Part shown: in pieces, positions 1-64,000 of the stretch
Layout: each line of letters opens with the position of its first letter
How positions within the stretch are numbered: the stretch's first letter is position 1
The notes under the pieces: model-generated
What the model was told of the DNA's origin: nothing
Database searches by the model: none
Seen by the model: only the letters and a program-made list of their open reading frames with translations
From: Mucilaginibacter pankratovii
Lineage (GTDB): Bacteria; Bacteroidota; Bacteroidia; Sphingobacteriales; Sphingobacteriaceae
NCBI RefSeq assembly: GCF_014773265.1
Contig: NZ_JACWMY010000012.1
Span: 124,001-188,000 of the forward strand
Length of the DNA: 64,000 nucleotides
Direction: 5' to 3'
Translations under genes and position numbers: made by a program

Positions 1-92
1 ATCACCTCCATTAGTGCCTCATCGGGCGTTGCGAGGCGTTTTCCGAGTTCAGAAAATGTATCTACGATACTTTTTATCTCTAATTTTGACAT
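1..92 (-). CDS. Probable acyl-CoA reductase, N-terminal fragment (cut by window edge)
   Basis: An ATG at 92 opens a minus-strand frame that runs off the left edge without a stop. The 30 visible residues begin MSKLEIKSIVDTFSELGKRL and continue to a TPDEALMEV-like stretch. They are hydrophilic and show no signal peptide. In Bacteroidota a LuxC-type acyl-CoA reductase gene commonly stands divergent from a dicluster ferredoxin like the one at 197, and this N-terminus fits that family. The assignment therefore rests on neighbourhood and a short N-terminus. The gap between the two start codons (93-196) must hold promoters for both genes. Confidence 0.5.
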   Translation of the reverse strand, partial: MSKLEIKSIVDTFSELGKRLATPDEALMEV

Positions 93-132
93 ATATATGT
101 TAAGGGGCTAAACCCTTAAAGTGTTTTTTTGT

Positions 133-140
133 TATATTTG
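133..140 (+). promoter_or_regulatory. Putative -7 box for the ferredoxin gene
   Basis: TATATTTG at 133-140 matches the Bacteroidota -7 consensus TANNTTTG exactly and lies 56 bases before the ferredoxin ATG. No good TTG is seen about 20 bases upstream, so only the -7 half is supported. Confidence 0.4.
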
Positions 141-196
141 CACGCTTTCGTACGTGGGGGCAAAGTTAATTGAGAATATAAGATTATTTTAAAAAT

Positions 197-550
197 ATGG
201 CGATTATAATCACTGATGAATGCATAAACTGCGGAGCCTGCGAGCCAGAGTGCCCAAATAATGCAATTTATGATGCTGGTGCCGCCTGGCGTTTTTCTGA
301 CGGGACGGACTTAAAAGGAATTATTGATTTTGGTGATGGCAATACATTGAATGCAGAGGAAGCACAAGCTGCCCTGTCTGACGATATCTATTACATCGTG
401 CCCGATAAATGTACCGAGTGTGTTGGTTTTCATGATGAGCCGCAATGCGCTGCCGTTTGTCCGGTTGATTGCTGTGTGGATGATGAGGATGTACGCGAAA
501 CAGAAGAAGAACTACATGCCAAAAAAGATTGGCTTCACGCTAACGGGTAA
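197..550 (+). CDS. 4Fe-4S dicluster ferredoxin
   Basis: A 117-residue soluble electron carrier. The N-terminus carries [12 protein letters not shown], the C-x2-C-x2-C-x3-C-P signature of a 4Fe-4S cluster. A second cysteine set, CTECVG then [11 protein letters not shown], follows an insert at about residues 74-93. The insert between the two cysteines of the second site is longer than in the minimal 2[4Fe-4S] ferredoxins, as in Alvin-type (Allochromatium) ferredoxins. The C-terminus is an acidic/basic helix (residues about 95-117). It stands divergent from the probable acyl-CoA reductase, which may use it as a redox partner, but that link is inference. Start: ATG at 197, first in frame. Confidence 0.9.
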
Positions 551-666
551 AAAATTTATTACGAAACAATATTGTTACAAAAGGGGGAAGCAAACAAGCT
601 TTCCCTTTTTTTGTTAACTTGAAACTTTATTTATTAACCTACATTCGTAACACGCTTTCTTGACCA

Positions 667-1428
667 ATGGAATACGGCATTTGTAATCTTGCTATTGTGC
701 CTATGCGCGCTGAACCCAGCGACCGCAGTGAAATAGTATCGCAGCTTTTATTTGGCGAAGCTTTTGAAGTTACGGAGTATAATAATAAATGGGCTAAAAT
801 AGTAACGGCTATTGATCATTATACCGGTTGGATAGACAGGCTGCAGTTTGTGTCGCTGGGGCATATTGCTTATAAAGATCTTCAGCAAAACCCTGCATCA
901 CTTACTTACCGGGCAGTAACCCAGGCCTGGAAAATAGAGGACAACTCGATAATTTACCTTGCCGCAGGCAGTTCGCTGGCATTTTTACAGGGAACAACCA
1001 GCTATGTAGGCAGCCAGAAATTTGAAATTATTGGTGAGATAGGCGAAACCGACCATATTGCCAACATTGCCCGCTCTTATTTAAACTCACCTTATTTATG
1101 GGGCGGTCGCACACATTTTGGTATCGATTGCTCGGGCTATACACAGGTAGTGTACCGGTTATGCGGATTGAATTTGCAACGCGATGCGTCGATGCAGGCT
1201 AACCAGGGCCAGCTGGTTGAAAACCTGGCCCAAACCAAACTGGGAGACCTCGCATTCTTTAACAATCCCGAAGGGAGAATAACACACGTGGGTATTATCC
1301 TTAACGACGGGCAAATTATACATGCATCGGGCAAAGTAAAAATCGATCTGCTGGATAACGAGGGTATATGGTCGGAAGAGTTAAAGCGGTACACCCACAA
1401 GCTAAACGTGATCAAACGTTTTATTTAA
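667..1428 (+). CDS. NlpC/P60 (C40) family peptidoglycan hydrolase
   Basis: A 253-residue protein with an N-terminal bacterial SH3-like region (about residues 1-120, starting YGICNLAIVPMRAEPSDRSE) and a C-terminal NlpC/P60 domain. The catalytic residues are visible: Cys155 in GIDCSGYTQ, His207 in THVGII and a third polar residue position at His219 in IHASG. The family cleaves D-gamma-glutamyl-diaminopimelate or similar peptide bonds in cell-wall stem peptides. No clear signal peptide is present, as in the many Bacteroidota cytoplasmic or atypically exported members that recycle muropeptides. It ends two bases before the stop of the convergent small gene at 1431. Confidence 0.9.
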   Translation: MEYGICNLAIVPMRAEPSDRSEIVSQLLFGEAFEVTEYNNKWAKIVTAIDHYTGWIDRLQFVSLGHIAYKDLQQNPASLTYRAVTQAWKIEDNSIIYLAAGSSLAFLQGTTSYVGSQKFEIIGEIGETDHIANIARSYLNSPYLWGGRTHFGIDCSGYTQVVYRLCGLNLQRDASMQANQGQLVENLAQTKLGDLAFFNNPEGRITHVGIILNDGQIIHASGKVKIDLLDNEGIWSEELKRYTHKLNVIKRFI

Positions 1429-1430
1429 GC

Positions 1431-1673
1431 CTATAATTCTGTGTTCCGTTCGGTGTTTTTATTGCTGTGAAACAAAACGAAATTAAACAGCATTAACGCA
1501 CCTACAATTAAAACCACCTGGAAACCACTTATAAAGGCCAGTTTTCCGGCATACATATTTCCGGCGTTTCCTTGTGCAAAAATAGGTTGTGCAGATAAGC
1601 ATAAGCTTAGTATAAACAGAATTAAAAAAACAAGCCTCTTAGGCCCCTTTTTTACAGATCGCATCTTTTCCAT
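1431..1673 (-). CDS. Small membrane protein of unknown function
   Basis: An 80-residue protein that I do not recognise. It has a basic N-terminus, a hydrophobic stretch at about residues 14-30 ending in AQPIFAQ that looks like a signal peptide, and a second hydrophobic segment (FQVVLIVGALMLFNFVLF, about 50-67) followed by a polar asparagine-rich tail. After processing it would be a single-pass membrane peptide. GAGGAG lies directly against the first ATG (1673) and nine bases before a second ATG (1664), so the Shine-Dalgarno spacing favours the later start, giving 77 residues. It faces the NlpC/P60 gene tail to tail. Confidence 0.6.
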   Translation of the reverse strand: MEKMRSVKKGPKRLVFLILFILSLCLSAQPIFAQGNAGNMYAGKLAFISGFQVVLIVGALMLFNFVLFHSNKNTERNTEL

Positions 1674-1877
1674 CTCCTCAATAATTAATTCAAAAATGCA
1701 GTTAATGAGTTACTGCCATATAATTGGTTTTTACAGCAAAGCCTAATGGATAATTTAACTTATGCTGCTATAATAACTAACACACTCATACGTAATTTGT
1801 TGTGTGCGGTTGATGATTTTATAAGAAAAATTAAAGAATAATAAAAAAAGAGGCCGCCTGGAGACAGTTGAGTTGAT

Positions 1878-2780
1878 CTAAAAGGTAATTTGCCACCTTT
1901 TTACGGTTTTATCGTCGCTTACGGATAGTAATTCATCCCCGTTCCAGGCCAGTTTATTAATGGAGAGAACATGCGAAGGGTAGCCCTTTTCGCGGCTGAT
2001 GATCTTACGTAATTTAAATTCGGCGGCATCCCAAATTTTAATGCTCTTATCCATGCTGGCGGTAGCAAAATAAGGCCGGGTAGGGTGGAAGGCAACATGG
2101 TTAACCGCAAATAAATGCGCCGGGATATTTTGAATGAGTGTGTAGGTTTTGTTATCCCAGATCTTTACCTGCGCATCCCTGGAGCCCGAGACGAGATACT
2201 CGCCATCGGGTGAGTATTGCAGCGCGAAAACCGCCATGGTGTGGCCGATAAGGGCCTTTATCGGGCTGTAGTCCTCGGTATCGTATACCACCAATTTATT
2301 ATCGCGGCAGCCAAAGGCAACTCTGTCTTCGGTGGGGTTTACTGCTATACATCGCACGGTATCGTTAGATACTTTAATAGTGTGCAGCAGCTCCAATGTT
2401 TTAAGGCTCCACACCGATACGGTGCCATCCTCTGAAGCTACCAGCAGTTCATCCTTTTTTTGGATGGATTTGATATCAAAAATGGGCTTGATATGGTGGC
2501 GCAGTCGGTGAGTTATCTTTTGTTCGATAAAGTTAAACACCAATACTTCGCCGCTGCGCAGACCGGCAAAAAGCAGCGGATAGCCTTCCGGACAATAAAT
2601 GGCATAGATGGATGCTGGCACCGGGAACATCACCTTGATGAATTTGTTCTCCTCCAGGCTCCATTCAACCAGCCCTTTATCATTGCCACCGGTAAACAAT
2701 ATTCCCGGCTTTTGCGAAAGCTCCAGCGTAAATATGGGGTTACTGTGGCCGGTGAGTTCTGCGGTTTTTATTGCGTGCAT
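1878..2780 (-). CDS. WD40 repeat beta-propeller protein
   Basis: 300 residues made up of about seven WD40 blades. Recurrent GH...D...W.. units are visible, for example LTGHSNPIF...VEWSLEE, VASEDGTVSVWSLKTL, LIGHTMAVFALQYSPDGEYLVSGSRDAQVKIWD and TASMDKSIKIWD. There is no signal peptide, so it should be a cytoplasmic protein-interaction platform. It starts 107 bases after hisIE on the same strand, separated by a palindromic repeat, and may be the last cistron of the histidine operon. Nothing in the sequence links it to histidine synthesis. No enzymatic domain is attached. Confidence 0.88.
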   Translation of the reverse strand: MHAIKTAELTGHSNPIFTLELSQKPGILFTGGNDKGLVEWSLEENKFIKVMFPVPASIYAIYCPEGYPLLFAGLRSGEVLVFNFIEQKITHRLRHHIKPIFDIKSIQKKDELLVASEDGTVSVWSLKTLELLHTIKVSNDTVRCIAVNPTEDRVAFGCRDNKLVVYDTEDYSPIKALIGHTMAVFALQYSPDGEYLVSGSRDAQVKIWDNKTYTLIQNIPAHLFAVNHVAFHPTRPYFATASMDKSIKIWDAAEFKLRKIISREKGYPSHVLSINKLAWNGDELLSVSDDKTVKRWQITF

Positions 2781-2786
2781 GTGTTT

Positions 2787-2889
2787 AGTTCATGGTTCAT
2801 GGATGATAGTTCATGGTAGCTCGTGTTGCTCTTAGCCACTGACGGTACATTGGAGCTGCTATGAACCATGAACTATAAGCTATGAACTA
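2787..2889. repeat. Intergenic palindrome built of ATGAACCATGAAC words
   Basis: The left half repeats TTCATGGTTCATGG and the right half carries the inverse, ATGAACCATGAACTA, so the 103 bases can fold into a long imperfect hairpin. It fills the gap between hisIE and the WD40 gene and supplies the TAG stop codon of hisIE (2887-2889). It is one of several word-based palindrome families in this window. Confidence 0.7.
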
Positions 2890-3474
2890 CTTATGTCTTT
2901 CCTCTAAATTTTTAGCTATCCGCTCCAAGGTTAAATTCTTCTCGCGAAGCAGAACCAAAAGGTGAAATACCAAATCGGATGCTTCGTTTATGAGGTCGGT
3001 TTCGGTTTCGGCAAGAGCTGCTATTACGGTTTCTACCCCTTCTTCGCCTACCTTTTGGGCAATTTTGTTGAGCCCTTTTGCGCGCAGTTTATTTACATAC
3101 GATCCTTCTACCGGGTTGGCGTACCTATCGGCAATAATGCCTTCCAACTGCATGATAAAGTTTTGGTTGTACTCCGTTTGGAAACAACTGCGCGAGCCGG
3201 TATGGCAGGTTGGGCCATCGGCGCTAACCTTTATCAGCAGGGTATCGTTATCGCAATCGATATGCATGGTTTTTACATGCAGGTAATTTTTGCTGGTTTC
3301 GCCTTTGGTCCACAGGCGGTTTTTGGAGCGCGAAAAAAAGGTTACTACGTTTTCGGCCACGGTTTTTTCGTAGGCTTCCTGGTTCATGTAGCCCAGCATC
3401 AGCACCTCAAGCGTGTGCTCGTCCTGTATAATAACGGGTACTAATCCGTCTGTTTTATTGAAATCGATATTCAT
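2887..3474 (-). CDS. hisIE: HisIE: phosphoribosyl-AMP cyclohydrolase / phosphoribosyl-ATP pyrophosphatase
   Basis: A bifunctional enzyme for steps 2 and 3 of histidine synthesis. The N-terminal HisI domain (about residues 1-105) has the metal-binding signature around [10 protein letters not shown] and HTGSRSCF. The C-terminal HisE domain has [21 protein letters not shown] and the helix ending [15 protein letters not shown] start it at the ATG at 3474 ([10 protein letters not shown], 195 residues). An upstream in-frame TTG at 3510 would begin inside the GGCGGTG hairpin repeat and is unlikely. It is the last his gene of the operon. Confidence 0.95.
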
Positions 3475-3490
3475 GTTCTCGTTGTTTGTT

Positions 3491-3508
3491 GGCGGTGGGG
3501 ACACCGCC
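3491..3508. repeat. Short hairpin repeat GGCGGTG-loop-CACCGCC
   Basis: A perfect 7-bp stem with loop GGGA lies just before the hisIE start. The same stem with loop AGGA recurs at 48289-48306 in an unrelated intergenic region, so this is a dispersed hairpin rather than an operon-specific signal. Confidence 0.6.
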
Positions 3509-3530
3509 AACGGGGTATTTTATTTAGTCA

Positions 3531-3656
3531 CGTCATTGCGAGGTGTTTAGCCTCACCCTGCCCTCTCCAAAGGAGAGGGTTCCTTTCTTTTTAAGTCCTC
3601 TCCTTTGGAGAGGATTTAGGTGAGGCTCCAGCTTCGTGCCTCGCAATCACACGTCG
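3531..3656. repeat. Composite nested palindromic repeat between hisF and hisIE
   Basis: The outer arms are CGTCATTGCGAGG (from 3531) and GTGCCTCGCAATCAC (to about 3651), the same family as 4439-4522 and 8221-8319. Inside lies a different palindrome, 3550-3627, with GCCTCACC...CCCTCTCC paired to ggagagg...GGTGAGGC. One repeat appears to sit inside another. Confidence 0.65.
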
Positions 3657-3658
3657 CG

Positions 3659-4414
3659 CTACACCCTCACCTCTATATTATTCTCTCTTAAAATAGCCTT
3701 CAGATCCGGTATCAATATCTCGCCATAGTGAAATACTGAAGCAGCCAAAGCCGCATCTACATTGGTTTGCTGAAATACATCAACGAAATGCTGCACCGAG
3801 CCCGCGCCACCCGAAGCTATAACCGGGATGTTCACCGCATTGTTTACCTGGGTTAAAAATCCGTTATCGAAACCCGCTTTGGTACCGTCGTGATCCATAG
3901 AGGTGAGCAGTATCTCGCCTGCGCCGCGGCTTTCGGCCTCTAATATCCAGTCTAAAGTTTGTTTATCGGTTGGTAAACGCCCGCCATTTAGGTGAACGAT
4001 ATTTTTATCGCCCATTACCCGGGTATCTACGGCCACAATAACAAACTGTACGCCAAAAGCTTTGGCCAGTTCATCTATCAAAGCAGGGTTACGCACTGCA
4101 GCTGAGTTAATGGAGATCTTATCTGCACCTGCATTTAGCAAAGCATCAGCATCGGCAATTTCTGTAATGCCACCGCCAATGGTGAATGGAATATTGATCT
4201 GCCTGGCTACAGCTTTCACCAGTTCTATAAGTGTTTTGCGTTTCTCTACAGTGGCGCTTATATCCAGGAACACGAGTTCGTCGGCGCCTTGCTGGGAATA
4301 GTTCCAGGCAAGTTCTACCGGGTCGCCTGCGTCGCGCAGGTCGACAAAATTAACGCCCTTTACAGTACGGCCGTCTTTAACGTCTAAACAAGGGATTATT
4401 CTTTTAGCGAGCAT
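3659..4414 (-). CDS. hisF: HisF: imidazole glycerol phosphate synthase cyclase subunit
   Basis: A 251-residue (beta/alpha)8 barrel that, with HisH, converts PRFAR plus ammonia into imidazole glycerol phosphate and AICAR. Family marks are the N-terminal [15 protein letters not shown] with the catalytic aspartate, [24 protein letters not shown] and the phosphate loop [10 protein letters not shown]. The length is normal. It lies between hisA and hisIE on the minus strand, separated from hisA by a 140-base gap filled by a CATTGCGAGG repeat. Confidence 0.97.
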
Positions 4415-4438
4415 AGGGTTTGATGCATTTTAACAAAG

Positions 4439-4522
4439 CGTCATTGCGAGGAACGAAGCAATCTCCCGATGAGCAAGGCGTACATGCAAAGTTCGGAGAT
4501 TGCTTCGTGCCTCGCAATGACG
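4439..4522. repeat. CATTGCGAGG palindromic repeat (hisF-hisA gap)
   Basis: CGTCATTGCGAGG plus CGAAGCAATCTCC is mirrored by GGAGATTGCTTCG plus CCTCGCAATGACG, with a short unrelated loop. The same arms occur at 8221-8319 and, degenerate, at 3531 and 27087. This type of dispersed inverted repeat is familiar in many bacterial genomes, including Bacteroidota. Confidence 0.85.
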
Positions 4523-4553
4523 GGGTGGAGAATAAAGCCCTTCGGGCCTCAAG

Positions 4554-5303
4554 TTATATGGACATTAGCGATTCCAAATTCCAGTTTTTTATCTCTTCGA
4601 TGCTGATATGGCCTTCGTAGATGGCTTTGCCTACCACGCAGGATTCTACTTTGATGTTGTTTAGCTGCTCAATATCATTCATGGAGCTTACGCCGCCGGA
4701 TGCGATGAGTTTGATGAAAGGCGAATGGTCCAGCAGTTTTTCGTACAGGTCTACACCTGCACCGCCAAGTTTACCATCTTTATTAATATCGGTACACAAA
4801 AAGCGGAAGAAGCCTAAAGACAGGCACTTGTCCACATAGTCCATCAGTTTGATGGGCGAGCTTTCCATCCAGCCAGAGTATTTGATCACTTCATCCAGTA
4901 CATCTATTGCGATAACCACCTGGTCGCTGCATTTATCGCGGCCGCAGATGGCTTTACTCAGATCGTGCAGAAAGGCCGGGTTGGTTATAGCCTGCGTACC
5001 CACAATAACACGGTGGATGCCTGCGTCTATCAATTCTTTTACCTTATCAATGCTACGGATACCGCCACCGTATTGCACCTGCATATCTGTTTTACGGATC
5101 ACATCAAACAGGTATTGCTGGTTGCTAAAGTCGTTTTTTGCGCCGTTGAGGTCGATGATGTGGATGAAATTTGTACCGTTGCTTTGGTACCGCTCAATCA
5201 TTTCTTCGAGGGTAACATCATATTCAGTTACCTGGCTATAATCGCCTTCGCGCAGCCTTACAACTTTTTTGTTTAAAATATCAATGGCGGGGATTATATA
5301 CAT
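4554..5303 (-). CDS. hisA: HisA: ProFAR isomerase
   Basis: 249 residues, a half-barrel-duplicated (beta/alpha)8 enzyme that isomerises ProFAR to PRFAR. Visible marks are IPAIDILNKKVVRL with the catalytic aspartate, the QYGGGIRS phosphate loop, RVIVGTQAI, CTDINKDGKLGGAG with the second catalytic aspartate, and LIASGGVSS. The start ATG at 5303 follows the hisH stop by five bases, so the two are probably translationally coupled. Confidence 0.97.
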   Translation of the reverse strand: MYIIPAIDILNKKVVRLREGDYSQVTEYDVTLEEMIERYQSNGTNFIHIIDLNGAKNDFSNQQYLFDVIRKTDMQVQYGGGIRSIDKVKELIDAGIHRVIVGTQAITNPAFLHDLSKAICGRDKCSDQVVIAIDVLDEVIKYSGWMESSPIKLMDYVDKCLSLGFFRFLCTDINKDGKLGGAGVDLYEKLLDHSPFIKLIASGGVSSMNDIEQLNNIKVESCVVGKAIYEGHISIEEIKNWNLESLMSI

Positions 5304-5308
5304 TGCTT

Positions 5309-5899
5309 TTAGATTTTTGAAAAATTCTTTAATAGTTGTTCGCCGTACGTGCCGGATTTTTCTGGGTGAAACTGCACGCCATAAAAATTACCCCGCCAAA
5401 TTGATGCCGAAAATTTGTGGGTGTAATTTGTTGACGATAAAGTATATAACGGGTCATACTCAATAAAGTATGAATGTACAAAGTAAAAGTGTGATCCTGT
5501 TGGAATATTTGCAAAAAGTGGGTTTTCTTTTTCGGGGAAGACTTGATTCCAGCCGGTGTGCGGAACCTTAAACCCATCCGTATGCGGGAATTTTAGCGTT
5601 TTGATGGGGAACAAGTCCAATAAGTTGCTGTCACCTTCCTCGCTGTAAGAAGTTAACAGCTGCATACCCACGCAAATACCCAGGGTAGGTTTATCCAATG
5701 CCTTTATGGCAGGCACCAGCCCGGTGCTTTCCAGCTTGTGCATGGCTGCGCCGGCGTGGCCTACACCGGGGATAATATAGCGGTCGTACTTTTCAAAATC
5801 GGCTTCGGTGCTGATCATGCCGTAGGCGATGCCCAGCCGCTCTAAAGTAGCAGTGAGCGAGAAAATATTGCCGGCGCCGTATCTTATTATACCTATCAT
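5309..5899 (-). CDS. hisH: HisH: imidazole glycerol phosphate synthase glutaminase subunit
   Basis: A class I glutamine amidotransferase that feeds ammonia to HisF. The nucleophile is in LGICVGMQLL, the oxyanion region in IPGVGH, and the His/Glu of the triad in VQFHPEKSG. I start at the ATG at 5899 (MIGIIRYGAGN, 196 residues). The longer frame from a TTG at 5911 would reach into the adjoining CAGTTTGC repeat. Confidence 0.96.
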   Translation of the reverse strand: MIGIIRYGAGNIFSLTATLERLGIAYGMISTEADFEKYDRYIIPGVGHAGAAMHKLESTGLVPAIKALDKPTLGICVGMQLLTSYSEEGDSNLLDLFPIKTLKFPHTDGFKVPHTGWNQVFPEKENPLFANIPTGSHFYFVHSYFIEYDPLYTLSSTNYTHKFSASIWRGNFYGVQFHPEKSGTYGEQLLKNFSKI

Positions 5900-5901
5900 T
5901 T

Positions 5902-5988
5902 CAGTTTGCAATTTCCAGTTTGCAGTGGGCAGTTCTCAGTTTGCAGTGGGCGATTAGCAGTAAAAACTGCTTTTTGCAAACTGCCAAC
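5902..5988. repeat. CAGTTTGC word palindrome (hisH-hisB gap)
   Basis: Several copies of CAGTTTGCA or CAGT on the left are answered by AAAACTGC and GCAAACTGCC on the right. It fills the 92-base hisB-hisH gap to within four bases of both coding regions. Same family as 9632-9720 and 57669-57763. Confidence 0.75.
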
Positions 5989-5991
5989 TTT

Positions 5992-7140
5992 TTACAAAAG
6001 TCCTTTTGTGCTTGGTAAAACCATCTTATTTACATCCCTTTTTACCGCCATTTTTATGGCTTTGGCAAAGGCTTTAAATATAGCTTCTATTTTGTGATGT
6101 TCGTTTTGCCCTTCTGCTTTTATGTTGAGGTTGCTTTTGGAGGCATCGCTAAAGGATTTGAAGAAGTGGTAAAACATCTCGGTTGGTACATCGCCAACCT
6201 TTTCGCGTTTAAAATCGGCTTCCCAAACAATCCAGTTGCGCCCGCCAAAATCAATGGCCGCCTGTGCCAGGCAATCATCCATCGGCAGGCAAAAACCATA
6301 ACGCTCTATCCCCATTTTATTGCCTAAGGCGGTGGCTATCACCTCGCCAAGCGCAATGCCGGTATCTTCTATGGTGTGGTGCTCGTCGATATGCAGGTCG
6401 CCTTTAGCGGTTACTTCCAGGTCGATGCCGCCGTGACGGGCTATCTGGTCAAGCATATGGTCGAAGAAGTGCAAACCGGTTGACACTTTGGCTTCCCCGG
6501 TACCGTCAAGGTTTAATTTGATATAGATATCGGTCTCCTTAGTTGTGCGGCGGTGTTCTATCACGCGTTCACCTAATTTCAAGAATTCGTAGATGTCTTT
6601 CCAATCGGTAGTTTGCAGGGCCACTACGCCGGCAATATCGCTGTCAATCTCTGGTTGAAATTCTCCGTCGCCTAAACCTGACTTATTGTTGATCCAAATA
6701 GCTTTTGCGCCTAAATTCTTCGCCAGCAAAACGTCATTCTTCCTGTCGCCTATGGTGAAGGAATTTTTAAGGTCGTATTTTGTTTCGTCGAGGTATTGTG
6801 TTAACAGCCCTGTCGCCGGTTTGCGGGTAGGGGCATTATCGGCAGGGAAGGTTCGGTCGATAGCCTCGTACGTGAAATGCACGCCCTCGTTTGCAAAAGT
6901 TTTGATGATGAGGTTATGCACCGGGTAAAAAGTGTCCTCTGGGTAAATCGAAGTACCCAGGCCATCCTGGTTGGTAACCATTACCAGCTCGTAATCCAGT
7001 TCCGCGGCAATTTTTGGCAGGTATTGCAGCGCGCCGGGGTAAAAGGTAAGCTTGGCGAAGGAATCTATTTGCTCATCGGGCGTTTCGTTGATGATGGTGC
7101 CGTCGCGGTCTATAAAGAGTATTTTTTGCAGCTTGCTCAT
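5992..7140 (-). CDS. hisB: HisB: histidinol-phosphatase / imidazoleglycerol-phosphate dehydratase
   Basis: A 382-residue bifunctional enzyme. The N-terminal HAD-type phosphatase (about 1-165) begins with [10 protein letters not shown], holding the nucleophile and acid/base aspartates, and has [10 protein letters not shown] near its end. The C-terminal dehydratase (about 185-382) has the Mn-binding repeats [28 protein letters not shown] and [16 protein letters not shown]. Its ATG overlaps the hisC stop in an ATGA, a sign of translational coupling. The fusion removes the need for a separate histidinol phosphatase. Confidence 0.97.
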
Positions 7141-8183
7141 TTGTATTGCTGTAAGGTTGATAGCAGGGTGTTATTTTCTTCGGGCGTGCCGATGGTAATG
7201 CGGAGGCAGCCTTCGCAAAGTTCCACATTGGTGCGGTTGCGTACAATGATGCCTTTATCTACCAGGTAATTATAAATACCGGTTGCATTGGTGGTTTTAA
7301 CCAGCACGAAGTTGGCATCGGATGGGTAAATATCCAGCACAAAATCCATCTTTTTTAGCGTCAATACCAGTTTATCGCGCTGGATAAGCGTCTCTTTTAT
7401 CCAATCGTTCACCTGTTGCACGTTTTGCAGGGCCTGCAGTGCTAATTGCTGCGATGCCTCGTTTACATTGTAAGGCGGTTTTACGCGGTTCATTACTTCT
7501 ATGATCTCCTCGCTGGCGAAGGCCATGCCTACGCGCAGGCCGGCAAGGCCCCACGCTTTGGAGAGCGTTTGCATCACGACGAGATTGGCGTATTCGGTCA
7601 GTTCCTGTATAAAGCTTTTTTGGCGACTGAAGTTAATGTAAGCCTCATCCACCACCACAATACCGTTGAAATTTGCCAACAAGGTTTCAATATCCTCGCG
7701 GTTAATGGAGTTGCCGGTAGGATTGTTTGGCGAACAGATGAAGATAAGCTTGGTATGCTCGTCTATCGCTTCGGCAATGCCTTCCAGGTTGAGCTGGTAT
7801 TCGTCGGTAAGCAGAACTTTTTTGGTTTCTATATCATTAATGTTTGCCGAAACCTGGTACATACCGTAGGTAGGGGGCACAATGATCACATTATCCACGC
7901 CCGGGTTGCAAAAACTGCGGAACAGGATATCGATGGCCTCATCGCTGCCATTGCCTACAAAGATGTTGCGTACAGGCAAGCCTTTTATCTCTTTCAGGCG
8001 CGATTTTATAGCGTGTTGCATAGGGTCCGGGTAGCGGTTATAAGCAGCAGGCAGCGGCGAACCGAAAGCATTTTCGTTCGCATCCAAAAACACGCTGGCC
8101 TCGCCCTGGAATTCGTCCCGTGCGGAGGAGTAGGGGGTTAGGTTTTTGATGTTTTTGCGGAGTAGGGTATTTATATCGAACAT
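7137..8183 (-). CDS. hisC: HisC: histidinol-phosphate aminotransferase
   Basis: A PLP-dependent class I/II aminotransferase of about 348 residues. The PLP-contact region [11 protein letters not shown], the [11 protein letters not shown] loop, VVDEAYINF and the Schiff-base lysine in [15 protein letters not shown] are all visible. I use the ATG at 8183 ([15 protein letters not shown]). The in-frame TTG at 8207 is less likely. It overlaps hisB by four bases at its 3' end. Upstream, a CATTGCGAGG repeat fills the gap to hisD. Confidence 0.96.
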
Positions 8184-8220
8184 TGTTATTAGTATTCTTT
8201 TAGTCAATCATTATCCATCG

Positions 8221-8319
8221 CGTCATTGCGAGGCACGAAGCAATCTCCCGATTGGACAAGTCAACGATTTGCAAATTCGCTCTACTTACGTAGAGATTGC
8301 TTCGTACCTCGCAATGACG
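8221..8319. repeat. CATTGCGAGG palindromic repeat (hisC-hisD gap)
   Basis: CGTCATTGCGAGGCACGAAG plus CAATCTCC at the left is mirrored by AGATTGCTTCGTACCTCGCAATGACG at the right. The loop differs from that of the 4439-4522 copy, which suggests that the arms are what is conserved. Confidence 0.85.
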
Positions 8320-8322
8320 GAG

Positions 8323-9609
8323 TTATTTTTGGAGACGGATCGACACCGCATTCCTGTGTGCGTGCAGTCCTTCCATATCCGCCAGTATTTCTACCGCCGG
8401 GCCTATATTTTGGATACCTTCCTCTGTTAAAAACTGGAAGGTAATCTTCTTTACAAACGAATCTACCGATACGCCCGAGTAAGCCCTTGAATAACTGCTG
8501 GTTGGCAGCGTGTGGTTAGTGCCCGATGCATAATCGCCCACGCTCTCCGGCGTTAAATTCCCAAGGAATACCGAACCTGCGTTGATGATCTTCGGTGTTA
8601 TGGTCGACCATTTTTCCGTTGCCAGTATCAAGTGCTCCGGCGCATATTCATTGCTGAAATCCATCGCCTCATCCAGCGTGTCGGTGATGATGATGTACGA
8701 ATTATCAATCGCCTGGCGCGCAATTTCGGCGCGGGGTAATATGGCTAATTGCTTTTCAACTTCTGCAAGGGTTTGTGTTGCAATGGCTTCAGATGTACAA
8801 ACTAAAATTGCCTGACTGTCTATCCCGTGCTCAGCCTGTGCTAATAAATCAGCGGCAACGTACTCGGGTTTTGCTGTTTCGTCAGCAATTACCAATACTT
8901 CCGATGGGCCGGCGGGCATATCAATGGCAGTTGTGGTAGTGCTTTGGATGATAGTTTTAGCCTTGGTTACAAATTGATTGCCCGGGCCAAAGATCTTATC
9001 CACTTTGGTTATGGTTTCGGTGCCGTATGCCATGGCTGCAACAGCCTGCGAGCCGCCCACTAAGTACACTTTATCTATGCCCAACATCAGCGCCACGTAA
9101 GCGATAAAGGCATTTACCTTGCCGTTTTTTTGCGGAGGTGAGCAAACTACGATCTCGCTACAGCCCGCTATGCGTGCCGGGATGCCCAGCATTAAAAAGG
9201 TAGACGGTAATACGGCTGTACCGCCAGGGATGTATAGACCTACTTTTTCTATTGCACGTAATTCGCGCCAGCAGGTTACACCGGGCATGGTTTCTACCTT
9301 GTCTTCAGTTTTTAGCTGCGCCTTGTGGAATTTGTAGATATTGGCATACGCTGTTTGCAAGGCTTCCTGCTGATCTGGCGACACTGTCGAGGCAATTTCC
9401 TGCAGTTCAGCTTTATCTAAATATAACTTAGTAAGCTCAACTTTGTCAAACTTTAGGGCATAGTCCACCAGGGCGCTATCGCCGTTTTGTTTTACGTGCT
9501 CTATCACATCCTCCACCAAAGCACGGATCTCATTCGCCGGGTCAACGTTGCGTTGAACGAGGGCGTTGATTTCGCCCTTGCTCAAATTCCCGTAGTTGTA
9601 AATTTTCAT
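8323..9609 (-). CDS. hisD: HisD: histidinol dehydrogenase
   Basis: A zinc- and NAD-dependent enzyme for the last two oxidation steps of histidine synthesis. Marks include ERVGLYIPGG-like VGLYIPGGTAVLPST, KIFGPGNQFVTKAK, DMPAGPSEVLV, LLAQAEHG with zinc/catalytic residues, and YAPEHLIL. The best start is the ATG at 9609 (MKIYNYGNLSKGE, 428 residues, the usual length). Two earlier in-frame ATGs (9660 and 9624) would add a tail encoded largely by the CAGTTTGC repeat. Confidence 0.96.
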   Translation of the reverse strand: MKIYNYGNLSKGEINALVQRNVDPANEIRALVEDVIEHVKQNGDSALVDYALKFDKVELTKLYLDKAELQEIASTVSPDQQEALQTAYANIYKFHKAQLKTEDKVETMPGVTCWRELRAIEKVGLYIPGGTAVLPSTFLMLGIPARIAGCSEIVVCSPPQKNGKVNAFIAYVALMLGIDKVYLVGGSQAVAAMAYGTETITKVDKIFGPGNQFVTKAKTIIQSTTTTAIDMPAGPSEVLVIADETAKPEYVAADLLAQAEHGIDSQAILVCTSEAIATQTLAEVEKQLAILPRAEIARQAIDNSYIIITDTLDEAMDFSNEYAPEHLILATEKWSTITPKIINAGSVFLGNLTPESVGDYASGTNHTLPTSSYSRAYSGVSVDSFVKKITFQFLTEEGIQNIGPAVEILADMEGLHAHRNAVSIRLQK

Positions 9610-9631
9610 ATTACTTACAGTCATCGTTTTA

Positions 9632-9720
9632 GTTGGCAGTTTGCTGTTAGCAGTTTGCATTTCAGTTAGCGGTTATCGTGGTAGCTTTTTACTGCTAACC
9701 GCAAACTGCCCACTGGAAAC
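9632..9720. repeat. CAGTTTGC word palindrome (hisD-hisG gap)
   Basis: GGCAGTTTGCTGTTAGCAGTTTGC on the left faces ACTGCTAACCGCAAACTGCC on the right, giving an imperfect hairpin. It reaches the hisG stop codon and contains the spurious upstream ATG of hisD. Confidence 0.75.
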
Positions 9721-10571
9721 TACAATATTATCTTCTCAATCGGCATTACTACAATGCCTTGCGCACCGGCTTGTTTTAGCTGGCTGATGCGGTCCCAAAA
9801 GTCGCGCTCGGGGATAACGGTGTGCACCGCTACCCAATCAGCCTCTGCCAAAGGCACTACCGAAGGGCTTTTTACGCCTGGTAATAATGCAATTACGGCG
9901 TCCAGGTTATCGCGTTTTACATTCAATACCACGTACTTGGTTTCTTTTGCACGCAATACCGACTGGATTCGCTGCATCAACTCTTGTATCAGGTCGTTAT
10001 TCTCACTGCCTTTGCTGCCAATCAACACGGCCTCGCTGCTCATTACATCGGCAAAAGGCTTTAGTCCGTTGCTTTTTAATGTGCCGCCGGTTGATACCAA
10101 ATCGCAGATGGCATCGCTCAGGCCAAGGCCCGGAGAGATCTCTACCGAACCTGATATGGTACGGATATCAGAAGTGATACCTTTTTCTTTCAGGTATTTA
10201 CCTAAGATAACGGGGTAAGTGGTAGCAATGGCTTTGCCGTTTAAATCGGCAAGGGTAGCTATGTCGTTATTGTTGGGCACCGCTATTTTAAGCGAGCATT
10301 TACCAAAACCAAGGCGTTGCAGGTAGGCAACTTCCACTTCGGTTTCTTCTATCACGTTTTCGCCAACAATACCCAGGTCTGCAATGCCATCCTGAACGTA
10401 TTCGGGGATATCATCATCGCGCAAAAAGAGAATTTCTAAAGGGAAATTTGATACGGGGGAGATGAGCGAGCTCTTATAATTTTCAAAATTAAGGCCGCAA
10501 TTCTTTAATAATTCAACGGATTTTTCGTTGAGCCGACCCGATTTCTGGATCGCTATTTTTAGTGTTTTCAC
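9720..10571 (-). CDS. hisG: HisG: ATP phosphoribosyltransferase, long form
   Basis: First enzyme of histidine synthesis: ATP plus PRPP to phosphoribosyl-ATP. The 283-residue length and the C-terminal region (about 210-283) mark the long form, which carries its own histidine-feedback domain and needs no HisZ. Visible motifs are MKTLKIAIQKSGRL, DLGIVGENVIEE and the PRPP-binding region ending DLVSTGGTLKSNGL. The start codon is GTG at 10571; a TAA lies four codons upstream in frame, so no earlier start exists. It is the first structural gene of the operon, 58 bases after the leader peptide. Confidence 0.96.
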   Translation of the reverse strand: MKTLKIAIQKSGRLNEKSVELLKNCGLNFENYKSSLISPVSNFPLEILFLRDDDIPEYVQDGIADLGIVGENVIEETEVEVAYLQRLGFGKCSLKIAVPNNNDIATLADLNGKAIATTYPVILGKYLKEKGITSDIRTISGSVEISPGLGLSDAICDLVSTGGTLKSNGLKPFADVMSSEAVLIGSKGSENNDLIQELMQRIQSVLRAKETKYVVLNVKRDNLDAVIALLPGVKSPSVVPLAEADWVAVHTVIPERDFWDRISQLKQAGAQGIVVMPIEKIIL

Positions 10572-10629
10572 AAAATGAGTTTAAGGTACTATAATAAAAT
10601 GGGGCTGTTATTTCGCGTAGAAACATACA

Positions 10630-10692
10630 TTATCTATTCATCACCGGGCGGTGATGGTGCAAATGCAGATGATGTTGTTTGTACAAGTCCAT
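10630..10692 (-). CDS. Histidine operon leader peptide (putative attenuator)
   Basis: On the minus strand an ATG at 10692 opens a 20-codon frame ending with TAA at 10632-10630. It translates as MDLYKQHHLHLHHHRPVMNR. Six of eight consecutive residues (7-14) are histidine. It lies about 24 bases after the predicted transcription start and 58 bases before hisG. A run of His codons just ahead of hisG is the hallmark of ribosome-mediated attenuation, known from enterobacterial his operons: scarce His-tRNA stalls the leader ribosome and changes the RNA fold. That this operon works this way is inference; no strong U-tract terminator is visible before hisG. Confidence 0.82.
   Translation of the reverse strand: MDLYKQHHLHLHHHRPVMNR
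10639..10656 (-). promoter_or_regulatory. Hairpin within the his leader
   Basis: CATCACC and GGTGATG form a perfect 7-bp stem around GCCC, overlapping the last two His codons of the leader peptide. A ribosome stalled on these codons would open it. It lacks a following U-tract, so it would serve as a pause or antiterminator arm rather than as a terminator. Confidence 0.55.
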
Positions 10693-10723
10693 TTTTGTAT
10701 AGTAATACTATAGATTAGCGATG

Positions 10724-10754
10724 CAAATATAGAGAGTAGTTCGGGAAATCAAAA
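10724..10754 (-). promoter_or_regulatory. Promoter of the histidine operon
   Basis: Read on the minus strand, TATATTTG (10731-10724) is an exact -7 box and TTTTG (10754-10750) a -33 element, 18 bases apart. This predicts a transcript starting near 10718, about 25 bases before the leader peptide. Confidence 0.7.
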
Positions 10755-10795
10755 TAAAATTGTGTTTTAGCTGTAAATAGGGTGCTAAACAGAAT

Positions 10796-12376
10796 TTATT
10801 TCGGTGCTCTAACTACAGGCCTCGCAGGTAAACTGTCTTTGCCGACTGTTGCAGGTACTACGTCAACCCCCTCAAACTCATATATCGCCCCTTCGGGGAA
10901 CTGCTTCAATAATTTCAGCTGTTTTACCTTTTGGATGTCCTTTATATTAATGAGTTCCGGGTTTTCGAGGTTATTGAACCAGATGAGGTAATAGTGATCG
11001 CGCCGGTAAAAAAGCTCCACATCCTTTTTAAAGAATTTGTGCGGAACCAAATAGGCCGACATGCCCGAGAAGAAGTAAACCGCCTCATGTGCATCGGTAT
11101 AAATTAATACATTAGGTTTAAACAGCTTTTTATCATAATTGCGCAGGTAGTTGGCAAATTCATTTTCCTGCCAGCTGGCATCACTGTAACCGGGCGCGCC
11201 GTAATCGTCTGCTACCTGGTCGCGATAGCGGTCGTAATCTATATAAAATTCTTTGCCTATAAAGCCCAGCATTAGTAAGGTGAATATACCGCCAACAATG
11301 GTACGGGTACGTTTCGCGTCGATGCTTTTGAGCCATAATAGCACCCAACTGGTATAGCCCCACAATGCGGTTATATATAAAGGTGAGAGTAAGCGGCTGT
11401 TGATGCGCTCGTATCGCGAAAACGTCGACGACAGGATGATAAATAAACCATACACCAGCGAGAAGGTGATGGCCAAATTTTCATAGCTATTTAAACTCCT
11501 GCGGAAGTAATTTATGGCCAGCGATAGTATAAAGCCCAGCAGCATAACCGATGCAATGGGTATTGCCAAAAAGTATTGGTCGGGCGTAAGTCCCATCCAA
11601 TCGCACATGGTAGTACCGAAATAATATACGTTTTTGATGAAGGGCGTAATAGAAGGCTCGCGCGGGCCGGTTACCGTACCCGACATAAACGCGTTGAAAA
11701 CCAAATTACTTACCAGCAGCGATATGCATATCACACCATATATAAATATATGCCCTATCTTCTTTTTAATGGGCAACGTTCTATCAAGCAGCAAGAGTAG
11801 TCCCCCCGTACCTACAATGGTCACCGCGGCGTACCGGGTAACGCAGCCAACAGCCGCTATAGCTGCCGCAGCTATCAGCCATTTGCCGGCATGGGTATTT
11901 AAGTATTGGCGGAAGGCAATGATGAAGAACAGTACCTCTAATATAAACAGCGTCTCCGACCATAAGTAGGAGTAGATCTGCAGCAAACCAGGACTAAGCG
12001 CTATAGCAACCAGCAGCAGCCATTTATATAATTGCGATGACGGCACAAAGCGGTTCATGATCCAGCCGCTGATATATAATAAGGATGCGAAGAGGATGCT
12101 GTTGAGTATGGCGCCAAAAACGGTAGGATCTACCCGGGTGATGACTTTGATGATACCCAAAAACAGCGGGTAAAACATCGGGAAATCAACAATGGGGATC
12201 CCGTTAAACGTTTTCAGCGTGCCCTCGGCTGCAAAGCTGCGTGCCGCGCTGGTGTACATGATAGAATCTGGCGAGATGCCAATGCCGCTATAGCTGGTGA
12301 ACAAACAGATTAAAAAGAAACCAAGGCCGCAAGCTATTAAAGTGTTGTAATCGTGTATGGATTTTGGTTTTACCAT
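10796..12376 (-). CDS. Multi-pass membrane protein, GT-C glycosyltransferase-like
   Basis: A 526-residue protein with about ten to twelve hydrophobic segments over residues 10-400 and a soluble C-terminal part (about 400-526). The first loop after segment 1 has GISPDSIMYTSAARSFAAEG, an acidic site in the place where the GT-C/PMT (GT39, ArnT-like) membrane glycosyltransferases carry their catalytic aspartate. Those enzymes move sugars from lipid-phosphate carriers. The donor and acceptor cannot be read. The gmhB-like heptose phosphatase upstream on the same strand would fit an envelope-sugar role. A family assignment beyond GT-C-like is not secure. Confidence 0.65.
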   Translation of the reverse strand: MVKPKSIHDYNTLIACGLGFFLICLFTSYSGIGISPDSIMYTSAARSFAAEGTLKTFNGIPIVDFPMFYPLFLGIIKVITRVDPTVFGAILNSILFASLLYISGWIMNRFVPSSQLYKWLLLVAIALSPGLLQIYSYLWSETLFILEVLFFIIAFRQYLNTHAGKWLIAAAAIAAVGCVTRYAAVTIVGTGGLLLLLDRTLPIKKKIGHIFIYGVICISLLVSNLVFNAFMSGTVTGPREPSITPFIKNVYYFGTTMCDWMGLTPDQYFLAIPIASVMLLGFILSLAINYFRRSLNSYENLAITFSLVYGLFIILSSTFSRYERINSRLLSPLYITALWGYTSWVLLWLKSIDAKRTRTIVGGIFTLLMLGFIGKEFYIDYDRYRDQVADDYGAPGYSDASWQENEFANYLRNYDKKLFKPNVLIYTDAHEAVYFFSGMSAYLVPHKFFKKDVELFYRRDHYYLIWFNNLENPELINIKDIQKVKQLKLLKQFPEGAIYEFEGVDVVPATVGKDSLPARPVVRAPK

Positions 12377-12418
12377 TACCGAGTAAAAGGATAAAACGGA
12401 TGAATTGTTTAAATTATA

Positions 12419-12526
12419 ACACGAATTACACTAATTAATGCGAATTGCACGAATTTAAACGCTAAAAACCAGTCTGTTAGCAAGTCGTAATTCGTGAAAT
12501 TCGCCCCATTCGTGAAATTCGTGTGA
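12419..12526. repeat. ACGAATT/AATTCGT word palindrome
   Basis: CACGAATTACACTAATTAATGCGAATTGCACGAATTT on the left (in segments) is mirrored by AATTCGTGAAATTCG and CATTCGTGAAATTCGTG on the right. It fills the 150-base gap between the GT-C-like gene and the gmhB-like gene. Confidence 0.7.
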
Positions 12527-12527
12527 T

Positions 12528-13019
12528 TTATGCTATTAAATCCAGCACACTCGCTATCGGTTGGTCACTATCTATTAATATACCTGTTACGCCTGCCGCG
12601 GTGCCTGCTTCTACATCGCGCTCGCGGTCGCCGATGAAGTAGGATTTGGATGGGTCGATGTTATATTTTTCGATCCCCTGGAAAAGCAGGCCAGGTTTTG
12701 GTTTGCGGCAATCGCAGTCGCCGGTAAAGTTGGGGTGGTGGGGGCAGTAAAAAAAGTCGGTTATTTCCACACCATGCTCTTGGTAAACCTGTTTAAGGTG
12801 GGCGTGCATTTTATTCAGTTCGGGTACATCGTACCAGCCTTTTGCCAGGCCGCCCTGGTTGGTGGCAACCAACAGCATATAACCGCGGTTTTGCAGTTCT
12901 TTCAACGCGTCAAAATTGTCCAGTATATGAAAATCTTCCAGGCGGGTAACGTAGTCACCCATCTCTTTGTTCAACACTCCGTCTCGGTCTAAAAAAACTG
13001 CTTTAATCTTATCAGGCAT
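12528..13019 (-). CDS. gmhB: HAD-IIIA phosphatase, D-glycero-D-manno-heptose 1,7-bisphosphate 7-phosphatase type
   Basis: 163 residues from the ATG at 13019. HAD motifs are FLDRDGVLNKE (nucleophile and acid/base), LLVATNQGG and GDRERDVEAG. The zinc loop typical of GmhB, CPHHPNFTGDCDCRKPKPG, is present. GmhB removes the 7-phosphate of heptose bisphosphate in lipopolysaccharide or S-layer heptose synthesis; the histidinol-phosphatase half of HisB is its close relative. A longer frame from a TTG at 13049 is excluded because a -7 promoter box (13047-13054) covers it. The exact sugar is inferred from family. Confidence 0.87.
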   Translation of the reverse strand: MPDKIKAVFLDRDGVLNKEMGDYVTRLEDFHILDNFDALKELQNRGYMLLVATNQGGLAKGWYDVPELNKMHAHLKQVYQEHGVEITDFFYCPHHPNFTGDCDCRKPKPGLLFQGIEKYNIDPSKSYFIGDRERDVEAGTAAGVTGILIDSDQPIASVLDLIA

Positions 13020-13046
13020 AAAATATATGGTGTAATGTGCTTTCGG

Positions 13047-13054
13047 CAAAAATA
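13047..13054 (-). promoter_or_regulatory. Putative -7 box for the gmhB-like gene
   Basis: TATTTTTG on the minus strand matches TANNTTTG exactly, 27 bases before the ATG at 13019. No clear TTG is seen at -33. Confidence 0.4.
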
Positions 13055-13269
13055 GTTTAATAAGCTTATTTACTATGTGTGCATATTAAACAATAAGATA
13101 AAATTAAAAATTTCATATATATAGCCTACGTTTTTTGTCGACTTAATAATAAATTAACCTATTAATAGCATTATTTTAATAAAATTGAAAAAATTAATAG
13201 CGTTATTATAAAAATATTATAATTCGTTAACTTCGTTATTACCCGAATTACAAAAAATCGGATAAAAAA

Positions 13270-16200
13270 ATGGATCAAACCGATGGCAACCAGCAGGGCC
13301 TTTACCGGCCGGAATTTGAACACGATTCTTGCGGAACTGGGTTTATAACCAATATAAACGGACATAAATCATACCATATTATTGATGATGCTTTAACCAT
13401 GTTAGAGAACATGGAGCATCGCGGCGCGTGCGGCTGTGACCCCGAAACAGGCGACGGCGCGGGTATATTAATTCAGCTCCCCCACGAATTTTTAATGGAA
13501 GAATGTGCAAACCTCGAGATCAACCTGCCCGAACCGGGTGAGTATGGTGTAGGGATGATATTCTTCCCCAAAGAGCCTGCCTTGAAGAAGGCATGCCGCG
13601 TAATTATTACTAATGCGATAGAGAAAATGGGGCTGCATAAGCTCGGCTACCGTAAGCTTGCGGTAGATTCGTCTGCTATTGGCGAAACGGCCCGCCAGGC
13701 CGAGCCGGATGTTGAACAACTGTTCATCTCCCGCCCGCACCATATTACCAACGCGGATGATTTTGAGCGCAAGCTGTATATATTAAGGCGTTATATCAAC
13801 AAAACAGTAACCGAAACGGTGCCTGCGGCGAGCGAGTATTTTTACTTCACCTCGCTATCATGCAAAACTATTATTTATAAGGGCCAGGTTACTACTTACC
13901 AATTGCGTAAGTACTTTGCCGACTTGAACGATCCGCGTATCGCATCGGGCTTTGCCATGATCCACTCGCGTTTCTCAACCAATACCTTCCCATCGTGGAA
14001 GTTGGCTCAGCCTTTCCGCTTAATTGCGCACAATGGCGAGATCAACACGCTTACAGGTAACTTAAACTGGTTCTACTCCGGCTTAAAATCATACGTTTCT
14101 ACCTACTTCACGGCAGAAGAAATGGAGATGCTGTTGCCTGTGATAGATAACAACCAGTCGGATTCGGCCTGTTTGGATAATATCATCGAGATACTGCTGC
14201 ATACCGGCCGCTCGTTACCACACGTAATGATGATGCTAATACCCGAGGCATGGGACGGCAACGTACACATGGATCCGGTTAAAAAAGCCTTCTACGAATT
14301 CCACGCTACCTTAATGGAGCCATGGGACGGCCCGGCTGCTATCACCTTTACCGATGGTAAATTGGTAGGCGCCCTTTTAGATAGGAACGGACTGCGCCCG
14401 CTACGTTATGTAATTACCAACGATGGCCGCGTTATCGCCGCATCAGAAGCGGGTACTTTAGCTATCGACGAAAGCACCGTGTTGCGCAAGGGCCGTTTAC
14501 AGCCGGGCAAAATGCTGCTGATTGATACCGAAAAGGGTAAGATCATCACTGATGATGAGATCAAAAAACAAGTAACTTCGCAGCAGCCATACGGTCGCTG
14601 GCTGGATAATTATAAGATCCGCCTGAGCAACCTGTCTGAGCCGCGTTTGGCTTTCGCCAGCCTGTCGCCCGATTCGGTGTACCGCTACCAGCAGGTATTT
14701 GGCTACAGCCGCGAGGATATCGATACCATTATTAAACCGATGGCATTGGATGGCAAGGAGCCGGTAGGCTCGATGGGTACAGATGTACCTTTGGCTATCC
14801 TTTCTGATAAACCTCAGCATTTATCAAGCTACTTTAAACAATTCTTCGCACAGGTTACCAACCCGCCGATAGACCCTATCCGCGAGCGTTTGGTAATGAG
14901 TTTGGCTACCTTCATAGGTAACAACGGCAACCTGCTTGATGAGGATAAAATGCATTGCCATTGCGTGGTTTTAGACCACCCGATACTGAAGAACCACCAG
15001 TTGGAAAAACTGCGCAGTATTGATACCGGCCTGTTCCACGCTAAAACCCTGCAAACCTACTTTAATGCCGATGGCAATGCGGGTTCGCTGGAAAAAGGGA
15101 TAGCCAGGCTTTGCCGCTATGCCGAGGATGCAGTAGATGATGGCTTCGAGGTACTGATCCTGTCTGACCGTGCTGTAGACTCTGAACACGCGCCTATACC
15201 AATGCTTTTAGCGGTATCGGCAGTGCATCACCACTTAATTAAAAAAGGGCGCAGAGGCGCTGTAGGCCTGGTTGTAGAAACCGGAGATGTTTGGGAAGTA
15301 CACCACTTTGCTACCTTGCTGGCTTTCGGTGCAACGGCTATCAACCCGTACCTGGCGCTTTCTACTATCGAAACGTTGAAAAACAACGGTAGCCTGGAAA
15401 CCAATCTCGATCTGAAAACGCTTTACAAAAACTACGTTAAATCGGTTAACGATGGCTTGCTGAAGATCTTCTCAAAAATGGGGATCTCTACCTTGCAATC
15501 GTACCACGGTTCGCAGGTGTTCGAGATACTGGGGATCAATAAAGCTGTTGTAGATAAATATTTCTCGGGAGGTGTAACGCGTATTGGCGGTTTAGGCCTT
15601 GATGAGATTGCCCGCGAAGCGCTTTGCAAGCACAAAATTGGTTTTGGCAGTTCTAAAACGGATGTTAGGTTACTGCCTGAGGGTGGGATCTACCAGTGGA
15701 AACGCAGGGGAGAGGCTCACTTATTCAACCCGGAAACCGTTCACCTTTTACAGCACGCAACCCGCAGCAACAGCTATGCTGTTTACAAAAACTACGCTGC
15801 AAAAATAAACGAGCAAACCGAGAAGCATTACACCATCCGTGGCCTGCTTGATTTTGCCCACCACCGCGAAGCCATCACTATTGATGAGGTTGAACCGGCA
15901 GAGGAGATCATGAAGCGTTTTGCTACAGGCGCTATGTCGTTCGGCTCCATCTCGCATGAGGCACACAGCACCATGGCCATTGCCATGAACCGCATTGGCG
16001 GTAAAAGCAATACCGGCGAAGGCGGTGAGGACGAATTACGTTACGAAAAAATGCCAAACGGCGATTCCATGCGTTCTGCTATTAAACAAGTGGCGTCAGG
16101 GCGTTTTGGGGTAACATCCAACTACCTTACCAACGCCGATGAGCTGCAGATAAAAATGGCGCAGGGCGCGAAACCAGGCGAGGGCGGGCAACTTCCCGGC

Positions 16201-17793
16201 CACAAGGTTGACGACTGGATTGCCAAAACACGTCACTCTACACCAGGTGTAGGCTTAATATCGCCTCCTCCGCACCACGATATTTACTCCATCGAGGATC
16301 TGGCGCAGCTAATTTTCGATCTGAAGAACGCTAACCGCGCTGCCCGTATCAACGTAAAGCTGGTATCAAAAGCAGGCGTGGGTACTATAGCTGCGGGTGT
16401 TGCAAAAGCACACGCGGATGTTATTTTAATAGCCGGCTATGATGGCGGTACAGGTGCATCACCTATCAGTTCGGTAAAACACGCGGGTTTGCCTTGGGAG
16501 CTTGGCTTATCAGAAGCACACCAAACTTTGGTGCGTAACAAACTGCGCAGCCGCGTAGTGTTACAAACAGATGGTCAGCTGAAAACCGGTCGCGATTTAG
16601 CTATTGCAGCTTTGTTAGGTGCCGAGGAGTGGGGCGTAGCTACCGCTGCTTTGGTTGCCGGCGGCTGTATCATGATGCGTAAATGCCACTTAAACACCTG
16701 CCCGGTAGGCGTTGCCACGCAGGACCCTGAATTAAGGAAATTGTTTAGCGGTAAAGCCGATCACGTTGTAAACTTGTTCCGTTTTATGGCGGAAGAGTTG
16801 CGCGAGATCATGGCTGAACTGGGCTTCCGTACCATCAACGAGATGGTTGGGCGCGTACAGTTCCTGAAGGTAAGAGATAACATCCAAAGCTGGAAAGCTA
16901 AAAAGGTTGATCTGAGTGGCATCCTGCACCCTGTGAACATTACCAAGGGCATGACGCACTATAACAGCGAAAAGCAGGATCATGGTATGGATGCCATTAT
17001 CGACTGGAAACTATTAGAAAACGCAAAAGCTGCATTAGAAGATAAAACCCCGGTATTTGCCACTTACGATGTAAAGAACGTAGACCGTACGATAGGTACG
17101 CTGCTTTCAAACGAGATCTCGAAGATCTACGGTTCTGCTGGCTTACCCGATAATACCATCAACTACAAATTCAAAGGTTCGGCAGGGCAAAGCTTTGGCG
17201 CATTCACCACCAAGGGGGTTTCTTTTGAGCTGGAAGGCGAGGGTAACGATTACGTGGGCAAAGGCTTATCCGGTGCACAGTTAGCCGTTTACCCGGCTGC
17301 AAACGCAACCTTTAACCCCGAAGAAAATATCATCATTGGTAACGTGGCGCTTTACGGTGCAACATCCGGCGAGTTGTTTGTAAGAGGGATGGCAGGCGAA
17401 CGTTTCGCGGTGCGTAACTCTGGCGCTACAACGGTTGTAGAAGGTATTGGCGACCACGGTTGCGAGTACATGACCGGCGGCCGCGCGCTTATCCTTGGCG
17501 AAACAGGCAGAAACTTTGCAGCAGGTATGAGCGGTGGTTTAGCCTGGATCTACAATCCAAACGGAACATTTGCCGAGAACTGTAATATGGAGATGGTTGA
17601 TCTGGATCCGCTATCTATCCAGGACGAAGAGCAGATCATCGCCTTGCTGAAAAAGCATATCCACTTAACAGGCAGTAAAGTTGCCCAGGGGCTCCTTAAA
17701 AACTGGAAACAAGTTTCATCACAGTTTATAAAGGTTTACCCTAAAGAGTACAAACGAGTTTTAGAGAAACAACAATTACAAGCTATAGGATAA
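13270..17793 (+). CDS. gltB: Glutamate synthase large subunit
   Basis: A 1507-residue GOGAT alpha subunit: glutamine plus 2-oxoglutarate plus two electrons to two glutamates. The class II glutaminase domain begins at Cys21 (HDSCGTGF) after a 20-residue propeptide that is normally cleaved. The FMN-binding synthase barrel has KLVSKAGVGTIAAGVAKAHAD and GYDGGTGASPISS. The 3Fe-4S cysteines are in CIMMRKCHLNTCPVG (C-x5-C-x4-C). The C-terminal GXGXG beta-helix domain is present (GNVALYGATSGELFVRG). gltD follows two bases later. The 250-base AT-rich leader upstream shows no clear promoter match. Confidence 0.97.
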   Translation: MDQTDGNQQGLYRPEFEHDSCGTGFITNINGHKSYHIIDDALTMLENMEHRGACGCDPETGDGAGILIQLPHEFLMEECANLEINLPEPGEYGVGMIFFPKEPALKKACRVIITNAIEKMGLHKLGYRKLAVDSSAIGETARQAEPDVEQLFISRPHHITNADDFERKLYILRRYINKTVTETVPAASEYFYFTSLSCKTIIYKGQVTTYQLRKYFADLNDPRIASGFAMIHSRFSTNTFPSWKLAQPFRLIAHNGEINTLTGNLNWFYSGLKSYVSTYFTAEEMEMLLPVIDNNQSDSACLDNIIEILLHTGRSLPHVMMMLIPEAWDGNVHMDPVKKAFYEFHATLMEPWDGPAAITFTDGKLVGALLDRNGLRPLRYVITNDGRVIAASEAGTLAIDESTVLRKGRLQPGKMLLIDTEKGKIITDDEIKKQVTSQQPYGRWLDNYKIRLSNLSEPRLAFASLSPDSVYRYQQVFGYSREDIDTIIKPMALDGKEPVGSMGTDVPLAILSDKPQHLSSYFKQFFAQVTNPPIDPIRERLVMSLATFIGNNGNLLDEDKMHCHCVVLDHPILKNHQLEKLRSIDTGLFHAKTLQTYFNADGNAGSLEKGIARLCRYAEDAVDDGFEVLILSDRAVDSEHAPIPMLLAVSAVHHHLIKKGRRGAVGLVVETGDVWEVHHFATLLAFGATAINPYLALSTIETLKNNGSLETNLDLKTLYKNYVKSVNDGLLKIFSKMGISTLQSYHGSQVFEILGINKAVVDKYFSGGVTRIGGLGLDEIAREALCKHKIGFGSSKTDVRLLPEGGIYQWKRRGEAHLFNPETVHLLQHATRSNSYAVYKNYAAKINEQTEKHYTIRGLLDFAHHREAITIDEVEPAEEIMKRFATGAMSFGSISHEAHSTMAIAMNRIGGKSNTGEGGEDELRYEKMPNGDSMRSAIKQVASGRFGVTSNYLTNADELQIKMAQGAKPGEGGQLPGHKVDDWIAKTRHSTPGVGLISPPPHHDIYSIEDLAQLIFDLKNANRAARINVKLVSKAGVGTIAAGVAKAHADVILIAGYDGGTGASPISSVKHAGLPWELGLSEAHQTLVRNKLRSRVVLQTDGQLKTGRDLAIAALLGAEEWGVATAALVAGGCIMMRKCHLNTCPVGVATQDPELRKLFSGKADHVVNLFRFMAEELREIMAELGFRTINEMVGRVQFLKVRDNIQSWKAKKVDLSGILHPVNITKGMTHYNSEKQDHGMDAIIDWKLLENAKAALEDKTPVFATYDVKNVDRTIGTLLSNEISKIYGSAGLPDNTINYKFKGSAGQSFGAFTTKGVSFELEGEGNDYVGKGLSGAQLAVYPAANATFNPEENIIIGNVALYGATSGELFVRGMAGERFAVRNSGATTVVEGIGDHGCEYMTGGRALILGETGRNFAAGMSGGLAWIYNPNGTFAENCNMEMVDLDPLSIQDEEQIIALLKKHIHLTGSKVAQGLLKNWKQVSSQFIKVYPKEYKRVLEKQQLQAIG

Positions 17794-17795
17794 TT

Positions 17796-19277
17796 ATGGG
17801 AAAACCTACAGGATTTCAGGAATTTAACAGGGAACTTCCCCAAAAAACGCCAGTTGCCGAGCGTTTAAAAAACTATAACGAGTTTGTTGGTTTGTATCCA
17901 GAGGAAAAATTGAACCAGCAAAGTGCACGCTGCATGAACTGCGGGATCCCTTTTTGCCATAGCGGTTGCCCGCTGGGTAACGTGATACCGGAATTTAACG
18001 ATGCCGTGTACCGCAAAAACTGGGGCGAAGCATACCAGATACTATCATCAACCAATAACTTCCCCGAGTTTACCGGTAGAATTTGCCCCGCGCCATGCGA
18101 ATCGGCATGTGTGTTAGGCATTAATAAGCCACCGGTAGCTATTGAGGAGATTGAGAAGCACATCATTGAGGTGGCTTACTCTAAAAATATGGTGAAACCT
18201 ACCGCGCCACTTATAAAAACTGGTAAAAAGGTTGCTGTAGTGGGCTCGGGCCCTGCGGGTATGGCTGCTGCAGCGCAGTTGGCCAAAGCGGGTCACAAGG
18301 TTACCGTTTTCGAGCGCGACGACCGTCCGGGTGGTTTGCTACGTTACGGTATCCCCGATTTTAAATTAGAAAAATGGGTGATAGACCGCCGTATCCAGAT
18401 TATGGAAGAGGATGGCATCACTTTTAAATGCAATACCGAAATTGGTAAAGACGTACCGGCCGACGAAGTTGTGCGCACGCATGATGCCGTTATACTGGCA
18501 GGTGGCTCAACCATTCCGCGTAATTTGCCTATCCCCGGCAGGGAATTAAAAGGCGTGCATTTTGCGATGGACTTTTTAAAACAACAGAACAAACGCGTAA
18601 GCAATACCGCTGTTGTGGGCGAAGATATCCTAACCTCGGGTAAAGATGTTGTAGTGATTGGCGGTGGTGATACCGGCAGCGACTGCGTGGGTACATCAAA
18701 CCGCCAGGGTGCGAAATCGGTAAGGCAATTTGAGGTTATGGTGCAACCACCGGAGCAGCGTACCGCGCACATGCCATGGCCAACGTACCCAATGGTGCTT
18801 AAAACCACCAGCAGCCACGAGGAAGGTGTAGAACGCTCATGGGGTATTAATACCAAAGAGTTTTTAGGCGACGAGAACGGCGAACTGCGCGCTTTAAAAG
18901 TTACCGATGTAAGCTGGGAAATTGATGTAATGGGCCGCCCTATTAAATTTAGCGAGGTAGAAGGCAGCGAGCGCGAGATCCCTTGCCAGCGTGTGTTCCT
19001 GGCCATGGGTTTTGTAAACCCGCAGTTTGAAGGCGCTTTAGAGCAATTGAAAGTGGGCCTTGATGGCCGCAATAATGTAAACGCGAAAGAAGGTGTTTAC
19101 CGTACCAACGTAAGCAAGGTGTTTGCTGCCGGCGATATGCGCCGCGGGCAATCCCTGGTGGTTTGGGCCATATCAGAAGGCCGTGAAGCTGCACGTAAAG
19201 TTGATGAATTTTTAATGGGGCACTCCAATCTTGAGAGCAAGGATGCGGTGAACCAGTTCGACCAGGTGTTTTACTAA
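17796..19277 (+). CDS. gltD: Glutamate synthase small subunit
   Basis: 493 residues; the beta subunit passes electrons from NAD(P)H through FAD to the iron-sulfur clusters of GltB. N-terminal cysteines [17 protein letters not shown] and [12 protein letters not shown] bind two 4Fe-4S clusters. The FAD Rossmann motif is [17 protein letters not shown] and the pyridine-nucleotide motif [15 protein letters not shown]. It is coupled to gltB with a two-base gap and closed by a strong terminator. Confidence 0.97.
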
Positions 19278-19308
19278 GCCCTAATCCCAACCCCATCATA
19301 ATGAACTA

Positions 19309-19334
19309 AGCGCCCCAAAGGGGCGCTTTTTTTT
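19309..19334 (+). terminator. Intrinsic terminator of gltBD
   Basis: AGCGCCCC, loop AAA, GGGGCGCT, then eight T. A perfect 8-bp GC-rich stem with a U-tract. Confidence 0.9.
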
Positions 19335-19364
19335 GTTGGCTAACCATATTCATAGTTACCATAC

Positions 19365-19475
19365 CGTCATTCTGAACTTGTTTCAGAACCCCATCATAAA
19401 AGTAGCCACGATGCATAACCGCTTTACATGTTGGTTACCTGCCGTGTGGGTTCCCGAAATAAATTCGGGATGACG
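19365..19475. repeat. Dispersed repeat CGTCATTCTGAACTTGTTTCAG ... CCCGAATTTATTTCGGG type
   Basis: The left arm reads CGTCATTCTGAACTTG and TTTCAGAA; the right end carries the small palindrome CCCGAAATAAATTCGGG followed by ATGACG, which pairs with the first six bases. This kind of repeat recurs in many Bacteroidota genomes; only one copy is in the window. Confidence 0.6.
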
Positions 19476-19490
19476 TTAAGGGGGATGAGG

Positions 19491-20150
19491 CTACTTATCC
19501 GACGGATTCTTCTTCCCGGTCAGCAGCATCTCCACCATTTTGGCTATCCGGTTTAGGCGGGTTTGTTCCTGCTTGGCGGAGAGGATCCAAACCACGTATT
19601 CTTTGCGGTGCGAGTAGGCGAGTTTGTTGTAAATTTCGATACTTGCCGGCGCGGCAGCCATAGCTGCGGCAACATCAGCAGGCAGTATTACTGTTTTGGT
19701 TTCGGGGTTGATAAACGCGGAATGATCATTTTGTTTAACTGCATCGTTACGGAATTCGGATTGTTTTACCAAAACTTCGGGGCGGAAGCGGAGGGTGGTC
19801 CAGGTATCGTTGATGGCGGCGGAGGCCACGGGGCGCAAACCGTATTCTTTGGATACGTCCCAACCACTCATCATTTCCAGATCCGTATCAATGCCCTTGT
19901 TCTTCTTTGGATAGATCACCCAAAGTATGGTTTCGGGCTTTAATATCGGTTTTATATCTGCAAGCCTCGTGGCCAGTTCGGTGCTCATTCTCACAAACAT
20001 CTGTATGCCATCAACCACGCCATCTACGCTAAAAACCAGCTTCACGCCATCAGGAAGCGGCTCGAGGGCAGCAAGATAGTCTTCCGGCGGATCTAACACC
20101 AGCCAGGTTTGGCCGGGTTTTACAAGCAGTTTTTTGGCGAGAGGGCTCAT
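19491..20150 (-). CDS. YdeI/OmpD-associated family protein
   Basis: 219 residues, cytoplasmic, no signal peptide. The C-terminal half (about 140-210) has the pattern of the OmdA/YdeI domain: ILPADVAAAMAA...LAYSHRKEYVVWILSAKQEQTRLNRIAKMVEML. The N-terminal half (about 1-125) looks like the small DUF3052-type domain often paired with it (LVLDPPEDYLAALEPLPDGV, ILWVIYPKKNKGID). The OmdA family has been connected with bacteriocin tolerance in enterobacteria, but the biochemical function is not known. It stands alone between gltD and the TraB gene. Confidence 0.75.
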   Translation of the reverse strand: MSPLAKKLLVKPGQTWLVLDPPEDYLAALEPLPDGVKLVFSVDGVVDGIQMFVRMSTELATRLADIKPILKPETILWVIYPKKNKGIDTDLEMMSGWDVSKEYGLRPVASAAINDTWTTLRFRPEVLVKQSEFRNDAVKQNDHSAFINPETKTVILPADVAAAMAAAPASIEIYNKLAYSHRKEYVVWILSAKQEQTRLNRIAKMVEMLLTGKKNPSDK

Positions 20151-20175
20151 GTACTTAACCGTTTTATTAAAGGTA

Positions 20176-23100
20176 TTAATTTTTCAAATCTTCGGCTATG
20201 GATTTTTTAAGCTCGGGAATCATCTTTTTAGCTTGCTTTTGCCAATAGGCTTCTTTAGCCTCCCAAATGGTATAAGCTCTGTAGCTTTTAAAATCGAGCG
20301 CTGTACTGCCTGTTTTATATGGCCCGCAAATACCAACGTAACTTACGCCTTCTTCATAATCAGGAACCTTGAACTTAAATACATAATAGATGTTTCCTTT
20401 TTCGGGTAAGGTGCCCAGCAATGCAATATCTGTGGCGCTGCCCTGATCGCTATCTTCAATATATTGCGTAAGCGACAATTTTGCAAAGGCTGCCTGTGTG
20501 CGGTATTTAAGCGGCGCGCGGTTCAGTTGTTTTATTTCGTTTAAGTCCTGCAACACGCTGTACCGATAGCTAACACTATCCAAAATCCTGTTAATTACCG
20601 CCTGTTGTACCGGCAAGTTGTTTTTTAACCGCACAATTACGGCATCGCTCAGGTTATTTTCTACTTTATCATCCTTTATCAACCGGGCAGTAAAGGGTGA
20701 TATGATGGGCTTGCCTGTTGCTTCCTTCATAAATGCCAGGTAGTAATAAACCGGCGAGGACCATTTACTACGCGCGCTATCTGCCTGTGCAAAATAGGCT
20801 TCCAAATCTTCGTTAGCATAGGCTGTTAAACTATCAAAATTATTTTTGATGAATTCCTTGTACTTGCCTTTATGGAAACTGTAAAGCATGCTGTTGAATA
20901 CGCCCAACACGTTTTTGCGGTAATCGGGATTTTTCAACAAGGGCTGTATCTTATCAAAGTTTTCCGTTACGTACTCGAGCGAATCGCGCAACGGGCTAAA
21001 AATCGAATAGATGTTATCCGGTTTTAACAAGCGGGTTCCTGTTAGCAGGTTGAGGTATATATTAAAGCCATCTTTTTTATCAACTTCGGTAATAGTATTT
21101 AAAATGGTTGCCTTTAAGTTATCCGGCGTTTGGGGTGCAAGGTAAAGTTGCTTAAGCTCGGCCACGGAGTTACTGTCGTTTACCGTACTTAATACGTTTA
21201 GCAACTTTTCCCGTGAGCCATAGTCCAGCGAATCATCCGGCATTGGTTTTTTAATGGCAGCATACAGGTAAGGCAGTTCGTCTTTTTGGAATTTATAATA
21301 CGAGAGGCTTCCCACCGCTTGTACGCGCGTTATCGAATCAGTGGCGAACATGTCATCTGTAATCAGTTTTGCTTTGGAGGATGCCAGGTTAATGGGCGCG
21401 GTATCATGCACTTTAACCAGCGAATTGTAAAAGGCCTCATTATTATCAGTGCCTGTTTCCTGCATTCCCTGGTGCCCGGTAAGGTAAATGATATCAGCAT
21501 TATTGATGAAAATACGGTGGCGTTTTTTTTGGATACCTTCTTTCTCCCTCACTATAAATTCCCTGCCTGTTAAGCCGTTAACCTTAATCGTGTCTACTTT
21601 TTCCAGTGTGTCGGTGTCATTATCCACAAAATCTGAAATGAGGCGGTTGTAAACAGAATCGGTGTTGTTGGCGCGGTAATATTTACTTATGGTAGCATGT
21701 TCTACACCATAAGCGCCGCCCGATGCGCGGTTAACAGAATAGGCTATACCATCAGAGTAAGCAAAAGATCTATAGGAAGTTACGCTGTCTTTAATCAGTT
21801 TCATCCCATCAAACATTTTACTTTTAAAATTTCCACCGGCAATCTCATAGTCGTTTAAAATCACCTTAAGGTATGGGCTGAATTTAAACGATGAAAAAAA
21901 GTCGTCATCGGTACTTAATGCTGCCCCAGGGCTCAGGCTTTGTTTTAGCAGCATGTAAATACGGTTGCCTCTGGCAAACACCTGCGCCCGGCAATTAGAC
22001 TGTTTTAATACAAATGTAAGGTCACGCCCATCGTTTCCGTCTTTAGTGATATTTTTAACACTTGTTATGGTTACGCCTTTTGTTTTAAGATCCGCAATAA
22101 CGGCGTCAAAAGCTTTTTCGGGGCTGGAGAGGTACATGCCCGGGGGATAATCGTTATAGCGTACCAGGTAGTTTTCAAACTTTGAGCTATCGATAGACAT
22201 GTACAGTTTTAAAGTAGCGTTTTTCAAGCGTGGTTCGCCCGGCACCAATTTCTCGATAGATTGCGGCTTACCGGGCAAATTTATGGTGAATGCAGCTGTG
22301 TCGTTTTTTAATGTTACCCAACCTTTACCGCGCTGTACCACCGGTTTAAATGTTTTAAAAGAATTAAAGAAACGGTTGGCATAAGGCAGGTTTAAATTGG
22401 CCAGGGTGTTACCGGCGTATAAACAATACAACATATTGCCTTTAAAAAAAATACGGTAGCGCAAGCCAGACTTTTCCCCTGTCTTTACGGTCATATCGGT
22501 ACCTTTAAAACCGTTTACCAACACAACTTTATTACTAATAAGGCGGTTTTCTCCTTTAGCTTTCAACCGTTTCAATATATTATCTATCACTTTTTTTTCG
22601 GTCGCCGGTTTGCCATCGGAACTATCGAGTATCGCGTAGGCGCCAAAGGAAATATCATTAGCTACGTCGGGATATATCACTGTGTTCATTCCCAGCAGCA
22701 TATCTGTTTGGATGGGGGCAAAGGGGAGATCCATGGAGTAGCCCCGGCTCTCATCGGTGAAAGTTTGCCATTTAAGCGTTGTATAATCGGTACTGAATCT
22801 ATTAGCGATGCCAGTAAAAGTTGCGTCAACGGGCGTTAGTGTGTATCCTTCATGCCTTAGTAACGCAATAATGCCGTTGTCGCCGGGTAAATGGGCCACA
22901 CCAACAGCTGTGAACAAGGGCTGGCTTGCCATATACATCAGCATACTTTTTACCATTACATTGTTCCGCACAATTAATATCGAATCATTTAGCTTGTCAT
23001 CAGTTAGCAGTTCAATAATGTTATCTAAATTACCGGTGCTGTACGCCGTTATCAGTTCGTCGATATCGTCAAGCTGATCTTCTTCGTCGTCATCTTCCAG

Positions 23101-23736
23101 CAACTCGGTTATCCTTGTTTTAAGCTCCGGTGCTTTAGAGCCAAAATAATTGTCGAATTGCTCGGAAGCGTCCTCCAAGCCGTAAGTGCTTTTGTTCATC
23201 GATCGCGCAACGCCAAAAAGGTAAGCATCTACAAACGTTTTTTTGTCATCAGGCTTTTCTCGTTGGGGCTGCAACATGGCTTCCGCCTGTATCGGGTCGA
23301 TATCGCCCATAGGATAGCCGTTCTTTTTTTGGAAACGGTCGGCAAGTTTATCGTAGTCGGTTTTATTGAGCAGCCTGCGTACGCTGCGTAAGCTATCCTG
23401 GCCGTGCATGGTCAGAAACATTTTTTTAACGATGGTATCGGGATGTGTTTCGAGCGCGAAAGCCCGGCAGTTTTGCATCGCAAGCATTACCGAATCGCTG
23501 AAATCAAAAGCACGCTTATCTTTTACGTGCATGGTGCCGAACAAATACGAAGGCTTGGTTAAGCCTTTTCCGCTGATCCGCCATAACAAGTTGTAGCTGC
23601 TTTTGGGTTGCGAAACGGCAGTAAGTACAGATAGAAAGAGAAGTAATGTGGCTAACAGGGTTGATATGATAACTTTGCGATACTTACTTTGCCCTTTTTT
23701 GAGGCGTGCGGACGAGATGTGTAGGGGCGTGGTCAT
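20176..23736 (-). CDS. Very long TraB/GumN family protein with three extra repeated modules
   Basis: 1186 residues, about four times the usual TraB/GumN length. After a membrane or signal segment (about 22-43) comes the TraB/GumN domain (about 48-305) with LLWRISGKGLTKPSYLFGTMHVKD, ALETHPD and VGVAHLPGDNGIIALLRHEGY. It is followed by three similar modules of about 150 residues (roughly 310-465, 466-620 and 635-790), each with a G-(R/T)-(D/E) strand, an R-hydrophobic hairpin and an F(F/Y)(N/S)S ending. A helical C-terminal region of about 390 residues follows, resembling HEAT-like solenoids. TraB/GumN proteins are putative metal-dependent proteases; the modules are unassigned. Confidence 0.82.
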   Translation of the reverse strand: MTTPLHISSARLKKGQSKYRKVIISTLLATLLLFLSVLTAVSQPKSSYNLLWRISGKGLTKPSYLFGTMHVKDKRAFDFSDSVMLAMQNCRAFALETHPDTIVKKMFLTMHGQDSLRSVRRLLNKTDYDKLADRFQKKNGYPMGDIDPIQAEAMLQPQREKPDDKKTFVDAYLFGVARSMNKSTYGLEDASEQFDNYFGSKAPELKTRITELLEDDDEEDQLDDIDELITAYSTGNLDNIIELLTDDKLNDSILIVRNNVMVKSMLMYMASQPLFTAVGVAHLPGDNGIIALLRHEGYTLTPVDATFTGIANRFSTDYTTLKWQTFTDESRGYSMDLPFAPIQTDMLLGMNTVIYPDVANDISFGAYAILDSSDGKPATEKKVIDNILKRLKAKGENRLISNKVVLVNGFKGTDMTVKTGEKSGLRYRIFFKGNMLYCLYAGNTLANLNLPYANRFFNSFKTFKPVVQRGKGWVTLKNDTAAFTINLPGKPQSIEKLVPGEPRLKNATLKLYMSIDSSKFENYLVRYNDYPPGMYLSSPEKAFDAVIADLKTKGVTITSVKNITKDGNDGRDLTFVLKQSNCRAQVFARGNRIYMLLKQSLSPGAALSTDDDFFSSFKFSPYLKVILNDYEIAGGNFKSKMFDGMKLIKDSVTSYRSFAYSDGIAYSVNRASGGAYGVEHATISKYYRANNTDSVYNRLISDFVDNDTDTLEKVDTIKVNGLTGREFIVREKEGIQKKRHRIFINNADIIYLTGHQGMQETGTDNNEAFYNSLVKVHDTAPINLASSKAKLITDDMFATDSITRVQAVGSLSYYKFQKDELPYLYAAIKKPMPDDSLDYGSREKLLNVLSTVNDSNSVAELKQLYLAPQTPDNLKATILNTITEVDKKDGFNIYLNLLTGTRLLKPDNIYSIFSPLRDSLEYVTENFDKIQPLLKNPDYRKNVLGVFNSMLYSFHKGKYKEFIKNNFDSLTAYANEDLEAYFAQADSARSKWSSPVYYYLAFMKEATGKPIISPFTARLIKDDKVENNLSDAVIVRLKNNLPVQQAVINRILDSVSYRYSVLQDLNEIKQLNRAPLKYRTQAAFAKLSLTQYIEDSDQGSATDIALLGTLPEKGNIYYVFKFKVPDYEEGVSYVGICGPYKTGSTALDFKSYRAYTIWEAKEAYWQKQAKKMIPELKKSIAEDLKN

Positions 23737-23792
23737 GTGATAGCAGCTTTAGGCTTAGCTAAAAATAGGTAATTATTATCAGAGTTAATTAC

Positions 23793-24323
23793 TTAGCGAA
23801 CCAATTTTGCAAAGAAATCCCAAAGTACGATCCCTGCAGATACCACGATATTAAAAGAGTGTTTGGTGCCGAATTGCGGGATCTCTATGCAGGTATCGAT
23901 CACTTGCATAGCTTCGTCGCTCACGCCATTTACCTCGTTACCGAAGATGAGGGCATATTTTTTATCTGCCGCCGGCATAAATTCGTTCAGCATGGTGCTG
24001 TTCTCAGCTTGTTCTATGGCTACAATTTGATAACCATCTGCACGAAGCTTTTCAATCGCTTGCAGCGTATCCGCAAAGTATTCCCAGGTAACAGATTGGG
24101 TGGCACCGAGGGCGGTCTTCTCGATTTCGCGGTGCGGCGGTTGTGCCGTTATACCGCAAAGGTACACTGCGGTAGCCGCAAGCGCATCGGATGTGCGGAA
24201 GATGGAGCCGATATTATGCATACTGCGCACGTTATCAAGTACCACTACAACCGGCAGCTTTTCCTGTTCTTTAAATTCTTCAACAGTGGCCCGGTTAAGT
24301 TCGTCTAATTTTAGTTTGCGCAT
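23793..24323 (-). CDS. TrmH/SpoU-family RNA 2'-O-methyltransferase
   Basis: A 176-residue SPOUT enzyme without the N-terminal L30e-like domain. All three motifs are present: NVRSMHNIGSIFRTSDA (motif 1), LIFGNEVNGVSDEAM (motif 2) and IPQFGTKHSFNIVVSAGIVLWDF (motif 3). Such short members methylate ribose 2'-OH in tRNA or rRNA with S-adenosylmethionine as donor. The exact RNA site cannot be read from the sequence. It lies downstream of galK but a strong terminator separates them. Confidence 0.9.
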   Translation of the reverse strand: MRKLKLDELNRATVEEFKEQEKLPVVVVLDNVRSMHNIGSIFRTSDALAATAVYLCGITAQPPHREIEKTALGATQSVTWEYFADTLQAIEKLRADGYQIVAIEQAENSTMLNEFMPAADKKYALIFGNEVNGVSDEAMQVIDTCIEIPQFGTKHSFNIVVSAGIVLWDFFAKLVR

Positions 24324-24363
24324 GGGATGAAAGGTAATAGATGGGTGATGGGGTGTTTTTTAA

Positions 24364-24410
24364 AAGTAAAAAGCGGTGAGTCGAATTTAAGGACTCACCG
24401 CTTTTTACTT
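24364..24410 (-). terminator. Terminator of galK
   Basis: A perfect 19-bp stem (24364-24382 with 24392-24410) around a 9-base loop, with A- and T-rich flanks that would give a U-tract on both strands. It lies 13 bases after the galK stop. Confidence 0.88.
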
Positions 24411-24422
24411 ATCATTTGCTAC

Positions 24423-25598
24423 TTACGCGTATACTGCTACCACTTCGTTTAAAAGCCCAACACCATTGCCAATTAAAGAGCTATATACCGATGGTGCGTA
24501 GCCAACCTCTTTGGTATAGTATTCGGCTACCTCGGCGCTGAATTGCTCAAAGGCATCTTTTTTCACCAAAGCGATAGCGCATCCGCCGAAGCCTGCACCC
24601 GTCATACGGGCACCTGCAACATTTTTGTTGGGCTTGCAAAAATTCACAATGGTATCCAATTCTTTCCCGCTTACTTCGTAAAGGGTGCTTAACGAATTGT
24701 GAGATGCGTACATCAGCCTGCCAAATTCGGCCAGGTTGTTATTGCTTAACGCCTTTGCTGCCAGTTTAACACGGTCGTTCTCTTCTACTACGTGGGTAGC
24801 CCTGTTTAAAATAACCTCATCGGTTATCAGATGCTTGTACAGGTTAAATGTCTCGGTATCAATATCGCAAAGGTGGTTGATATCCAGTTCGGTTTGTAAG
24901 GCGGTAAGTGCAATGCTGCACTCCTGCACGCGTTCGTTGTATTTAGATTCGGCAAGCTTGCGCGGCTTGTTGGTATTGATAATAGCCAGCAGGTAATCGC
25001 CCAGGTTGCTGTTTACGGCCTGGTATTCCAGCGTGTCGCAGTTTAGCATCAGCGCTTTGTTCTTTTCGCCAAAGGCAACCGAGAACTGGTCCATAATGCC
25101 GCTATGCAGGCCGATGTAGCTATTCTCTACCCATTTGGCAAGTTTCACTAATTCAAGCTTAGTGTATCCGCAGCTGAAAAGATCGTTAAGTGCGAAAGCG
25201 GTAACTACTTCTATGGAAGCGGAGGACGACAAACCCGAAGCAATGGGGATATTGCCGTAATACAGCATATCCAGCCCGTGCAGTACTTTGCCATCGTTAT
25301 TAAAATGTTCGATAACACCGGTTGGGTAATTGAACCAAAACTCCTGTTTTTTTTCATTGCTGGAGCCAACGATAATTTCGGCTGTTTCCTTGAAATTGAT
25401 GCTTTTAAAGCGGAAAACCCCGTCATAATTAGGGGCGATAAGGAGGTAGGTACCCAATGTAACCGCGCATGGCATAACTAGCCCGCCGTTATAATCTATA
25501 TGCTCGCCTATGAGGTTTACTCTTCCCGGCGAAAAGTAAGTGTACTGGTGCTCTTTACCGTAGTGCGCTAAAAATTCCTGCTGTAGTTGCTCTCTCAT
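24423..25598 (-). CDS. galK: Galactokinase
   Basis: A 391-residue GHMP kinase: ATP plus galactose to galactose-1-phosphate, first step of the Leloir pathway. The galactokinase signature FSPGRVNLIGEHIDYNGG is near residue 23, the ATP-binding GHMP motif is IPIASGLSSSASIEV and motif 3 is AGARMTGAGFGGCAIALV. The length is normal. It is a single gene here, without galT or galE next to it; a gene for a YciI-like protein is divergent. The sequence before the ATG has a near-match -7 box (AATATTTG) about 25 bases upstream. Confidence 0.96.
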   Translation of the reverse strand: MREQLQQEFLAHYGKEHQYTYFSPGRVNLIGEHIDYNGGLVMPCAVTLGTYLLIAPNYDGVFRFKSINFKETAEIIVGSSNEKKQEFWFNYPTGVIEHFNNDGKVLHGLDMLYYGNIPIASGLSSSASIEVVTAFALNDLFSCGYTKLELVKLAKWVENSYIGLHSGIMDQFSVAFGEKNKALMLNCDTLEYQAVNSNLGDYLLAIINTNKPRKLAESKYNERVQECSIALTALQTELDINHLCDIDTETFNLYKHLITDEVILNRATHVVEENDRVKLAAKALSNNNLAEFGRLMYASHNSLSTLYEVSGKELDTIVNFCKPNKNVAGARMTGAGFGGCAIALVKKDAFEQFSAEVAEYYTKEVGYAPSVYSSLIGNGVGLLNEVVAVYA

Positions 25599-25736
25599 TA
25601 TAGTGTATTGGTTTCAACAACAAATATTGTAAAACTTACAGTTATTTTATACACTTATCTGCAACCATTTACAATTAATTTGCACGCTAAACAGAACCAC
25701 CGTATACTTGTTACCACTATACTAACTCAATAAACC

Positions 25737-26027
25737 ATGAACCAATACCTCATAACCGCATACGACTATACCGACGAAGGCGCACTTGACCGCCGAATGG
25801 GCGTACGCCCGCACCATCTGGATGGGGCTGTGGCCCTTAAAGCCAGCGGCAACTATATACTTGGCGGCGCCATGTTAAACGACGAGGGCAAAATGATAGG
25901 ATCGGTAATGGTGCTGCAATTTGAGAGCGAGGAAGGGCTGGAAGCCTGGAAAAAAAGCGAACCGTACATTACCCAAAAAATTTGGGAAACGGTGGATGTA
26001 AAACCTTTTAGGGTAGCGCAGGTTTAG
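25737..26027 (+). CDS. YciI-like (YCII-related) small protein
   Basis: 96 residues with the ferredoxin-like alpha/beta fold pattern of YciI proteins: MNQYLITAYDYTD, then RPHHLDGAVALKASGNYILGGAM, in which the conserved His and Asp of the family are seen, then a strand GSVMVLQFESEEGLEAW and the closing ETVDVKPFRVAQV. Family members include dehalogenase-like and unassigned enzymes; the substrate is unknown. The gene is divergent from galK and monocistronic, ending against an unrelated minus-strand gene. Confidence 0.85.
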   Translation: MNQYLITAYDYTDEGALDRRMGVRPHHLDGAVALKASGNYILGGAMLNDEGKMIGSVMVLQFESEEGLEAWKKSEPYITQKIWETVDVKPFRVAQV

Positions 26028-26075
26028 GCAGTTTGCATTATAAAAAATGAAACTGCCGGCATTCAAATATTGGGG

Positions 26076-26504
26076 TTAATCGGCGAGATCTGCGTTAAAA
26101 TAGTCTTTAAACACCCAAAATCCTTCGGGGCTTTTTTCGTAGTTTACCGTGTAGGGTATACCGCCGGTTTTTATGTTGAAGGATAACGTTTGAATGCTTT
26201 TGTCTTGCGGGATAAATAATTCTAAAATACTATCGGCCATGAACTGGATCTGCGCTGATTCATCAGGTTCGGCAGGTGCTGCAACCGGCACAATCAGGCT
26301 TGCTTTATAATCTTCGAAGGTTTGGAAACTGTACCGGCCACCTATCGCACCGTCCTTGTATTCGCGGGCGGCATTAAAGGCGGCTTTTTCGGCCTGCAGG
26401 CGGTATTCTTCCATGGCTTTTAATAATCCATCGGCTGCAATTTCGGGCATGCCATCGGCGCCTTGCGAATAGTAATTGTTCAGTATTTCTTCTTTGCTTT
26501 TCAT
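26076..26504 (-). CDS. Hypothetical protein
   Basis: 142 residues from the ATG at 26504 (MKSKEEILNNYYSQGADG). I do not recognise a family. The first half is alpha-helical and charged (about 1-60); the second half has alternating strands (IQTLSFNIKTGGIPYTVNYEK, FWVFKDYFN). No signal peptide or membrane segment. The ATG lies only six bases after an exact -7 box, so the mRNA may be nearly leaderless. A TTG nine bases upstream of the ATG is excluded because it overlaps that box. Confidence 0.7.
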   Translation of the reverse strand: MKSKEEILNNYYSQGADGMPEIAADGLLKAMEEYRLQAEKAAFNAAREYKDGAIGGRYSFQTFEDYKASLIVPVAAPAEPDESAQIQFMADSILELFIPQDKSIQTLSFNIKTGGIPYTVNYEKSPEGFWVFKDYFNADLAD

Positions 26505-26510
26505 CCGGGG

Positions 26511-26543
26511 CAAAAATACGGAGCTTAAAATTTATATTAACAA
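26511..26543 (-). promoter_or_regulatory. Promoter abutting the start codon at 26504
   Basis: Minus-strand TATTTTTG (26518-26511) matches the -7 consensus, with TTG at 26543-26541, 22 bases upstream. Transcription would start within a few bases of the ATG. Confidence 0.5.
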
Positions 26544-26544
26544 A

Positions 26545-26573
26545 AAAAGGATGCCGGTTTTCAGCATCCTTTT
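26545..26573 (-). terminator. Terminator of the DUF1761 gene
   Basis: AAAAGGATGC and GCATCCTTTT form a perfect 10-bp stem around a 9-base loop, with A/T runs on both flanks, so it can act on either strand. It lies about 40 bases after the DUF1761 stop. Confidence 0.85.
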
Positions 26574-26614
26574 ATGTTGTATTAAATGGAGTTAGTTAAT
26601 TCGATAAATTCCCC

Positions 26615-27019
26615 TTATCGCCACGCGCCTAATATCAATCCCATTAATGTTAGAGATACTACGCTGTAGCCGCCATTGATAAATATGTGCCGCCATGATT
26701 TTAATTCGAAAAGACTGTGGGTAGCAATGGCCCCGAACGTCCATATACCGGCGAGGAAGCCGGCTGTAACGCCCCAGGCCAGATCTGTTTTGGCATCGGC
26801 CAGGAACATAGCCAGGTTTGCCGACATGATGATGGAGAACAGGGCCGTAAAGCCAAATATTTTTCCTTTGTTGCCTGCTTTCACCTGTTCTTCGGTGAGG
26901 CCGCTATCTTTCATCCAGGCGTTGCCGAAAAGAGGGCGCGAGTACCAGATGCCACCAACGGCAAATGCGGAGAGGCCGGCTACTACAACGGCGGGCCAGT
27001 TTACAAGGTTCATGTCCAT
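26615..27019 (-). CDS. DUF1761 family membrane protein
   Basis: 134 residues with four membrane segments. The N-terminal pattern NWPAVVVAGLSAFAVGGIWYSRPLFGNAWM with the conserved W-Y-x3-LFG, and later ATHSLFELKSWRHIFINGGYSVVSLTLMG, match DUF1761. The function of this family is unknown. It is monocistronic, with its own terminator, and the region upstream has a near-match promoter (TAAATTTA at 27045-27052 with TTG about 21 bases further up). Confidence 0.85.
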   Translation of the reverse strand: MDMNLVNWPAVVVAGLSAFAVGGIWYSRPLFGNAWMKDSGLTEEQVKAGNKGKIFGFTALFSIIMSANLAMFLADAKTDLAWGVTAGFLAGIWTFGAIATHSLFELKSWRHIFINGGYSVVSLTLMGLILGAWR

Positions 27020-27086
27020 AATTAATTGGGATTTAAGGTTTGTATAAATTTAGGTAAATAAGAATGATAAAAGCAAGAAACAATTA

Positions 27087-27248
27087 CGTCCTTGCGAGGG
27101 AAGCGAAGCGACGAAGCAATCCCCGGCAGGCAGAGCGACCGTGCAAATCCGACTTGCTTGCCGATGATTATTGATGTGTTGATTTTTTATTAAGGTATCA
27201 ATGAGCTCCCTTCGGTCGGTTGTCCGCGCTATCGCTCGCAACGACGAT
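27087..27248. repeat. Degenerate CATTGCGAGG-type repeat
   Basis: Left arm ACGTCCTTGCGAGGG plus CGAAGCAATCCCC and right arm ending GCTCGCAACGACGATGG resemble the CATTGCGAGG family with a long middle part. A 68-codon frame through it is spurious. Confidence 0.55.
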
Positions 27249-27255
27249 GGGGCCA

Positions 27256-27296
27256 AAACGTAAGAAGAGCGGCTTTTGACCGCTCTTCTTACGTTT
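27256..27296 (-). terminator. Terminator of the MG2/plug protein gene
   Basis: A perfect 17-bp stem, 27256-27272 with 27280-27296, around a 7-base loop and with T/A flanks, 21 bases after the stop of the gene at 27318. Confidence 0.88.
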
Positions 27297-27317
27297 ATAA
27301 TCTTTATCTGCTTCGTC

Positions 27318-30038
27318 TTACCTCACCGTATACCTGTACACATACCTCCCCAGGTTACCATCGGCGTCCATCCCCTCTATGGTGGCGCGGTAGGTGCCGT
27401 GGCCATCGGAATTATAGTATTCTATAAAGGTGGCGCCGGTAGTTTTATCGGTGGTTACTTTTGGTGCCCAGTAAACCGTGCTGCGCAGATCGCCGCCGAG
27501 GGTGCCGGGTTTTGGCACATCGTATTTTGGCGCATAAAACTCTCGGGTTATGGCATATCCTACCGGGGTAATGCTTAAAATATTTGGCGGAGGGATAAGC
27601 TCCTGTAATTCGGCAAATGATATTTTGGTTCCTTTTTCCTGCTTTTTCAGGTTGATCTCCACAATACCCGATGTGCCGTACAGGTCGTCGATGCCGCTCA
27701 TGCCGGCGCTTTTAAACACCTCTACCGATTCTACATTGCTTACCGGTACGCCGTTAAGGTACAAAAGGTCTACAGGCATACCGTTCACAAATATCTGTAT
27801 CGGCTTTTTGTCGCCGTTGTAGTTTTTCATAAAATACAGCTTGTTCTCATCAATAGTGGTACCCAGTATCATGGTTTGCAGGCATAGGTAAAGGTTGGTA
27901 CAACTGCGCATGTTGGCACCAGAGAACTGCTGATCAGCCAGCATAGGCAAACCGGTAAATACCGAATAATCGTTATGCCCCGCTTTTTTAATGGGATTGG
28001 CTTTTATTACTACCTCTTTTAACTGGTGCGTGTTTTTGTACTGCTTTAAGCTGTTTTCCAAATAAGGCTTAAACGCACTGTCAATATTTGTCACTTCATC
28101 AAAAGCCATATTGTTTTTTGATGGATACTGAAAAGTCTCGGGGTTGGCAGTAACCACAAGGTTTTTGCCCCCGGCGCTGCTTCGCGCGCTGATGACCACT
28201 TTAGATGAGTCGGCGAAACTAAGTTTGGAGAATTTGTAATTCCCTACCATATCGGTAGTGGTTTCGGCATAAAAATTCCTCGATGGTACCTGCAGGCGCA
28301 AATAGCCTTTGGCAATGGTCATGCCGGTGTTGTTACGCAGCACGCCGGTGATCTCCAGCCCGCTTTGCTCGGGGAAAACGGTTATTTGCGGCACTTTGTT
28401 GGCCAGTATATTACGGTACGAAACGCGCCTGTATCCCTGTGTAAGCATCAGGATATCCAGGTTTTCGGCAGCGTTAGCGTCTTTACTGATGAAATAGTAA
28501 TTGGGTTTCTCAATGTATCCTTTCAATTCGGATGTAAGCAGGGTGCTGCTCAGGATAGTAGTTTCGGCATTTTCATCAAAGGGCACTTTGGTTTCATCAA
28601 TAACCGATACCGAGAAGGTGCCTGCAACAGGCAGGGCTTTGTTTTTGGCCGATATATTAAGCCTTACTTTTTGGCGTGTATTGTATGTTTTTGCTGCGCT
28701 GGCGATAGAAACGTTCAGCGCATCGTTATGCTGGATGAACGCCACCCTTTCGCAAAGGGCAACGCCATGGTCGGTAAGCAGGGTAAGCTGCACAACGCCG
28801 GTTGGGAATTTGCTTTTTGGGATAGCGGCGCTGTATATGGCGGTTTCTAACTTGGTTTGGCCGGCAAAGTATATGGCGCCGCCGTTTTGGGCGATGATGT
28901 AATAGATCTTGCCCTGGTTTAGCTGAAAGTAGGCATCATTTGCAGATATTTTGATATTAAGATTTTCTGCATCGTTATTAAATACAGATAGATTGATACC
29001 CGATGCTTTAATGCGGGGCAGATCATATGCGGATTTTGTGCCATCGGCAAACTGTATATTAACCTTATAGGTTTTACTATTTTCGGGCATCAGGGCAAAA
29101 ATGCCCATGCCCAGGTGCTGCGAAGTAAGGTTGGCCACCACAGTGCCTTCGTTATCGGTAACGGTTCCTTTAACATCAACACCAAGCCCGTTACTATTTA
29201 CGGCTTTAAATGCCACTTTAGATCGCACACCTATAATAAGCTCGCCGCCCTCGGGGAAAAACTGAACATCTTTGCCGCTGGCCGCTGTTTTTAAAGCAAA
29301 CGTACTGGTGATGGTTTTACGGTTGCCCATATCTATTACGGCTACCAGGCTGGCACCTTTTAAAGATGCCGGCGCCCCGCTAAATTCGGCTTTAAAAACG
29401 CCGTTATCATCGGTAGTGCCTTTACCCTTAAAAAGCTCTTCGTTATTGGCAACAACCGTCCAGCTTACTTTTTTATTAAGCAGGGGCAAGCTTTCGCGGG
29501 CATCTTTGTATGCAACGTTTGCCGCAACTTTTGTAAGCCCCGCTGATTCCGACGAACTGAACGATACGTTGGTAACAATATCCTTATCTACCGGGTTGCC
29601 TATTACCAGGTTTTTGTTGAAGAAGTAATCAGGGTCGTAATTGCGCATATAGGCCGTGTAAGCCCGCAGATGGTAGTTCCCTTGTTTGAAATCGGCCGGT
29701 GTAAGCGCTATGTTACCATTGGCAACGCCGTTTACTACCGGTATTTTCAGGAACCGGGTTATCGAATCCTGGTTGTTGGCAATGTCTACATAAACAATAT
29801 TGCTTAAAATGGTAGGCGAGTGCTGATCGATAGTAACATAAGCTTTAAACCAGATGGTATCGCCGGCGGCATAGTATGGCTTATCTAAATGCAGGTATAC
29901 TTTCTCGAAGGGGTAGGAGGTAATTAGCTTTGTTGTTTTAGTTACAATGGTATTTAAACTCACGGTATCCCGTTGTGCAAATGCCGGGGCAAAAACTATC
30001 AGCAGTAATATAAATAATACGGATCTTTTGAAGTTCAT
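27318..30038 (-). CDS. Exported MG2-like / TonB-plug protein
   Basis: 906 residues with a signal peptide (MNFKRSVLFILLLIVFAPAFA). The N-terminal part (about 40-150) has the macroglobulin MG2 pattern EKVYLHLDKPYYAAGDTIWFKAYV. Further immunoglobulin-like modules follow to about residue 520, then a carboxypeptidase-regulatory-like domain (about 555-650) and a C-terminal TonB-receptor plug-like domain with IQIFVNGMPVDLLYLNGVPVSNVESVEVFKSAG and GIVEINLKKQ. Proteins of this make-up are frequent in Bacteroidota, sit in the outer membrane or periplasm and have no firmly known role. It is monocistronic. Confidence 0.8.
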   Translation of the reverse strand: MNFKRSVLFILLLIVFAPAFAQRDTVSLNTIVTKTTKLITSYPFEKVYLHLDKPYYAAGDTIWFKAYVTIDQHSPTILSNIVYVDIANNQDSITRFLKIPVVNGVANGNIALTPADFKQGNYHLRAYTAYMRNYDPDYFFNKNLVIGNPVDKDIVTNVSFSSSESAGLTKVAANVAYKDARESLPLLNKKVSWTVVANNEELFKGKGTTDDNGVFKAEFSGAPASLKGASLVAVIDMGNRKTITSTFALKTAASGKDVQFFPEGGELIIGVRSKVAFKAVNSNGLGVDVKGTVTDNEGTVVANLTSQHLGMGIFALMPENSKTYKVNIQFADGTKSAYDLPRIKASGINLSVFNNDAENLNIKISANDAYFQLNQGKIYYIIAQNGGAIYFAGQTKLETAIYSAAIPKSKFPTGVVQLTLLTDHGVALCERVAFIQHNDALNVSIASAAKTYNTRQKVRLNISAKNKALPVAGTFSVSVIDETKVPFDENAETTILSSTLLTSELKGYIEKPNYYFISKDANAAENLDILMLTQGYRRVSYRNILANKVPQITVFPEQSGLEITGVLRNNTGMTIAKGYLRLQVPSRNFYAETTTDMVGNYKFSKLSFADSSKVVISARSSAGGKNLVVTANPETFQYPSKNNMAFDEVTNIDSAFKPYLENSLKQYKNTHQLKEVVIKANPIKKAGHNDYSVFTGLPMLADQQFSGANMRSCTNLYLCLQTMILGTTIDENKLYFMKNYNGDKKPIQIFVNGMPVDLLYLNGVPVSNVESVEVFKSAGMSGIDDLYGTSGIVEINLKKQEKGTKISFAELQELIPPPNILSITPVGYAITREFYAPKYDVPKPGTLGGDLRSTVYWAPKVTTDKTTGATFIEYYNSDGHGTYRATIEGMDADGNLGRYVYRYTVR

Positions 30039-30141
30039 TTGTTATATAAATGTAGCAGGGCTAATATAAACATTTAGCTTTACGGCGTGTTGAAAGCAAG
30101 GGTGATTTAACATTTTATAACAGTATTGTTAGATAAATAGT

Positions 30142-30624
30142 ATGGCGATAGAAATAGAAAGGAAATTTTTGGTGAACCATGCCAAATGGAACATGCTTGT
30201 AAAACCGGCGGGCAAGCTGTTTAAACAAGGCTATATTTTAAGCGATGATAAGCGCACGGTACGCATCCGCGTAACCGATGAAGCTGCTTACCTCACCCTT
30301 AAGGGCAGCACCACCGGCATCAGCCGCAGCGAATACGAGTATACCATCCCCATTGCGGATGGTAACGAAATTTTAAACGGACTCACCGTATCCTCTATAG
30401 AAAAAATACGGTACGAAATAGAATTTGCAGGTAATACCTGGGAGGTGGATATCTTCAGCGGGGATAATGATGGCTTAATAGTAGCCGAAATAGAATTGGA
30501 GCACGAGGAGCAGGCCTTTGAAAAACCGGATTGGGTAGCGGCGGAGGTAACCGACGACTATAGGTACACTAATGCCAGCCTATCGGTAAATCCTTATAAG
30601 GATTGGGGAGGCGTAAGTATATAA
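30142..30624 (+). CDS. CYTH domain protein (triphosphate tunnel metalloenzyme)
   Basis: 160 residues forming one CYTH domain. The signature E-x-E-x-K is seen at the start as MAIEIERKFLV. The tunnel-strand arginines and lysines are in DDKRTVRIRVTDEAAYLTLKG and KIRYEIEF, and acidic metal-binding strands in WEVDIFSGDNDGLIVAEIELE. Bacterial members hydrolyse inorganic triphosphate or related triphosphates; which one is not clear here. It is convergent with the small gene at 30677, and its stop codon lies within the shared terminator. Confidence 0.93.
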   Translation: MAIEIERKFLVNHAKWNMLVKPAGKLFKQGYILSDDKRTVRIRVTDEAAYLTLKGSTTGISRSEYEYTIPIADGNEILNGLTVSSIEKIRYEIEFAGNTWEVDIFSGDNDGLIVAEIELEHEEQAFEKPDWVAAEVTDDYRYTNASLSVNPYKDWGGVSI

Positions 30625-30668
30625 AACAAGAAAACCTGCCCAACCGGCAGGTTTTCTTGTTTTATATA
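30618..30668. terminator. Bidirectional terminator with 23-bp perfect stem
   Basis: 30618-30640 is the exact inverse of 30646-30668, with a 5-base loop. It includes the CYTH stop codon and lies between two convergent genes; both strands have A/T-rich outer stems. Confidence 0.9.
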
Positions 30669-30676
30669 CCTATTAT

Positions 30677-30889
30677 TTACCAGCCAGAGCCTTTTTTAGC
30701 GGCGCCAGATGCGATATGACCTTCTGCGGTTGCTTTACCCATAATAGCTGCCATTTTGTTGCCATCGGCATCTTTACCTGTAGCTATATAGCGGCCCGAT
30801 TTGATATCGATAACCGGATCGATCATTGGAACATTTTTGGTTTTGGTTTTTACTGAATAGGCGGTAATGCCTCCTGATTGTGCTGCCAT
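30677..30889 (-). CDS. Small hypothetical protein
   Basis: 70 residues, soluble, basic, without a signal peptide. The pattern TAYSVKTKTKNVPMIDPVIDIKSGRYIATGKDADGNKMAAIMG suggests two beta-hairpins, and the end is a Gly/Ala/Lys-rich tail (GAAKKGSGW). I recall similar short proteins in other Bacteroidota with the SVKTK-K-VPM core but no function. Start: ATG at 30889. It is convergent with the CYTH gene and shares its terminator. Confidence 0.7.
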   Translation of the reverse strand: MAAQSGGITAYSVKTKTKNVPMIDPVIDIKSGRYIATGKDADGNKMAAIMGKATAEGHIASGAAKKGSGW

Positions 30890-31036
30890 GTTTTTTAAGT
30901 TTTTTTAAGTGTAAACTGTATTAATTAAAATTTGTTTTGCGCCCCGCATTAATAATTTAGGTTACGAGTGGGGCAATTGGTTTTGTGCAGGCAAGTTATG
31001 TAATTATACGTAACTAACAAATTTTATGCATAGTTG

Positions 31037-31591
31037 TTATTTTTTTGTCGTAATTAAAGAATAAACGGCCGAATCGAGAAATTTGCCATTATAGTAAAAG
31101 TTCTCCCGGAAGTATGCCTCGCGCACAAAGCCGTTACGCTCCAACAGCTTTATGGATGCCAGGTTGCCGGGGTTTACATTGGCCTCGATAGAATGCAGGT
31201 TAATACTATTAAACGCATATTTAATTGCCTCAACCAAAGCTTCTTGCATGTAACCCTTGCCTTGATGTGCGGTGCTGAGCATATATCCAATTTCGGCGCG
31301 GTAATTAACTTTATCCATTTGCCAAATACCAATGCTGCCAATTAGTTCTTCGCTGCCGTGCAGGCTTAAGGCCCATAAAATGCCCTCGTTTTTTTGGTGC
31401 AGATCGAGTATCAATTTTATCCAGCTAATTGCCTCATCAATGGATTTTGCGGGTGGCCTATCTATATATTTCATCACTTCCGCATCGCTTCGCATCGCAA
31501 AAGCGGCATCCGCATCGCCTATAGTGAGCATGCGCATGGTTAAACGCGACGTATTTATTGCCGGGAAGGGATGCAAATTAATATCAAGCAT
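31037..31591 (-). CDS. GNAT acetyltransferase, RimJ/RimL type
   Basis: 184 residues. The family pattern is clear: TSRLTMRMLTIGDADAAFAMRSD at the start, GSIGIWQMDKVNYRAEIGYMLSTAHQGKGYMQEALVEAIKYAF with the acetyl-CoA phosphate loop, then IEANVNPGNLASIKLLERNGFVREAYFRENFYYNGKF. Such enzymes acetylate the N-terminus of a protein or a small molecule with acetyl-CoA; the substrate is unknown. A near-match -7 box (TATATTTA) lies about 20 bases before the ATG. Confidence 0.92.
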   Translation of the reverse strand: MLDINLHPFPAINTSRLTMRMLTIGDADAAFAMRSDAEVMKYIDRPPAKSIDEAISWIKLILDLHQKNEGILWALSLHGSEELIGSIGIWQMDKVNYRAEIGYMLSTAHQGKGYMQEALVEAIKYAFNSINLHSIEANVNPGNLASIKLLERNGFVREAYFRENFYYNGKFLDSAVYSLITTKK

Positions 31592-31709
31592 AAGGAGTTT
31601 TTTTACCTGTAAATATAAAACATTTAAAAAGTACCTGCCTGTCGCAAAAGAAATAGCCGAACTATTTTCGGCTATAATTGTAGTACTAAAAACATTTAAA
31701 CACGATATA

Positions 31710-32204
31710 ATGAAGAGTTATTTTATGATAGGTATGCTTGCCCTGGCATCATGCGCCGGCAACGGAAAAAAAGGAGCGGATACGGTACAAATGGATAGCG
31801 GTAAAACAGATACCGCATATGCAAGCAAAACAAATACGCCCGCTCAAAATATGGAGTACTGTTTTGTGCATACCGACGGGACTGCCGCGCAGGATACTAC
31901 TGCCGTGCATTTGGTAATAAATGCCAATAAAGTAAGCGGAGAAATGAACTGGCTGCCAAAAGAAAAAGACCGGCGGAAAGGAACCCTATCGGGTACTTTA
32001 GATGGCGATAAGATAAATGCGGTATGGAGTTTTATGCAGGAGGGGCAAACGGATACCATGACTGTGGCCTTTAAGCTCTCGTCGCAGCAGCTGGCACAAA
32101 AGCCTTTTACTGTTGATGCTAAAAACGGTCGCCAGCAGTTGGATAATAAAGCCGATTATACTATTATATATAATATGGATAACTGCGATAAATTTCGCAA
32201 ATAG
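31710..32204 (+). CDS. Small lipoprotein
   Basis: 164 residues from the ATG at 31710. The signal peptide MKSYFMIGMLALASCAG ends in a good lipobox (LASC), so the mature protein is lipid-anchored at Cys15 in the envelope. The mature part is Thr/Lys-rich for about 30 residues and then forms a beta-rich domain: YCFVHTDG, DTTAVHLVINANKVSGEMNWLP, RKGTLSGTLDGDKINAVWSF, TMTVAFKLS. I do not recognise the family. A longer frame starting at 31332 runs through the GNAT gene and is rejected. Confidence 0.75.
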   Translation: MKSYFMIGMLALASCAGNGKKGADTVQMDSGKTDTAYASKTNTPAQNMEYCFVHTDGTAAQDTTAVHLVINANKVSGEMNWLPKEKDRRKGTLSGTLDGDKINAVWSFMQEGQTDTMTVAFKLSSQQLAQKPFTVDAKNGRQQLDNKADYTIIYNMDNCDKFRK

Positions 32205-32249
32205 GGGATAGCTGTTTTAATACAGCCGCTTATCTATTCAAATTACTTA

Positions 32250-32283
32250 AATGCGCCGGAGCTTCCTGGTGCATTTTTTATTT
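32250..32283 (+). terminator. Terminator of the lipoprotein gene
   Basis: A 10-bp stem with two G-U pairs (32250-32259 with 32266-32275) followed by TTTTTTATTT on the plus strand. It also stands at the downstream end of the minus-strand peptide array. Confidence 0.65.
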
Positions 32284-32309
32284 AACGGCTATCGCAAAAA
32301 GTGCTGCAA

Positions 32310-32501
32310 TTAGTCAGCCTGGCCGATGTCTTTTTTAGTATCTGCCTGTCCGATATCTTTTTTGGTATCAGCCTGGCCAATGTCCTTTTTTGTAGCAGGT
32401 TTAGTGGTAGTGGTATCGCGTTTTACCGGAGTTGCTATAGTGAATGCTGATACTACGCCTGTGGTTAATATAAGTGCTGCTGCTACGATTACTTTTTTCA
32501 T
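32310..32501 (-). CDS. Secreted KKDIGQAD-repeat peptide precursor, copy 6 (last)
   Basis: 63 residues: a Sec signal peptide (about 1-19, ending VVSA), a Thr-rich linker FTIATPVKRDTTTTKPAT and three exact units of KKDIGQAD(T) at 38-63. The last unit ends at the stop codon. Each unit is led by two lysines, as in repeat-unit peptide precursors cut at dibasic sites. The units are encoded with different synonymous codons (GAC ATT GGC CAG GCT GAT, then GAT ATC GGA CAG GCA GAT, then GAC ATC GGC CAG GCT GAC), so the peptide and not the DNA is conserved. No family is known to me. It is the last gene of an eight-gene array. Confidence 0.8.
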   Translation of the reverse strand: MKKVIVAAALILTTGVVSAFTIATPVKRDTTTTKPATKKDIGQADTKKDIGQADTKKDIGQAD

Positions 32502-32559
32502 GATCTATATTTTATTAGGGGTTGTTGTTATTGTTGTTATAATTTGTTGTTGGTATTAA

Positions 32560-32751
32560 TTAATCAGCCTGACCGATATCTTTTTTAGTGTCTGCCTGTC
32601 CGATGTCTTTTTTGGTATCAGCCTGGCCAATGTCTTTTTTGGTTGCTGGTTTGGTGGTAGTGGTATCGCGTTTTACGGGAGTAGCTATTGTGAATGCTGA
32701 TACGATGCCTGTAGTTAATATTAATGCTGCTGCTACGATTACTTTTTTCAT
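32560..32751 (-). CDS. Secreted KKDIGQAD-repeat peptide precursor, copy 5
   Basis: 63 residues, identical to the copy at 32310 except for TTGIVSA in place of TTGVVSA in the signal peptide. The three KKDIGQAD units end at the stop. The 5' flank carries CCCCTAACAAAATATAGATC directly before the ATG, shared with most other copies. The 58-base gap to the next copy has no promoter or terminator, so the copies are probably on one mRNA. Confidence 0.8.
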   Translation of the reverse strand: MKKVIVAAALILTTGIVSAFTIATPVKRDTTTTKPATKKDIGQADTKKDIGQADTKKDIGQAD

Positions 32752-32808
32752 GATCTATATTTTGTTAGGGGTTGCTCTTTTGTTTGTGTTATGCTTTGTT
32801 GGTATTAA

Positions 32809-33000
32809 TTAGTCAGCCTGGCCAATGTCTTTTTTAGTATCTGCCTGTCCGATGTCTTTTTTGGTATCAGCCTGGCCAATGTCTTTTTTAGTTGCTGGTT
32901 TGGTGGTAGTGGTATCGCGTTTAACGGGAGTTGCTATGGTGAATGCTGATACTACGCCTGTTGTTAATATTAATGCTGCTGCTACGATTACTTTTTTCAT
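32809..33000 (-). CDS. Secreted KKDIGQAD-repeat peptide precursor, copy 4
   Basis: 63 residues, identical in protein sequence to the copies at 32310 and 33066. Signal peptide 1-19, linker 20-37 and three units 38-63. As in the other copies, the middle unit uses GGA for Gly where units 1 and 3 use GGC or GGT, so the internal triplication is older than the gene duplication. Confidence 0.8.
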   Translation of the reverse strand: MKKVIVAAALILTTGVVSAFTIATPVKRDTTTTKPATKKDIGQADTKKDIGQADTKKDIGQAD

Positions 33001-33065
33001 GATTGTATATTTTGTTAGGGGTTGTTGTTATCTGTTTGCTCGTTGTGATTTGTTGTTGGTATTAA

Positions 33066-33257
33066 TTAGTCAGCCTGGCCAATGTCTTTTTTAGTATCTG
33101 CCTGTCCGATGTCTTTTTTGGTATCAGCCTGGCCAATGTCTTTTTTAGTAGCTGGTTTGGTGGTAGTGGTATCGCGTTTAACGGGAGTTGCTATAGTGAA
33201 TGCTGATACTACGCCTGTGGTTAATATTAATGCTGCTGCTACGATTACTTTTTTCAT
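33066..33257 (-). CDS. Secreted KKDIGQAD-repeat peptide precursor, copy 3
   Basis: 63 residues, protein identical to the copies at 32310 and 32809. Its ATG follows CCCCTAACAAAATATACATC. The mature product after signal-peptide removal would be 44 residues with net charge from K/R and D nearly balanced. Minus strand, 63 bases after the preceding copy. Confidence 0.8.
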   Translation of the reverse strand: MKKVIVAAALILTTGVVSAFTIATPVKRDTTTTKPATKKDIGQADTKKDIGQADTKKDIGQAD

Positions 33258-33320
33258 GATGTATATTTTGTTAGGGGTTGTTGTTATTGTTTGCTCGTTG
33301 TGATTTGTTGTTGGTATTAA

Positions 33321-33512
33321 TTAGTCAGCCTGACCGATATCTTTCTTAGTATCCGCCTGTCCGATATCTTTTTTGGTATCAGCCTGGCCAATGTCTTTTT
33401 TGGTTGATGGTTTGGTAGTAGTGGTGTCGCGTTTTACCGGGGTTGCAATGGTGAATGCTGATACTACTCCTGTGGTTAATATAAGTGCTGCTGCTACGAT
33501 TACTTTTTTCAT
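33321..33512 (-). CDS. Secreted KKDIGQAD-repeat peptide precursor, copy 2
   Basis: 63 residues; differs from the copies downstream by TKPST for TKPAT in the linker, a change shared with the copy at 33575. This places it between the divergent first copy and the three identical ones, as expected from stepwise tandem duplication. Confidence 0.8.
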   Translation of the reverse strand: MKKVIVAAALILTTGVVSAFTIATPVKRDTTTTKPSTKKDIGQADTKKDIGQADTKKDIGQAD

Positions 33513-33574
33513 GATGTATATTTTGTTAGGGGTTGTTGTTTGTTTACTTGTTTGTGATTTATTGTTGATATAAA

Positions 33575-33763
33575 TTAGTCAGCCTGACCGATATCTTTTT
33601 TAGTGTCAGCCTGTCCGATGTCTTTTTTGGTATCAGCCTGGCCAATATCTTTTTTGGTTGATGGTTTAGTAGTAGTGGTATCGCGTTTGGCAGGGATAAT
33701 GGTATAAGCCGATAATATGCCGGTTGTTAAAACTAATGCTGCTGCGATGATTGCTTTTTTCAT
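33575..33763 (-). CDS. Secreted KKDIGQAD-repeat peptide precursor, copy 1 (most divergent)
   Basis: 62 residues: signal peptide MKKAIIAAALVLTTGILSA, linker YTIIPAKRDTTTTKPST and three KKDIGQAD units. The signal peptide and the linker have several changes against the other copies, but the three units are unchanged. That contrast points to selection on the unit. The 5' flank again has CCCCTAACAAAATATAAATC. Confidence 0.8.
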   Translation of the reverse strand: MKKAIIAAALVLTTGILSAYTIIPAKRDTTTTKPSTKKDIGQADTKKDIGQADTKKDIGQAD

Positions 33764-33829
33764 GATTTATATTTTGTTAGGGGTTGTTGTTATCTGTTTG
33801 TGTGTTAAATACTCTTGTTGTTTTTGTGC

Positions 33830-33973
33830 TTAATCTGCGGTGCCGATATCTTTAATAAACGGCGCTGTATTGTGTTCCACGGTAGTGGTAACCGGCTGTG
33901 GGCCCATCTCTTTGGTGCATGATATAATGATGCCCGTGCCTAAAAGTAATGCTGCGATAAATATCTTTTTCAT
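33830..33973 (-). CDS. Small lipoprotein ending in KDIGTAD
   Basis: A 47-residue frame: ATG at 33973, TAA at 33832-33830. The signal sequence MKKIFIAALLLGTGIIISC ends in a lipobox with Cys19. The mature part TKEMGPQPVTTTVEHNTAPF leads to a C-terminal KDIGTAD, the same ending as the KDIGQAD units of the adjacent array with Thr for Gln. Only one unit is present. It is transcribed in the same direction as the array, 66 bases ahead of it. Confidence 0.75.
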   Translation of the reverse strand: MKKIFIAALLLGTGIIISCTKEMGPQPVTTTVEHNTAPFIKDIGTAD

Positions 33974-33997
33974 GTTTATGGTTGTTGGTTAGGTAAA

Positions 33998-34138
33998 TTA
34001 ATCTGCTGTGCCTATATCTTTACGTACGCCTACCGATGGTTTCAAAAACACATCCATCGCAGTAACGGCGCTGCTTTTTATGCACGATGTGATGATTCCG
34101 GATAACAGGATAAGGGCAGCAAGACAGATCTTTTTCAT
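33998..34138 (-). CDS. Small lipoprotein ending in KDIGTAD (first gene of the array)
   Basis: A 46-residue frame: ATG at 34138, TAA at 34000-33998. MKKICLAALILLSGIITSC is a lipoprotein signal with Cys19. The mature part IKSSAVTAMDVFLKPSVGVR ends in KDIGTAD. It shares only the signal and the last seven residues with its neighbour at 33830, so the terminal heptapeptide is the conserved element. A promoter with a long leader is predicted upstream at 34332-34364. Confidence 0.75.
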   Translation of the reverse strand: MKKICLAALILLSGIITSCIKSSAVTAMDVFLKPSVGVRKDIGTAD

Positions 34139-34460
34139 TTTGTTTATTGGTTAAGTTGTATTAAATATTAACTCTGCGGCAATTTAAGTTTTTACTGATG
34201 CTACGAGAGCGTTTTGAACGCTTGTAACCAACGGTTTATAATTTAAATTGACGGATACTGTGATTTTTTAGGCACAACAATTTTGTAACGTAAGGTTTAT
34301 AACTTATTGTTATTCAATTAATTAAACAACACAAATATACTTATGTTTTTTAATTATCGAGAAAGTATTTAAATTTTTTTTATCTCATTTTTTCCTAAAT
34401 TTAACACATTCATCTATAGTTACTATTTATTTTATAACTTTCACCTCATTTCCACGTAAA
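34139..34460. other. Divergent intergenic region between peptide array and TPR sensor
   Basis: This 322-base AT-rich gap separates the two divergent transcription units. It holds a good minus-strand promoter (34332-34364), a small hairpin AGCGTT-TTG-AACGCT at 34208-34222 that would lie in the 5' leader of the array mRNA, and a possible plus-strand -7 box TAAATTTA at 34396-34403. No further coding frame is seen. Confidence 0.5.
34332..34364 (-). promoter_or_regulatory. Putative promoter of the peptide array
   Basis: Minus-strand TATATTTG (34339-34332) is an exact -7 box with TTTC (34364-34361) 21 bases upstream in place of TTTG. Transcription would start near 34326, giving a leader of about 185 bases before the first lipoprotein gene. 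Confidence 0.55.
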
Positions 34461-34469
34461 GTGCCTTAC

Positions 34470-35909
34470 ATGAACAAATTTAATATCCTGTTTGTATTAT
34501 TAATTATCACTTTCTCGGTTGTTGCTAAAAGTGTGCACGCTAACGTTAGCGCTAAGGATACTACAGAGGTAATTAAATTAAACAAACAAGCTTTAGACAA
34601 CCGCTATACCAGCCCCGAACAAACCATTGAAGTGGCCGGTAAAGCTCTTGTACTGGCACAGGAACTTAATTATAATCGCGGTGTTGGCGAGGCCTATCGT
34701 GTAATGGGTATCGGTAATTATTACCTTAACCAGGCGGGCAAAGCCATTGATAATTACCTTAAAGCGCTCGACGTTTTTAAATTGATCAATGATGCGCGTA
34801 ATCAAGCTAAAGTACTCAACAATATAGGTAACCTTTATCTGGATAATAATAAAGATAAAGCGCTCGAGTACCTCAACTCGGCACTAAACATAGCTCAAAA
34901 TATAGACGACCAATCGGTAAAGGCTTCCATCCTTATGAATATTGGTAACGTGTATTACCGTAACAAAAGCTACAGCCAAGCTCTTACCTACTACGATAAA
35001 AGTAACGTAATGTTTGCCGCCGTGGGCGACTCGATAAACCTCGTGCAGGTACTGCAAAACAGGGGGGTGATCTATTACAATCTGCACGAGTTTGATAAAG
35101 CCGAAAAACTGCTGCTTGCGGCAAATAAAGCAGGTAAAGAGCACGACCTTAACAAGCCGGTTGCCAGTACAAACCTTACACTCGCGGCGCTTTATATAGC
35201 GCAAGGCAAGTTTGATGATGCCAGCCGGGTTGTAACCGAGGGGCAGGCATACGCCAAAGTGCTGAAGGATGATAAACTCACCAACGATTATAACTATATT
35301 ATTTTTCAGCTGGAATCTAAACGGAAGAATTACCAGCAGGCATTGTATTACCTGCAGCTCATCTTTCACCAGGATAGCCTCATCCATAGTTCCAACGAGT
35401 CGACCCAGATAAATATGCTGCAAGAGCAGTATAAGCAGGCGGCAACGCAGCGTGAGAAGGATGCCATCATCCTGCGCCAGCAAAACGACAGGATAAAGTT
35501 TTGGGCCGTAACAGTAGTTGCAGGCCTTTTGCTTGTAGTGATAGCGCTACTGGTGGGTAATGTAAAGCGCAAGGCAAAAACCAATGCCCAGCTTACGGAA
35601 TTGAACGGCGAGGTATCTAAACAAAAAGATAACCTCGACAGGGTGAACCACCACCTCGAAGAAATTATTGATGAACGCACCAAAGATCTGCAGATAAAAA
35701 ACAGGAAACTCTCGGAGTACTCTTCTTATTTATCGCACCAGATACGGGGGCCAATAGCCACTTTACGCGGTTTAATGAACCTGGAAAAAGAAGGGTTGGT
35801 TGATGAGAAGGAATGCATCAAAATGATGGATAAATGCGTATCAGATATCGACCAGAAGATCATCGAGATGAGCGAAATGCTTAACGACAGCGGTAAAACC
35901 GTATTTTAA
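34470..35909 (+). CDS. TPR sensor with histidine-kinase dimerisation domain but no ATPase domain
   Basis: 479 residues from the ATG at 34470 (a GTG nine bases upstream is in frame). Signal peptide MNKFNILFVLLIITFSVVAKSVHA; about seven TPR motifs at about 35-330 (for example EAYRVMGIGNYYLNQAGKAIDNYLKAL) in the periplasm; a membrane segment at about 344-365; a coiled coil; then a HisKA-like helix pair with H-box SHQIRGPIATLRGL, candidate phospho-acceptor His423. The protein stops 56 residues after this His, just past the second helix. No HATPase domain follows, and the next gene is convergent eight bases away, so this is not a frameshifted kinase. It must rely on another kinase, or act as a phosphotransfer or scaffold protein. 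Confidence 0.85.
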   Translation: MNKFNILFVLLIITFSVVAKSVHANVSAKDTTEVIKLNKQALDNRYTSPEQTIEVAGKALVLAQELNYNRGVGEAYRVMGIGNYYLNQAGKAIDNYLKALDVFKLINDARNQAKVLNNIGNLYLDNNKDKALEYLNSALNIAQNIDDQSVKASILMNIGNVYYRNKSYSQALTYYDKSNVMFAAVGDSINLVQVLQNRGVIYYNLHEFDKAEKLLLAANKAGKEHDLNKPVASTNLTLAALYIAQGKFDDASRVVTEGQAYAKVLKDDKLTNDYNYIIFQLESKRKNYQQALYYLQLIFHQDSLIHSSNESTQINMLQEQYKQAATQREKDAIILRQQNDRIKFWAVTVVAGLLLVVIALLVGNVKRKAKTNAQLTELNGEVSKQKDNLDRVNHHLEEIIDERTKDLQIKNRKLSEYSSYLSHQIRGPIATLRGLMNLEKEGLVDEKECIKMMDKCVSDIDQKIIEMSEMLNDSGKTVF

Positions 35910-35917
35910 GCTAACAG

Positions 35918-36214
35918 TTAATTAGTTAAAGCTGGCCATGAGCTATGGATCTGCGCCTCTAAAAGCCCCAAATAAACACAGTACCTCGATATCATTTGTA
36001 AAATAAGCAGTTGCCTGTGCCTTTGATAACCCTCGGTTTCGAACGCGAGGGTTTGATTACCGGCTGTTACAAAAAAGCTCACCTCGCCTTTACGCGGTTT
36101 AAATCTCGACCGTAACAGATCGAACGCCTTCACTTTTAGTTTGCTGCGCGGATCGTGTATGGTGCCGTTTTTTAAAGCATCACTGTTTGCTATAGATATC
36201 ATGTAGTTCGACAT
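35918..36214 (-). CDS. Hypothetical protein
   Basis: 98 residues that I do not recognise. It has no signal peptide. It is basic in the middle (RSKLKVKAFDLLRSRFKPRKGE), followed by a strand-turn-strand EVSFFVTAGNQTLAFETEG and an amphipathic helix at the end (LLILQMISRYCVYLGLL). Its stop lies eight bases from that of the TPR sensor, so the two are convergent. Start: ATG at 36214, the first in frame. About 220 bases without features separate it from the next gene upstream. Confidence 0.6.
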   Translation of the reverse strand: MSNYMISIANSDALKNGTIHDPRSKLKVKAFDLLRSRFKPRKGEVSFFVTAGNQTLAFETEGYQRHRQLLILQMISRYCVYLGLLEAQIHSSWPALTN

Positions 36215-36437
36215 AAGCTTCCTTTGTTTACGCTCTGTCTATTACAATTATGTGTCCAATCGCTTAAGTAGTCGGTTGGTTGTCACCAAACTGTGAAAAA
36301 ACAACACAAAAATTTCACCTCGTGTAAATTCATTAATTTTTGCTTAATTTATTTACATGAAGTGAAATTTAAATACTGTCTATAAAAAAGTAACTGTTGT
36401 GTTTACCAAACAGTTATGTAACGGTAACGGCTCGGTT

Positions 36438-36815
36438 TTAAGAAACGTGATTCTTGCTCAGCAGTTCTTCGTAAAGTAATATTACCTTCCGCTGCAGGTT
36501 GGTAATTTCGGTTTCTCTGTCCAGTAGTTTTTTCTGGATAATGTTCAGGCTTACATCCTGGTTGCTTGGCTCTTCCACATATTCTAACGAAAGCAGATTT
36601 ACCACGCTCACTTCAAAAATGTTGGCTATCTGCTCCAACCTCGATAAGTTGATATCGGTAACACCGGTTTCAATTTTAGAAAAGGCGGGGATTGAAATGC
36701 CTAAACGGGTTGCAACATCTTCCTGGCTCCAGCCGCGCTCGTGGCGCAAAGTGCGGATGTTTTTACCTGCGGATTTGTTTGTTTTCTTTTTTATAGTTTC
36801 GCTCATCATGTACAT
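36438..36815 (-). CDS. XRE-family helix-turn-helix regulator
   Basis: Up to 125 residues (ATGs at 36815, 36809 and 36806 are all possible). The HTH_3 domain covers about residues 18-75: GKNIRTLRHERGWSQEDVATRLGISIPAFSKIETGVTDINLSRLEQIANIFEVSV, with the recognition helix around SIPAFSKIE. A C-terminal coiled coil (about 88-120, LNIIQKKLLDRETEITNLQRKVILLYEEL) probably mediates dimer formation. No ligand domain is present. The target is unknown; uvrD is the next gene downstream on this map but on the same strand upstream of this one. Confidence 0.9.
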   Translation of the reverse strand: MYMMSETIKKKTNKSAGKNIRTLRHERGWSQEDVATRLGISIPAFSKIETGVTDINLSRLEQIANIFEVSVVNLLSLEYVEEPSNQDVSLNIIQKKLLDRETEITNLQRKVILLYEELLSKNHVS

Positions 36816-36965
36816 AAAAAATTAATTAAAGGGAAAGGGGTATTAACTACTAACCAAACCCAATGCCATTAATTAAAAAGTGCCCTCATTGCGTGGTATT
36901 AACACAATGTTAACCGTACATGAAAAAAGTTGTGGAATTACTTCTACACACAATGGGAAAAAAGG

Positions 36966-39260
36966 TTACTCTATCCCGTTTATGATACTCAGTTTCGCGA
37001 ATTTTAGCAATAATTGTTTCTGCCCGATTTCCTTAAAGAAAATAGTTGCTTTAACATCCGGCTTGTTTCCTTCCAGGTTAATTACCTTGCCAAAACCAAA
37101 GCGTTCGTGCTCTACCTGCATACCCACCTGCAGGTTGCTGGTATCAGAGATCCTAAAATCTTTTGATACCACATGCGCCTTGGCCAGTATAGATGTTGTT
37201 TTAACAGGCGGAGGGGTTGTGGCGGCTTTTGGTTTTGAAAACGTATCGCCTTTTGTATCGGGCTTGCGGCTCCACGCGTTTCGTTCATCATCAAAAAACG
37301 AGCTTTGCGCCGGTTTGGCCGAAAAATCCAATTCGAGGTATTTGGCATCAATTTCATCCAAAAAGCGGCTTGGCTCGCAGTTAATAAGCGTACCAAATTT
37401 AAAGCGCGAGGTAGCGTAACTGATGCTCAGCTTGCGCTCGGCGCGGGTAACGGCTACGTAAAACAGGCGGCGTTCTTCTTCCAGGTCGCTGCGCGAGTTG
37501 AGCGACATTTGCGATGGGAACAAATTTTCCTCCAGCCCAACTACAAACACCTGTGGAAACTCCAGCCCCTTGGAGGAGTGGATGGTCATGAGGGATACCG
37601 TATCGGCATCTTTGTTTTTATCCTTATCGTCGTTAGTTAAAAGCGCGATATCCTGCATAAAAACGTCGAGGCCTTTTTCTTCTATATCTTCACGTTCCGA
37701 GAATTCTTTGATACCGTTTAACAACTCCTGGATGTTTTCGTAACGGTTAAGCCCCTCTACAGATTTATCCTCGTAAAGGTCTTTCAGCAAACCCGAATGC
37801 TGCGCAATATAGAGAGCCGCTTCGTAGGCGCTTTGGTTTTTGGCCAGCACCTGGAAACTCTGTATCATGGCCGCGAAGGCAGATAACGATGCCGGTGCTT
37901 TCTCTATATACCTGTTCGGCTGTAAAATGACCTCAAAAGGGGTAATGCTGTTTTTATCAGCCGAAACAATGATCCTATCCACAGTTGTGTCCCCAATACC
38001 ACGTTTCGGGTAATTGATAACACGTTTAAGCGCTTCCTCATCGTTGGGGTTAAAGGTAAGGCGGAAGTAAGCGATGAGGTCTTTGATCTCTTTACGCTGG
38101 TAAAAAGACAAGCCGCCGTATATCTTATAAGGGATGTTGAGCTTGCGCAGCGCTTCCTCCATCGAACGGGATTGCGCATTGGTGCGGTACAAAATGGCAA
38201 AGTCGTTCCATTTCATGCCGTGGGTGCTACGGTCCTGCATAATGGTATCGGCCACCATTTTACCCTCCTCGTTATCGCTGAAGGCGCGCATCACTTTTAT
38301 TTTATCGCCCGTTTCTTTCTCAGAGAAAACGTTCTTCTTTAGTTGCTCCTTGTTGTTGGCAATAATGCTGTTGGCAACGTTTACAATGTTTTGGGTAGAG
38401 CGGTAGTTTTGCTCCAGCTTAAATATTTTCAAGTCGGGGTAATCCTTCTCAAAATTAAGGATGTTTTGGATGTTTGCCCCGCGGAAGGCATAGATACTCT
38501 GCGCATCATCGCCCACCACGCAAATATTCTCGTTTACAGCAGCCAGGCGTTTCACAATAAGGTATTGCGAAAAGTTGGTATCCTGGTACTCATCCACCAT
38601 CAGGTATTTAAACTTATGCTGGTATTTGTTAAGTACCTCCGGGTGGAGTTTTAAGAGCTCGTTGGTTTTAAAAAGCAGGTCGTCAAAATCCATGGCACCG
38701 GCGCGATAGCAGCGCTGCACATAGGTTTGGTATATTACACCCAGTTTACCACGACCGCTGCTGTGGTCGTCCGACTGGATCTGCTCGTTCTGCTGGTATT
38801 CCTGCCAGCCAACCAGGTTGTTTTTTGCAGCAGAGATGCGATTGAGCACAAAATTTACGGCGTACAGCTTATCGTCCAGGTTCATCTCTTTCAAAATGGC
38901 ACGCAGTACGCTCTTGCTGTCGTCGGTATCGTAAATGGTAAAGTTGCTGGGGTATCCAATTTTGTCGGCCTCAACACGCAGCAATTTGGCAAATACCGAG
39001 TGGAAGGTACCCATCCAGATGTTTTTGGCTTCGGGGCCGCAGATGTGGTTGATCCGCTCGCGCATTTCGCGGGCGGCCTTGTTGGTAAAAGTAAGTACCA
39101 GTATGTTAAACGAATCTACCCCGCTACGGATAAGGTGGGCAACCCGGTAAGTGATCACACGTGTTTTACCCGAGCCTGCACCGGCGATAATCATCACCGG
39201 GCCTTTAATTTGCAGTACGGCGGCCTTTTGTTCGGGGTTTAGCCCTTGTAAATAATCCAA
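36966..39260 (-). CDS. UvrD/PcrA-type superfamily 1 DNA helicase
   Basis: 764 residues with all SF1A motifs: AGAGSGKTRVITYR (Walker A), LVLTFTNKAAREMRER (Ia), DEYQDTN (Walker B), VVGDDAQSIYAFRGA (III), EQNYRST (IV), MTIHSSKGLEF (V) and FYVAVTRAERKLS (VI). The C-terminus (about 695-764) has the PcrA-like Tudor fold GMQVEHERFGFGKVINLEG. It unwinds DNA in repair and replication restart. The only possible start is a TTG at 39260: a TAA lies eleven codons upstream, no ATG is between, and AGAGGA is placed seven bases before the TTG as a Shine-Dalgarno site. Confidence 0.95.
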   Translation of the reverse strand: MDYLQGLNPEQKAAVLQIKGPVMIIAGAGSGKTRVITYRVAHLIRSGVDSFNILVLTFTNKAAREMRERINHICGPEAKNIWMGTFHSVFAKLLRVEADKIGYPSNFTIYDTDDSKSVLRAILKEMNLDDKLYAVNFVLNRISAAKNNLVGWQEYQQNEQIQSDDHSSGRGKLGVIYQTYVQRCYRAGAMDFDDLLFKTNELLKLHPEVLNKYQHKFKYLMVDEYQDTNFSQYLIVKRLAAVNENICVVGDDAQSIYAFRGANIQNILNFEKDYPDLKIFKLEQNYRSTQNIVNVANSIIANNKEQLKKNVFSEKETGDKIKVMRAFSDNEEGKMVADTIMQDRSTHGMKWNDFAILYRTNAQSRSMEEALRKLNIPYKIYGGLSFYQRKEIKDLIAYFRLTFNPNDEEALKRVINYPKRGIGDTTVDRIIVSADKNSITPFEVILQPNRYIEKAPASLSAFAAMIQSFQVLAKNQSAYEAALYIAQHSGLLKDLYEDKSVEGLNRYENIQELLNGIKEFSEREDIEEKGLDVFMQDIALLTNDDKDKNKDADTVSLMTIHSSKGLEFPQVFVVGLEENLFPSQMSLNSRSDLEEERRLFYVAVTRAERKLSISYATSRFKFGTLINCEPSRFLDEIDAKYLELDFSAKPAQSSFFDDERNAWSRKPDTKGDTFSKPKAATTPPPVKTTSILAKAHVVSKDFRISDTSNLQVGMQVEHERFGFGKVINLEGNKPDVKATIFFKEIGQKQLLLKFAKLSIINGIE

Positions 39261-39376
39261 ATCCTGTTCCTCTTTTCTTAAAAGGCGAAATTAGATAATT
39301 GAGGCGAAAGCTAAAAGGTGAAAGCGCTAAAGGTTTTGCACAGAATTTCCACTAAGGCTGTTTTGCAGGCAACGAT

Positions 39377-39515
39377 TTGACTCACCCCGAATACGCTACG
39401 CTGTTCGGCCCTCTCTCCTCAAGCGGAAAGAGGGCGAAGAGCCCGAATATTTTTCAAAAACCCGCTTTGCGAAGCAGAGAGGGTGGCCCAGCGGAGCGAA
39501 GGCCGGGTGAGTCCA
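39377..39515. repeat. TTGACTCACCCCGAA long inverted repeat, copy 1
   Basis: Starts TTGACTCACCCCGAA and ends CCGGGTGAGTCCA. Inside are CCCTCTC...AAGCGGAAAGAGGG and GCTTTGCGAAGCAGAGAGGG segments, shared with copies at 42143-42311 and 48346-48489. Confidence 0.85.
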
Positions 39516-39535
39516 CTCGCCACCAGGTAAACGCG

Positions 39536-41722
39536 CTACAACCTCACCTTCACCCCACCATTCACCACAAAACCATCCAGCGGGGCATATATATCCCTAA
39601 ATACCGGGTTGGTGATGCTGCCTGTGTAAATAGTATCGAACTTGGTTTGCCGGGTATCCGTCAGGTTTTCAAAATTGATGAAGAGCGAGAACCGCTCCCA
39701 TATTTTCTCGGCCATCAGCCCTGTTGTCCAGTAGCTTTTGCCGGTTTTGCCATCGTTCAGCAATTGCGGACTAAAATAATAAGCCTCCAAACCTATCTTC
39801 AGTTTTTCGGGGATCTCGTACAGCAAAACATTATTCAGCCGGTGTTTTGATACCAATGGGTAAGTGCCGATGCTACTACCCGTGTGTTGGGTAACATGCG
39901 CAAAGGTATAACCCATAAAAAGCTTAAAGTTGTTATAGGTAAGCTTGATATTGGTTTCGGTGCCTTTGGTGTTGAGGTCGCCGGGGGGCTGCTGGTATTG
40001 CAGGTTACCGTTTGGCAATGCCGTAAGCAGGATAGGGTGCTCTACCCGGGTGTAAAAAAATAGCTGGTTGATGCTGAAGCTAACGCGGTTATCAAACAAA
40101 CCGGTGCGGTAATTAATATCATAATTGGCACCGTAAGAACGCTCCGCCTGGGTATTGCTTACATCAATTGGCAACACGTTGCGAAACTGGATGCGTTCGG
40201 CATCTTCGGTAAAAACGTTTGGCGCTTTATAGCCCAGTCCGCCACCCAGGCGGGTAGAAACCTGCGGACTAATCTTCCACAAGCCCGAGATCCTCGGCAG
40301 GAAAAAGAAGCCATATTTATTGTGATGATCGCCCCGCAGGCCCGATTCCAGTATGAATTTATCGCTGATGTCCCAGGTGTTTTGCACAAACGCGCCTATG
40401 GTTTTATAATCATAGCTGCGCAGGGCAAAGCTGCTGGTTTTAGTTTCGCTGAAGTTATCGCTGAGGTAATTAATGCCGGCAACCCAATCCGTTTTAGCGC
40501 TTTTAAAAGTATAGTTGGCTTCGCTATAGGTCGATAGCTGTACGCCGGCAAATGTATAATCGGGCAGGTTAATGGTACGGTTAAAATAACTCACGCTATT
40601 TTTAAATTGAAGCGTTTCTTTATCGTTAAGCCTGGTACTGAGCGTTGCCTGGCTGCTGTGGCGGTTCGTTTTATTTTGTTCGAAATAGGTGTGCTGGGCA
40701 TCGCCATTGCCCTCAATGTAATGGAGGTCGCCGCCTATGCGGTTTTCTATGGTGCTGTTGATGCCGATGTTGAGGTCGGTTTTATCATTCAGATACAGGA
40801 ATAATTTGGGATTGAGCGTAAAGCGGTTGTATTTGGGGATAGCGGTAAGGTCGACACCGGCCGGATCGTAAGGCGAACCGTGGTTGTAAGCAGCGTAAAC
40901 GGTAACACCTGTTTTTTTGAATTTTTCGGCATAGAAACCGCTCGCATCAAGCCCCCGGGCCGATGTGCCGTTCAGTAAAAAGCTGAGCTGCCGCTCTTCC
41001 GTGGGCACCTTTGATACCAGGTTAACCAGCCCGGCAATGGCACCGCCGCCGTAGAGGGTGGAGGAGGAGCCTTTGATCACTTCCACCTGTTTCAGATCAA
41101 GCGGGGCAATCTGCAGCAGGCCCAACCCACCCGAAAACCCAGAGTACAGCGGGAAACCATCGCGGATAATTTGGGTGTATTTACCATCCAGTCCCTGGAT
41201 GCGGATGCTGGCATTGCCGCTGGTAGCCGATGTTTGCTGGGTTTGGATGCCGGTACTCTCGGCTAATATCATGCGGATATCGCCGGGTTTCATATTGCCT
41301 TTCTCATCAATTTCTTCCCCGGCAATTACCTCCAGGCGGGTGGGGATATTGGCAATGGTGCGGCTGCTGCGGGTGGCGCCTATCACCACTTCTTCCAGTT
41401 CTTCGCCATCGCCTTTGCCCTGGGGGTTTAGCGCGATAAGTAGCGCTCCTGTTTGTATGAGCGGAAAATCTAAAGTGTCAGCAAGTGCTTGGTAGCCAAC
41501 GTAGCGGAAAGTGATAACCTGTTTCCCGTTAGGGATACCAGTTATAATAAGTAAGCCGGATGTATCGGACGATGCGCCCTTATTGCTGCCTTGCAGCAGC
41601 GCCGTAGCGCCAATAAGCGGCTGGTTAGTTTTAGCATCTTTAACAATGGCCTTAAAGGTATTTTGAGAGTAGGATATAGTAGTATATAGCAGCGCTGTTA
41701 GCAGCACAATAAGTTTTTTCAT
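39536..41722 (-). CDS. TonB-dependent outer-membrane receptor
   Basis: 728 residues: signal peptide MKKLIVLLTALLYTTISYS, carboxypeptidase-regulatory-like domain (about 22-100, IVKDAKTNQPLIGATALLQGSNKGASSDTSG), TonB box and plug (about 112-235, EEVVIGATRSSRTIANIPTRLEVIAGEEI ... GSSSTLYGGGAIAGLVNLVSK) and a 22-strand barrel ending NGGVKVRL. The type is that of siderophore or metal-complex receptors (FecA/colicin-receptor group). The cysteine-rich small gene just upstream (41780) points to a metal substrate, by association only. Confidence 0.92.
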   Translation of the reverse strand: MKKLIVLLTALLYTTISYSQNTFKAIVKDAKTNQPLIGATALLQGSNKGASSDTSGLLIITGIPNGKQVITFRYVGYQALADTLDFPLIQTGALLIALNPQGKGDGEELEEVVIGATRSSRTIANIPTRLEVIAGEEIDEKGNMKPGDIRMILAESTGIQTQQTSATSGNASIRIQGLDGKYTQIIRDGFPLYSGFSGGLGLLQIAPLDLKQVEVIKGSSSTLYGGGAIAGLVNLVSKVPTEERQLSFLLNGTSARGLDASGFYAEKFKKTGVTVYAAYNHGSPYDPAGVDLTAIPKYNRFTLNPKLFLYLNDKTDLNIGINSTIENRIGGDLHYIEGNGDAQHTYFEQNKTNRHSSQATLSTRLNDKETLQFKNSVSYFNRTINLPDYTFAGVQLSTYSEANYTFKSAKTDWVAGINYLSDNFSETKTSSFALRSYDYKTIGAFVQNTWDISDKFILESGLRGDHHNKYGFFFLPRISGLWKISPQVSTRLGGGLGYKAPNVFTEDAERIQFRNVLPIDVSNTQAERSYGANYDINYRTGLFDNRVSFSINQLFFYTRVEHPILLTALPNGNLQYQQPPGDLNTKGTETNIKLTYNNFKLFMGYTFAHVTQHTGSSIGTYPLVSKHRLNNVLLYEIPEKLKIGLEAYYFSPQLLNDGKTGKSYWTTGLMAEKIWERFSLFINFENLTDTRQTKFDTIYTGSITNPVFRDIYAPLDGFVVNGGVKVRL

Positions 41723-41779
41723 TTGAAAATGTTGGGTTAAATTAATACGATGTACGGCCTTTATGGCTTCTTTGCTGTA

Positions 41780-42094
41780 TTAACTTAATTGCGGCGGTTG
41801 CCAGATGGAAAGTGTAACCGGCTTTAGCGCGGGTTGTTTATAGGTGGAATTGTGCTCGACTATAATTTCTGCAGCGGTGTTTTCCACGCTGATAACCCTA
41901 TTAACCAGCGGGAAGCCCACGCAAGTACCGCAGGAAAAAAATGGAGAGCAGCCCTGGCAATCACTTCCCGGCTTTGCGTTGTTACCCGCAATCTCTTTTT
42001 TGGTGATGGGTTTCGCAATACAGTCGTCGGCACAGCAAGGCCTTACCGAAAGCAGCAACACATATACTGAAAAAAGTATGCAAAGGAATTTCAC
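41780..42094 (-). CDS. Cysteine-rich small exported protein, DUF6660-like
   Basis: 104 residues with a signal peptide (KFLCILFSVYVLLLSVRPCCA). The mature part has a cysteine cluster DDCIAK ... DCQGCSPFFSCGTCVGF and a disordered tail ending PVTLSIWQPPQLS. From memory this matches the small Bacteroidota family DUF6660 found beside TonB-dependent receptors, thought to be metal-related; I could not check this. The start is GTG at 42094. An exact promoter ends four bases upstream, so the mRNA may be leaderless. The receptor gene follows after 57 bases. Confidence 0.75.
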   Translation of the reverse strand: MKFLCILFSVYVLLLSVRPCCADDCIAKPITKKEIAGNNAKPGSDCQGCSPFFSCGTCVGFPLVNRVISVENTAAEIIVEHNSTYKQPALKPVTLSIWQPPQLS

Positions 42095-42098
42095 GGGG

Positions 42099-42129
42099 CA
42101 AATATAGGATTAAAAGGAAAAGAGAGCAA
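42099..42129 (-). promoter_or_regulatory. Strong promoter match directly before the start at 42094
   Basis: Minus-strand TTG (42129-42127), 20 bases, then TATATTTG (42106-42099), the full consensus. Only CCCC separates the -7 box from the GTG start codon. Confidence 0.7.
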
Positions 42130-42142
42130 CTTTGCACGCGGG

Positions 42143-42311
42143 TTGACTCACCCCGAATGCGCTACGTTGTTCGACCCTCTCTCCGCAAGCGGAAAGAGGG
42201 TGAGGAAAATAAAACCCTCTCCTTTGGAAAGAGCAGAGTTGAGGCTCTTTTCATCACCCTCTTTGCGAAGCAGAGAGGGTGGCCCAGCGGAGCGATGGCC
42301 GGGTGAGTCAA
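42143..42311. repeat. TTGACTCACCCCGAA long inverted repeat, copy 2
   Basis: Begins TTGACTCACCC and ends with the exact inverse GGGTGAGTCAA. It holds an extra CCCTCTCCTTTGG insert relative to copy 1, related to the inner palindrome at 3550-3627. Confidence 0.88.
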
Positions 42312-42331
42312 CTCGCCGCTGTGATTTTTGA

Positions 42332-42727
42332 CTACAACCTTTTCTTCACCGCCAAATAGATCACCCAACCAAAAGGCACCAGCCAAATGATATCGTTAAA
42401 TACATTCACCCAAAAGAAAGCCGGCGTTAGCTTACCTATAGCAACGTAGTAAACCGAACCAATTGGCCCCAGCAGTTTACCTATCCAGCCCACCAAAATA
42501 AGTGGCCAGTAAGCGTTTGGGTCGCGGGAGGCGAAGTAGTAAGCGATGCCGTAAACACCAACCAGCATGCCCACGCAGCGGAGAATGATGAGCAGGAAAT
42601 CCGTCGGCGGGTTGCCGAAGAGAAGGACCTGCGGGTAAGCCGAGATAACTAATCCCCAGAAAATATTGTACAGGGCTGCCAAAAACATGATGGTTTTGGC
42701 ATATTTGAGTTTGGTGGTGTTAGTCAT
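42332..42727 (-). CDS. Small four-helix membrane protein
   Basis: 131 residues from the ATG at 42727. Four hydrophobic segments are visible: YAKTIMFLAALYNIFWGLVIS, FLLIILRCVGMLVGVYGIAYYFA, PLILVGWIGKLLGPIGSVYYVAIG and NVFNDIIWLVPFGWVIYLAV. No signal peptide beyond the first segment and no known motif. A longer frame, to 42859, would overlap the start of the divergent YyaL-like gene and is rejected. The family is unknown to me; its C-terminus is highly basic (KKRL). Confidence 0.75.
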   Translation of the reverse strand: MTNTTKLKYAKTIMFLAALYNIFWGLVISAYPQVLLFGNPPTDFLLIILRCVGMLVGVYGIAYYFASRDPNAYWPLILVGWIGKLLGPIGSVYYVAIGKLTPAFFWVNVFNDIIWLVPFGWVIYLAVKKRL

Positions 42728-42828
42728 TTGCAATAATGCGGGCAAGTTAAACGATTGGATGGGATTGATTTGCACATTGTAAAAACAATTAAGAATTTCG
42801 CCGTTTATCCAGATACATTCTATCGTAT

Positions 42829-44850
42829 ATGAATCGCCTCGCCACCTCCACCTCCCCATATTTATTACAGCATGCCAACAATCCGGTTAACTGGTACCCC
42901 TGGGGGCCGGAGGCCTTGCATAAAGCCAAAGAAGAGAACAAACTCATATTGGTAAGCATTGGCTACTCGGCATGCCATTGGTGCCATGTAATGGAGCATG
43001 AAAGCTTTGAGGATGAGGCCGTGGCAGCTGTGATGAACGAGTATTTCGTCTGCATCAAAGTCGACCGGGAGGAACGCCCCGATGTTGACCAGATCTATAT
43101 GAGTGCCATACAACTGATGAGCGGCAGGGGAGGCTGGCCGCTCAACTGCATCTGCCTGCCCGACCAGCGCCCTATCTACGGCGGCACCTACTTTCGTAAG
43201 AACGACTGGACGAGCCTGCTCTTCAACCTCGCCGATTTCTACAAAACCAAACCCGAGGAAGCCGAAGATTATGCCGTGCGCTTAACCGATGGCATTAAAC
43301 AATACGAATCCGTTGCTTTTGTACACGAGAAACCCGAATACAGTAAGGCCGATTTTGAACCTATTCTAAAAACCTGGAAACGCTATTTTGATGAGGAGGA
43401 AGGTGGCTTTGGCGGCGCGCCCAAGTTTCCGATGCCGAACAATTCGCTGTTTTTAATGCGCTATGCTCATTTAACGCAGGACGATGATGTAGCGGATTTT
43501 GTAAAACTCACCCTCCACAAAATGGCCTTCGGTGGTATTTATGATCATATTGGCGGCGGCTTTGCCCGCTATGCGGTGGATGGCGTTTGGCATGTGCCGC
43601 ATTTCGAGAAGATGTTGTATGATAACGGGCAACTGCTTAGTCTCTACGCAGAAGCTTACATCTGGAACCTGGATCCGCTGTATAAAACAATCGCGGCCGA
43701 GATCATCAGCTTTGTTAAACGCGAATTAACTTCACCCGAAAATGGCTTTTACTCCGCATTGGATGCCGATAGTGAAGGAAAGGAGGGTAAATTCTATATT
43801 TTTACCAAAGCCGAGCTGGAAGAAATCTTAGGCGATGAAGCGCAACTGTTCTGCATTTATTACTACGTTACCGATGCCGGCAACTGGGAAGAAGAGCATT
43901 CCAATGTTTTCTTCCGCAGGGAGGGTGACGAGGAAATGGCTGCTATTTTAGGGTTACCGGTTGATGAATTGCTGAGTCGCATCAACACTTCGCGCCAAAA
44001 GGTTTTTGATGCCCGCAGCAAACGCATCCGCCCGGGGCTGGATAATAAGATACTGGCCTCCTGGAACGGACTGATGCTGAAAGGGCTTTGCGATGCCTAT
44101 CGCGCCTTTGATGATCCGGCGTATTTGGAGCTGGCTTTGAAGAATGCAGATTTCCTCAATAGCAACATGCTCTCGGGTGATAAACTGCTGCGCATTTTTA
44201 AAGAACCCGTACTGCTGCCCAACGGCGACCATGAACCCATCGCCACCTTTTTAGATGATTACGCCAATATTGTTGATGCCTTTATTGCCCTGTACGAAGT
44301 TACTTTCGATGAGGATTGGCTCATTCGTGCCAAAGGCATTGCCGATTACGCCATCCTGCATTATTACGATAAGCATACGGGCATGTTCTATTACACCGCC
44401 GATGACGACCAGCATCTCATCGCCCGTAAATCGGAAATTATGGATGGGGTGATCCCCGCTTCGAATTCGGTGATGGCGCGCAACCTTAAAAAGCTGGGCC
44501 TGTTCTTCGATCAGGAAGAATATCATGAGATAGCGGCACAGATGCTGCGAAATATTGCGCCGCATTTGGCCAAATACAGCACCGCCTACAGCAACTGGAC
44601 AGCCCTTTTGCTTGATGAGATATTTGGCACCTATGAAGTTGCCATCACCGGCGATAATTACGAAAGCCTGCGTAAAGAAGTGGAACAAAATTACATCCCC
44701 AATAAAATAATATTGGGCGGTAAAAAAGGAACATTACCTTTGCTGACGGATAAGTTTGAAAGCAATACCCGCATCTATATCTGTAAGGATAAAACCTGCA
44801 GCCTGCCGGTGGATAATACGGCGGATGCTTTAAAACAAATAAATAACTGA
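42829..44850 (+). CDS. YyaL/SSP411-type thioredoxin-domain protein
   Basis: 673 residues. The N-terminal thioredoxin-like DUF255 domain (about 1-165) has [25 protein letters not shown], the CHWCHVM redox motif at about residues 48-54, [13 protein letters not shown] and GGWPLN. The C-terminal (alpha/alpha)6 barrel (about 190-670) resembles N-acylglucosamine 2-epimerases and cellobiose epimerases: [31 protein letters not shown]. The family is conserved from bacteria to the human protein SPATA20, but its reaction is not settled. It is monocistronic. Confidence 0.93.
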
Positions 44851-44860
44851 TTCCTTTATA

Positions 44861-44968
44861 TAAAAGCTGAAAGCTAAAAGACTAAAGCAGAAAGCAAAGA
44901 ATAAAGCTGAAAATAACGAGATTAAAGCTAAGAGAAATCTTTGAGCTTTAGACTTTCAGCTTTTAACT
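44861..44968. repeat. AAAGCTGAAAGCTAAA word palindrome
   Basis: AAAAGCTGAAAGCTAAAAG, AAAGCAGAAAGC and AAAGCTGAAA on the left are answered by GAGCTTTAGACTTTCAGCTTTTAA on the right. It fills the gap between the YyaL-like gene and slyD. A fragment of the same words (AAAGCTAAAAGGTGAAAGCGCTAAAG) is seen at about 39307-39332. Confidence 0.7.
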
Positions 44969-44984
44969 TATAACAATCATCATA

Positions 44985-45485
44985 ATGAAAATTGAACCAC
45001 AACACGTAGTATCATTAACATACGATTTGTATGTTAAACAAGAAGATGGCAGCGAAGGGCTGGCAGAAAGCGCAACCCAGGAGCAGCCACTAACTTTTTT
45101 GTTTGGCGCGGGCCAAATGATACCAAAATTTGAAGAAAACTTAAGCACCTTGTCGACAGGTGATACGTATGATTTTCGTATAGCCGCAGCAGAAGGCTAC
45201 GGCGAATTTGACGAAGAAGCAGTAGCTAATTTGCCAAAAGAAATGTTCCAGGGTGCCGAAGTGCCGCAAATTGGTGAGGTATTGCCTTTGCAGGATAATA
45301 ATGGTAACCGTTTCCAGGGCCAGGTAGTATCGGTTACCGAAGATTCGGTAATTGTAGATCTTAACCACCCGATGGCCGGCCAGGAACTGCACTTTAAAGG
45401 CGAGATCTTAAACGTTCGCCCGGCCACGCCCGAAGAGCTTTCTCACGGCCATGCACATGGCCCGGATGGCCATCATCACCACTAA
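44985..45485 (+). CDS. slyD: SlyD-type FKBP peptidyl-prolyl isomerase
   Basis: 166 residues: an FKBP domain (about 1-75 and 125-150) interrupted by the insert-in-flap domain (about 76-125), the arrangement of SlyD. Marks are VSLTYDLYVKQEDGSE, FLFGAGQMIPKFEENL, NHPMAGQELHFKGEI, and a histidine-rich C-terminus (HGHAHGPDGHHHH) able to bind nickel or zinc. It catalyses proline isomerisation, acts as a chaperone and can take part in metal insertion. Monocistronic with its own terminator. Confidence 0.94.
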   Translation: MKIEPQHVVSLTYDLYVKQEDGSEGLAESATQEQPLTFLFGAGQMIPKFEENLSTLSTGDTYDFRIAAAEGYGEFDEEAVANLPKEMFQGAEVPQIGEVLPLQDNNGNRFQGQVVSVTEDSVIVDLNHPMAGQELHFKGEILNVRPATPEELSHGHAHGPDGHHHH

Positions 45486-45498
45486 AAAGTTTAAAGCC

Positions 45499-45533
45499 AA
45501 AGGCGCGTTGTATTATATACGGCGCGCCTTTTT
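45499..45533. terminator. Terminator between slyD and the MORN-like cluster
   Basis: AAAGGCGCG and CGCGCCTTT pair around an inner GTAT-ATAC hairpin, with TTTTTATTTTTT beyond. The minus-strand gene at 45532 ends in the same run of T. Confidence 0.8.
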
Positions 45534-46233
45534 ATTTTTTCCAGGGAAAATCCAGGTGGCCCCTGTCGGTGATACGCGCACGGATGATAATGCGGCAGGC
45601 TACCGGTTCGCCGTTCAGCTTAGCGGGGATAAAAATCATGTCCTCTTCATTAGGTAAATGCACATTCATATTTATCGTCCGCTGGTAATCCGCCCCTGTA
45701 ATATTAACTTTATAATACGCCAGCCTGCCCAGCGGGCTTATTAATAATTCCACCGTCGCTATGTACCGAAACCGGTCGATATCCGTAATATCCCTGGGTA
45801 AGGTGAATAACTGCAGGTAGGGCAGATAACCATAATACCTGCCGCCAACTTTTATGGGTTTGGTTACCACATCGGTGCTGTCTATATCTATATCGGCAAA
45901 GTATCTCAGGTTTGATGCCGCTGTTTCCGGCGCTTCATAACTTACCTTATGTGTATCGTAGTTATAGGTTTGCATTAACCTGCCGGCGGCATCAAAAAAG
46001 CGCCAGATACCGGTTTTTACATCGTTGTTAAAAGCACCCACGGCCACTGGTATCTCTCCCTGGTAAATGGCCTGGTATTGCCCCTGTTTAATATACTTAT
46101 TGCTTTTTAAAACGGTGTATACCTCCTTTACCGAATCGGTAAGGCGGTTTGTTTTTTTAGAAGTTTCCTGCTGCCCCTTTGCTTTTGCCACGGCAAACAA
46201 ACAGGCGATAATTAATAGGTAGTTCTTTAGCAT
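45532..46233 (-). CDS. MORN/TonB-C-like exported protein, paralog C
   Basis: 233 residues with a signal peptide (MLKNYLLIIACLFAVAKAKG). The first part (about 50-105) is MORN/YwqK-like: QGQYQAIYQGEIPVAVGAFNNDVKTGIWRFFDAAGRLMQTYNYD. The C-terminal part (about 150-230) resembles the TonB energy-transducer C-terminal fold: TVELLISPLGRLAYYKV ... IFIPAKLNGEPVACRIIIRARI. No membrane anchor apart from the signal peptide. It is the third of three tandem paralogs on the minus strand. The function is unknown. Confidence 0.8.
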   Translation of the reverse strand: MLKNYLLIIACLFAVAKAKGQQETSKKTNRLTDSVKEVYTVLKSNKYIKQGQYQAIYQGEIPVAVGAFNNDVKTGIWRFFDAAGRLMQTYNYDTHKVSYEAPETAASNLRYFADIDIDSTDVVTKPIKVGGRYYGYLPYLQLFTLPRDITDIDRFRYIATVELLISPLGRLAYYKVNITGADYQRTINMNVHLPNEEDMIFIPAKLNGEPVACRIIIRARITDRGHLDFPWKK

Positions 46234-46249
46234 TGTTATAAATTCTCTT

Positions 46250-46966
46250 TCAATAAAAATCCAGGTGTCCTTTTTCGGTTATATATGCGCGGATGATGAT
46301 ACGGCAGGAAACCGGTTCGCCGTTAAGTGTAGCAGGTGTAAACACCCTGTCTTCTTCGTCGGGCAGGTTCGTATTCATCTTTATCACGTTGTCTTGTGCG
46401 CCATTATTGATGTGTACCTTATAATCTGCCAGCCGTCCGCCCGGACTTATCAACAGTTCTACCGTGGTTTTAACCTCGTTAAGTTCAACTTCGGGGTGGT
46501 CTTTATAAGCGTCGGGGAGGTTAAATAGCTGCAGATAGTTTAAATAACCAAAATACCGGCCGCCGGTTTTAATGGGTTTGGTAGCCTTATCCCCCGGCCG
46601 CAGATCCTTATCCAGGAGGTAACGCATATTGGATGTGGTATCCTCGGGCGCCTCGAAACTGGCAAGGCGGGTACTGTAATCATATGTTTGCATTAGTTTG
46701 CCTTTGGGATTATAAAAACGCCATACGCCCACTTTCTTGTCATTCTCGTACATTCCTGTTGCTACCGGTTGAAAGTGTTGAAACAACGCCTGGTACAGCC
46801 CATGCCTAACATATTTGTTGGTCTTTAAAACATGGTATACTTCGCTTACCGAATCTGTTAGCAGGTTTGTTTTCTCGCGGGTTGGCTGCGCATGGCATAC
46901 CTGCACAATAAACAAGCAAGTAATAATTATGCTGCTCCTTCTCAGCAAAGCCTTCACGTTATTCAT
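46250..46966 (-). CDS. MORN/TonB-C-like exported protein, paralog B
   Basis: 238 residues from the ATG at 46966 (MNNVKALLRRSSIIITCLFIVQVCHA), with the same design as its neighbours: MORN-like HGLYQALFQHFQPVATGMYENDKKVGVWRFYNPKGKLMQTYDYS and a TonB-C-like end VELLISPGGRLADYKVHI ... VFTPATLNGEPVSCRIIIRAYI. The ATG lies inside the stop region of the upstream paralog (8-base overlap), which suggests translational coupling. A longer start at 46984 is possible. Confidence 0.8.
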   Translation of the reverse strand: MNNVKALLRRSSIIITCLFIVQVCHAQPTREKTNLLTDSVSEVYHVLKTNKYVRHGLYQALFQHFQPVATGMYENDKKVGVWRFYNPKGKLMQTYDYSTRLASFEAPEDTTSNMRYLLDKDLRPGDKATKPIKTGGRYFGYLNYLQLFNLPDAYKDHPEVELNEVKTTVELLISPGGRLADYKVHINNGAQDNVIKMNTNLPDEEDRVFTPATLNGEPVSCRIIIRAYITEKGHLDFY

Positions 46967-47666
46967 AATCCAAGTGGTTGTCATCAGTTATATAAGCTTT
47001 GATCAATATCCTGGATGTAACAGGTTCGCCGTTTACGGTGGCGGGAGTGAAGATTACGTCTGCCGGGTCGGGTAAATTGGGGTTCATGTTAAAAGCCTTT
47101 AAAAGTCTTCTATCTATGTTTAAAGAGATCTTATAATCTGCCAGCCTGCCGCCGGGGCTCACCAATAACTCTACAAGTACCTCTATGTAATCTTTATTTG
47201 CCTGTATCATAGCGTACATTTTGTTCGGTACATCAAATAAGCGTAAATACGGGATATAACCATAATAAGTGCCGCCAAGCTTTACGGGCAGGGTTACTTT
47301 ATCGGCAGGCGTTATTTTTTTGTCGACCACGTAATGAAGGTAGGTTGTGGTATCTGCCGGGGCCAAAAACTCAAAAGCTTTGGTAGTATAGTTATAGGTT
47401 TGCAGCTGCTCGCCTTTTTCGTTATAAAAATGCCAAAGGCCGGTTTTAATATTGTTGGCGTAATCGCCCTCGGCTACAGGTTTTTTTTTGAGGAAGAGAG
47501 CCCGGTACGGGCCATGCTTAATATTTTTATCGGTTTTAAGCACCGTGTATGCTTCGTATACCGAATCGGTAAGCCACCTGCTTTTTCGTGTAGTTTCCTG
47601 TGCTTGTGCCAAGCAACTGTTTGTAAAAAATATCCCTGCTATACAAAGGATAATGTTCTTCAGCAT
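46959..47666 (-). CDS. MORN/TonB-C-like exported protein, paralog A
   Basis: 235 residues with a signal peptide (MLKNIILCIAGIFFTNSCLA). It has HGPYRALFLKKKPVAEGDYANNIKTGLWHFYNEKGEQLQTYNYT and VELLVSPGGRLADYKISL ... VIFTPATVNGEPVTSRILIKAYI. AGGAGA lies eight bases before the ATG as a Shine-Dalgarno site. It is the first of the three-gene run, following the PH-domain gene after 30 bases. It shares a KxxRWLTDSVYEAYTVLKTDK stretch near the N-terminus with the other two. Confidence 0.8.
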   Translation of the reverse strand: MLKNIILCIAGIFFTNSCLAQAQETTRKSRWLTDSVYEAYTVLKTDKNIKHGPYRALFLKKKPVAEGDYANNIKTGLWHFYNEKGEQLQTYNYTTKAFEFLAPADTTTYLHYVVDKKITPADKVTLPVKLGGTYYGYIPYLRLFDVPNKMYAMIQANKDYIEVLVELLVSPGGRLADYKISLNIDRRLLKAFNMNPNLPDPADVIFTPATVNGEPVTSRILIKAYITDDNHLDYE

Positions 47667-47696
47667 ATGTAATTCTCCTGGTTCAGGCTATCGGTA

Positions 47697-48113
47697 TTAT
47701 TGGTACCGGATATCCGGGTTTATCTTTTGTAACTCAGCCACAAATTCGGCTATGTTCTTCGGCGAGATCACCACCGAATCGAATTTGTTATAAAATATCT
47801 CTATCCTGTCGGTAGATAAGGCCGGGGCGCTTAATACGGTCCGCGTGTTTTCAACTTTAATTATACTGCCGATAGGCAGTTTGGTATTAAAGAACATGCC
47901 GCATTTTACCCTCAGCGTACCCGTGTTGCTTATAGCATAATAAGTATTGAAGAACACTGGGAGAAACATTGCCGACACGACCACCAACACCAAAACCGCG
48001 CCGATATACCTCCCGCCGGCGATGTAGCCAGCCTCAACAATAATTAAAATAATCAGGGGTATATAAATAACAAATCCCCGTTTAGACGGGAATTTTCGCT
48101 CATGGTTTAACAT
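47697..48113 (-). CDS. PH-domain membrane protein (bPH_4/DUF1200-like)
   Basis: 138 residues: two hydrophobic segments (GFVIYIPLIILIIVEAGYIAGG and IGAVLVLVVVSAMFLPVFF), then a bacterial pleckstrin-homology-like domain (about 58-138) with YYAISNTGTLRVKCGMFFNTKLPIGSIIKVENTR and RIEIFYNKFDSVVISPKNIAEFVAELQKINP. Function unknown. It heads the minus-strand run with the three MORN/TonB-C-like genes. A -7 box ends four bases before its ATG. Confidence 0.82.
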   Translation of the reverse strand: MLNHERKFPSKRGFVIYIPLIILIIVEAGYIAGGRYIGAVLVLVVVSAMFLPVFFNTYYAISNTGTLRVKCGMFFNTKLPIGSIIKVENTRTVLSAPALSTDRIEIFYNKFDSVVISPKNIAEFVAELQKINPDIRYQ

Positions 48114-48117
48114 GGGC

Positions 48118-48150
48118 TAAAAATAGCAAAAAACGGGTTTGTCATTGCAA
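48118..48150 (-). promoter_or_regulatory. Promoter abutting the PH-domain gene
   Basis: Minus-strand TTG (48150-48148), 22 bases, TATTTTTA (48125-48118), one mismatch to TANNTTTG. Only GCCC lies between the box and the ATG at 48113. Confidence 0.45.
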
Positions 48151-48185
48151 TGGTTTTTACTCATCATAACAATATACTTTCCCCG

Positions 48186-48306
48186 GCTACGGTGTCTTCA
48201 CCGTAGCTCCCGGATAGTTTTAAGTTCCCACAGGACCCGTTTCAATGAGACCCCGCAGAGGCACCGGACGGTCGCGTTTCTTGGAAACGGCGGTGAGGAC
48301 ACCGCC
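48186..48306. repeat. Hairpin-rich intergenic segment
   Basis: GCTACGGTG-TCTT-CACCGTAGC (48186-48207) is a perfect 9-bp hairpin; CGTTTC-TTG-GAAACG follows at about 48275-48289; GGCGGTG-AGGA-CACCGCC at 48289-48306 repeats the hairpin seen at 3491. Together with 48346-48489 this fills the 441-base gap between the PH-domain gene and the Gly-rich outer-membrane gene; no coding sequence is seen there. Confidence 0.6.
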
Positions 48307-48345
48307 TTAGAGAGAGGCATAGTTTTGTTCCTATCGCTCGTATAT

Positions 48346-48489
48346 TTGACTCACCCCGAATGCGCTTCGCTGTTCGACCCTCTCTGCTTCGCAAAGAGGG
48401 TGAGGAAAGAAGAAAAAAACAAACTGACACTAAACCCTCTTTGCGAAGCAGAGAGGGTGGTCGAGCGTAGCAAAGACCGGGTGAGTCGA
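48346..48489. repeat. TTGACTCACCCCGAA long inverted repeat, copy 3
   Basis: Begins TTGACTCACCCCGAATGCGC and ends CCGGGTGAGTC. Its inner halves CCCTCTCTGCTTCGCAAAGAGGG and CCCTCTTTGCGAAGCAGAGAGGG are themselves inverse to each other. Confidence 0.88.
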
Positions 48490-48554
48490 CTCGCGACGCG
48501 GATTTGCCGCCACGTTTCGAACATGCAAATTTCAACCATTGGTAATTGTTAGGA

Positions 48555-51359
48555 TTACTCCGGCCTGCCGCCACCTCCTCCAAAACCACCGCCACCTTCG
48601 CCACCACCGCGCCTGCCGCCACCACCGCCATTACGGCCGCCTTGTTTTCCGGCAAATTTTTGCAGGCGCAGGGCAAACGTCAGCATAAAGTAGCGGCCCA
48701 AACGGTTGGTACGGGTATCTATGATCTGGCTGCCACTTACGCTGCGTGTTACGCCGGTATTTTGGTTGAACAGGTCAAACGCCTGGAAACGCAGTGCGCC
48801 GATATTGCCTTTTAAAAACTGGTATTCTACATAAGTGCTTAGCAGGGTAGGGTTGGCCTTAACCGTGCTGCTGAAACCATGGTTGAAGGTTTGGGTGAGG
48901 TTGTAACCCAGTATCCAGTTCTTAAAAAAGTAATTGCGGCCATCCAGCCCCAGTGTCCATGTTTTGGCATCAGTGCTGATGGATGATGGCAGGCTATAGT
49001 TGGTAGTATTAATGCTGTAATTGCCGCTTACTTGGGTATCCATCAGGCTGTCTATATCAATACGCACTTTGGCGCCCTGGTTAAACACCCAATTTTTGCC
49101 TATGTTACGCTCATCCTCAATAAAGCTGATGTTGTTGTTAAAGCTGGCACCGCCGTTCAGCGTAACCGTGAATTTGCGGTTGGCAAAGGGTTTGGAGTAA
49201 GCATAATTACCGCTGGCCGAGTAAAAGCCATCGGTATTTAAGTAACGGGTTTCCTGCACGGTATTGTTGCGGCCGGTGGTGGTAGTAGTGCTTACGGTAA
49301 TGGGTTTGCTGTTGGTCACAATTTTATCCTGTGTAGAATTGAATGATAAATTGGTGAACAGCGAGTTGCCGCTGGCGATATCAAATTGGTTGTAGCGCAG
49401 GCTGATGTTATTGCTGAATTCAGGTTTCAGATCGGGATTACCATAAATGCGGTTTTGTGGGTTGCTGAAATCGGGCTGTAACTGCAGTTGTGTAAAGCTT
49501 GGCTGATTGTTGCTGCCGGTATAATTAATGGCCAGTGAATGGTTTCGCTGAAAATTGTAGATGAACCTGGCCGTTGGGATGTAATTAAAAGTATGGGTAG
49601 AGGTGCTGAAATTATGCGATTCGCCATTAAGCGAGGCTGGCTGCACAGCCAGGCCCAAAGTATAATTATACTTGGTTTTTACACCGCGCAGGTTCAGCCC
49701 AAACTTATCGGTAATAAACTGGTAGTTATATAAGGTGCTCAGCGAGTCTACGTACGTTTGCGTGCCGGTAAGCGGGTCGATGTTATAGTTAGCGCGGTTA
49801 TTGTCGGTATTGCTGTAGCTATGATTGTAATTAGCTTCCAGGAAATTGCCCTTGCCCAATGGTTCGGTGTAGGATAGGGCGATGTTGTACTTGTTAGAAC
49901 TGTTGTTGGTATTGATCTGCTGAAAAAGGGGTGTAACCACCCCGGCCTGCTCGGTAGTATATTGGTCGTTCAGATCCTGCGTGTTTTTGGAATAGTTGAG
50001 GCTGGTATTGATGCTGAAGTTGCGCCCTATTTTACGGAACTTATGGTTATACAGTATGCTGATGCCGCCGCTGGGCGCGGTGGAGTTGGTTAATGCCAGT
50101 TCATTCCCGTTAACAAGCGTTTGATTGCGCGTATTGCTAAAAGCATCGGTGGTGTTATCGTTGGATGAATTGTAGCTGAAGTTTGGGTTTATCTTCAGAT
50201 AGTTCAGGGTATCAATACGGTATTCAATATTAAAATCAATACGATGGTTAAGGTTATGTGTTTTACTTACGCTGTTATCGTTGCTTAATATGGTGCCCGA
50301 CTGAAAAAGATTTTGCGTTTGCGAGGTAGTAGTGCCCAGCTTATCCCTATCGGCAAAGCTGTAGCTGCCATAAGCGCTTATTTTTTTGCCCCACTCGTTG
50401 CGGTAGTTAAACCCAAGCGAGCGGTTGGTGGTGATGCCATTGGCCGTACTTACGCCCCCGCTTGCTGCTGCCCCGCCACCACGCCCGGCCCGGCCACCAC
50501 CGCCACCACCTGCACCCAGGTTAAAGGCGTTGGCATTTGTATTATTAATGGTGCCGATGAGCGACAATTGTTCATCTTCTTTAAATGCGTTAACCGATAC
50601 GCGTGCCAGGTACCTGTCATCGTTACCTGCCCCTACGGTGCCCTGCCCAAATTTGCCGGTGCGTTTGCCTTTTTGGATGGTGATATTCAGGATCTTCTCC
50701 GGGTCGCCCGTTTTGATGCCGGTAAGGTTGGCCTGGTCACCGTAATCATCTATTACCTGTATGTTCTCTACAATATCGGCAGGTAGGTTTTGGGTAGCAG
50801 TTTGTACATCGCCGCTAAAGTAATTTTTGCCGTTTACACGTACCTTGGTTATCTGCTTGCCCTGCGCGGTTACGTTGCCATCCTTATCTACCGATACGCC
50901 GGGTAACTTTTTTAGCAGGTCTTCTACCGGCGAGCCTGCGCGTACCGGGTAGGCCGCAGCTTTATATTCTATGGTATCTTCTTTTACAACTATAGGGACC
51001 ACAGCCGCCGTGATATTTACCTGCCCCAGCATATTGGTTTGTACGGTAAGCTTAATCGGATCGAGCTTAATAGCGGTTTTGGCATCGTCCATTACATAGC
51101 GCCGGCTAAAGGCCTGGTAGCCCAGCCCCGATATGGTAAGTTTAAAATTTTTGGAAAATACGGCACCAAAGGCGAAGCCGCCTTTAGCATCGCTGGCTAC
51201 CACCATGCTGTCTTTATCCGAGGTGAGTTTCACTGTCATACCCGGCACGGCCCCCAGGCTATCTATTAATGTACCGCTTACAGCACGTGGCGGCTGCTGG
51301 GCAAAAGCTTTTGAGAAAAGCGTAAATGAGAGCACAAAAAGGAGGGCTTGTTTTGTCAT
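48555..51359 (-). CDS. TonB-plug outer-membrane beta-barrel protein with Gly-rich segments
   Basis: 934 residues: signal peptide MTKQALLFVLSFTLFSKAFA, carboxypeptidase-regulatory-like domain (about 25-110), plug-like domain (about 120-230, with SPVEDLLKKLPGVSVDKDGNVTAQGKQITKVRVNGKNYFSGD) and a long barrel to about 905. Two low-complexity glycine segments are present, one at about 275-300 (GAGGGGGGRAGRGGGAAAS) and one at the C-terminus (about 905-934, Gly/Arg repeats ending GGGGRPE). The barrel strand end is thus followed by a Gly-rich tail, unusual because such proteins normally end in the barrel. Substrate unknown. Confidence 0.88.
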   Translation of the reverse strand: MTKQALLFVLSFTLFSKAFAQQPPRAVSGTLIDSLGAVPGMTVKLTSDKDSMVVASDAKGGFAFGAVFSKNFKLTISGLGYQAFSRRYVMDDAKTAIKLDPIKLTVQTNMLGQVNITAAVVPIVVKEDTIEYKAAAYPVRAGSPVEDLLKKLPGVSVDKDGNVTAQGKQITKVRVNGKNYFSGDVQTATQNLPADIVENIQVIDDYGDQANLTGIKTGDPEKILNITIQKGKRTGKFGQGTVGAGNDDRYLARVSVNAFKEDEQLSLIGTINNTNANAFNLGAGGGGGGRAGRGGGAAASGGVSTANGITTNRSLGFNYRNEWGKKISAYGSYSFADRDKLGTTTSQTQNLFQSGTILSNDNSVSKTHNLNHRIDFNIEYRIDTLNYLKINPNFSYNSSNDNTTDAFSNTRNQTLVNGNELALTNSTAPSGGISILYNHKFRKIGRNFSINTSLNYSKNTQDLNDQYTTEQAGVVTPLFQQINTNNSSNKYNIALSYTEPLGKGNFLEANYNHSYSNTDNNRANYNIDPLTGTQTYVDSLSTLYNYQFITDKFGLNLRGVKTKYNYTLGLAVQPASLNGESHNFSTSTHTFNYIPTARFIYNFQRNHSLAINYTGSNNQPSFTQLQLQPDFSNPQNRIYGNPDLKPEFSNNISLRYNQFDIASGNSLFTNLSFNSTQDKIVTNSKPITVSTTTTTGRNNTVQETRYLNTDGFYSASGNYAYSKPFANRKFTVTLNGGASFNNNISFIEDERNIGKNWVFNQGAKVRIDIDSLMDTQVSGNYSINTTNYSLPSSISTDAKTWTLGLDGRNYFFKNWILGYNLTQTFNHGFSSTVKANPTLLSTYVEYQFLKGNIGALRFQAFDLFNQNTGVTRSVSGSQIIDTRTNRLGRYFMLTFALRLQKFAGKQGGRNGGGGGRRGGGEGGGGFGGGGGRPE

Positions 51360-51495
51360 GGTAGTGGATTAACTTACCTTATGACCAGGAAAGTATAAAA
51401 AAGGTTAATTGTAATGCCAATGTCATACAAATGTTGCAATAACTCAGCGATTTAACTGCGAATTTAATTACTTATTAATTTTATTAACTCTTTTC

Positions 51496-51528
51496 TTTGG
51501 GAATTGCCAATTTGTTTGCCTATCTTTA
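51496..51528 (+). promoter_or_regulatory. Promoter of the desaturase gene
   Basis: TTTG at 51496-51499, 21 bases, TATCTTTA at 51521-51528 (one mismatch to TANNTTTG). The start would be near 51533, with a leader of about 50 bases. Confidence 0.55.
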
Positions 51529-51581
51529 GTCCCAAACCTTAAAATTAGAAAACTAGATTATTAACAAATCATCCAATCCTA

Positions 51582-52655
51582 ATGGCATTTATACACGATG
51601 TATTAGAACAACCTTCCTACGGCTGGAAGGACGAAAATGGCAACCTTTCGAAACCTACTCCGGGCCAGATCTTCAAAGAATTTTTTTCGAGGCTTAACAT
51701 CTTCAAAACCAAAAAGAACTGGCTTTCTTTTATGAGCTGGATGATGGTTTTAACACTGTCGGTATTCCTGATGTTCTTTATATTTAAATACTTCTCCATT
51801 CAGTTGCTTATTGTCGCCGCTGTATACAGCATGGTAGTAATGGGTACCCATGGCACCATCTGGTATCACAGGTACTGCACCCACGGCGCGTATAAGTTTA
51901 AAAATAATTTCTGGCGCTTCTTTACACAAAATCTTACCCTGAAGATCATTCCTGAGGAGATCTATGCGATATCGCACCACGTGCACCATGCGTTATCAGA
52001 TCAGCCGGGCGATCCGTACAACGCGCAGGGCGGTTTCCTGTACTGCTTTTTGGCCGATGCAAATCATCAGCCCATCAACCGTAACATGAACGAGAAGGAG
52101 TATGCACGCTGTGTTACTTTAATGAAACATACCGGCGTATCGGTAAATACTTATGCGCAATACCAAAAATGGGGTTCTGTTGCCAATCCTTTTCACGCCG
52201 TAGTAGGTGTTATAGCCAACTGGGCGTTTTGGTTCACGATGTTTTATTTAATTGGTGGTGTAGCTTTAGGCTGCGCGATCTTCGGAGCCGCAGGCTTTTG
52301 GGCTGTAGGCGTACGTACGTTTAATTACGAAGGCCACGGCAAAGGCGAAGACAAACGTCGCGACGGCGTAGACCATAACCGCAAGGATATGTCTGTTAAC
52401 CAGCTATGGCCGGGCTACGTGGCCGGCGAATGGCACAACAACCACCACCTTTTCCCAAAAAGCGCCCGCTCGGGCTTTAAGCCGCACCAGGTTGATACTG
52501 CGTTCCTTTATATTAAATTCATGAGCCTGATAGGCGCAGTGAGCCAGTATAAAGATTCGAAAGAACAATTTTTAAAAGAATATGTAAGGCCTGCACTTAA
52601 AGCCGAGCCTGTTTATTGCCCAAAAACCGGCAAGCAGATATTCGCTACAGATTAA
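51582..52655 (+). CDS. Membrane fatty-acid (acyl-CoA) desaturase
   Basis: 357 residues, a di-iron membrane desaturase that inserts a double bond into an acyl chain using oxygen and electrons. The three histidine boxes are seen: HRYCTH (about 105), HHVHH (about 131) and HNNHH (about 283). Four hydrophobic segments surround them (WLSFMSWMMVLTLSVFLMFFIF, LLIVAAVYSMVVMGTHGTIWYH, and two at about 208-250). The C-terminal tail CPKTGKQIFATD is hydrophilic. Likely a delta-9-type enzyme for membrane fluidity. It has its own promoter and terminator. Confidence 0.93.
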   Translation: MAFIHDVLEQPSYGWKDENGNLSKPTPGQIFKEFFSRLNIFKTKKNWLSFMSWMMVLTLSVFLMFFIFKYFSIQLLIVAAVYSMVVMGTHGTIWYHRYCTHGAYKFKNNFWRFFTQNLTLKIIPEEIYAISHHVHHALSDQPGDPYNAQGGFLYCFLADANHQPINRNMNEKEYARCVTLMKHTGVSVNTYAQYQKWGSVANPFHAVVGVIANWAFWFTMFYLIGGVALGCAIFGAAGFWAVGVRTFNYEGHGKGEDKRRDGVDHNRKDMSVNQLWPGYVAGEWHNNHHLFPKSARSGFKPHQVDTAFLYIKFMSLIGAVSQYKDSKEQFLKEYVRPALKAEPVYCPKTGKQIFATD

Positions 52656-52706
52656 GTTTAACAAAACATGGTATTATTTTAACCATGTAACATAAAAAGT
52701 ACACAT

Positions 52707-52732
52707 AGGGGCGCTAAAACGCCCCTTTTTTA
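52707..52732 (+). terminator. Terminator of the desaturase gene
   Basis: AGGGGCG, loop CTAAAA, CGCCCCT, then TTTTTT. A clear intrinsic terminator 50 bases after the stop. Confidence 0.9.
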
Positions 52733-52813
52733 TTTAAAAGCAATTTTTAACCTGTGATTTTTACAAATGAATATATAACTTAGTAAACCAATTATAGCTA
52801 ACCTTTAAATCTG

Positions 52814-54352
52814 ATGTATAAGAAACTAACGCGTTTTTTTACCGTCGTGCTGGCAGCTATGCTGTTTGCCGGTAATGGTTACTCACAAACACAATCCACA
52901 GGTATTTTTGATGGCCACAGCGATGTTGGCCCGGTTAAAAACAAAGGCGACGTTAGATACGATGCTAAAGATCAGCAGTACGAGGTAAGCGGTGCAGGCA
53001 CCAATATCTGGGCCAATACCGATGAGTTCCATTTTGTGTGGAAAAAGGTAAAAGGCGATTTTATCCTCCGCACCAACGCGGCTTTTATAGGCAAAGGCAC
53101 CGAACTGCATCGCAAATGGGGCTTTATGGTGCGCAAATCCTTAGATGGTAATAGTGCCCATATAAACGCCGTTGTACATGGCGACGGGCTTACCTCGCTG
53201 CAATACCGCAAAACAACCGGCGCGGTTACCGAAGAACAAAAATCAACACAAACCTTCGCGGATGTAATTCAACTCGAACGCAGGGGCAATACCTTTACCA
53301 TGTCGGTTGCGCACAAAGGCGATGTATTTGGCCCGGAAGAAAAGCTGGACCTTGACCTGGGCGAAGAAGTGTACGTAGGTATCTTTGTTTGTTCGCACAA
53401 TGCGGATGTGGTGGAGAAAGCCGTGTTTAGCAACGTTCGCATTGTGAGCCCGGCACCGGCCGACCTGGTTCCGTATAAAAAATACCTTGGCAGCGCTATC
53501 GAACTGCTGGATATGAACAGCCAGAACAGCCGCGTGGTTTACCAATCGCCGAAATCTTTACAGGCGCCAAACTGGACTAACGACGGTAAATCCTTAATTT
53601 ACAACAGCGACGGAACCCTTTACAATTTTAATATTGCTAAAAGCACCCCGGTTGCTTTAAATACAGGAGCGGCCAAAAATAACAATAACGACCACGTAAT
53701 ATCCTTCGATGGAAAAATGCTTACCATCAGCAGCGGCGATGGCGGGCCATCTATTGGCTATACCGTACCCATAGCGGGCGGAGAGGCTAAGGCCGTTACC
53801 AAAAAAGGTGTTGGCGCAAGCTATATGCACGGCTGGTCGCCGGATGGTAAGTTCCTGGTATTTTGCGGTGAACGCGGAGGAGAGTACGATGTTTACCGCA
53901 TTCCGTCAAGCGGTGGCCCCGAAGAAAGATTGACTACCACAAAAGGCCTGGATGATGGACCGGAATACACGCCGGATGGCAAATACATCTACTTTAATTC
54001 GGTACGCAGTGGTTTGATGCAGGTTTGGCGCATGGATGCCGATGGTACCAATCAAACACAGATCACCAATGATGATTATAACAACTGGTTCCCGCATATT
54101 TCGCCCGATGGCAAGTGGATAGTATACATCACCTTCCTCAAAAGCGAAGTTGCCCCCGGCGACCACCCTTTTTACAAACACGTTTACATTCGCGTAATGC
54201 CTGCCGCGGGCGGCCCATCCAAAGTGGTGGCCTACTTATATGGCGGGCAGGGTACTATCAATACGCCATCATGGTCGCCGGATAGTAAGCATATTGCCTT
54301 TGTGAGCAATTCAGACCTGTTATTTCCTGTATTCCCAATAGCAAAAAATTAG
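52814..54352 (+). CDS. Exported LamG-like plus PD40 beta-propeller protein
   Basis: 512 residues with a signal peptide (MYKKLTRFFTVVLAAMLFAGNGYS). The N-terminal half (about 30-215) is a beta-sandwich of the DUF1349/LamG type: FDGHSDVGPVKNKGDVRYD ... FVWKKVKGDFILRTNAAF. The C-terminal half (about 250-505) is a TolB-like propeller with at least four PD40 blades: WSPDGKFLVFCGERGGEYDVYRI, YTPDGKYIYFNSVRSGLMQVWRMDADG, ISPDGKWIVYITF and WSPDSKHIAFVSN. It would bind or act on a polymer in the periplasm or at the cell surface. It starts the sugar-oxidation cluster, 19 bases before the next gene. Confidence 0.85.
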   Translation: MYKKLTRFFTVVLAAMLFAGNGYSQTQSTGIFDGHSDVGPVKNKGDVRYDAKDQQYEVSGAGTNIWANTDEFHFVWKKVKGDFILRTNAAFIGKGTELHRKWGFMVRKSLDGNSAHINAVVHGDGLTSLQYRKTTGAVTEEQKSTQTFADVIQLERRGNTFTMSVAHKGDVFGPEEKLDLDLGEEVYVGIFVCSHNADVVEKAVFSNVRIVSPAPADLVPYKKYLGSAIELLDMNSQNSRVVYQSPKSLQAPNWTNDGKSLIYNSDGTLYNFNIAKSTPVALNTGAAKNNNNDHVISFDGKMLTISSGDGGPSIGYTVPIAGGEAKAVTKKGVGASYMHGWSPDGKFLVFCGERGGEYDVYRIPSSGGPEERLTTTKGLDDGPEYTPDGKYIYFNSVRSGLMQVWRMDADGTNQTQITNDDYNNWFPHISPDGKWIVYITFLKSEVAPGDHPFYKHVYIRVMPAAGGPSKVVAYLYGGQGTINTPSWSPDSKHIAFVSNSDLLFPVFPIAKN

Positions 54353-54371
54353 CAACTAAAATCTCAAAATA

Positions 54372-55289
54372 ATGAATTCATCCCGCAGAAGTTTCTTAAA
54401 AAACAGCGCCATGGCCGTAACTGCCGCGGCTTTATTGCCTGATAACCTGTTAGCCGCGCCGAAAAAGATCCAGCGTGTAGGCTTGCAGCTGTACTCGGTA
54501 CGCGACGCCATGAAGGTAGACCCTGCCGGGGTTTTAAAAAAACTGGCTGATATGGGTTATGTATATGTAGAACATGCTGACTATAGAAACCGCAAATTTT
54601 ACGGCTACACCGCCAAGGAATTTAGAAAAGTACTGGACGACCTTAGCCTGGTAATGCCAAGCGGCCACACCGTAATGACCACCCAGCACTGGGACGCTGC
54701 CAAAAATGACTTTACTGATGCCTGGAAATGGACCGTAGAAGATGCTGCCGTTTTAGGCCAGAAATATGTGATAAGCCCGTGGATGGATACCGCCGTGCGT
54801 ACCGATAAAAGCGCCCTTGACCGTACTATGGAGCAATTCAACAAAAGTGGCGAGTTGTGCCAGAAATTGGGGATGAAGTTTGGCTATCACAACCACGATT
54901 TTGAATTTACCACAATGGTAGGGGATATGCGCCTGTTCGATTACATTATGCAGCATACAGATCAGGCCCTGGTTGCCCAGCAATTGGATATTGGTAACAT
55001 GTATGGCCGCGAAAATGATGCTATCTCCATCATCAAAAAATATCCTGGCCGTTTTGAATCGATGCACGTAAAAGACGAAATAAAAAGCGCCGAGCACCCT
55101 AACGAAGGCACCGGCTACGAAAGCTGCGTGCTTGGCCTCGGTGTATTACCGGTTAAAGAAGTGCTGAAAGAAGCTAAAAAAATAGGTGGCACGTCGTTAC
55201 TCATCATCGAACAGGAGTCGTACCAGGGTGTAGATCCGCTCGACTCTGTAAAAATTGATTTACAAACCATGAAAAAATGGGGTTATTAA
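54372..55289 (+). CDS. Tat-exported sugar phosphate isomerase/epimerase-like TIM barrel
   Basis: 305 residues. The N-terminus NSSRRSFLKNSAMAVTAAALL is a canonical Tat signal (S-R-R-x-F-L-K). The rest is an AP-endonuclease-2 (xylose isomerase-like) TIM barrel: RVGLQLYSVRDAMKVDPAGVLKKLADMGYVYVEHADY, FGYHNHDFEF with candidate metal ligands, QLDIGNMYG, and MHVKDE. Such proteins isomerise or epimerise sugars or keto-sugars, or cleave 3-keto-glycosides. In this cluster it may act in the periplasm on the oxidised sugars. It is 19 bases behind the propeller gene and shares its transcript. Confidence 0.88.
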   Translation: MNSSRRSFLKNSAMAVTAAALLPDNLLAAPKKIQRVGLQLYSVRDAMKVDPAGVLKKLADMGYVYVEHADYRNRKFYGYTAKEFRKVLDDLSLVMPSGHTVMTTQHWDAAKNDFTDAWKWTVEDAAVLGQKYVISPWMDTAVRTDKSALDRTMEQFNKSGELCQKLGMKFGYHNHDFEFTTMVGDMRLFDYIMQHTDQALVAQQLDIGNMYGRENDAISIIKKYPGRFESMHVKDEIKSAEHPNEGTGYESCVLGLGVLPVKEVLKEAKKIGGTSLLIIEQESYQGVDPLDSVKIDLQTMKKWGY

Positions 55290-55323
55290 TGCTTTAAAGC
55301 ATACCTTTCAGCTTCGTTAACTA

Positions 55324-55359
55324 ATAGCGGGATATTGTTTGAGCACAATATCCCGTTAT
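55324..55359 (+). terminator. Hairpin after the Tat TIM-barrel gene
   Basis: A 15-bp stem (55324-55338 with 55345-55359, one G-U pair) around a 6-base loop. No clear U-tract follows, so termination may be partial. Confidence 0.5.
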
Positions 55360-55399
55360 GTATGCATAAACTAAATCATTCAGAACTTTGAACTATCAA

Positions 55400-55960
55400 A
55401 TGAACAGGCGGATAGCGATCCGTAACATGGCTTTGATCCTGGGCAGTGCGGCTGTTTTGCCATCCTGCCTTAACGATAATAAAGGAAAATCTGTTATTGA
55501 GCTAAAGCACCTTAAGCTTGATGCCGAACAGGAAACCCTGGTAAACGACCTTACCGAAACCATTCTCCCCAAAACTAATACCCCCGGCGCCAAAGATCTT
55601 GGCATCAATCTCTTCGTTTTTAAAATGATAGACGACTGCTACGATGAAAAAGGGCAGGGTGATTTTATGGCCGGCTTAAAGGAATTTAGCGAGGCTGTTG
55701 ATAAAAAACATGGAAAATCTTTCAGCGAACTTACCGCAGCAGAGCGCACCGCTTTTGTGAACGATATAGAAAAACAAAGTAAAGACCCTAACAATAAAGA
55801 TAAGGACAGCAAAGCCTTTGGCTTTTATTGGACGGTAAAGGGGCAAACGGTATTTGGGTATACCACCTCTAAATACTTCATGACCGAGAAAATAGTTTAT
55901 GAATTGGTGCCGGGCAGGTATAATGCTATGTTCCCGGTTAAAAAGAAGGCTACAGCATAA
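55400..55960 (+). CDS. Gluconate 2-dehydrogenase subunit 3-like small subunit, copy 1
   Basis: 186 residues from the ATG at 55400. The N-terminus MNRRIAIRNMALILGSAAVLPSC has a twin arginine and a lipobox-like LPSC, so it is probably Tat-exported and lipid-anchored. The family pattern is LVNDLTETILPKTNTPGAKDLGINLFVFKMIDDCYDE and FGYTTSKYFM. In FAD-dependent sugar dehydrogenases this subunit carries the signal peptide for the whole complex. Its stop overlaps the start of the GMC gene by one base (TAATG), matching a stoichiometric pair. A TTG start at 55388 is less likely. Confidence 0.9.
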   Translation: MNRRIAIRNMALILGSAAVLPSCLNDNKGKSVIELKHLKLDAEQETLVNDLTETILPKTNTPGAKDLGINLFVFKMIDDCYDEKGQGDFMAGLKEFSEAVDKKHGKSFSELTAAERTAFVNDIEKQSKDPNNKDKDSKAFGFYWTVKGQTVFGYTTSKYFMTEKIVYELVPGRYNAMFPVKKKATA

Positions 55961-57669
55961 TGGCTAATTTAAATATAGATAGTGTTAAAGACCGTACGTT
56001 TGATGCCATTGTAATAGGCTCGGGCATGAGCGGGGGCTGGGCAGCCAAAGAACTGGGTGATAAAGGCCTTAAAACTTTGGTATTGGAGCGCGGCCGCGAT
56101 GTAAAACACAATAAAGATTACCCCACCACCAATATGTACCCCTGGGAGTTTGCGCACCATGGCCAGGTAACTGCCGAAATTCGCGAAGCAAACCCTATTG
56201 TAAATCGCTGCTACGCCTTTGGCGAGGATGCCATGCACTTTTTTGTGAAGGATAAGGAGCACCCTTACGTACAGGAAAAACCGTTCGATTGGATCCGCGG
56301 ATACCAGGTTGGCGGTAAATCGCTGCTGTGGGCAAGGCAAACGCAGCGCTGGAGCGATTTTGATTTTGATGGCCCTGCACGCGATGGTTTCGCGGTAGAT
56401 TGGCCCATCCGGTATAAAGATATTGCCCCATGGTACAGCCATGTAGAAAAATTCGCGGGTATCTCCGGCAACCTGGATGGCATAGCGGAGCTGCCCGATG
56501 GCGAGTTTTTACCCGCCTTCCCGTTAAATGCGGTGGAGCAGCGCTTTAGCAAACACGTAAAACAGCATTATCAAAACAGGCACGTCATCAGCGCGCGTTG
56601 CGCTCACTTGTCAAAACCCAACCAGATCCATTTTGATCAGGGAAGGGTGCAGTGCCAAAAACGTACCCTTTGCCAGCGTGGCTGCCCGTTCGGCGGTTAC
56701 TTTAGCGCCAATTCATCTACTATTCCGTGGGCGCTAAGATCAGGCCATGTAACCTTAAGGCCGTTCTCGGTGGTAGAGTCTATTATGTACGATGAAAAAC
56801 TGGGCAAGGCAACCGGCGTGCGTGTTATCGATACCAATACCAAAGAAGCTATAGAATATTATGCCGATGTGATCTTCCTCAACGCGGCAGCATTAAATAG
56901 TAACCTGGTGTTACTAAACTCCACCTCGAACCGTTTCCCTGATGGGTTGGGCAACGATAGCGGTACACTGGGTAAATACGTGGCCTTCCACAATTATTCG
57001 GCACATATAAATGCCGAGTGGGATGGTGATAAAGAATGGACAACCGATGGCCGTAACCCGGCAGGCGGCGGCTACATCCCGCGTTTCCGCAACGTTTACA
57101 AACAGGAAACTGACTTTTTACGCGGCTACGCGGCAGGCTTTAGCGCCTATCGCTACCGCGAAACCAGCAGCGACGGCGTTGGCGAGGATCTGAAAAAGAA
57201 TTTAGTAAACGATACCCTCAGCGGCTGGAAGGTGGGCTCGCATATGATGGGCGAAACCATCCCGAAGGAAAGCAATTATGTAGCTTTGGATAAGAGTCAG
57301 AAAGACCAATGGGGGATCCCGCTGCTGAAGATCTCGGTTGACTATGACGACAACGACGCCAAAATGAAGAAGGATTACGTGGAGCAGATGACAGAAATGT
57401 TCACCTCCGCCGGATTCACAAACATTAAGGCATCAACAGATAACCGGGCACCGGGCCTGGATATCCACGAAATGGGTGGCGTGCGCATGGGTAACGATCC
57501 AAAAACATCGATGCTTGATAAATGGCACCGCCTGCACGCCTGCCAAAATGTATACGTAACCGATGGCGCCAGCATGACCTCAACGTCATGCCAAAATCCA
57601 TCGTTAACCTACATGGCCTTTGCGGCACGTGCGGTAGACCATGCGGTGAGTGAATCTAAAAAAGGTTAG
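55960..57669 (+). CDS. GMC-family FAD-dependent sugar dehydrogenase, copy 1
   Basis: 569 residues without a signal peptide of its own. The FAD motif is DAIVIGSGMSGGWAAKEL at about 15-32, and the GMC substrate side has GGKSLLWARQTQRW and the C-terminal HEMGGVRMG and NPSLTYMAFAARA. Cysteines 232, 238 and 242 (VQCQKRTLCQRGCPFG) have the C-x5-C-x3-C spacing that in bacterial FAD-glucose dehydrogenases holds a 3Fe-4S cluster. It is coupled to the small subunit and probably exported with it through Tat. The substrate may be glucose, a glycoside or a polyol. Confidence 0.92.
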   Translation: MANLNIDSVKDRTFDAIVIGSGMSGGWAAKELGDKGLKTLVLERGRDVKHNKDYPTTNMYPWEFAHHGQVTAEIREANPIVNRCYAFGEDAMHFFVKDKEHPYVQEKPFDWIRGYQVGGKSLLWARQTQRWSDFDFDGPARDGFAVDWPIRYKDIAPWYSHVEKFAGISGNLDGIAELPDGEFLPAFPLNAVEQRFSKHVKQHYQNRHVISARCAHLSKPNQIHFDQGRVQCQKRTLCQRGCPFGGYFSANSSTIPWALRSGHVTLRPFSVVESIMYDEKLGKATGVRVIDTNTKEAIEYYADVIFLNAAALNSNLVLLNSTSNRFPDGLGNDSGTLGKYVAFHNYSAHINAEWDGDKEWTTDGRNPAGGGYIPRFRNVYKQETDFLRGYAAGFSAYRYRETSSDGVGEDLKKNLVNDTLSGWKVGSHMMGETIPKESNYVALDKSQKDQWGIPLLKISVDYDDNDAKMKKDYVEQMTEMFTSAGFTNIKASTDNRAPGLDIHEMGGVRMGNDPKTSMLDKWHRLHACQNVYVTDGASMTSTSCQNPSLTYMAFAARAVDHAVSESKKG

Positions 57670-57763
57670 CAGTTTGCGGTGGGCAGTTTGCAGCGGAATG
57701 AAGGTTTTAACCGTTCAGTATAAACCGCCAATTGCGAACCATAAAAAGAACTGCAAACTGGAG
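57669..57763. repeat. CAGTTTGC word palindrome after the first GMC gene
   Basis: AGCAGTTTGCGGTGGGCAGTTTGC on the left and AACTGCAAACTGG on the right, with AACCGTTC...GAACC between. It supplies the last G of the GMC stop codon. Same family as 5902 and 9632. Confidence 0.7.
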
Positions 57764-57868
57764 ATTGTGTATAAAAAACACAATGAAAAAATATTTGAAA
57801 AATAATTATTATGCCTACATTAGGCGAGGTAACCAATACTAAACAAATTTATTTAACGCAGTAATATT

Positions 57869-59548
57869 ATGTCTACAAACACTTATGACGCTATAGTCAT
57901 TGGTTCAGGGATATCTGGCGGCTGGGCTGCAAAGGAACTGAGCGAGAAGGGATTAAAAACCATCATGTTAGAGCGCGGTAGAAATATCGAGCACATTAAA
58001 GATTATGTGAACGCCAACAAAGGGCCCTGGGAGTTCCCGCATCGTGGTGGCCGTACCCAAAAAATGATAGAGGATTACCCGGTTTTAAAGCGGGATTATC
58101 CTCTGAATGAAACAAACTTAGATTACTGGGTTGACGAAAAAGAAAGTCCGTATACCGAAATTAAACGTTTCGACTGGTTCCGTGGGTACCATGTGGGTGG
58201 CCGCTCGCTCATGTGGGGCCGTCAATCGTACCGCTGGCACGAAACCGATTTTGAAGCAAATGCTAAAGATGGCGTTGGTGTAGACTGGCCTATCCGTTAT
58301 AAAGACCTGGAGAAATGGTATAGCTATGCAGAGAAATTTGCAGGTATATCTGGTAACCGCGATGGCGTACCCATCCTTCCGGATGGCGATTTTATGCCGC
58401 CAATGGATATGAACGTTGTAGAAAAGGATGTTCAGAAACGTTTTAAAGATTTTTATAAAGATTCTCGCCACTTTGTTATTGGCCGTACAGCTAATATTAC
58501 TGTGCCGCATAACAACCGTACCAACTGCCAGTACCGCAATAAATGCTGGTTAGGTTGTCCGTTTGGCGCGTATTTCAGCACCCAGTCGGCCACATTGCCG
58601 GCAGCTATGGCAACCGGTAACTTAACCGTTCGCCCATGGTCTATCGTAACCCGTATCCTTTACGATAAGGATACCAAGAAAGCAAAAGGCGTAGAGATAA
58701 TCGATGCCGAAACCAACAAAACTTACGAATTCTACGCAAAAATTGTATTTGTTAATGCATCAGCATTAAACAGTGCCTGGGTGTTAATGAATTCGGCAAC
58801 GGATGTATGGGAAGGCGGCTTAGGCAGCAGCAGCGGCGAGCTTGGCCACAACGTAATGGATCACCACTTAGGTGTTGGTGCAGGCGGCAGGATAGAAGGC
58901 TTTGAAGATAAATACTACTTTGGCCGCAGGGCAAATGGTATCTATATACCACGTTACCGCAATTTAAATGGCGAAAAACGCGATTATATTCGTGGCTTTG
59001 GTTACCAGGGTGGCGGCAGCCGCAGCAACTGGAGTCGCGACATCGCCGAAATGAACATTGGCGGAGCGTTTAAAGATGCCTTATCAGAACCGGGTAACTG
59101 GAGTTTTGGTATGGGCGGCTTCGGCGAAACCCTGCCATATCACGAGAATAAGATCACATTGGATAAAACCAGGAAAGATAAATGGGGCCTTCCGATCTTA
59201 GCATTCGACGTTGAGGTAAAAGACAACGAGAAGAAAATGCGTGTAGACATGATGAACGATGCGGTAGAAATGCTGACCAACGCAGGTGTAAAAGACGTAA
59301 AAGGCTACACTACCGACGGTGTACTTGGTCGTGGTATCCACGAGATGGGCACCGCACGTATGGGGCGCGATCCGAAAACATCGGTATTGAACGAGTGGAA
59401 CCAGGTTTGGGATGCCAAAAACGTATTTGTTACGGATGGTGCAGCCATGACCTCGGCCGCTTGCCAAAACCCTTCGCTTACGTATATGGCGCTTACTGCA
59501 CGTGCAGCAAACTACGCGGTAGATCAACTGAAAAAAGGCACTCTTTAA
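57869..59548 (+). CDS. GMC-family FAD-dependent sugar dehydrogenase, copy 2
   Basis: 559 residues, paralogous to the gene at 55960. The FAD motif is DAIVIGSGISGGWAAKELSEKGLKT; the cysteines are C220, C226 and C230 (NCQYRNKCWLGCPFGAYFS), again C-x5-C-x3-C; the C-terminus has HEMGTARMG and NPSLTYMALTARA. No signal peptide. It has its own leader of about 100 bases behind the repeat, followed at 18 bases by the Gfo/Idh/MocA gene, and its likely small subunit is two genes downstream (61043). Confidence 0.92.
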   Translation: MSTNTYDAIVIGSGISGGWAAKELSEKGLKTIMLERGRNIEHIKDYVNANKGPWEFPHRGGRTQKMIEDYPVLKRDYPLNETNLDYWVDEKESPYTEIKRFDWFRGYHVGGRSLMWGRQSYRWHETDFEANAKDGVGVDWPIRYKDLEKWYSYAEKFAGISGNRDGVPILPDGDFMPPMDMNVVEKDVQKRFKDFYKDSRHFVIGRTANITVPHNNRTNCQYRNKCWLGCPFGAYFSTQSATLPAAMATGNLTVRPWSIVTRILYDKDTKKAKGVEIIDAETNKTYEFYAKIVFVNASALNSAWVLMNSATDVWEGGLGSSSGELGHNVMDHHLGVGAGGRIEGFEDKYYFGRRANGIYIPRYRNLNGEKRDYIRGFGYQGGGSRSNWSRDIAEMNIGGAFKDALSEPGNWSFGMGGFGETLPYHENKITLDKTRKDKWGLPILAFDVEVKDNEKKMRVDMMNDAVEMLTNAGVKDVKGYTTDGVLGRGIHEMGTARMGRDPKTSVLNEWNQVWDAKNVFVTDGAAMTSAACQNPSLTYMALTARAANYAVDQLKKGTL

Positions 59549-59565
59549 TCAATAAAGCTATCAAA

Positions 59566-60996
59566 ATGACTGAGAAGAAAGAAGAAACCCCCGCTGCCGG
59601 AGCATCCAGGCGGGATTTTATCAAGAATACCTCCCTGGCGGCAGCCGGTTTCATGATCGTTCCCCGCTTTGTTTTGGGCGGTAAAGGTTATACCGCGCCA
59701 AGTGATATGCTGAATGTTGCAGGCGTAGGTGCAGGCGGTAAAGGCGAAAGTGATATTGCCAACTTTGCCAAAAGCGGTAAAGCAAACATAGCTTACCTCT
59801 GCGATGTAGACGACCGCCGCGCGGCAAACTCTGTAAAGAAGTTCCCGAAAGCAAAATATTATAAAGACTGGCGCGAGATGCTGGATAAGGAAGCAAAAAA
59901 TATCGATGCGGTGTCTGTTTCCACGCCAGATCATAACCACGCCATTGTAGCCCTTGGCGCCATGCAATTGGGCAAACACGTTTACGTGCAAAAACCTTTA
60001 ACACATGATATTTGGGAAGCACGCGAGCTTACCGCCGCTGCAAAAAAATATAAGGTAGTTACCCAAATGGGCAACCAGGGTGCATCAAACGATGGAACCC
60101 GCCAGTTGGCCGAATGGTATAACGCGGGCCTCATAGGCGATGTGCATACCGTTTACGCCTGGACAAACCGCCCGGTATGGCCGCAGGGCATCCAATGGCC
60201 GGCCGGCAAGGCCGAAGTGCCGAAAGAGCTTGACTGGAATCTGTGGCTGGGTACAGCGCCTTATAAAGACTATGTAGATAAACTGGTGCCGTTTAACTGG
60301 CGCGGATGGTGGGATTACGGTACCGGCGCCCTGGGCGATATGGGCTGCCACCTGGTAGAAGCGCCTTTCCGTGTACTTGGTTTAGAGTATGTAAAAGATG
60401 TACAGGCCAGCGTAGGTACTGTTTATGTGGATGAGTTTAAACGTGGCCGTTTCCCTGAGAGCTGCCCGCCATCGAGCCACATTACCTTAACTTTCCCTAA
60501 AACAAAGAAAACCAAAGGCGATGTAACCGTACACTGGATGGATGGCGGTATCCAACCCGAACGCCCTGAAGAGCTTGGCCCGGATGAAAAATTCGGCGAC
60601 GATGGCAACGGGACATTATTCATCGGTACAAAAGGTAAAATGATTGCCAGCACCTATAGTTCAAATCCGCTGTTGCTGCCAACATCGCGCACAAAAGAGG
60701 TTGACGTAAAACAAACCTACGCCCGTGTAGAAGGGCAGTCGGAAGGCCACTACAAACAATGGGTAGAAGCTTGTTTGGCAGGTTACGGTAAAATGGAAGT
60801 AAGTTCTCCGTTTGAAACCGCCGGCCCGCTTACCGAAGCATTACTGATGGCAAACCTCGCTGTTCGCGGGCACGATATTGTGCCTAAGGGCCGCCCGGAA
60901 AGCATAAAACTGCTTTGGGATAACAACGCTATGAAGGTTACCAACTTTGATGAGGTTAACCAGTTTGTAAAACGCGAATACCGTAAAGGCTGGTAG
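59566..60996 (+). CDS. Tat-exported Gfo/Idh/MocA oxidoreductase
   Basis: 476 residues from the ATG at 59566. The N-terminus ASRRDFIKNTSLAAAGFMIVP is a Tat signal, then the Rossmann region LNVAGVGAGGKGESDIANFAKSG and the EKP-like dinucleotide motif as VYVQKPLTHD. The C-terminal domain is the Gfo/Idh/MocA alpha/beta sheet with MGCHLVEAPFRVLGL. Periplasmic Tat-exported members keep their NAD(P) bound, as in glucose-fructose oxidoreductase. A longer frame to 59395 overlaps the GMC gene and is spurious. Confidence 0.92.
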   Translation: MTEKKEETPAAGASRRDFIKNTSLAAAGFMIVPRFVLGGKGYTAPSDMLNVAGVGAGGKGESDIANFAKSGKANIAYLCDVDDRRAANSVKKFPKAKYYKDWREMLDKEAKNIDAVSVSTPDHNHAIVALGAMQLGKHVYVQKPLTHDIWEARELTAAAKKYKVVTQMGNQGASNDGTRQLAEWYNAGLIGDVHTVYAWTNRPVWPQGIQWPAGKAEVPKELDWNLWLGTAPYKDYVDKLVPFNWRGWWDYGTGALGDMGCHLVEAPFRVLGLEYVKDVQASVGTVYVDEFKRGRFPESCPPSSHITLTFPKTKKTKGDVTVHWMDGGIQPERPEELGPDEKFGDDGNGTLFIGTKGKMIASTYSSNPLLLPTSRTKEVDVKQTYARVEGQSEGHYKQWVEACLAGYGKMEVSSPFETAGPLTEALLMANLAVRGHDIVPKGRPESIKLLWDNNAMKVTNFDEVNQFVKREYRKGW

Positions 60997-61042
60997 TCAG
61001 TCGCACTAAATCAATAATCATTAATTCAAAATATTAAACAAA

Positions 61043-61669
61043 ATGAACAGAAGAGACGCATTAGGCCGGGTAGGTTTGATCCTTGGAGGAACCATCATTG
61101 GCGCTGAGTTCTTTATATCGGGGTGTAAATCGGGCAGTTCGGTAAATACCGACGACCTTGCTACCCCGGAAACAACGGCATTTTTAGATGAGGTTGGCGA
61201 AACCATTCTGCCGGAAACCAGCACCCCGGGCGCTAAGGCAGCCAAGGTAGGTGCCTTTATGGCCATAATGGTAAAAGATTGCTACACCGAAGCCGATCAG
61301 AAGGTATTTAAGGAAGGTATCTCTAAACTGGATGAGGCAAGCAGCAAAAAATTCAGCAAGAAGTTTATGGAGGCAACTCCGGCGCAACGCACCGAACTTT
61401 TAACCGAACTGGATAAAGAGGCAAAAGAGTACGCCACCAAAAGAAGTGCGGACGCCGATGCCGACAAGATCAAGCACAAAGACGAGAAGGACTACAAAGC
61501 GCCGGATGTACCAAACCACTACTTCACCATGATGAAACAATTAACCCTGCTGGGTTACTTCACATCAGAAGTAGGTGCTACTAAAGCACTGCGTTACGTA
61601 CCGGTACCTGGAAAATACGATGGCAATTTCCCTTACAAAAAAGGAGACCGCGCCTGGGCACTATCATAA
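61043..61669 (+). CDS. Gluconate 2-dehydrogenase subunit 3-like small subunit, copy 2
   Basis: 208 residues. MNRRDALGRVGLILGGTIIGAEFFISGC has a twin arginine and a lipobox (ISGC). The family pattern DEVGETILPETSTPGAKAAKVGAFMAIMVKDCYTE matches copy 1 at 55400, as does LTLLGYFTSEVGATKALRYVPVPGKY. It has an additional charged helix (about 100-155). It is the likely partner of the GMC protein at 57869, giving a second large/small pair in the cluster. Confidence 0.9.
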   Translation: MNRRDALGRVGLILGGTIIGAEFFISGCKSGSSVNTDDLATPETTAFLDEVGETILPETSTPGAKAAKVGAFMAIMVKDCYTEADQKVFKEGISKLDEASSKKFSKKFMEATPAQRTELLTELDKEAKEYATKRSADADADKIKHKDEKDYKAPDVPNHYFTMMKQLTLLGYFTSEVGATKALRYVPVPGKYDGNFPYKKGDRAWALS

Positions 61670-61794
61670 GATGCACAACGGAATCAGCGTGCGAGCCCAT
61701 AATTTCCTGCAATCGATTGGGAAAATGAAAATTCGCGCCTGTAAAGCACAGATTTAAGTGGCGATGCTTTCGTTTTCAATCTAAATTTAATACT

Positions 61795-61834
61795 TTTAAG
61801 CCCACCCCTTGCATTAGCATAAGGTGGGCTTAAA
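61795..61834 (+). terminator. Hairpin between the small subunit and the next Gfo/Idh/MocA gene
   Basis: TTTAAGCCCACC (61795-61806) and GGTGGGCTTAAA (61823-61834) form a 12-bp stem with a 16-base loop. No U-tract, so termination is uncertain. Confidence 0.5.
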
Positions 61835-61857
61835 TTGCTTATCTACAACAAATACAT

Positions 61858-63027
61858 ATGAGTAAAAGAAAATTGCGCATGGGCATGATCGGCGGCGGTA
61901 AAGATGCCTTTATCGGCGCTATACACCGCATTGCCGCTAATATGGATGGCCAGATAGAACTGGTTGCCGGCGCGCTTAGCGTTAACCCCGAATTAGCACA
62001 GGAAAGCGGCCGGATCCTTTTCCTGGATGAGGACCGTATCTACAACACTTTTGATGAGATGTTTAAAGGCGAGGCAAACATGCCTGCCGATAAACGCATG
62101 GATTTTGTGACTATTGTTACCCCCAATTTTGCCCACTTTGCCCCGGCAATGCAAGCTTTGGAGAACGGTTACAACGTAGTGGTAGAAAAACCGGTAACCT
62201 TCACCCTCGAGGAAGCTCAACAGCTGAAAGCCAAGGTAGAAGAAACCGGCCTGATGCTATTGCTTACCCATACTTACGCCGGTTACCCGATGGTAAAAGA
62301 GGCCAAACAGATCATTAAAGATGGTTCGCTTGGTAAAGTGCGTAAAATATATGTAGAGTACATACAAGGCTGGCTTAGCCGCTTATCCGAGCGCGAAGGC
62401 AATGCACAGGCATCATGGCGTACCGACCCATCCAAATCGGGTAAAAGCGGTTGCATGGGCGATATCGGTACGCATGCCGCACACCTGGCAGAATACATCT
62501 CCGGCAAAAAAATCACCCAGTTGAATGCTTCACTTAATATTGTAGTAGATGGCCGTATGCTGGATGATGATGGCGCTGTACTTTTACGTTTTGAAGATAA
62601 CGTTACCGGCACTTTAACCGCGTCGCAAATTGCAGCCGGCGAAGAGAATGCTTTAAAGATCCGTGTTTATTGCGAAAACGGTGGTTTGGAATGGGCACAG
62701 CAGGAGCCTAACACCCTTATTGTAAAATGGACCGATAAACCGGCTCAGATCTTACGCGCAGGCAGCGGATATACCGATAGATTATCAAGCTATACTACAT
62801 CAAATTGCCGCACGCCCGGTGGTCACCCGGAGGGTTACCTGGAGGCATTTGGCAACCTGTACCGCAACTTTGCTTTGGCATTGAGCGCTAAAATAGAGGG
62901 TGTTGAACCGAAAGAAGAATGGCTGGATTTTCCGTCTATCGAGGATGGTATCCGTGGCATGGCATTTATCAATAACGTGGTTGCATCAAACAACAGCGAC
63001 CAAAAATGGACTGATTACGTTATCTAA
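61858..63027 (+). CDS. Gfo/Idh/MocA family oxidoreductase
   Basis: 389 residues, no signal peptide, so cytoplasmic. The Rossmann start is LRMGMIGGGKDAFIGAIHRIAANMDGQIELVAG, and the EKP motif, VVVEKPVTFTLEEAQ, is intact. The catalytic region includes GDIGTHAAHLAEYISG. Proteins of this type oxidise or reduce a hydroxyl or keto group of a sugar or inositol with bound NAD(P). In this cluster it may reduce imported keto-sugars. The final gene, a TIM-barrel isomerase, follows after 15 bases. Confidence 0.92.
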   Translation: MSKRKLRMGMIGGGKDAFIGAIHRIAANMDGQIELVAGALSVNPELAQESGRILFLDEDRIYNTFDEMFKGEANMPADKRMDFVTIVTPNFAHFAPAMQALENGYNVVVEKPVTFTLEEAQQLKAKVEETGLMLLLTHTYAGYPMVKEAKQIIKDGSLGKVRKIYVEYIQGWLSRLSEREGNAQASWRTDPSKSGKSGCMGDIGTHAAHLAEYISGKKITQLNASLNIVVDGRMLDDDGAVLLRFEDNVTGTLTASQIAAGEENALKIRVYCENGGLEWAQQEPNTLIVKWTDKPAQILRAGSGYTDRLSSYTTSNCRTPGGHPEGYLEAFGNLYRNFALALSAKIEGVEPKEEWLDFPSIEDGIRGMAFINNVVASNNSDQKWTDYVI

Positions 63028-63042
63028 ATCTAACACTACCAC

Positions 63043-64000
63043 ATGAACACTATAAAAGGGCCGGCAATATTTTTAGCGCAGTTTATAGGCAACGAAGCGC
63101 CTTTTAACGATCTAAGCTCCATTTGTAAATGGGCGGCTGGGCTGGGTTACAAAGGCGTACAGTTACCAACAAACGACGCGCGTTTTATCGACCTGCAAAA
63201 AGCAGCTGAAAGTAAAACCTATGCCGACGAGATTAAAGGCATTGTAAACGCAGCTGGCTTAGAAATTACCGAGCTATCTACCCACCTACAGGGCCAGCTG
63301 GTTGCCGTAAACCCGGCTTACGATTCATTGTTCGACGCTTTTGCGCCGGACGCCGTAAAAAACAATCCTGCAGAAAGGCAAAAATGGGCGGTGCAGCAGT
63401 TGAAATATGCTGCTAAGGCATCACAAAACCTGGGCCTGAACGCGCATGTTACCTTTAGCGGCGCGCTAATCTGGCAAACCGTTTACCCGTGGCCGCAGCG
63501 CCCTGCAGGGCTGGTAAATACCGCTTTTACTGAGCTTGCCAAACGCTGGGAACCTATCCTCAACGTGTTTGATGAGAATGGGATAGACCTTTGCTACGAG
63601 GTACACCCGGGCGAAGACTTGCACGACGGTATCACCTACGAAATGTTTTTGGAGAAGGTAAACAACCACAAACGCGCTTGTTTACTTTACGATCCATCGC
63701 ACTTTGTGCTGCAGGCGTTAGATTACCTGGAGTACATTGATATCTACCACGAACGCATTAAAATGTTCCACGTAAAGGATGCTGAGTTTAACCCTACCGG
63801 CAGGCAGGGCGTTTACGGTGGCTATCAGGACTGGATCAACCGCGCAGGCCGTTTCCGTTCATTGGGCGACGGGCAGGTAGATTTTAAAGGCATCTTTAGC
63901 AAATTAACCCAATACGATTATACGGGATGGGCGGTACTGGAGTGGGAATGTGCATTAAAACATCCGGAAGACGGGGCGAGAGAAGGCGCACAGTTTATTA
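63043..64000 (+). CDS. Sugar phosphate isomerase/epimerase-like TIM barrel (cut by window end)
   Basis: A frame from the ATG at 63043 runs open to the window end, 319 residues so far, without a signal peptide. It is an AP-endonuclease-2 type barrel: FLAQFIGNEAPFNDLSSICKWAAGLGYKGVQLP, LCYEVHPGEDLHDG with candidate metal ligands, LLYDPSHFVLQ, IKMFHVKDAEF and WAVLEWECALK. It is cytoplasmic, in contrast to the Tat-exported barrel at 54372, and probably works with the Gfo/Idh/MocA protein just upstream, as IolE/IolI-type proteins do with inositol dehydrogenases. Confidence 0.9.
   Translation, partial: MNTIKGPAIFLAQFIGNEAPFNDLSSICKWAAGLGYKGVQLPTNDARFIDLQKAAESKTYADEIKGIVNAAGLEITELSTHLQGQLVAVNPAYDSLFDAFAPDAVKNNPAERQKWAVQQLKYAAKASQNLGLNAHVTFSGALIWQTVYPWPQRPAGLVNTAFTELAKRWEPILNVFDENGIDLCYEVHPGEDLHDGITYEMFLEKVNNHKRACLLYDPSHFVLQALDYLEYIDIYHERIKMFHVKDAEFNPTGRQGVYGGYQDWINRAGRFRSLGDGQVDFKGIFSKLTQYDYTGWAVLEWECALKHPEDGAREGAQFI

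Follow-up and report, generated by a model that had tools for sequence, protein, structure and literature searches.

The his operon of Mucilaginibacter pankratovii, analysed here within a window of 64,000 nucleotides (the whole stretch of DNA that was examined), is preceded by a short His-rich ORF, and comparison with relatives strongly supports a histidine leader peptide conserved ahead of hisG. Its role as a His-sensing leader, a putative sensor of starvation, is well supported by the same comparison. The leader is not accompanied by an intrinsic terminator, and covariation points instead to a long-range helix between the leader start and the stretch before hisG. From these features and from folding models, we think it probable, though far from certain, that the leader acts via a ribosome-gated RNA clamp on hisG translation and not via an intrinsic terminator. 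The features are listed in Table 1.

Table 1. Coordinates of the his operon, its leader and the predicted RNA pairings in the window
Feature	Position	Strand	Description
his operon	2887..10571	minus	hisG, D, C, B, H, A, F, IE; eight ORFs, NCBIfam names
hisG	9720..10571	minus	GTG start at 10571
Leader ORF MDLYKQHHLHLHHHRPVMNR	10630..10692	minus	TAA stop 10632..10630; kept in 187/196 loci
Leader regulatory codons 7–14	10651..10674	minus	CAT CAT CTG CAT TTG CAC CAT CAC; His 6/8
Bacteroidota-type promoter	10724..10754	minus	TTTTG 10754..10750 and −7 box TATATTTG 10731..10724
Strand A	10689..10704	minus	TACTATA 10704..10698 and AAAATGG 10695..10689; includes leader start codon
Strand A′	10587..10602	minus	CCATTTT 10602..10596 and TATAGTA 10593..10587; ends at hisG −16
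Strand L1	10667..10684	minus	Leader codons 3–9 (GTA, AAACA, ACAT, ATCT); partner S
Strand S	10617..10635	minus	Around and after leader stop (AGAT, ATGT, TGTTT, TAC); partner L1; overlaps hairpin II
Hairpin I	10639..10656	minus	CATCACC..GGTGATG, from last His codons; seen across relatives by eye
Hairpin II	10611..10623	minus	TTTC-TACGC-GAAA; alternative fold of S; near-invariant in genus

A histidine leader peptide and its promoter

The original prediction had placed a 20-residue frame with six His among the eight residues at positions 7–14 between a promoter and hisG. ORF translation reproduces this frame (10692..10630, minus strand) and its eight codons, a Bacteroidota-type promoter lies upstream, and the hisG GTG start follows 58 nt downstream of the leader. 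The encoded HisG shares 98% identity with its M. gilvus counterpart.

The motif TAnnTTTG is the promoter consensus of the phylum Bacteroidota according to the accessible part of PMC9723704. It occurs within 75 nt 5′ of the leader ATG in 140/143 de-duplicated Sphingobacteriaceae relatives vs. 4/143 shuffles, with a median of 32 nt between box and ATG in this set. In the window, transcription is expected to start near 10719, a predicted position upstream of the leader ATG at 10692. A sigma-70-like site at 10567..10595 lies on the opposite strand and has no relevance here.

Two kinds of repeats were also seen within the operon. A palindromic intergenic element of ~100 bp (CGTCATTGCGAGG..) occupies operon gaps at 8220..8319 and 4438..4526, with a partial copy at 3625..3655; it has 81 matches in the genome over both strands, corresponding to about half as many places. 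A second repeat, rich in CAGTTTGCAGT, is present as inverted copies in the hisB–hisH (5903..5989) and hisD–hisG (9631..9721) gaps.

Conservation of the leader in the family and the phylum

Sequences upstream of hisG were collected from 80 loci on genome contigs and from whole genomes, in which hisG matches were found at the level of the genus (95/100, E ≤ 1e-60), the family (140/151, E ≤ 1e-40), and the phylum (208/247, E ≤ 1e-30). L051 and L089 were left out for having too little upstream DNA (110/112 sequences kept), and 120 further hisG upstream stretches were added to the comparison. An ATG ORF with at least four His in eight residues, 60–240 nt 5′ of hisG, was found at 187/196 Sphingobacteriaceae loci (some genomes being counted twice), compared with 0/196 shuffled and 0/196 reverse-strand controls, a recurrence beyond chance. 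Once near-identical sequences were removed, 143 leaders were left as the basis of the family statistics. They carry 4–11 His codons (mean 6.0) and use both codons, CAT 620 times and CAC 231 times.

Nine of the 196 loci had no His-rich ORF in the scanned stretch and were excluded from the structure tests. In L068/L195 and L189, a leader is present further upstream than the scanned stretch; L057/L166, L058, and L177 have weak versions with 2–3 His in eight; and no leader was found before hisG in L069/L198. In the Parapedobacter-like loci L195, L189, and L193 (and L072/L201), hisG lies at least 100 nt further than usual from the leader and from hairpin II, and the additional stretch contains TTGAAACC, which looks like the start that hisG normally has.

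Within Bacteroidota, His leader peptides widely precede hisG. Outside Sphingobacteriaceae, 83 loci were examined of 201 genomes with a hisG match, mostly with closer HisG types. A hand count that included alternative starts found a His-rich ORF (at least four His in eight) in 60 of the 83, such as MTLSQLHHHHFHTCIQASWN in L234; the seven loci taken with a remote HisG type (L275–L281) had no leader.

Absence of an intrinsic terminator at hisG

Two scans of the coding strand from the leader to hisG were negative for an intrinsic terminator in the window, and this candidate was rejected. The original prediction had described the locus as the classical arrangement of attenuation; the leader part of that description holds, but the defining terminator is absent from both the window and the family. 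Among the 143 Sphingobacteriaceae leaders, 130 failed the scan, and in all 13 that passed, the scan picked up the hairpin of the His codons, trailed by a loose run of T-rich sequence. The other Bacteroidota were counted at a looser leader threshold (at least three His in eight), reached by 65 of the 83 loci, and 49 of these 65 have a strong intrinsic terminator (dG ≤ −7 kcal/mol), against a mean of 0 over three shuffles. In L234 it reads AACCCGTCTGAATAAATCAGACGGGTT, then TTTTATTG, and in L242 and L268 a terminator follows the leader too.

The trp leader (MKKTLNNIYWWQQTKFGSRIVFDMHY; L284 1304..1435, plus strand) and the thr leader (MTTNNTTITTIITTGIKLGGR; L286 2896..3026, minus strand) of the same genome, both outside the window, are ordinary attenuators, with terminators of −20.6 and −20.2 kcal/mol, respectively. 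The missing terminator at hisG is therefore no sign that terminators are generally absent. In the trp control, which comprised the best-scoring 30 of 56 family genomes with trpE, a Trp-rich leader was found upstream of trpE in 27/30 and a terminator in 27/27 of these. No leader was seen upstream of ilvD in this genome.

A long-range helix between the leader start and the stretch before hisG

Folding predicts one long rod for the window's free leader RNA, with A:A′ at its base (z of −4.42 and −4.70), and the fold has z < −2 in 48/53 cluster representatives. By eye, A and A′ change together: a leader start of ATGAACGG mostly stands opposite CCGTTTAT, the ATGG of the window stands opposite CCAT, and in other genera TAATCAGG faces TCTGATTA (L049) and AATTATTAAAA faces TTTTAATAATT (L128).

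Covariation was assessed with an alignment-free test of our own, in which the duplex energy of A with its own A′ is compared with that of A with the A′ of other clusters and averaged over 53 single-linkage clusters, cluster averaging being the sole correction for kinship. Cognate A:A′ duplexes were better by 4.3 kcal/mol than non-cognate ones (Wilcoxon p = 7.6e-10, 53 clusters), and the control pairs were null (A vs. hisG coding sequence, p = 0.83; A vs. leader, p = 0.79). Of 28 segment pairs scanned, A:A′ (7e-10) and L1:S (2.9e-8) were the strongest. The pair L1:A′ also passes (p = 8.6e-5) and is not explained by the clamp model, and two pairs are marginal (G:G2, 5.5e-3; A0:A, 0.017). A 5′-UTR hairpin that would compete with A:A′ (CTATAGT..ACTATA, by eye) was tried and set aside, as it shows no clear covariation (the A0:A value is one of 28 tests).

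The strands are AT-rich, and a helix score of at least 6 is common by chance (141/143 cognate, 88% non-cognate); the excess of A:A′ appears at a score of at least 8, with 95/143 cognate vs. 27.5% non-cognate. Expected A:A′ pairs average 15.8, compared with 5.0 in shuffles. The helix is weak, with fewer than 6 expected pairs, in 10/53 cluster representatives, and 36% of shuffles reach 6. When 54 Mucilaginibacter leaders were aligned with MAFFT and analysed by RNAalifold, hairpin II alone was recovered, with no compensatory pair and no A:A′; gaps that disrupt the A and A′ columns are the probable cause. Taken over the family, the comparisons indicate that A:A′ is a long-range helix kept by compensatory change in Sphingobacteriaceae.

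No A:A′ helix was detected in other Bacteroidota leaders (n = 54, p = 0.63), a set that excludes 11 leaders put aside as a terminator-less group and still includes a few without a terminator. A second type of terminator-less His leader was noticed outside Sphingobacteriaceae (L253, L260, L262, L263, L266, L267, and L272; also L249 and L273), with mostly GTG starts, His-rich peptides with C-terminal ends such as HHHA or HVH, and no A:A′ helix.

Alternative pairings of the leader codons and the post-stop segment

In the covarying L1:S helix, the first His codons are paired with sequence downstream of the leader stop. Covariation between leader codons and this post-stop region is also seen in other Bacteroidota (p = 0.0014), as expected of classical attenuators. 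In Sphingobacteriaceae, a hairpin over the regulatory codons (hairpin I) is accompanied by mutually exclusive alternatives, in which S pairs with L1 or folds into hairpin II. Hairpin II (TTTCTACGYGAAA; genus form TTTC-TACGY-GAAA) has its pairs intact in 54/54 Mucilaginibacter sequences and shows no covariation because it is too invariant. Its motif occurs in 19/61 family genomes, in a single copy each and upstream of hisG every time. We read L1:S and hairpin II as two conserved, alternative RNA states.

The loop TACGY of hairpin II (10615..10619 in the window) is almost invariant though unpaired. In Daejeonella-like leaders, a TCACGTA sequence could, by eye, pair with the TACGTGA of hairpin II.

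A proposed ribosome-gated clamp on hisG translation

In the model that we favour, L1:S lies within A:A′, a nesting by which the free RNA should form a single rod. When His is plentiful, the first ribosome would complete the leader and depart, upon which L1:S and A:A′ would close and shut both the leader's own start and the 30S landing site before hisG. With the landing site before its weak, non-AUG start shut, hisG and hence the operon would be little translated. If His-tRNA runs short, stalling would occur on the first His codons, with the ribosome occupying L1; the released S would fold into hairpin II, the rod would be unable to close around the stalled ribosome, and A′ would remain open, allowing hisG to be translated.

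Several properties of the hisG start bear on this proposal. To our knowledge, Bacteroidota mRNAs lack Shine–Dalgarno sequences. The start codon of hisG is TTG in 74, GTG in 56, ATG in 11, and another codon in 2 of the 143 sequences, and thus TTG or GTG in 130/143. In the window, A′ ends 16 nt 5′ of this start. Initiation in Bacteroidetes is described in the accessible text of PMC6847099 as tuned by structure around the start, with low structure from −20 to +20 favouring it.

In simulations, a ribosome placed on the first His codon lowered the expected A:A′ pairs from 17.7 to 6.8 (68 Mucilaginibacter sequences), with a smaller drop, from 19.3 to 12.2, in other genera (75 sequences). With the ribosome at the leader stop codon, the modelled values were 15.8 in Mucilaginibacter and 18.6 in the others. 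The modelled accessibility of the hisG initiation region itself was flat in Mucilaginibacter, with an unpaired fraction of 0.58–0.59 in all states. This flat profile and the 16-nt distance of A′ from the hisG start weigh against the clamp, as does the smaller drop in other genera.

Alternative explanations

The main rival is Rho-dependent attenuation of the tnaC kind, which we consider unlikely: Rho would load on the C-rich, G-poor stretch before hisG after the leader ribosome has departed, a stalled ribosome would block it, and the rod would merely shape Rho access. The distance from leader stop to hisG (median 68 nt, 143 sequences) would be short for a rut site, and Rho has no need of a covarying helix between the two initiation regions. 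Nevertheless, the 15 nt 5′ of hisG contain 19% C and 2% G over the 143 sequences, the window and the family have no intrinsic terminator, and Rho is proposed for terminator-less cys leaders of Actinobacteria in the accessible part of PMC1262725.

Less probable is that the long-range helix mainly limits leader translation or protects the mRNA while hisG stays passive, or that a protein reads the loop of hairpin II. In favour are the inclusion of the leader start codon in strand A and the near-invariance of TTTCTACGYGAAA, loop included, but neither role requires the His-codon run to be conserved.

We regard as quite improbable a classical transcription attenuation by way of an intrinsic terminator that escaped recognition, such as hairpin I with the T-rich bases that follow it. 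Such an arrangement passes the scan in the 13 leaders noted above, against failure in the window and the 130 others, and the family does use ordinary terminators at trp (27/27). Since hairpin I includes His codons, stalling would moreover act in the wrong sense for a terminator. Finally, a leader arising by chance or persisting as a non-functional relic, for which the weak leaders (L057/L166, L058, L177) and the missing ones (L069/L198) might speak, is scarcely credible given 187/196 loci vs. 0/196 shuffles and a promoter box retained in 140/143.

Relation to known leaders

No Rfam match was found for the window or for 19 relatives. The enteric hisL attenuator has a His-codon leader before hisG and responds to His-tRNA supply. 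The leader in the window resembles it in its place before hisG, in the hairpin over its His codons, and in the expected response to His-tRNA, and differs in having no intrinsic terminator and instead a long-range helix between the leader start and the pre-hisG stretch. In erm-type translational attenuation, a stalled ribosome frees the downstream initiation region, much as the proposed clamp would; erm arrest, however, is induced by a drug and not by amino-acid supply, and the layout of hairpins differs. Control by Rho of the tnaC type likewise involves a leader peptide without an intrinsic terminator, but in tnaC the nascent chain serves to sense free tryptophan, whereas the leader in the window has a codon run.

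Closest in design is the LEU element, which precedes leuA in Actinobacteria (PMC1262725). As far as the accessible text of that paper describes it, this element resembles the proposed clamp in having a leader codon run within a structure, a base stem over the downstream initiation site, and no terminator. Its Leu codons pair with the Shine–Dalgarno box, whereas in the window the leader start region is predicted to pair with a pre-start stretch devoid of such a box, and codon mutants of the LEU element are cited there as evidence against leader translation.

Within the phylum, the accessible part of PMC9723704 reports strong clues to leader-peptide attenuation upstream of amino-acid operons in Flavobacterium psychrophilum, and a structured 5′ element at hisG that is conserved in Flavobacteriaceae. 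These elements share with the window the phylum, the place, and the proposed leader-peptide attenuation; that part of the paper describes no clamp, and many of the other Bacteroidota loci examined here have a terminator. A His leader in the phylum is thus not new in itself, and the original remark that the arrangement is little described in Bacteroidota was only partly right. In Bacteroides thetaiotaomicron, too, long 5′ UTRs contain ORFs that resemble leader peptides, according to the accessible text of PMC7366714. The open-licence papers searched included none that deals with a Sphingobacteriaceae his leader lacking a terminator, and we file the leader in the window as a candidate new form of leader-peptide control, outside the classical his attenuators.

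Implications

We tentatively suggest, at somewhat less than even confidence, that an ancestral his attenuator of Bacteroidota lost its terminator in Sphingobacteriaceae and gained the clamp instead, and that one pioneer ribosome, by stalling or not, sets the translation of the whole operon. The family would then seem to have rebuilt a textbook genetic switch, with the terminator gone and a long-range clamp in its place. The terminator persists in the trp leaders of these genomes, and the two kinds of leader side by side form a natural test of the evolution of attenuation. If the clamp model is true, the leader's own start site is tied to the landing zone of a gene without a Shine–Dalgarno sequence, and the system bears on how translation may be switched without a Shine–Dalgarno box.

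Follow-up and report, generated by a model that had tools for sequence, protein, structure and literature searches.

We propose, with a probability of about 0.55, that a tandem array of eight small genes in Mucilaginibacter pankratovii codes for the precursors of a secreted peptide ligand, and that the receptor of this ligand is the predicted periplasmic TPR sensor encoded divergently from the array, hereafter abbreviated as TPR-DHp. Both lie in a stretch of 64,000 nucleotides, hereafter called the window. If this reading is right, they form a candidate ligand–receptor pair in a large environmental family, with a ligand whose sequence is readable from the genome and whose natural specificity variants suit swap tests.

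The Precursor Array

The array comprises eight precursor ORFs, all on the reverse strand, and spans positions 32310-34138 exactly as first noted. Precursors 1 (33998-34138) and 2 (33830-33973) are predicted lipoproteins of 46 and 47 aa, with lipobox-like sequences ..GIITSC and ..GIIISC and the ends RKDIGTAD and IKDIGTAD, respectively. They are followed in the same direction by precursor 3 (33575-33763, 62 aa) and precursors 4 to 8 (33321-33512, 33066-33257, 32809-33000, 32560-32751 and 32310-32501, 63 aa each), in which a predicted signal-like N-terminus and a Thr-rich linker precede three KKDIGQAD units (signal peptides and lipoboxes were called by eye and hydropathy). The layout reported in the initial annotation is therefore fully borne out by the ORFs: six tandem genes of 62-63 aa with start-to-start distances of 249-257 and three units each, two upstream ORFs with lipobox-like ..TSC or ..ISC ending in KDIGTAD, and 20 copies of the heptapeptide KDIG[QT]AD, 18 in the long genes plus two in the lipoproteins.

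The precursor 1 type recurs at the equivalent place in other Mucilaginibacter, and precursor 2 can be aligned to lipoproteins of other genera (alignment A3, in which MKK, C, K, P and the final D are conserved); the lipoprotein profile A3 retrieves precursor 2 from its own genome with an E value of 1e-15. The C-terminal pattern is unique to the array within this genome (6.37 Mb, 34 contigs), bar two matches that we attribute to chance, one in a 35-aa chance ORF and the other without any ORF. No family in Pfam or PADLOC matches the precursors, NCBIfam gives sub-cut-off matches alone, chiefly over the signal regions, and a literature search for KDIGQAD and KDIGTAD found none.

A promoter-like box (AAAAAACAT..TATATTTG; TAnnTTTG) at 34332-34353 on the reverse strand is kept in 14 Mucilaginibacter loci, in which the box (AAAAACAT..TATATTTG) stands at a near-constant distance from the TPR-DHp gene. 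Its presence is consistent with the earlier expectation that the whole array is read as a single transcript from about 34326. Between the array and the convergent gene, an 11-bp hairpin (32249-32276, no strand assigned) is a possible terminator, but a weak one, such sites being no commoner than in shuffles.

The 18 KKDIGQAD units are written in 13 nucleotide spellings of a single amino-acid sequence. Pairwise comparison of five of the six long genes gives 3-19 nucleotide differences but 0-2 amino-acid differences. Because so many DNA spellings preserve one amino-acid sequence, the peptide is under purifying selection; the frames of the array are very probably translated and their peptide very probably matters. 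The frames of the homologs, moreover, are not routinely broken.

The Divergent TPR-DHp Gene

The TPR-DHp gene (34470-35909, forward strand) was defined by Pfam, alignments and an AlphaFold model; lying divergent from the array, it had been missed in the first reading of the window. Its product of 479 aa contains, in this order, a signal peptide, seven TPRs (approximately residues 26-300), a membrane helix (approximately 344-363), the sequence NVKRK, a coiled coil and a HisKA/DHp region. Pfam matches TPR_12 at 1.3e-19 and HisKA at 24.3 bits, slightly under the cut-off of 26.9, and gives no match for the HATPase domain; the protein ends about 56 residues past His423. This histidine, located in the SHQIRGP box, is invariant in 114 TPR-DHp orthologs. 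The TPRs are predicted to be periplasmic, since they come after an N-terminal signal peptide and precede one membrane helix that is followed by the positive-inside NVKRK. TPR-DHp is found in all 13 Mucilaginibacter genomes that have arrays, with a near-invariant cytoplasmic part and a variable TPR part.

The AlphaFold model (mean pLDDT 86.7) consists of seven TPRs, a long helix and the DHp. Its TPR part aligns with peptide complexes in the PDB, namely RapF-PhrF (Z 24.8), RapJ-CSF (Z 24.1) and NprR-NprX (Z 22.7), as well as with the Rap3T complex (Rap/NprR group, Z 22-25), and APPBP2 with its RxxGP C-terminal degron matches the TPR-DHp model at Z 28.2. Because TPR superhelices resemble one another, these matches indicate a shared fold and not ligand binding. 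The A helices of TPR-DHp carry the invariant Arg77 (TPR2) together with Asn117, Asn121 and Asn160 (TPR3-4), residues that, if carboxylate-clamp TPRs are a guide, may bind the terminal Asp. Arg77 was considered as a specific marker of TPR-DHp and rejected, for it is present in 12 of 31 controls too.

Linkage of Precursors and TPR-DHp

A divergent secreted precursor begins no more than 1 kb away from 105 of the 114 TPR-DHp orthologs for which 1 kb or more of upstream sequence is available; to count as a precursor, an ORF had to be divergent, bear a signal and either end in Asp or contain repeats. The control scan gave 0 of 10 for the ~607-aa TPR paralogs of the family, 1 of 17 for class-level TPR homologs (1/27 together) and 2 of 238 for random positions. 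The nine misses are accounted for by masked or truncated loci (L087, L088), internal repeats (L130) and lipoproteins that end differently (L218-L221, L224 and L238). No peptide genes were found beside other TPR kinases of the window's own genome in eight loci.

In the reverse search, the lipoprotein profile A3 produced 108 strong matches in 201 genomes, 94 of them within 3.5 kb of TPR-DHp. Another 11 lie on a different contig, in genomes whose TPR-DHp contig stops near that gene, and the remaining three belong to a split locus in one genome, with copies sharing IGDKTYGWD. All 42 genomes with strong A3 matches have TPR-DHp and none of the 113 genomes devoid of it gives a strong match, a result that is favoured because the profile was built from TPR-DHp neighbours. 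The two parts of the split array (L295, positions 5639-6175, and L214) carry the same IGDKTYGWD peptide, and one of the three remaining copies stops before YGWD.

At L203, L214 and L217, TPR-DHp stands away from pcrA, yet the peptide genes adjoin it all the same. Given these relocated loci, linkage through conserved synteny alone is unlikely.

Distribution and Variation of the Peptide

TPR-DHp or a close homolog is present in 88 of 201 Sphingobacteriaceae genomes belonging to 11 of 25 genera (E 1e-60), a few of the 88 carrying the longer paralog alone. A GTDB scan with the TPR-DHp alignment recovered 80 loci, nearly all from Mucilaginibacter, and a motif-bearing secreted precursor was present each time that there was enough upstream sequence. 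Outside Mucilaginibacter, the upstream genes usually code for lipoproteins of ~43-57 aa (MKK...SCKKE...P....), one to eight in number and each bearing a single terminal peptide, for example DKKDMGGWD, DKGNLGTWD, NKKDTTQWD, DKRDLGSYD or GDKTYGWD. Within the genus, arrays reach up to 12 precursor genes, and some precursors form a single gene of up to ~490 aa with many units (DKHNTGSSDL, GDKNNTGSGDLN, DKKNVGTADLN and others). Since the lipoproteins of other genera align with the second lipoprotein of the window, the window can be said to contain an amplified form of a family-wide module, in which the lipoprotein form of the precursor is probably ancestral and genes and units have multiplied in Mucilaginibacter. 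A distinct distal precursor of ~57 aa ending in PKSDIATAD closes many Mucilaginibacter arrays (e.g. L057 and L132) and is missing in the window.

The consensus of the peptide across species is approximately [KR]xx[LIVT]Gx[A/W/Y]D, variable between species and uniform within a genome, with the ending AD in Mucilaginibacter and WD, YD, FD, MD or GD elsewhere. Cores of the same genome agree even across precursor types with unrelated N-terminal parts: between the first and the last precursor of a genome, 1.35 of the last five positions differ versus 2.26 after shuffling (p 0.0005, n = 57). We do not claim invariance of the final Asp, because cores were collected by demanding this residue and the lipoproteins of L218-L221, L224 and L238 end otherwise.

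Two adjacent basic residues occupy positions -8/-7 in about half of the Mucilaginibacter cores and in 39% of those elsewhere, while KHNTGSSD, KNNLATAD and KGNLGTWD are among the cores without a basic pair. General dibasic processing, which had been suggested for the array, is consequently rejected. The accompanying comparison with precursors of repeated signalling peptides has gained ground from the family-wide conservation of the genes, the selection on the peptide and the fixed linkage to a receptor-like TPR gene.

Covariation of Peptide and TPR Domain

Peptide distance correlates with TPR distance once PcrA distance is removed, with a partial r of 0.25 in Mucilaginibacter and 0.41 in other genera (permutation p 0.002), bearing in mind that partial Mantel removes phylogeny incompletely, as does the shuffling of labels. 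In other genera nothing is left of the PcrA correlation after TPR distance is removed (-0.04). At the level of single sites, 15 of the top 25 TPR columns covarying with the residue before Asp fall in concave A helices, against a background of 37.5% (p 0.02), foremost in TPR4-5; this site-wise signal is suggestive only, for it partly mirrors the split between A and W among genera.

Comparison with Known Systems

In RRNPPA systems, a Sec-exported propeptide encoded beside its TPR receptor yields peptides of 5-10 aa, situated C-terminally or internally and sometimes in 1-4 copies (PMC11343458, PMC10075063). As in Rap-Phr, NprR-NprX and AimR-AimP, a small propeptide gene here adjoins a TPR-receptor-like gene; the array precursors show what look like signal N-termini and constant cores of 8 aa, and TPR-DHp has TPRs by Pfam and a predicted structure of Rap/NprR type. 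However, RRNPPA receptors are soluble intracellular proteins whose peptides are imported by Opp, whereas TPR-DHp is predicted to be periplasmic and membrane-anchored, with a DHp output. RRNPPA systems have been described in Bacillota, while the array belongs to Bacteroidota, where precursors are often lipoproteins and can be encoded by as many as 12 genes or by a multi-unit gene of ~490 aa. Because the defining intracellular receptor is absent and the phylum is different, we place the array and TPR-DHp outside RRNPPA, the best reading being that they are analogous, not homologous, to Rap-Phr and its relatives.

TPR-DHp shares with two-component histidine kinases the DHp (HisKA) region and its phosphoacceptor His, the Pfam match being below cut-off, but is not a standard histidine kinase because the ATPase domain is missing. 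It also resembles FimS, the TPR sensor kinase of Porphyromonas gingivalis, in combining a TPR sensor, a membrane helix and a kinase-type output, even if its match to the FimS model (1.8e-16) is far below the cut-off of that model. Unlike FimS, TPR-DHp has no ATPase domain and does have adjoining peptide genes, which other TPR kinases of the genome and the class do not. The signal of FimS is unknown (PMC11053733), and the present pairing suggests, in a form open to testing, what the periplasmic TPR sensors found in Bacteroidota, FimS included, may bind. In Hop/CHIP (EEVD) and APPBP2 (RxxGP), a TPR superhelix reads a short free C-terminus, and the Asp-ended peptide of the array might be read in an analogous way, although these are eukaryotic cytosolic proteins, unlike TPR-DHp.

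Knowledge of quorum sensing derives mostly from Pseudomonadota, Actinomycetota and Bacillota (PMC10075063). For Bacteroidota, the literature that we searched describes no peptide signal that is encoded in the genome and paired with a receptor, and a search of a subset of papers for peptide signalling with TPR sensors in this phylum found no such system. We suggest, tentatively and at somewhat less than even odds, that Bacteroidota possess a form of peptide communication of RRNPPA-independent origin, with species-specific secreted octapeptides, a periplasmic TPR receptor, a DHp without its own kinase, coevolution of receptor and ligand, and dozens of ligand copies in Mucilaginibacter.

Proposed Mechanism and Alternative Interpretations

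According to the ligand–receptor reading, the conserved promoter-like box near 34340 would drive transcription of all eight precursors. Judging from their sequences, these would leave the cytoplasm through Sec, two of them becoming lipoproteins and the other six remaining soluble, either in the periplasm or outside the cell. Proteolysis would free a peptide of ~8 residues ending in Asp, KKDIGQAD or KDIGTAD, a step suggested by the constancy of the cores, the variation of the spacers and the usual occurrence of a free C-terminal Asp; in several Mucilaginibacter the repeat is internal and not C-terminal, so that a free Asp would need cleavage by a protease. The peptide may then bind to the concave face of the periplasmic TPR superhelix, its species-specific residues setting specificity, as covariation and fold would suggest. 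Binding could shift the long transmembrane helix and thereby the cytoplasmic DHp, which without an ATPase might serve unlinked two-component proteins in phosphotransfer, as a phosphatase or as a docking partner. Amplification in Mucilaginibacter would raise the dose of ligand. One point against this reading is that no partner is known here for the ATPase-less DHp, and the question arises of how such a conserved domain passes the signal.

The lipoproteins of other genera mostly start with CKKEE, CKKES or CKKDE, and the optimal signal for surface export of lipoproteins in Capnocytophaga is C-X-K-(D/E)2 (PMC5080379). The fit of CKKEE and CKKDE to this signal hints at surface exposure of these lipoproteins, and we lean towards a signal that acts outside the cell. 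For lipoproteins that may face outwards, contact with a TPR domain in the periplasm would call for uptake or release, which weighs against the ligand–receptor reading. The same match to the surface-export signal (PMC5080379) is what would be expected if the precursors were structural or surface products serving display, adhesion, matrix formation or ion binding, with TPR-DHp regulating or monitoring their expression and the peptide not being its ligand. A regulator linked to its target would give an identical gene neighbourhood, and a bulk surface product would fit both the many copies per genome and the Thr-rich linker. We nevertheless regard this explanation as unlikely, because many loci outside Mucilaginibacter have a single lipoprotein of 45-50 aa with one peptide, which is little for a matrix, and because the peptide ends diverge with the TPR sensor between species while being uniform per genome, as for a ligand. 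An adhesive, metal-binding or display role, taken by itself, leaves the linkage to the sensor unexplained.

The precursors might instead serve as an internal gauge of the envelope, occupying the TPR sensor from the periplasm or the outer membrane and reporting the load of secretion or lipoprotein sorting in the same cell, without any release or signalling between cells. The predicted periplasmic location of the TPRs and the widespread, probably ancestral, lipoprotein forms agree with this possibility, as does the result that, in the gene lists of the genus and of other genera, no gene for a dedicated exporter or protease consistently accompanies the precursors. We consider it rather improbable, however, given that diversification of the ligand at the species level is hard to square with a purely internal gauge and that the motif resembling a surface-export signal suggests surface exposure. 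Multi-core precursors are known among Bacteroidota RiPPs, and in NCBIfam the lipobox region shows weak matches, below the cut-off, to a chryseobasin-related MNIO peptide, but a peptide natural product array (RiPP, bacteriocin-like or toxin) with its own regulator is very improbable, since the same gene lists show no conserved gene for a maturase or modifying enzyme, a transporter or immunity, the cores are without Cys or other usual modified residues, and the weak matches cover mainly the signal region.

Flanking Genes and Related TPR Proteins

A small gene of XRE-type HTH (36438-36815, reverse strand) lies between TPR-DHp and pcrA and is syntenic in Mucilaginibacter; it was rejected as a fixed partner, being missing beside most TPR-DHp genes outside this genus. 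The usual far neighbour of the peptide genes codes for an M20-family dipeptidase (L184, L296-L298 and many Mucilaginibacter loci), in place of which the window's clade has another gene. On the forward strand, a 290-aa ORF (31332-32204) overlaps a GNAT gene of the opposite strand; the real gene in this interval probably starts at an internal ATG (MKSYFMIGMLALASCAG..) and codes for a lipoprotein that members of the window's clade keep next to the array.

Class relatives of ~495-510 aa from two other families (L267-L270) have the layout of TPR-DHp without the ATPase domain and no adjoining small lipoprotein gene. The ~607-aa TPR paralog, found in one genus of the family (L226-L237) without peptide genes, lies mostly beside a gene for a LytTR-type response regulator, a neighbour that is a possible hint to the output partner.
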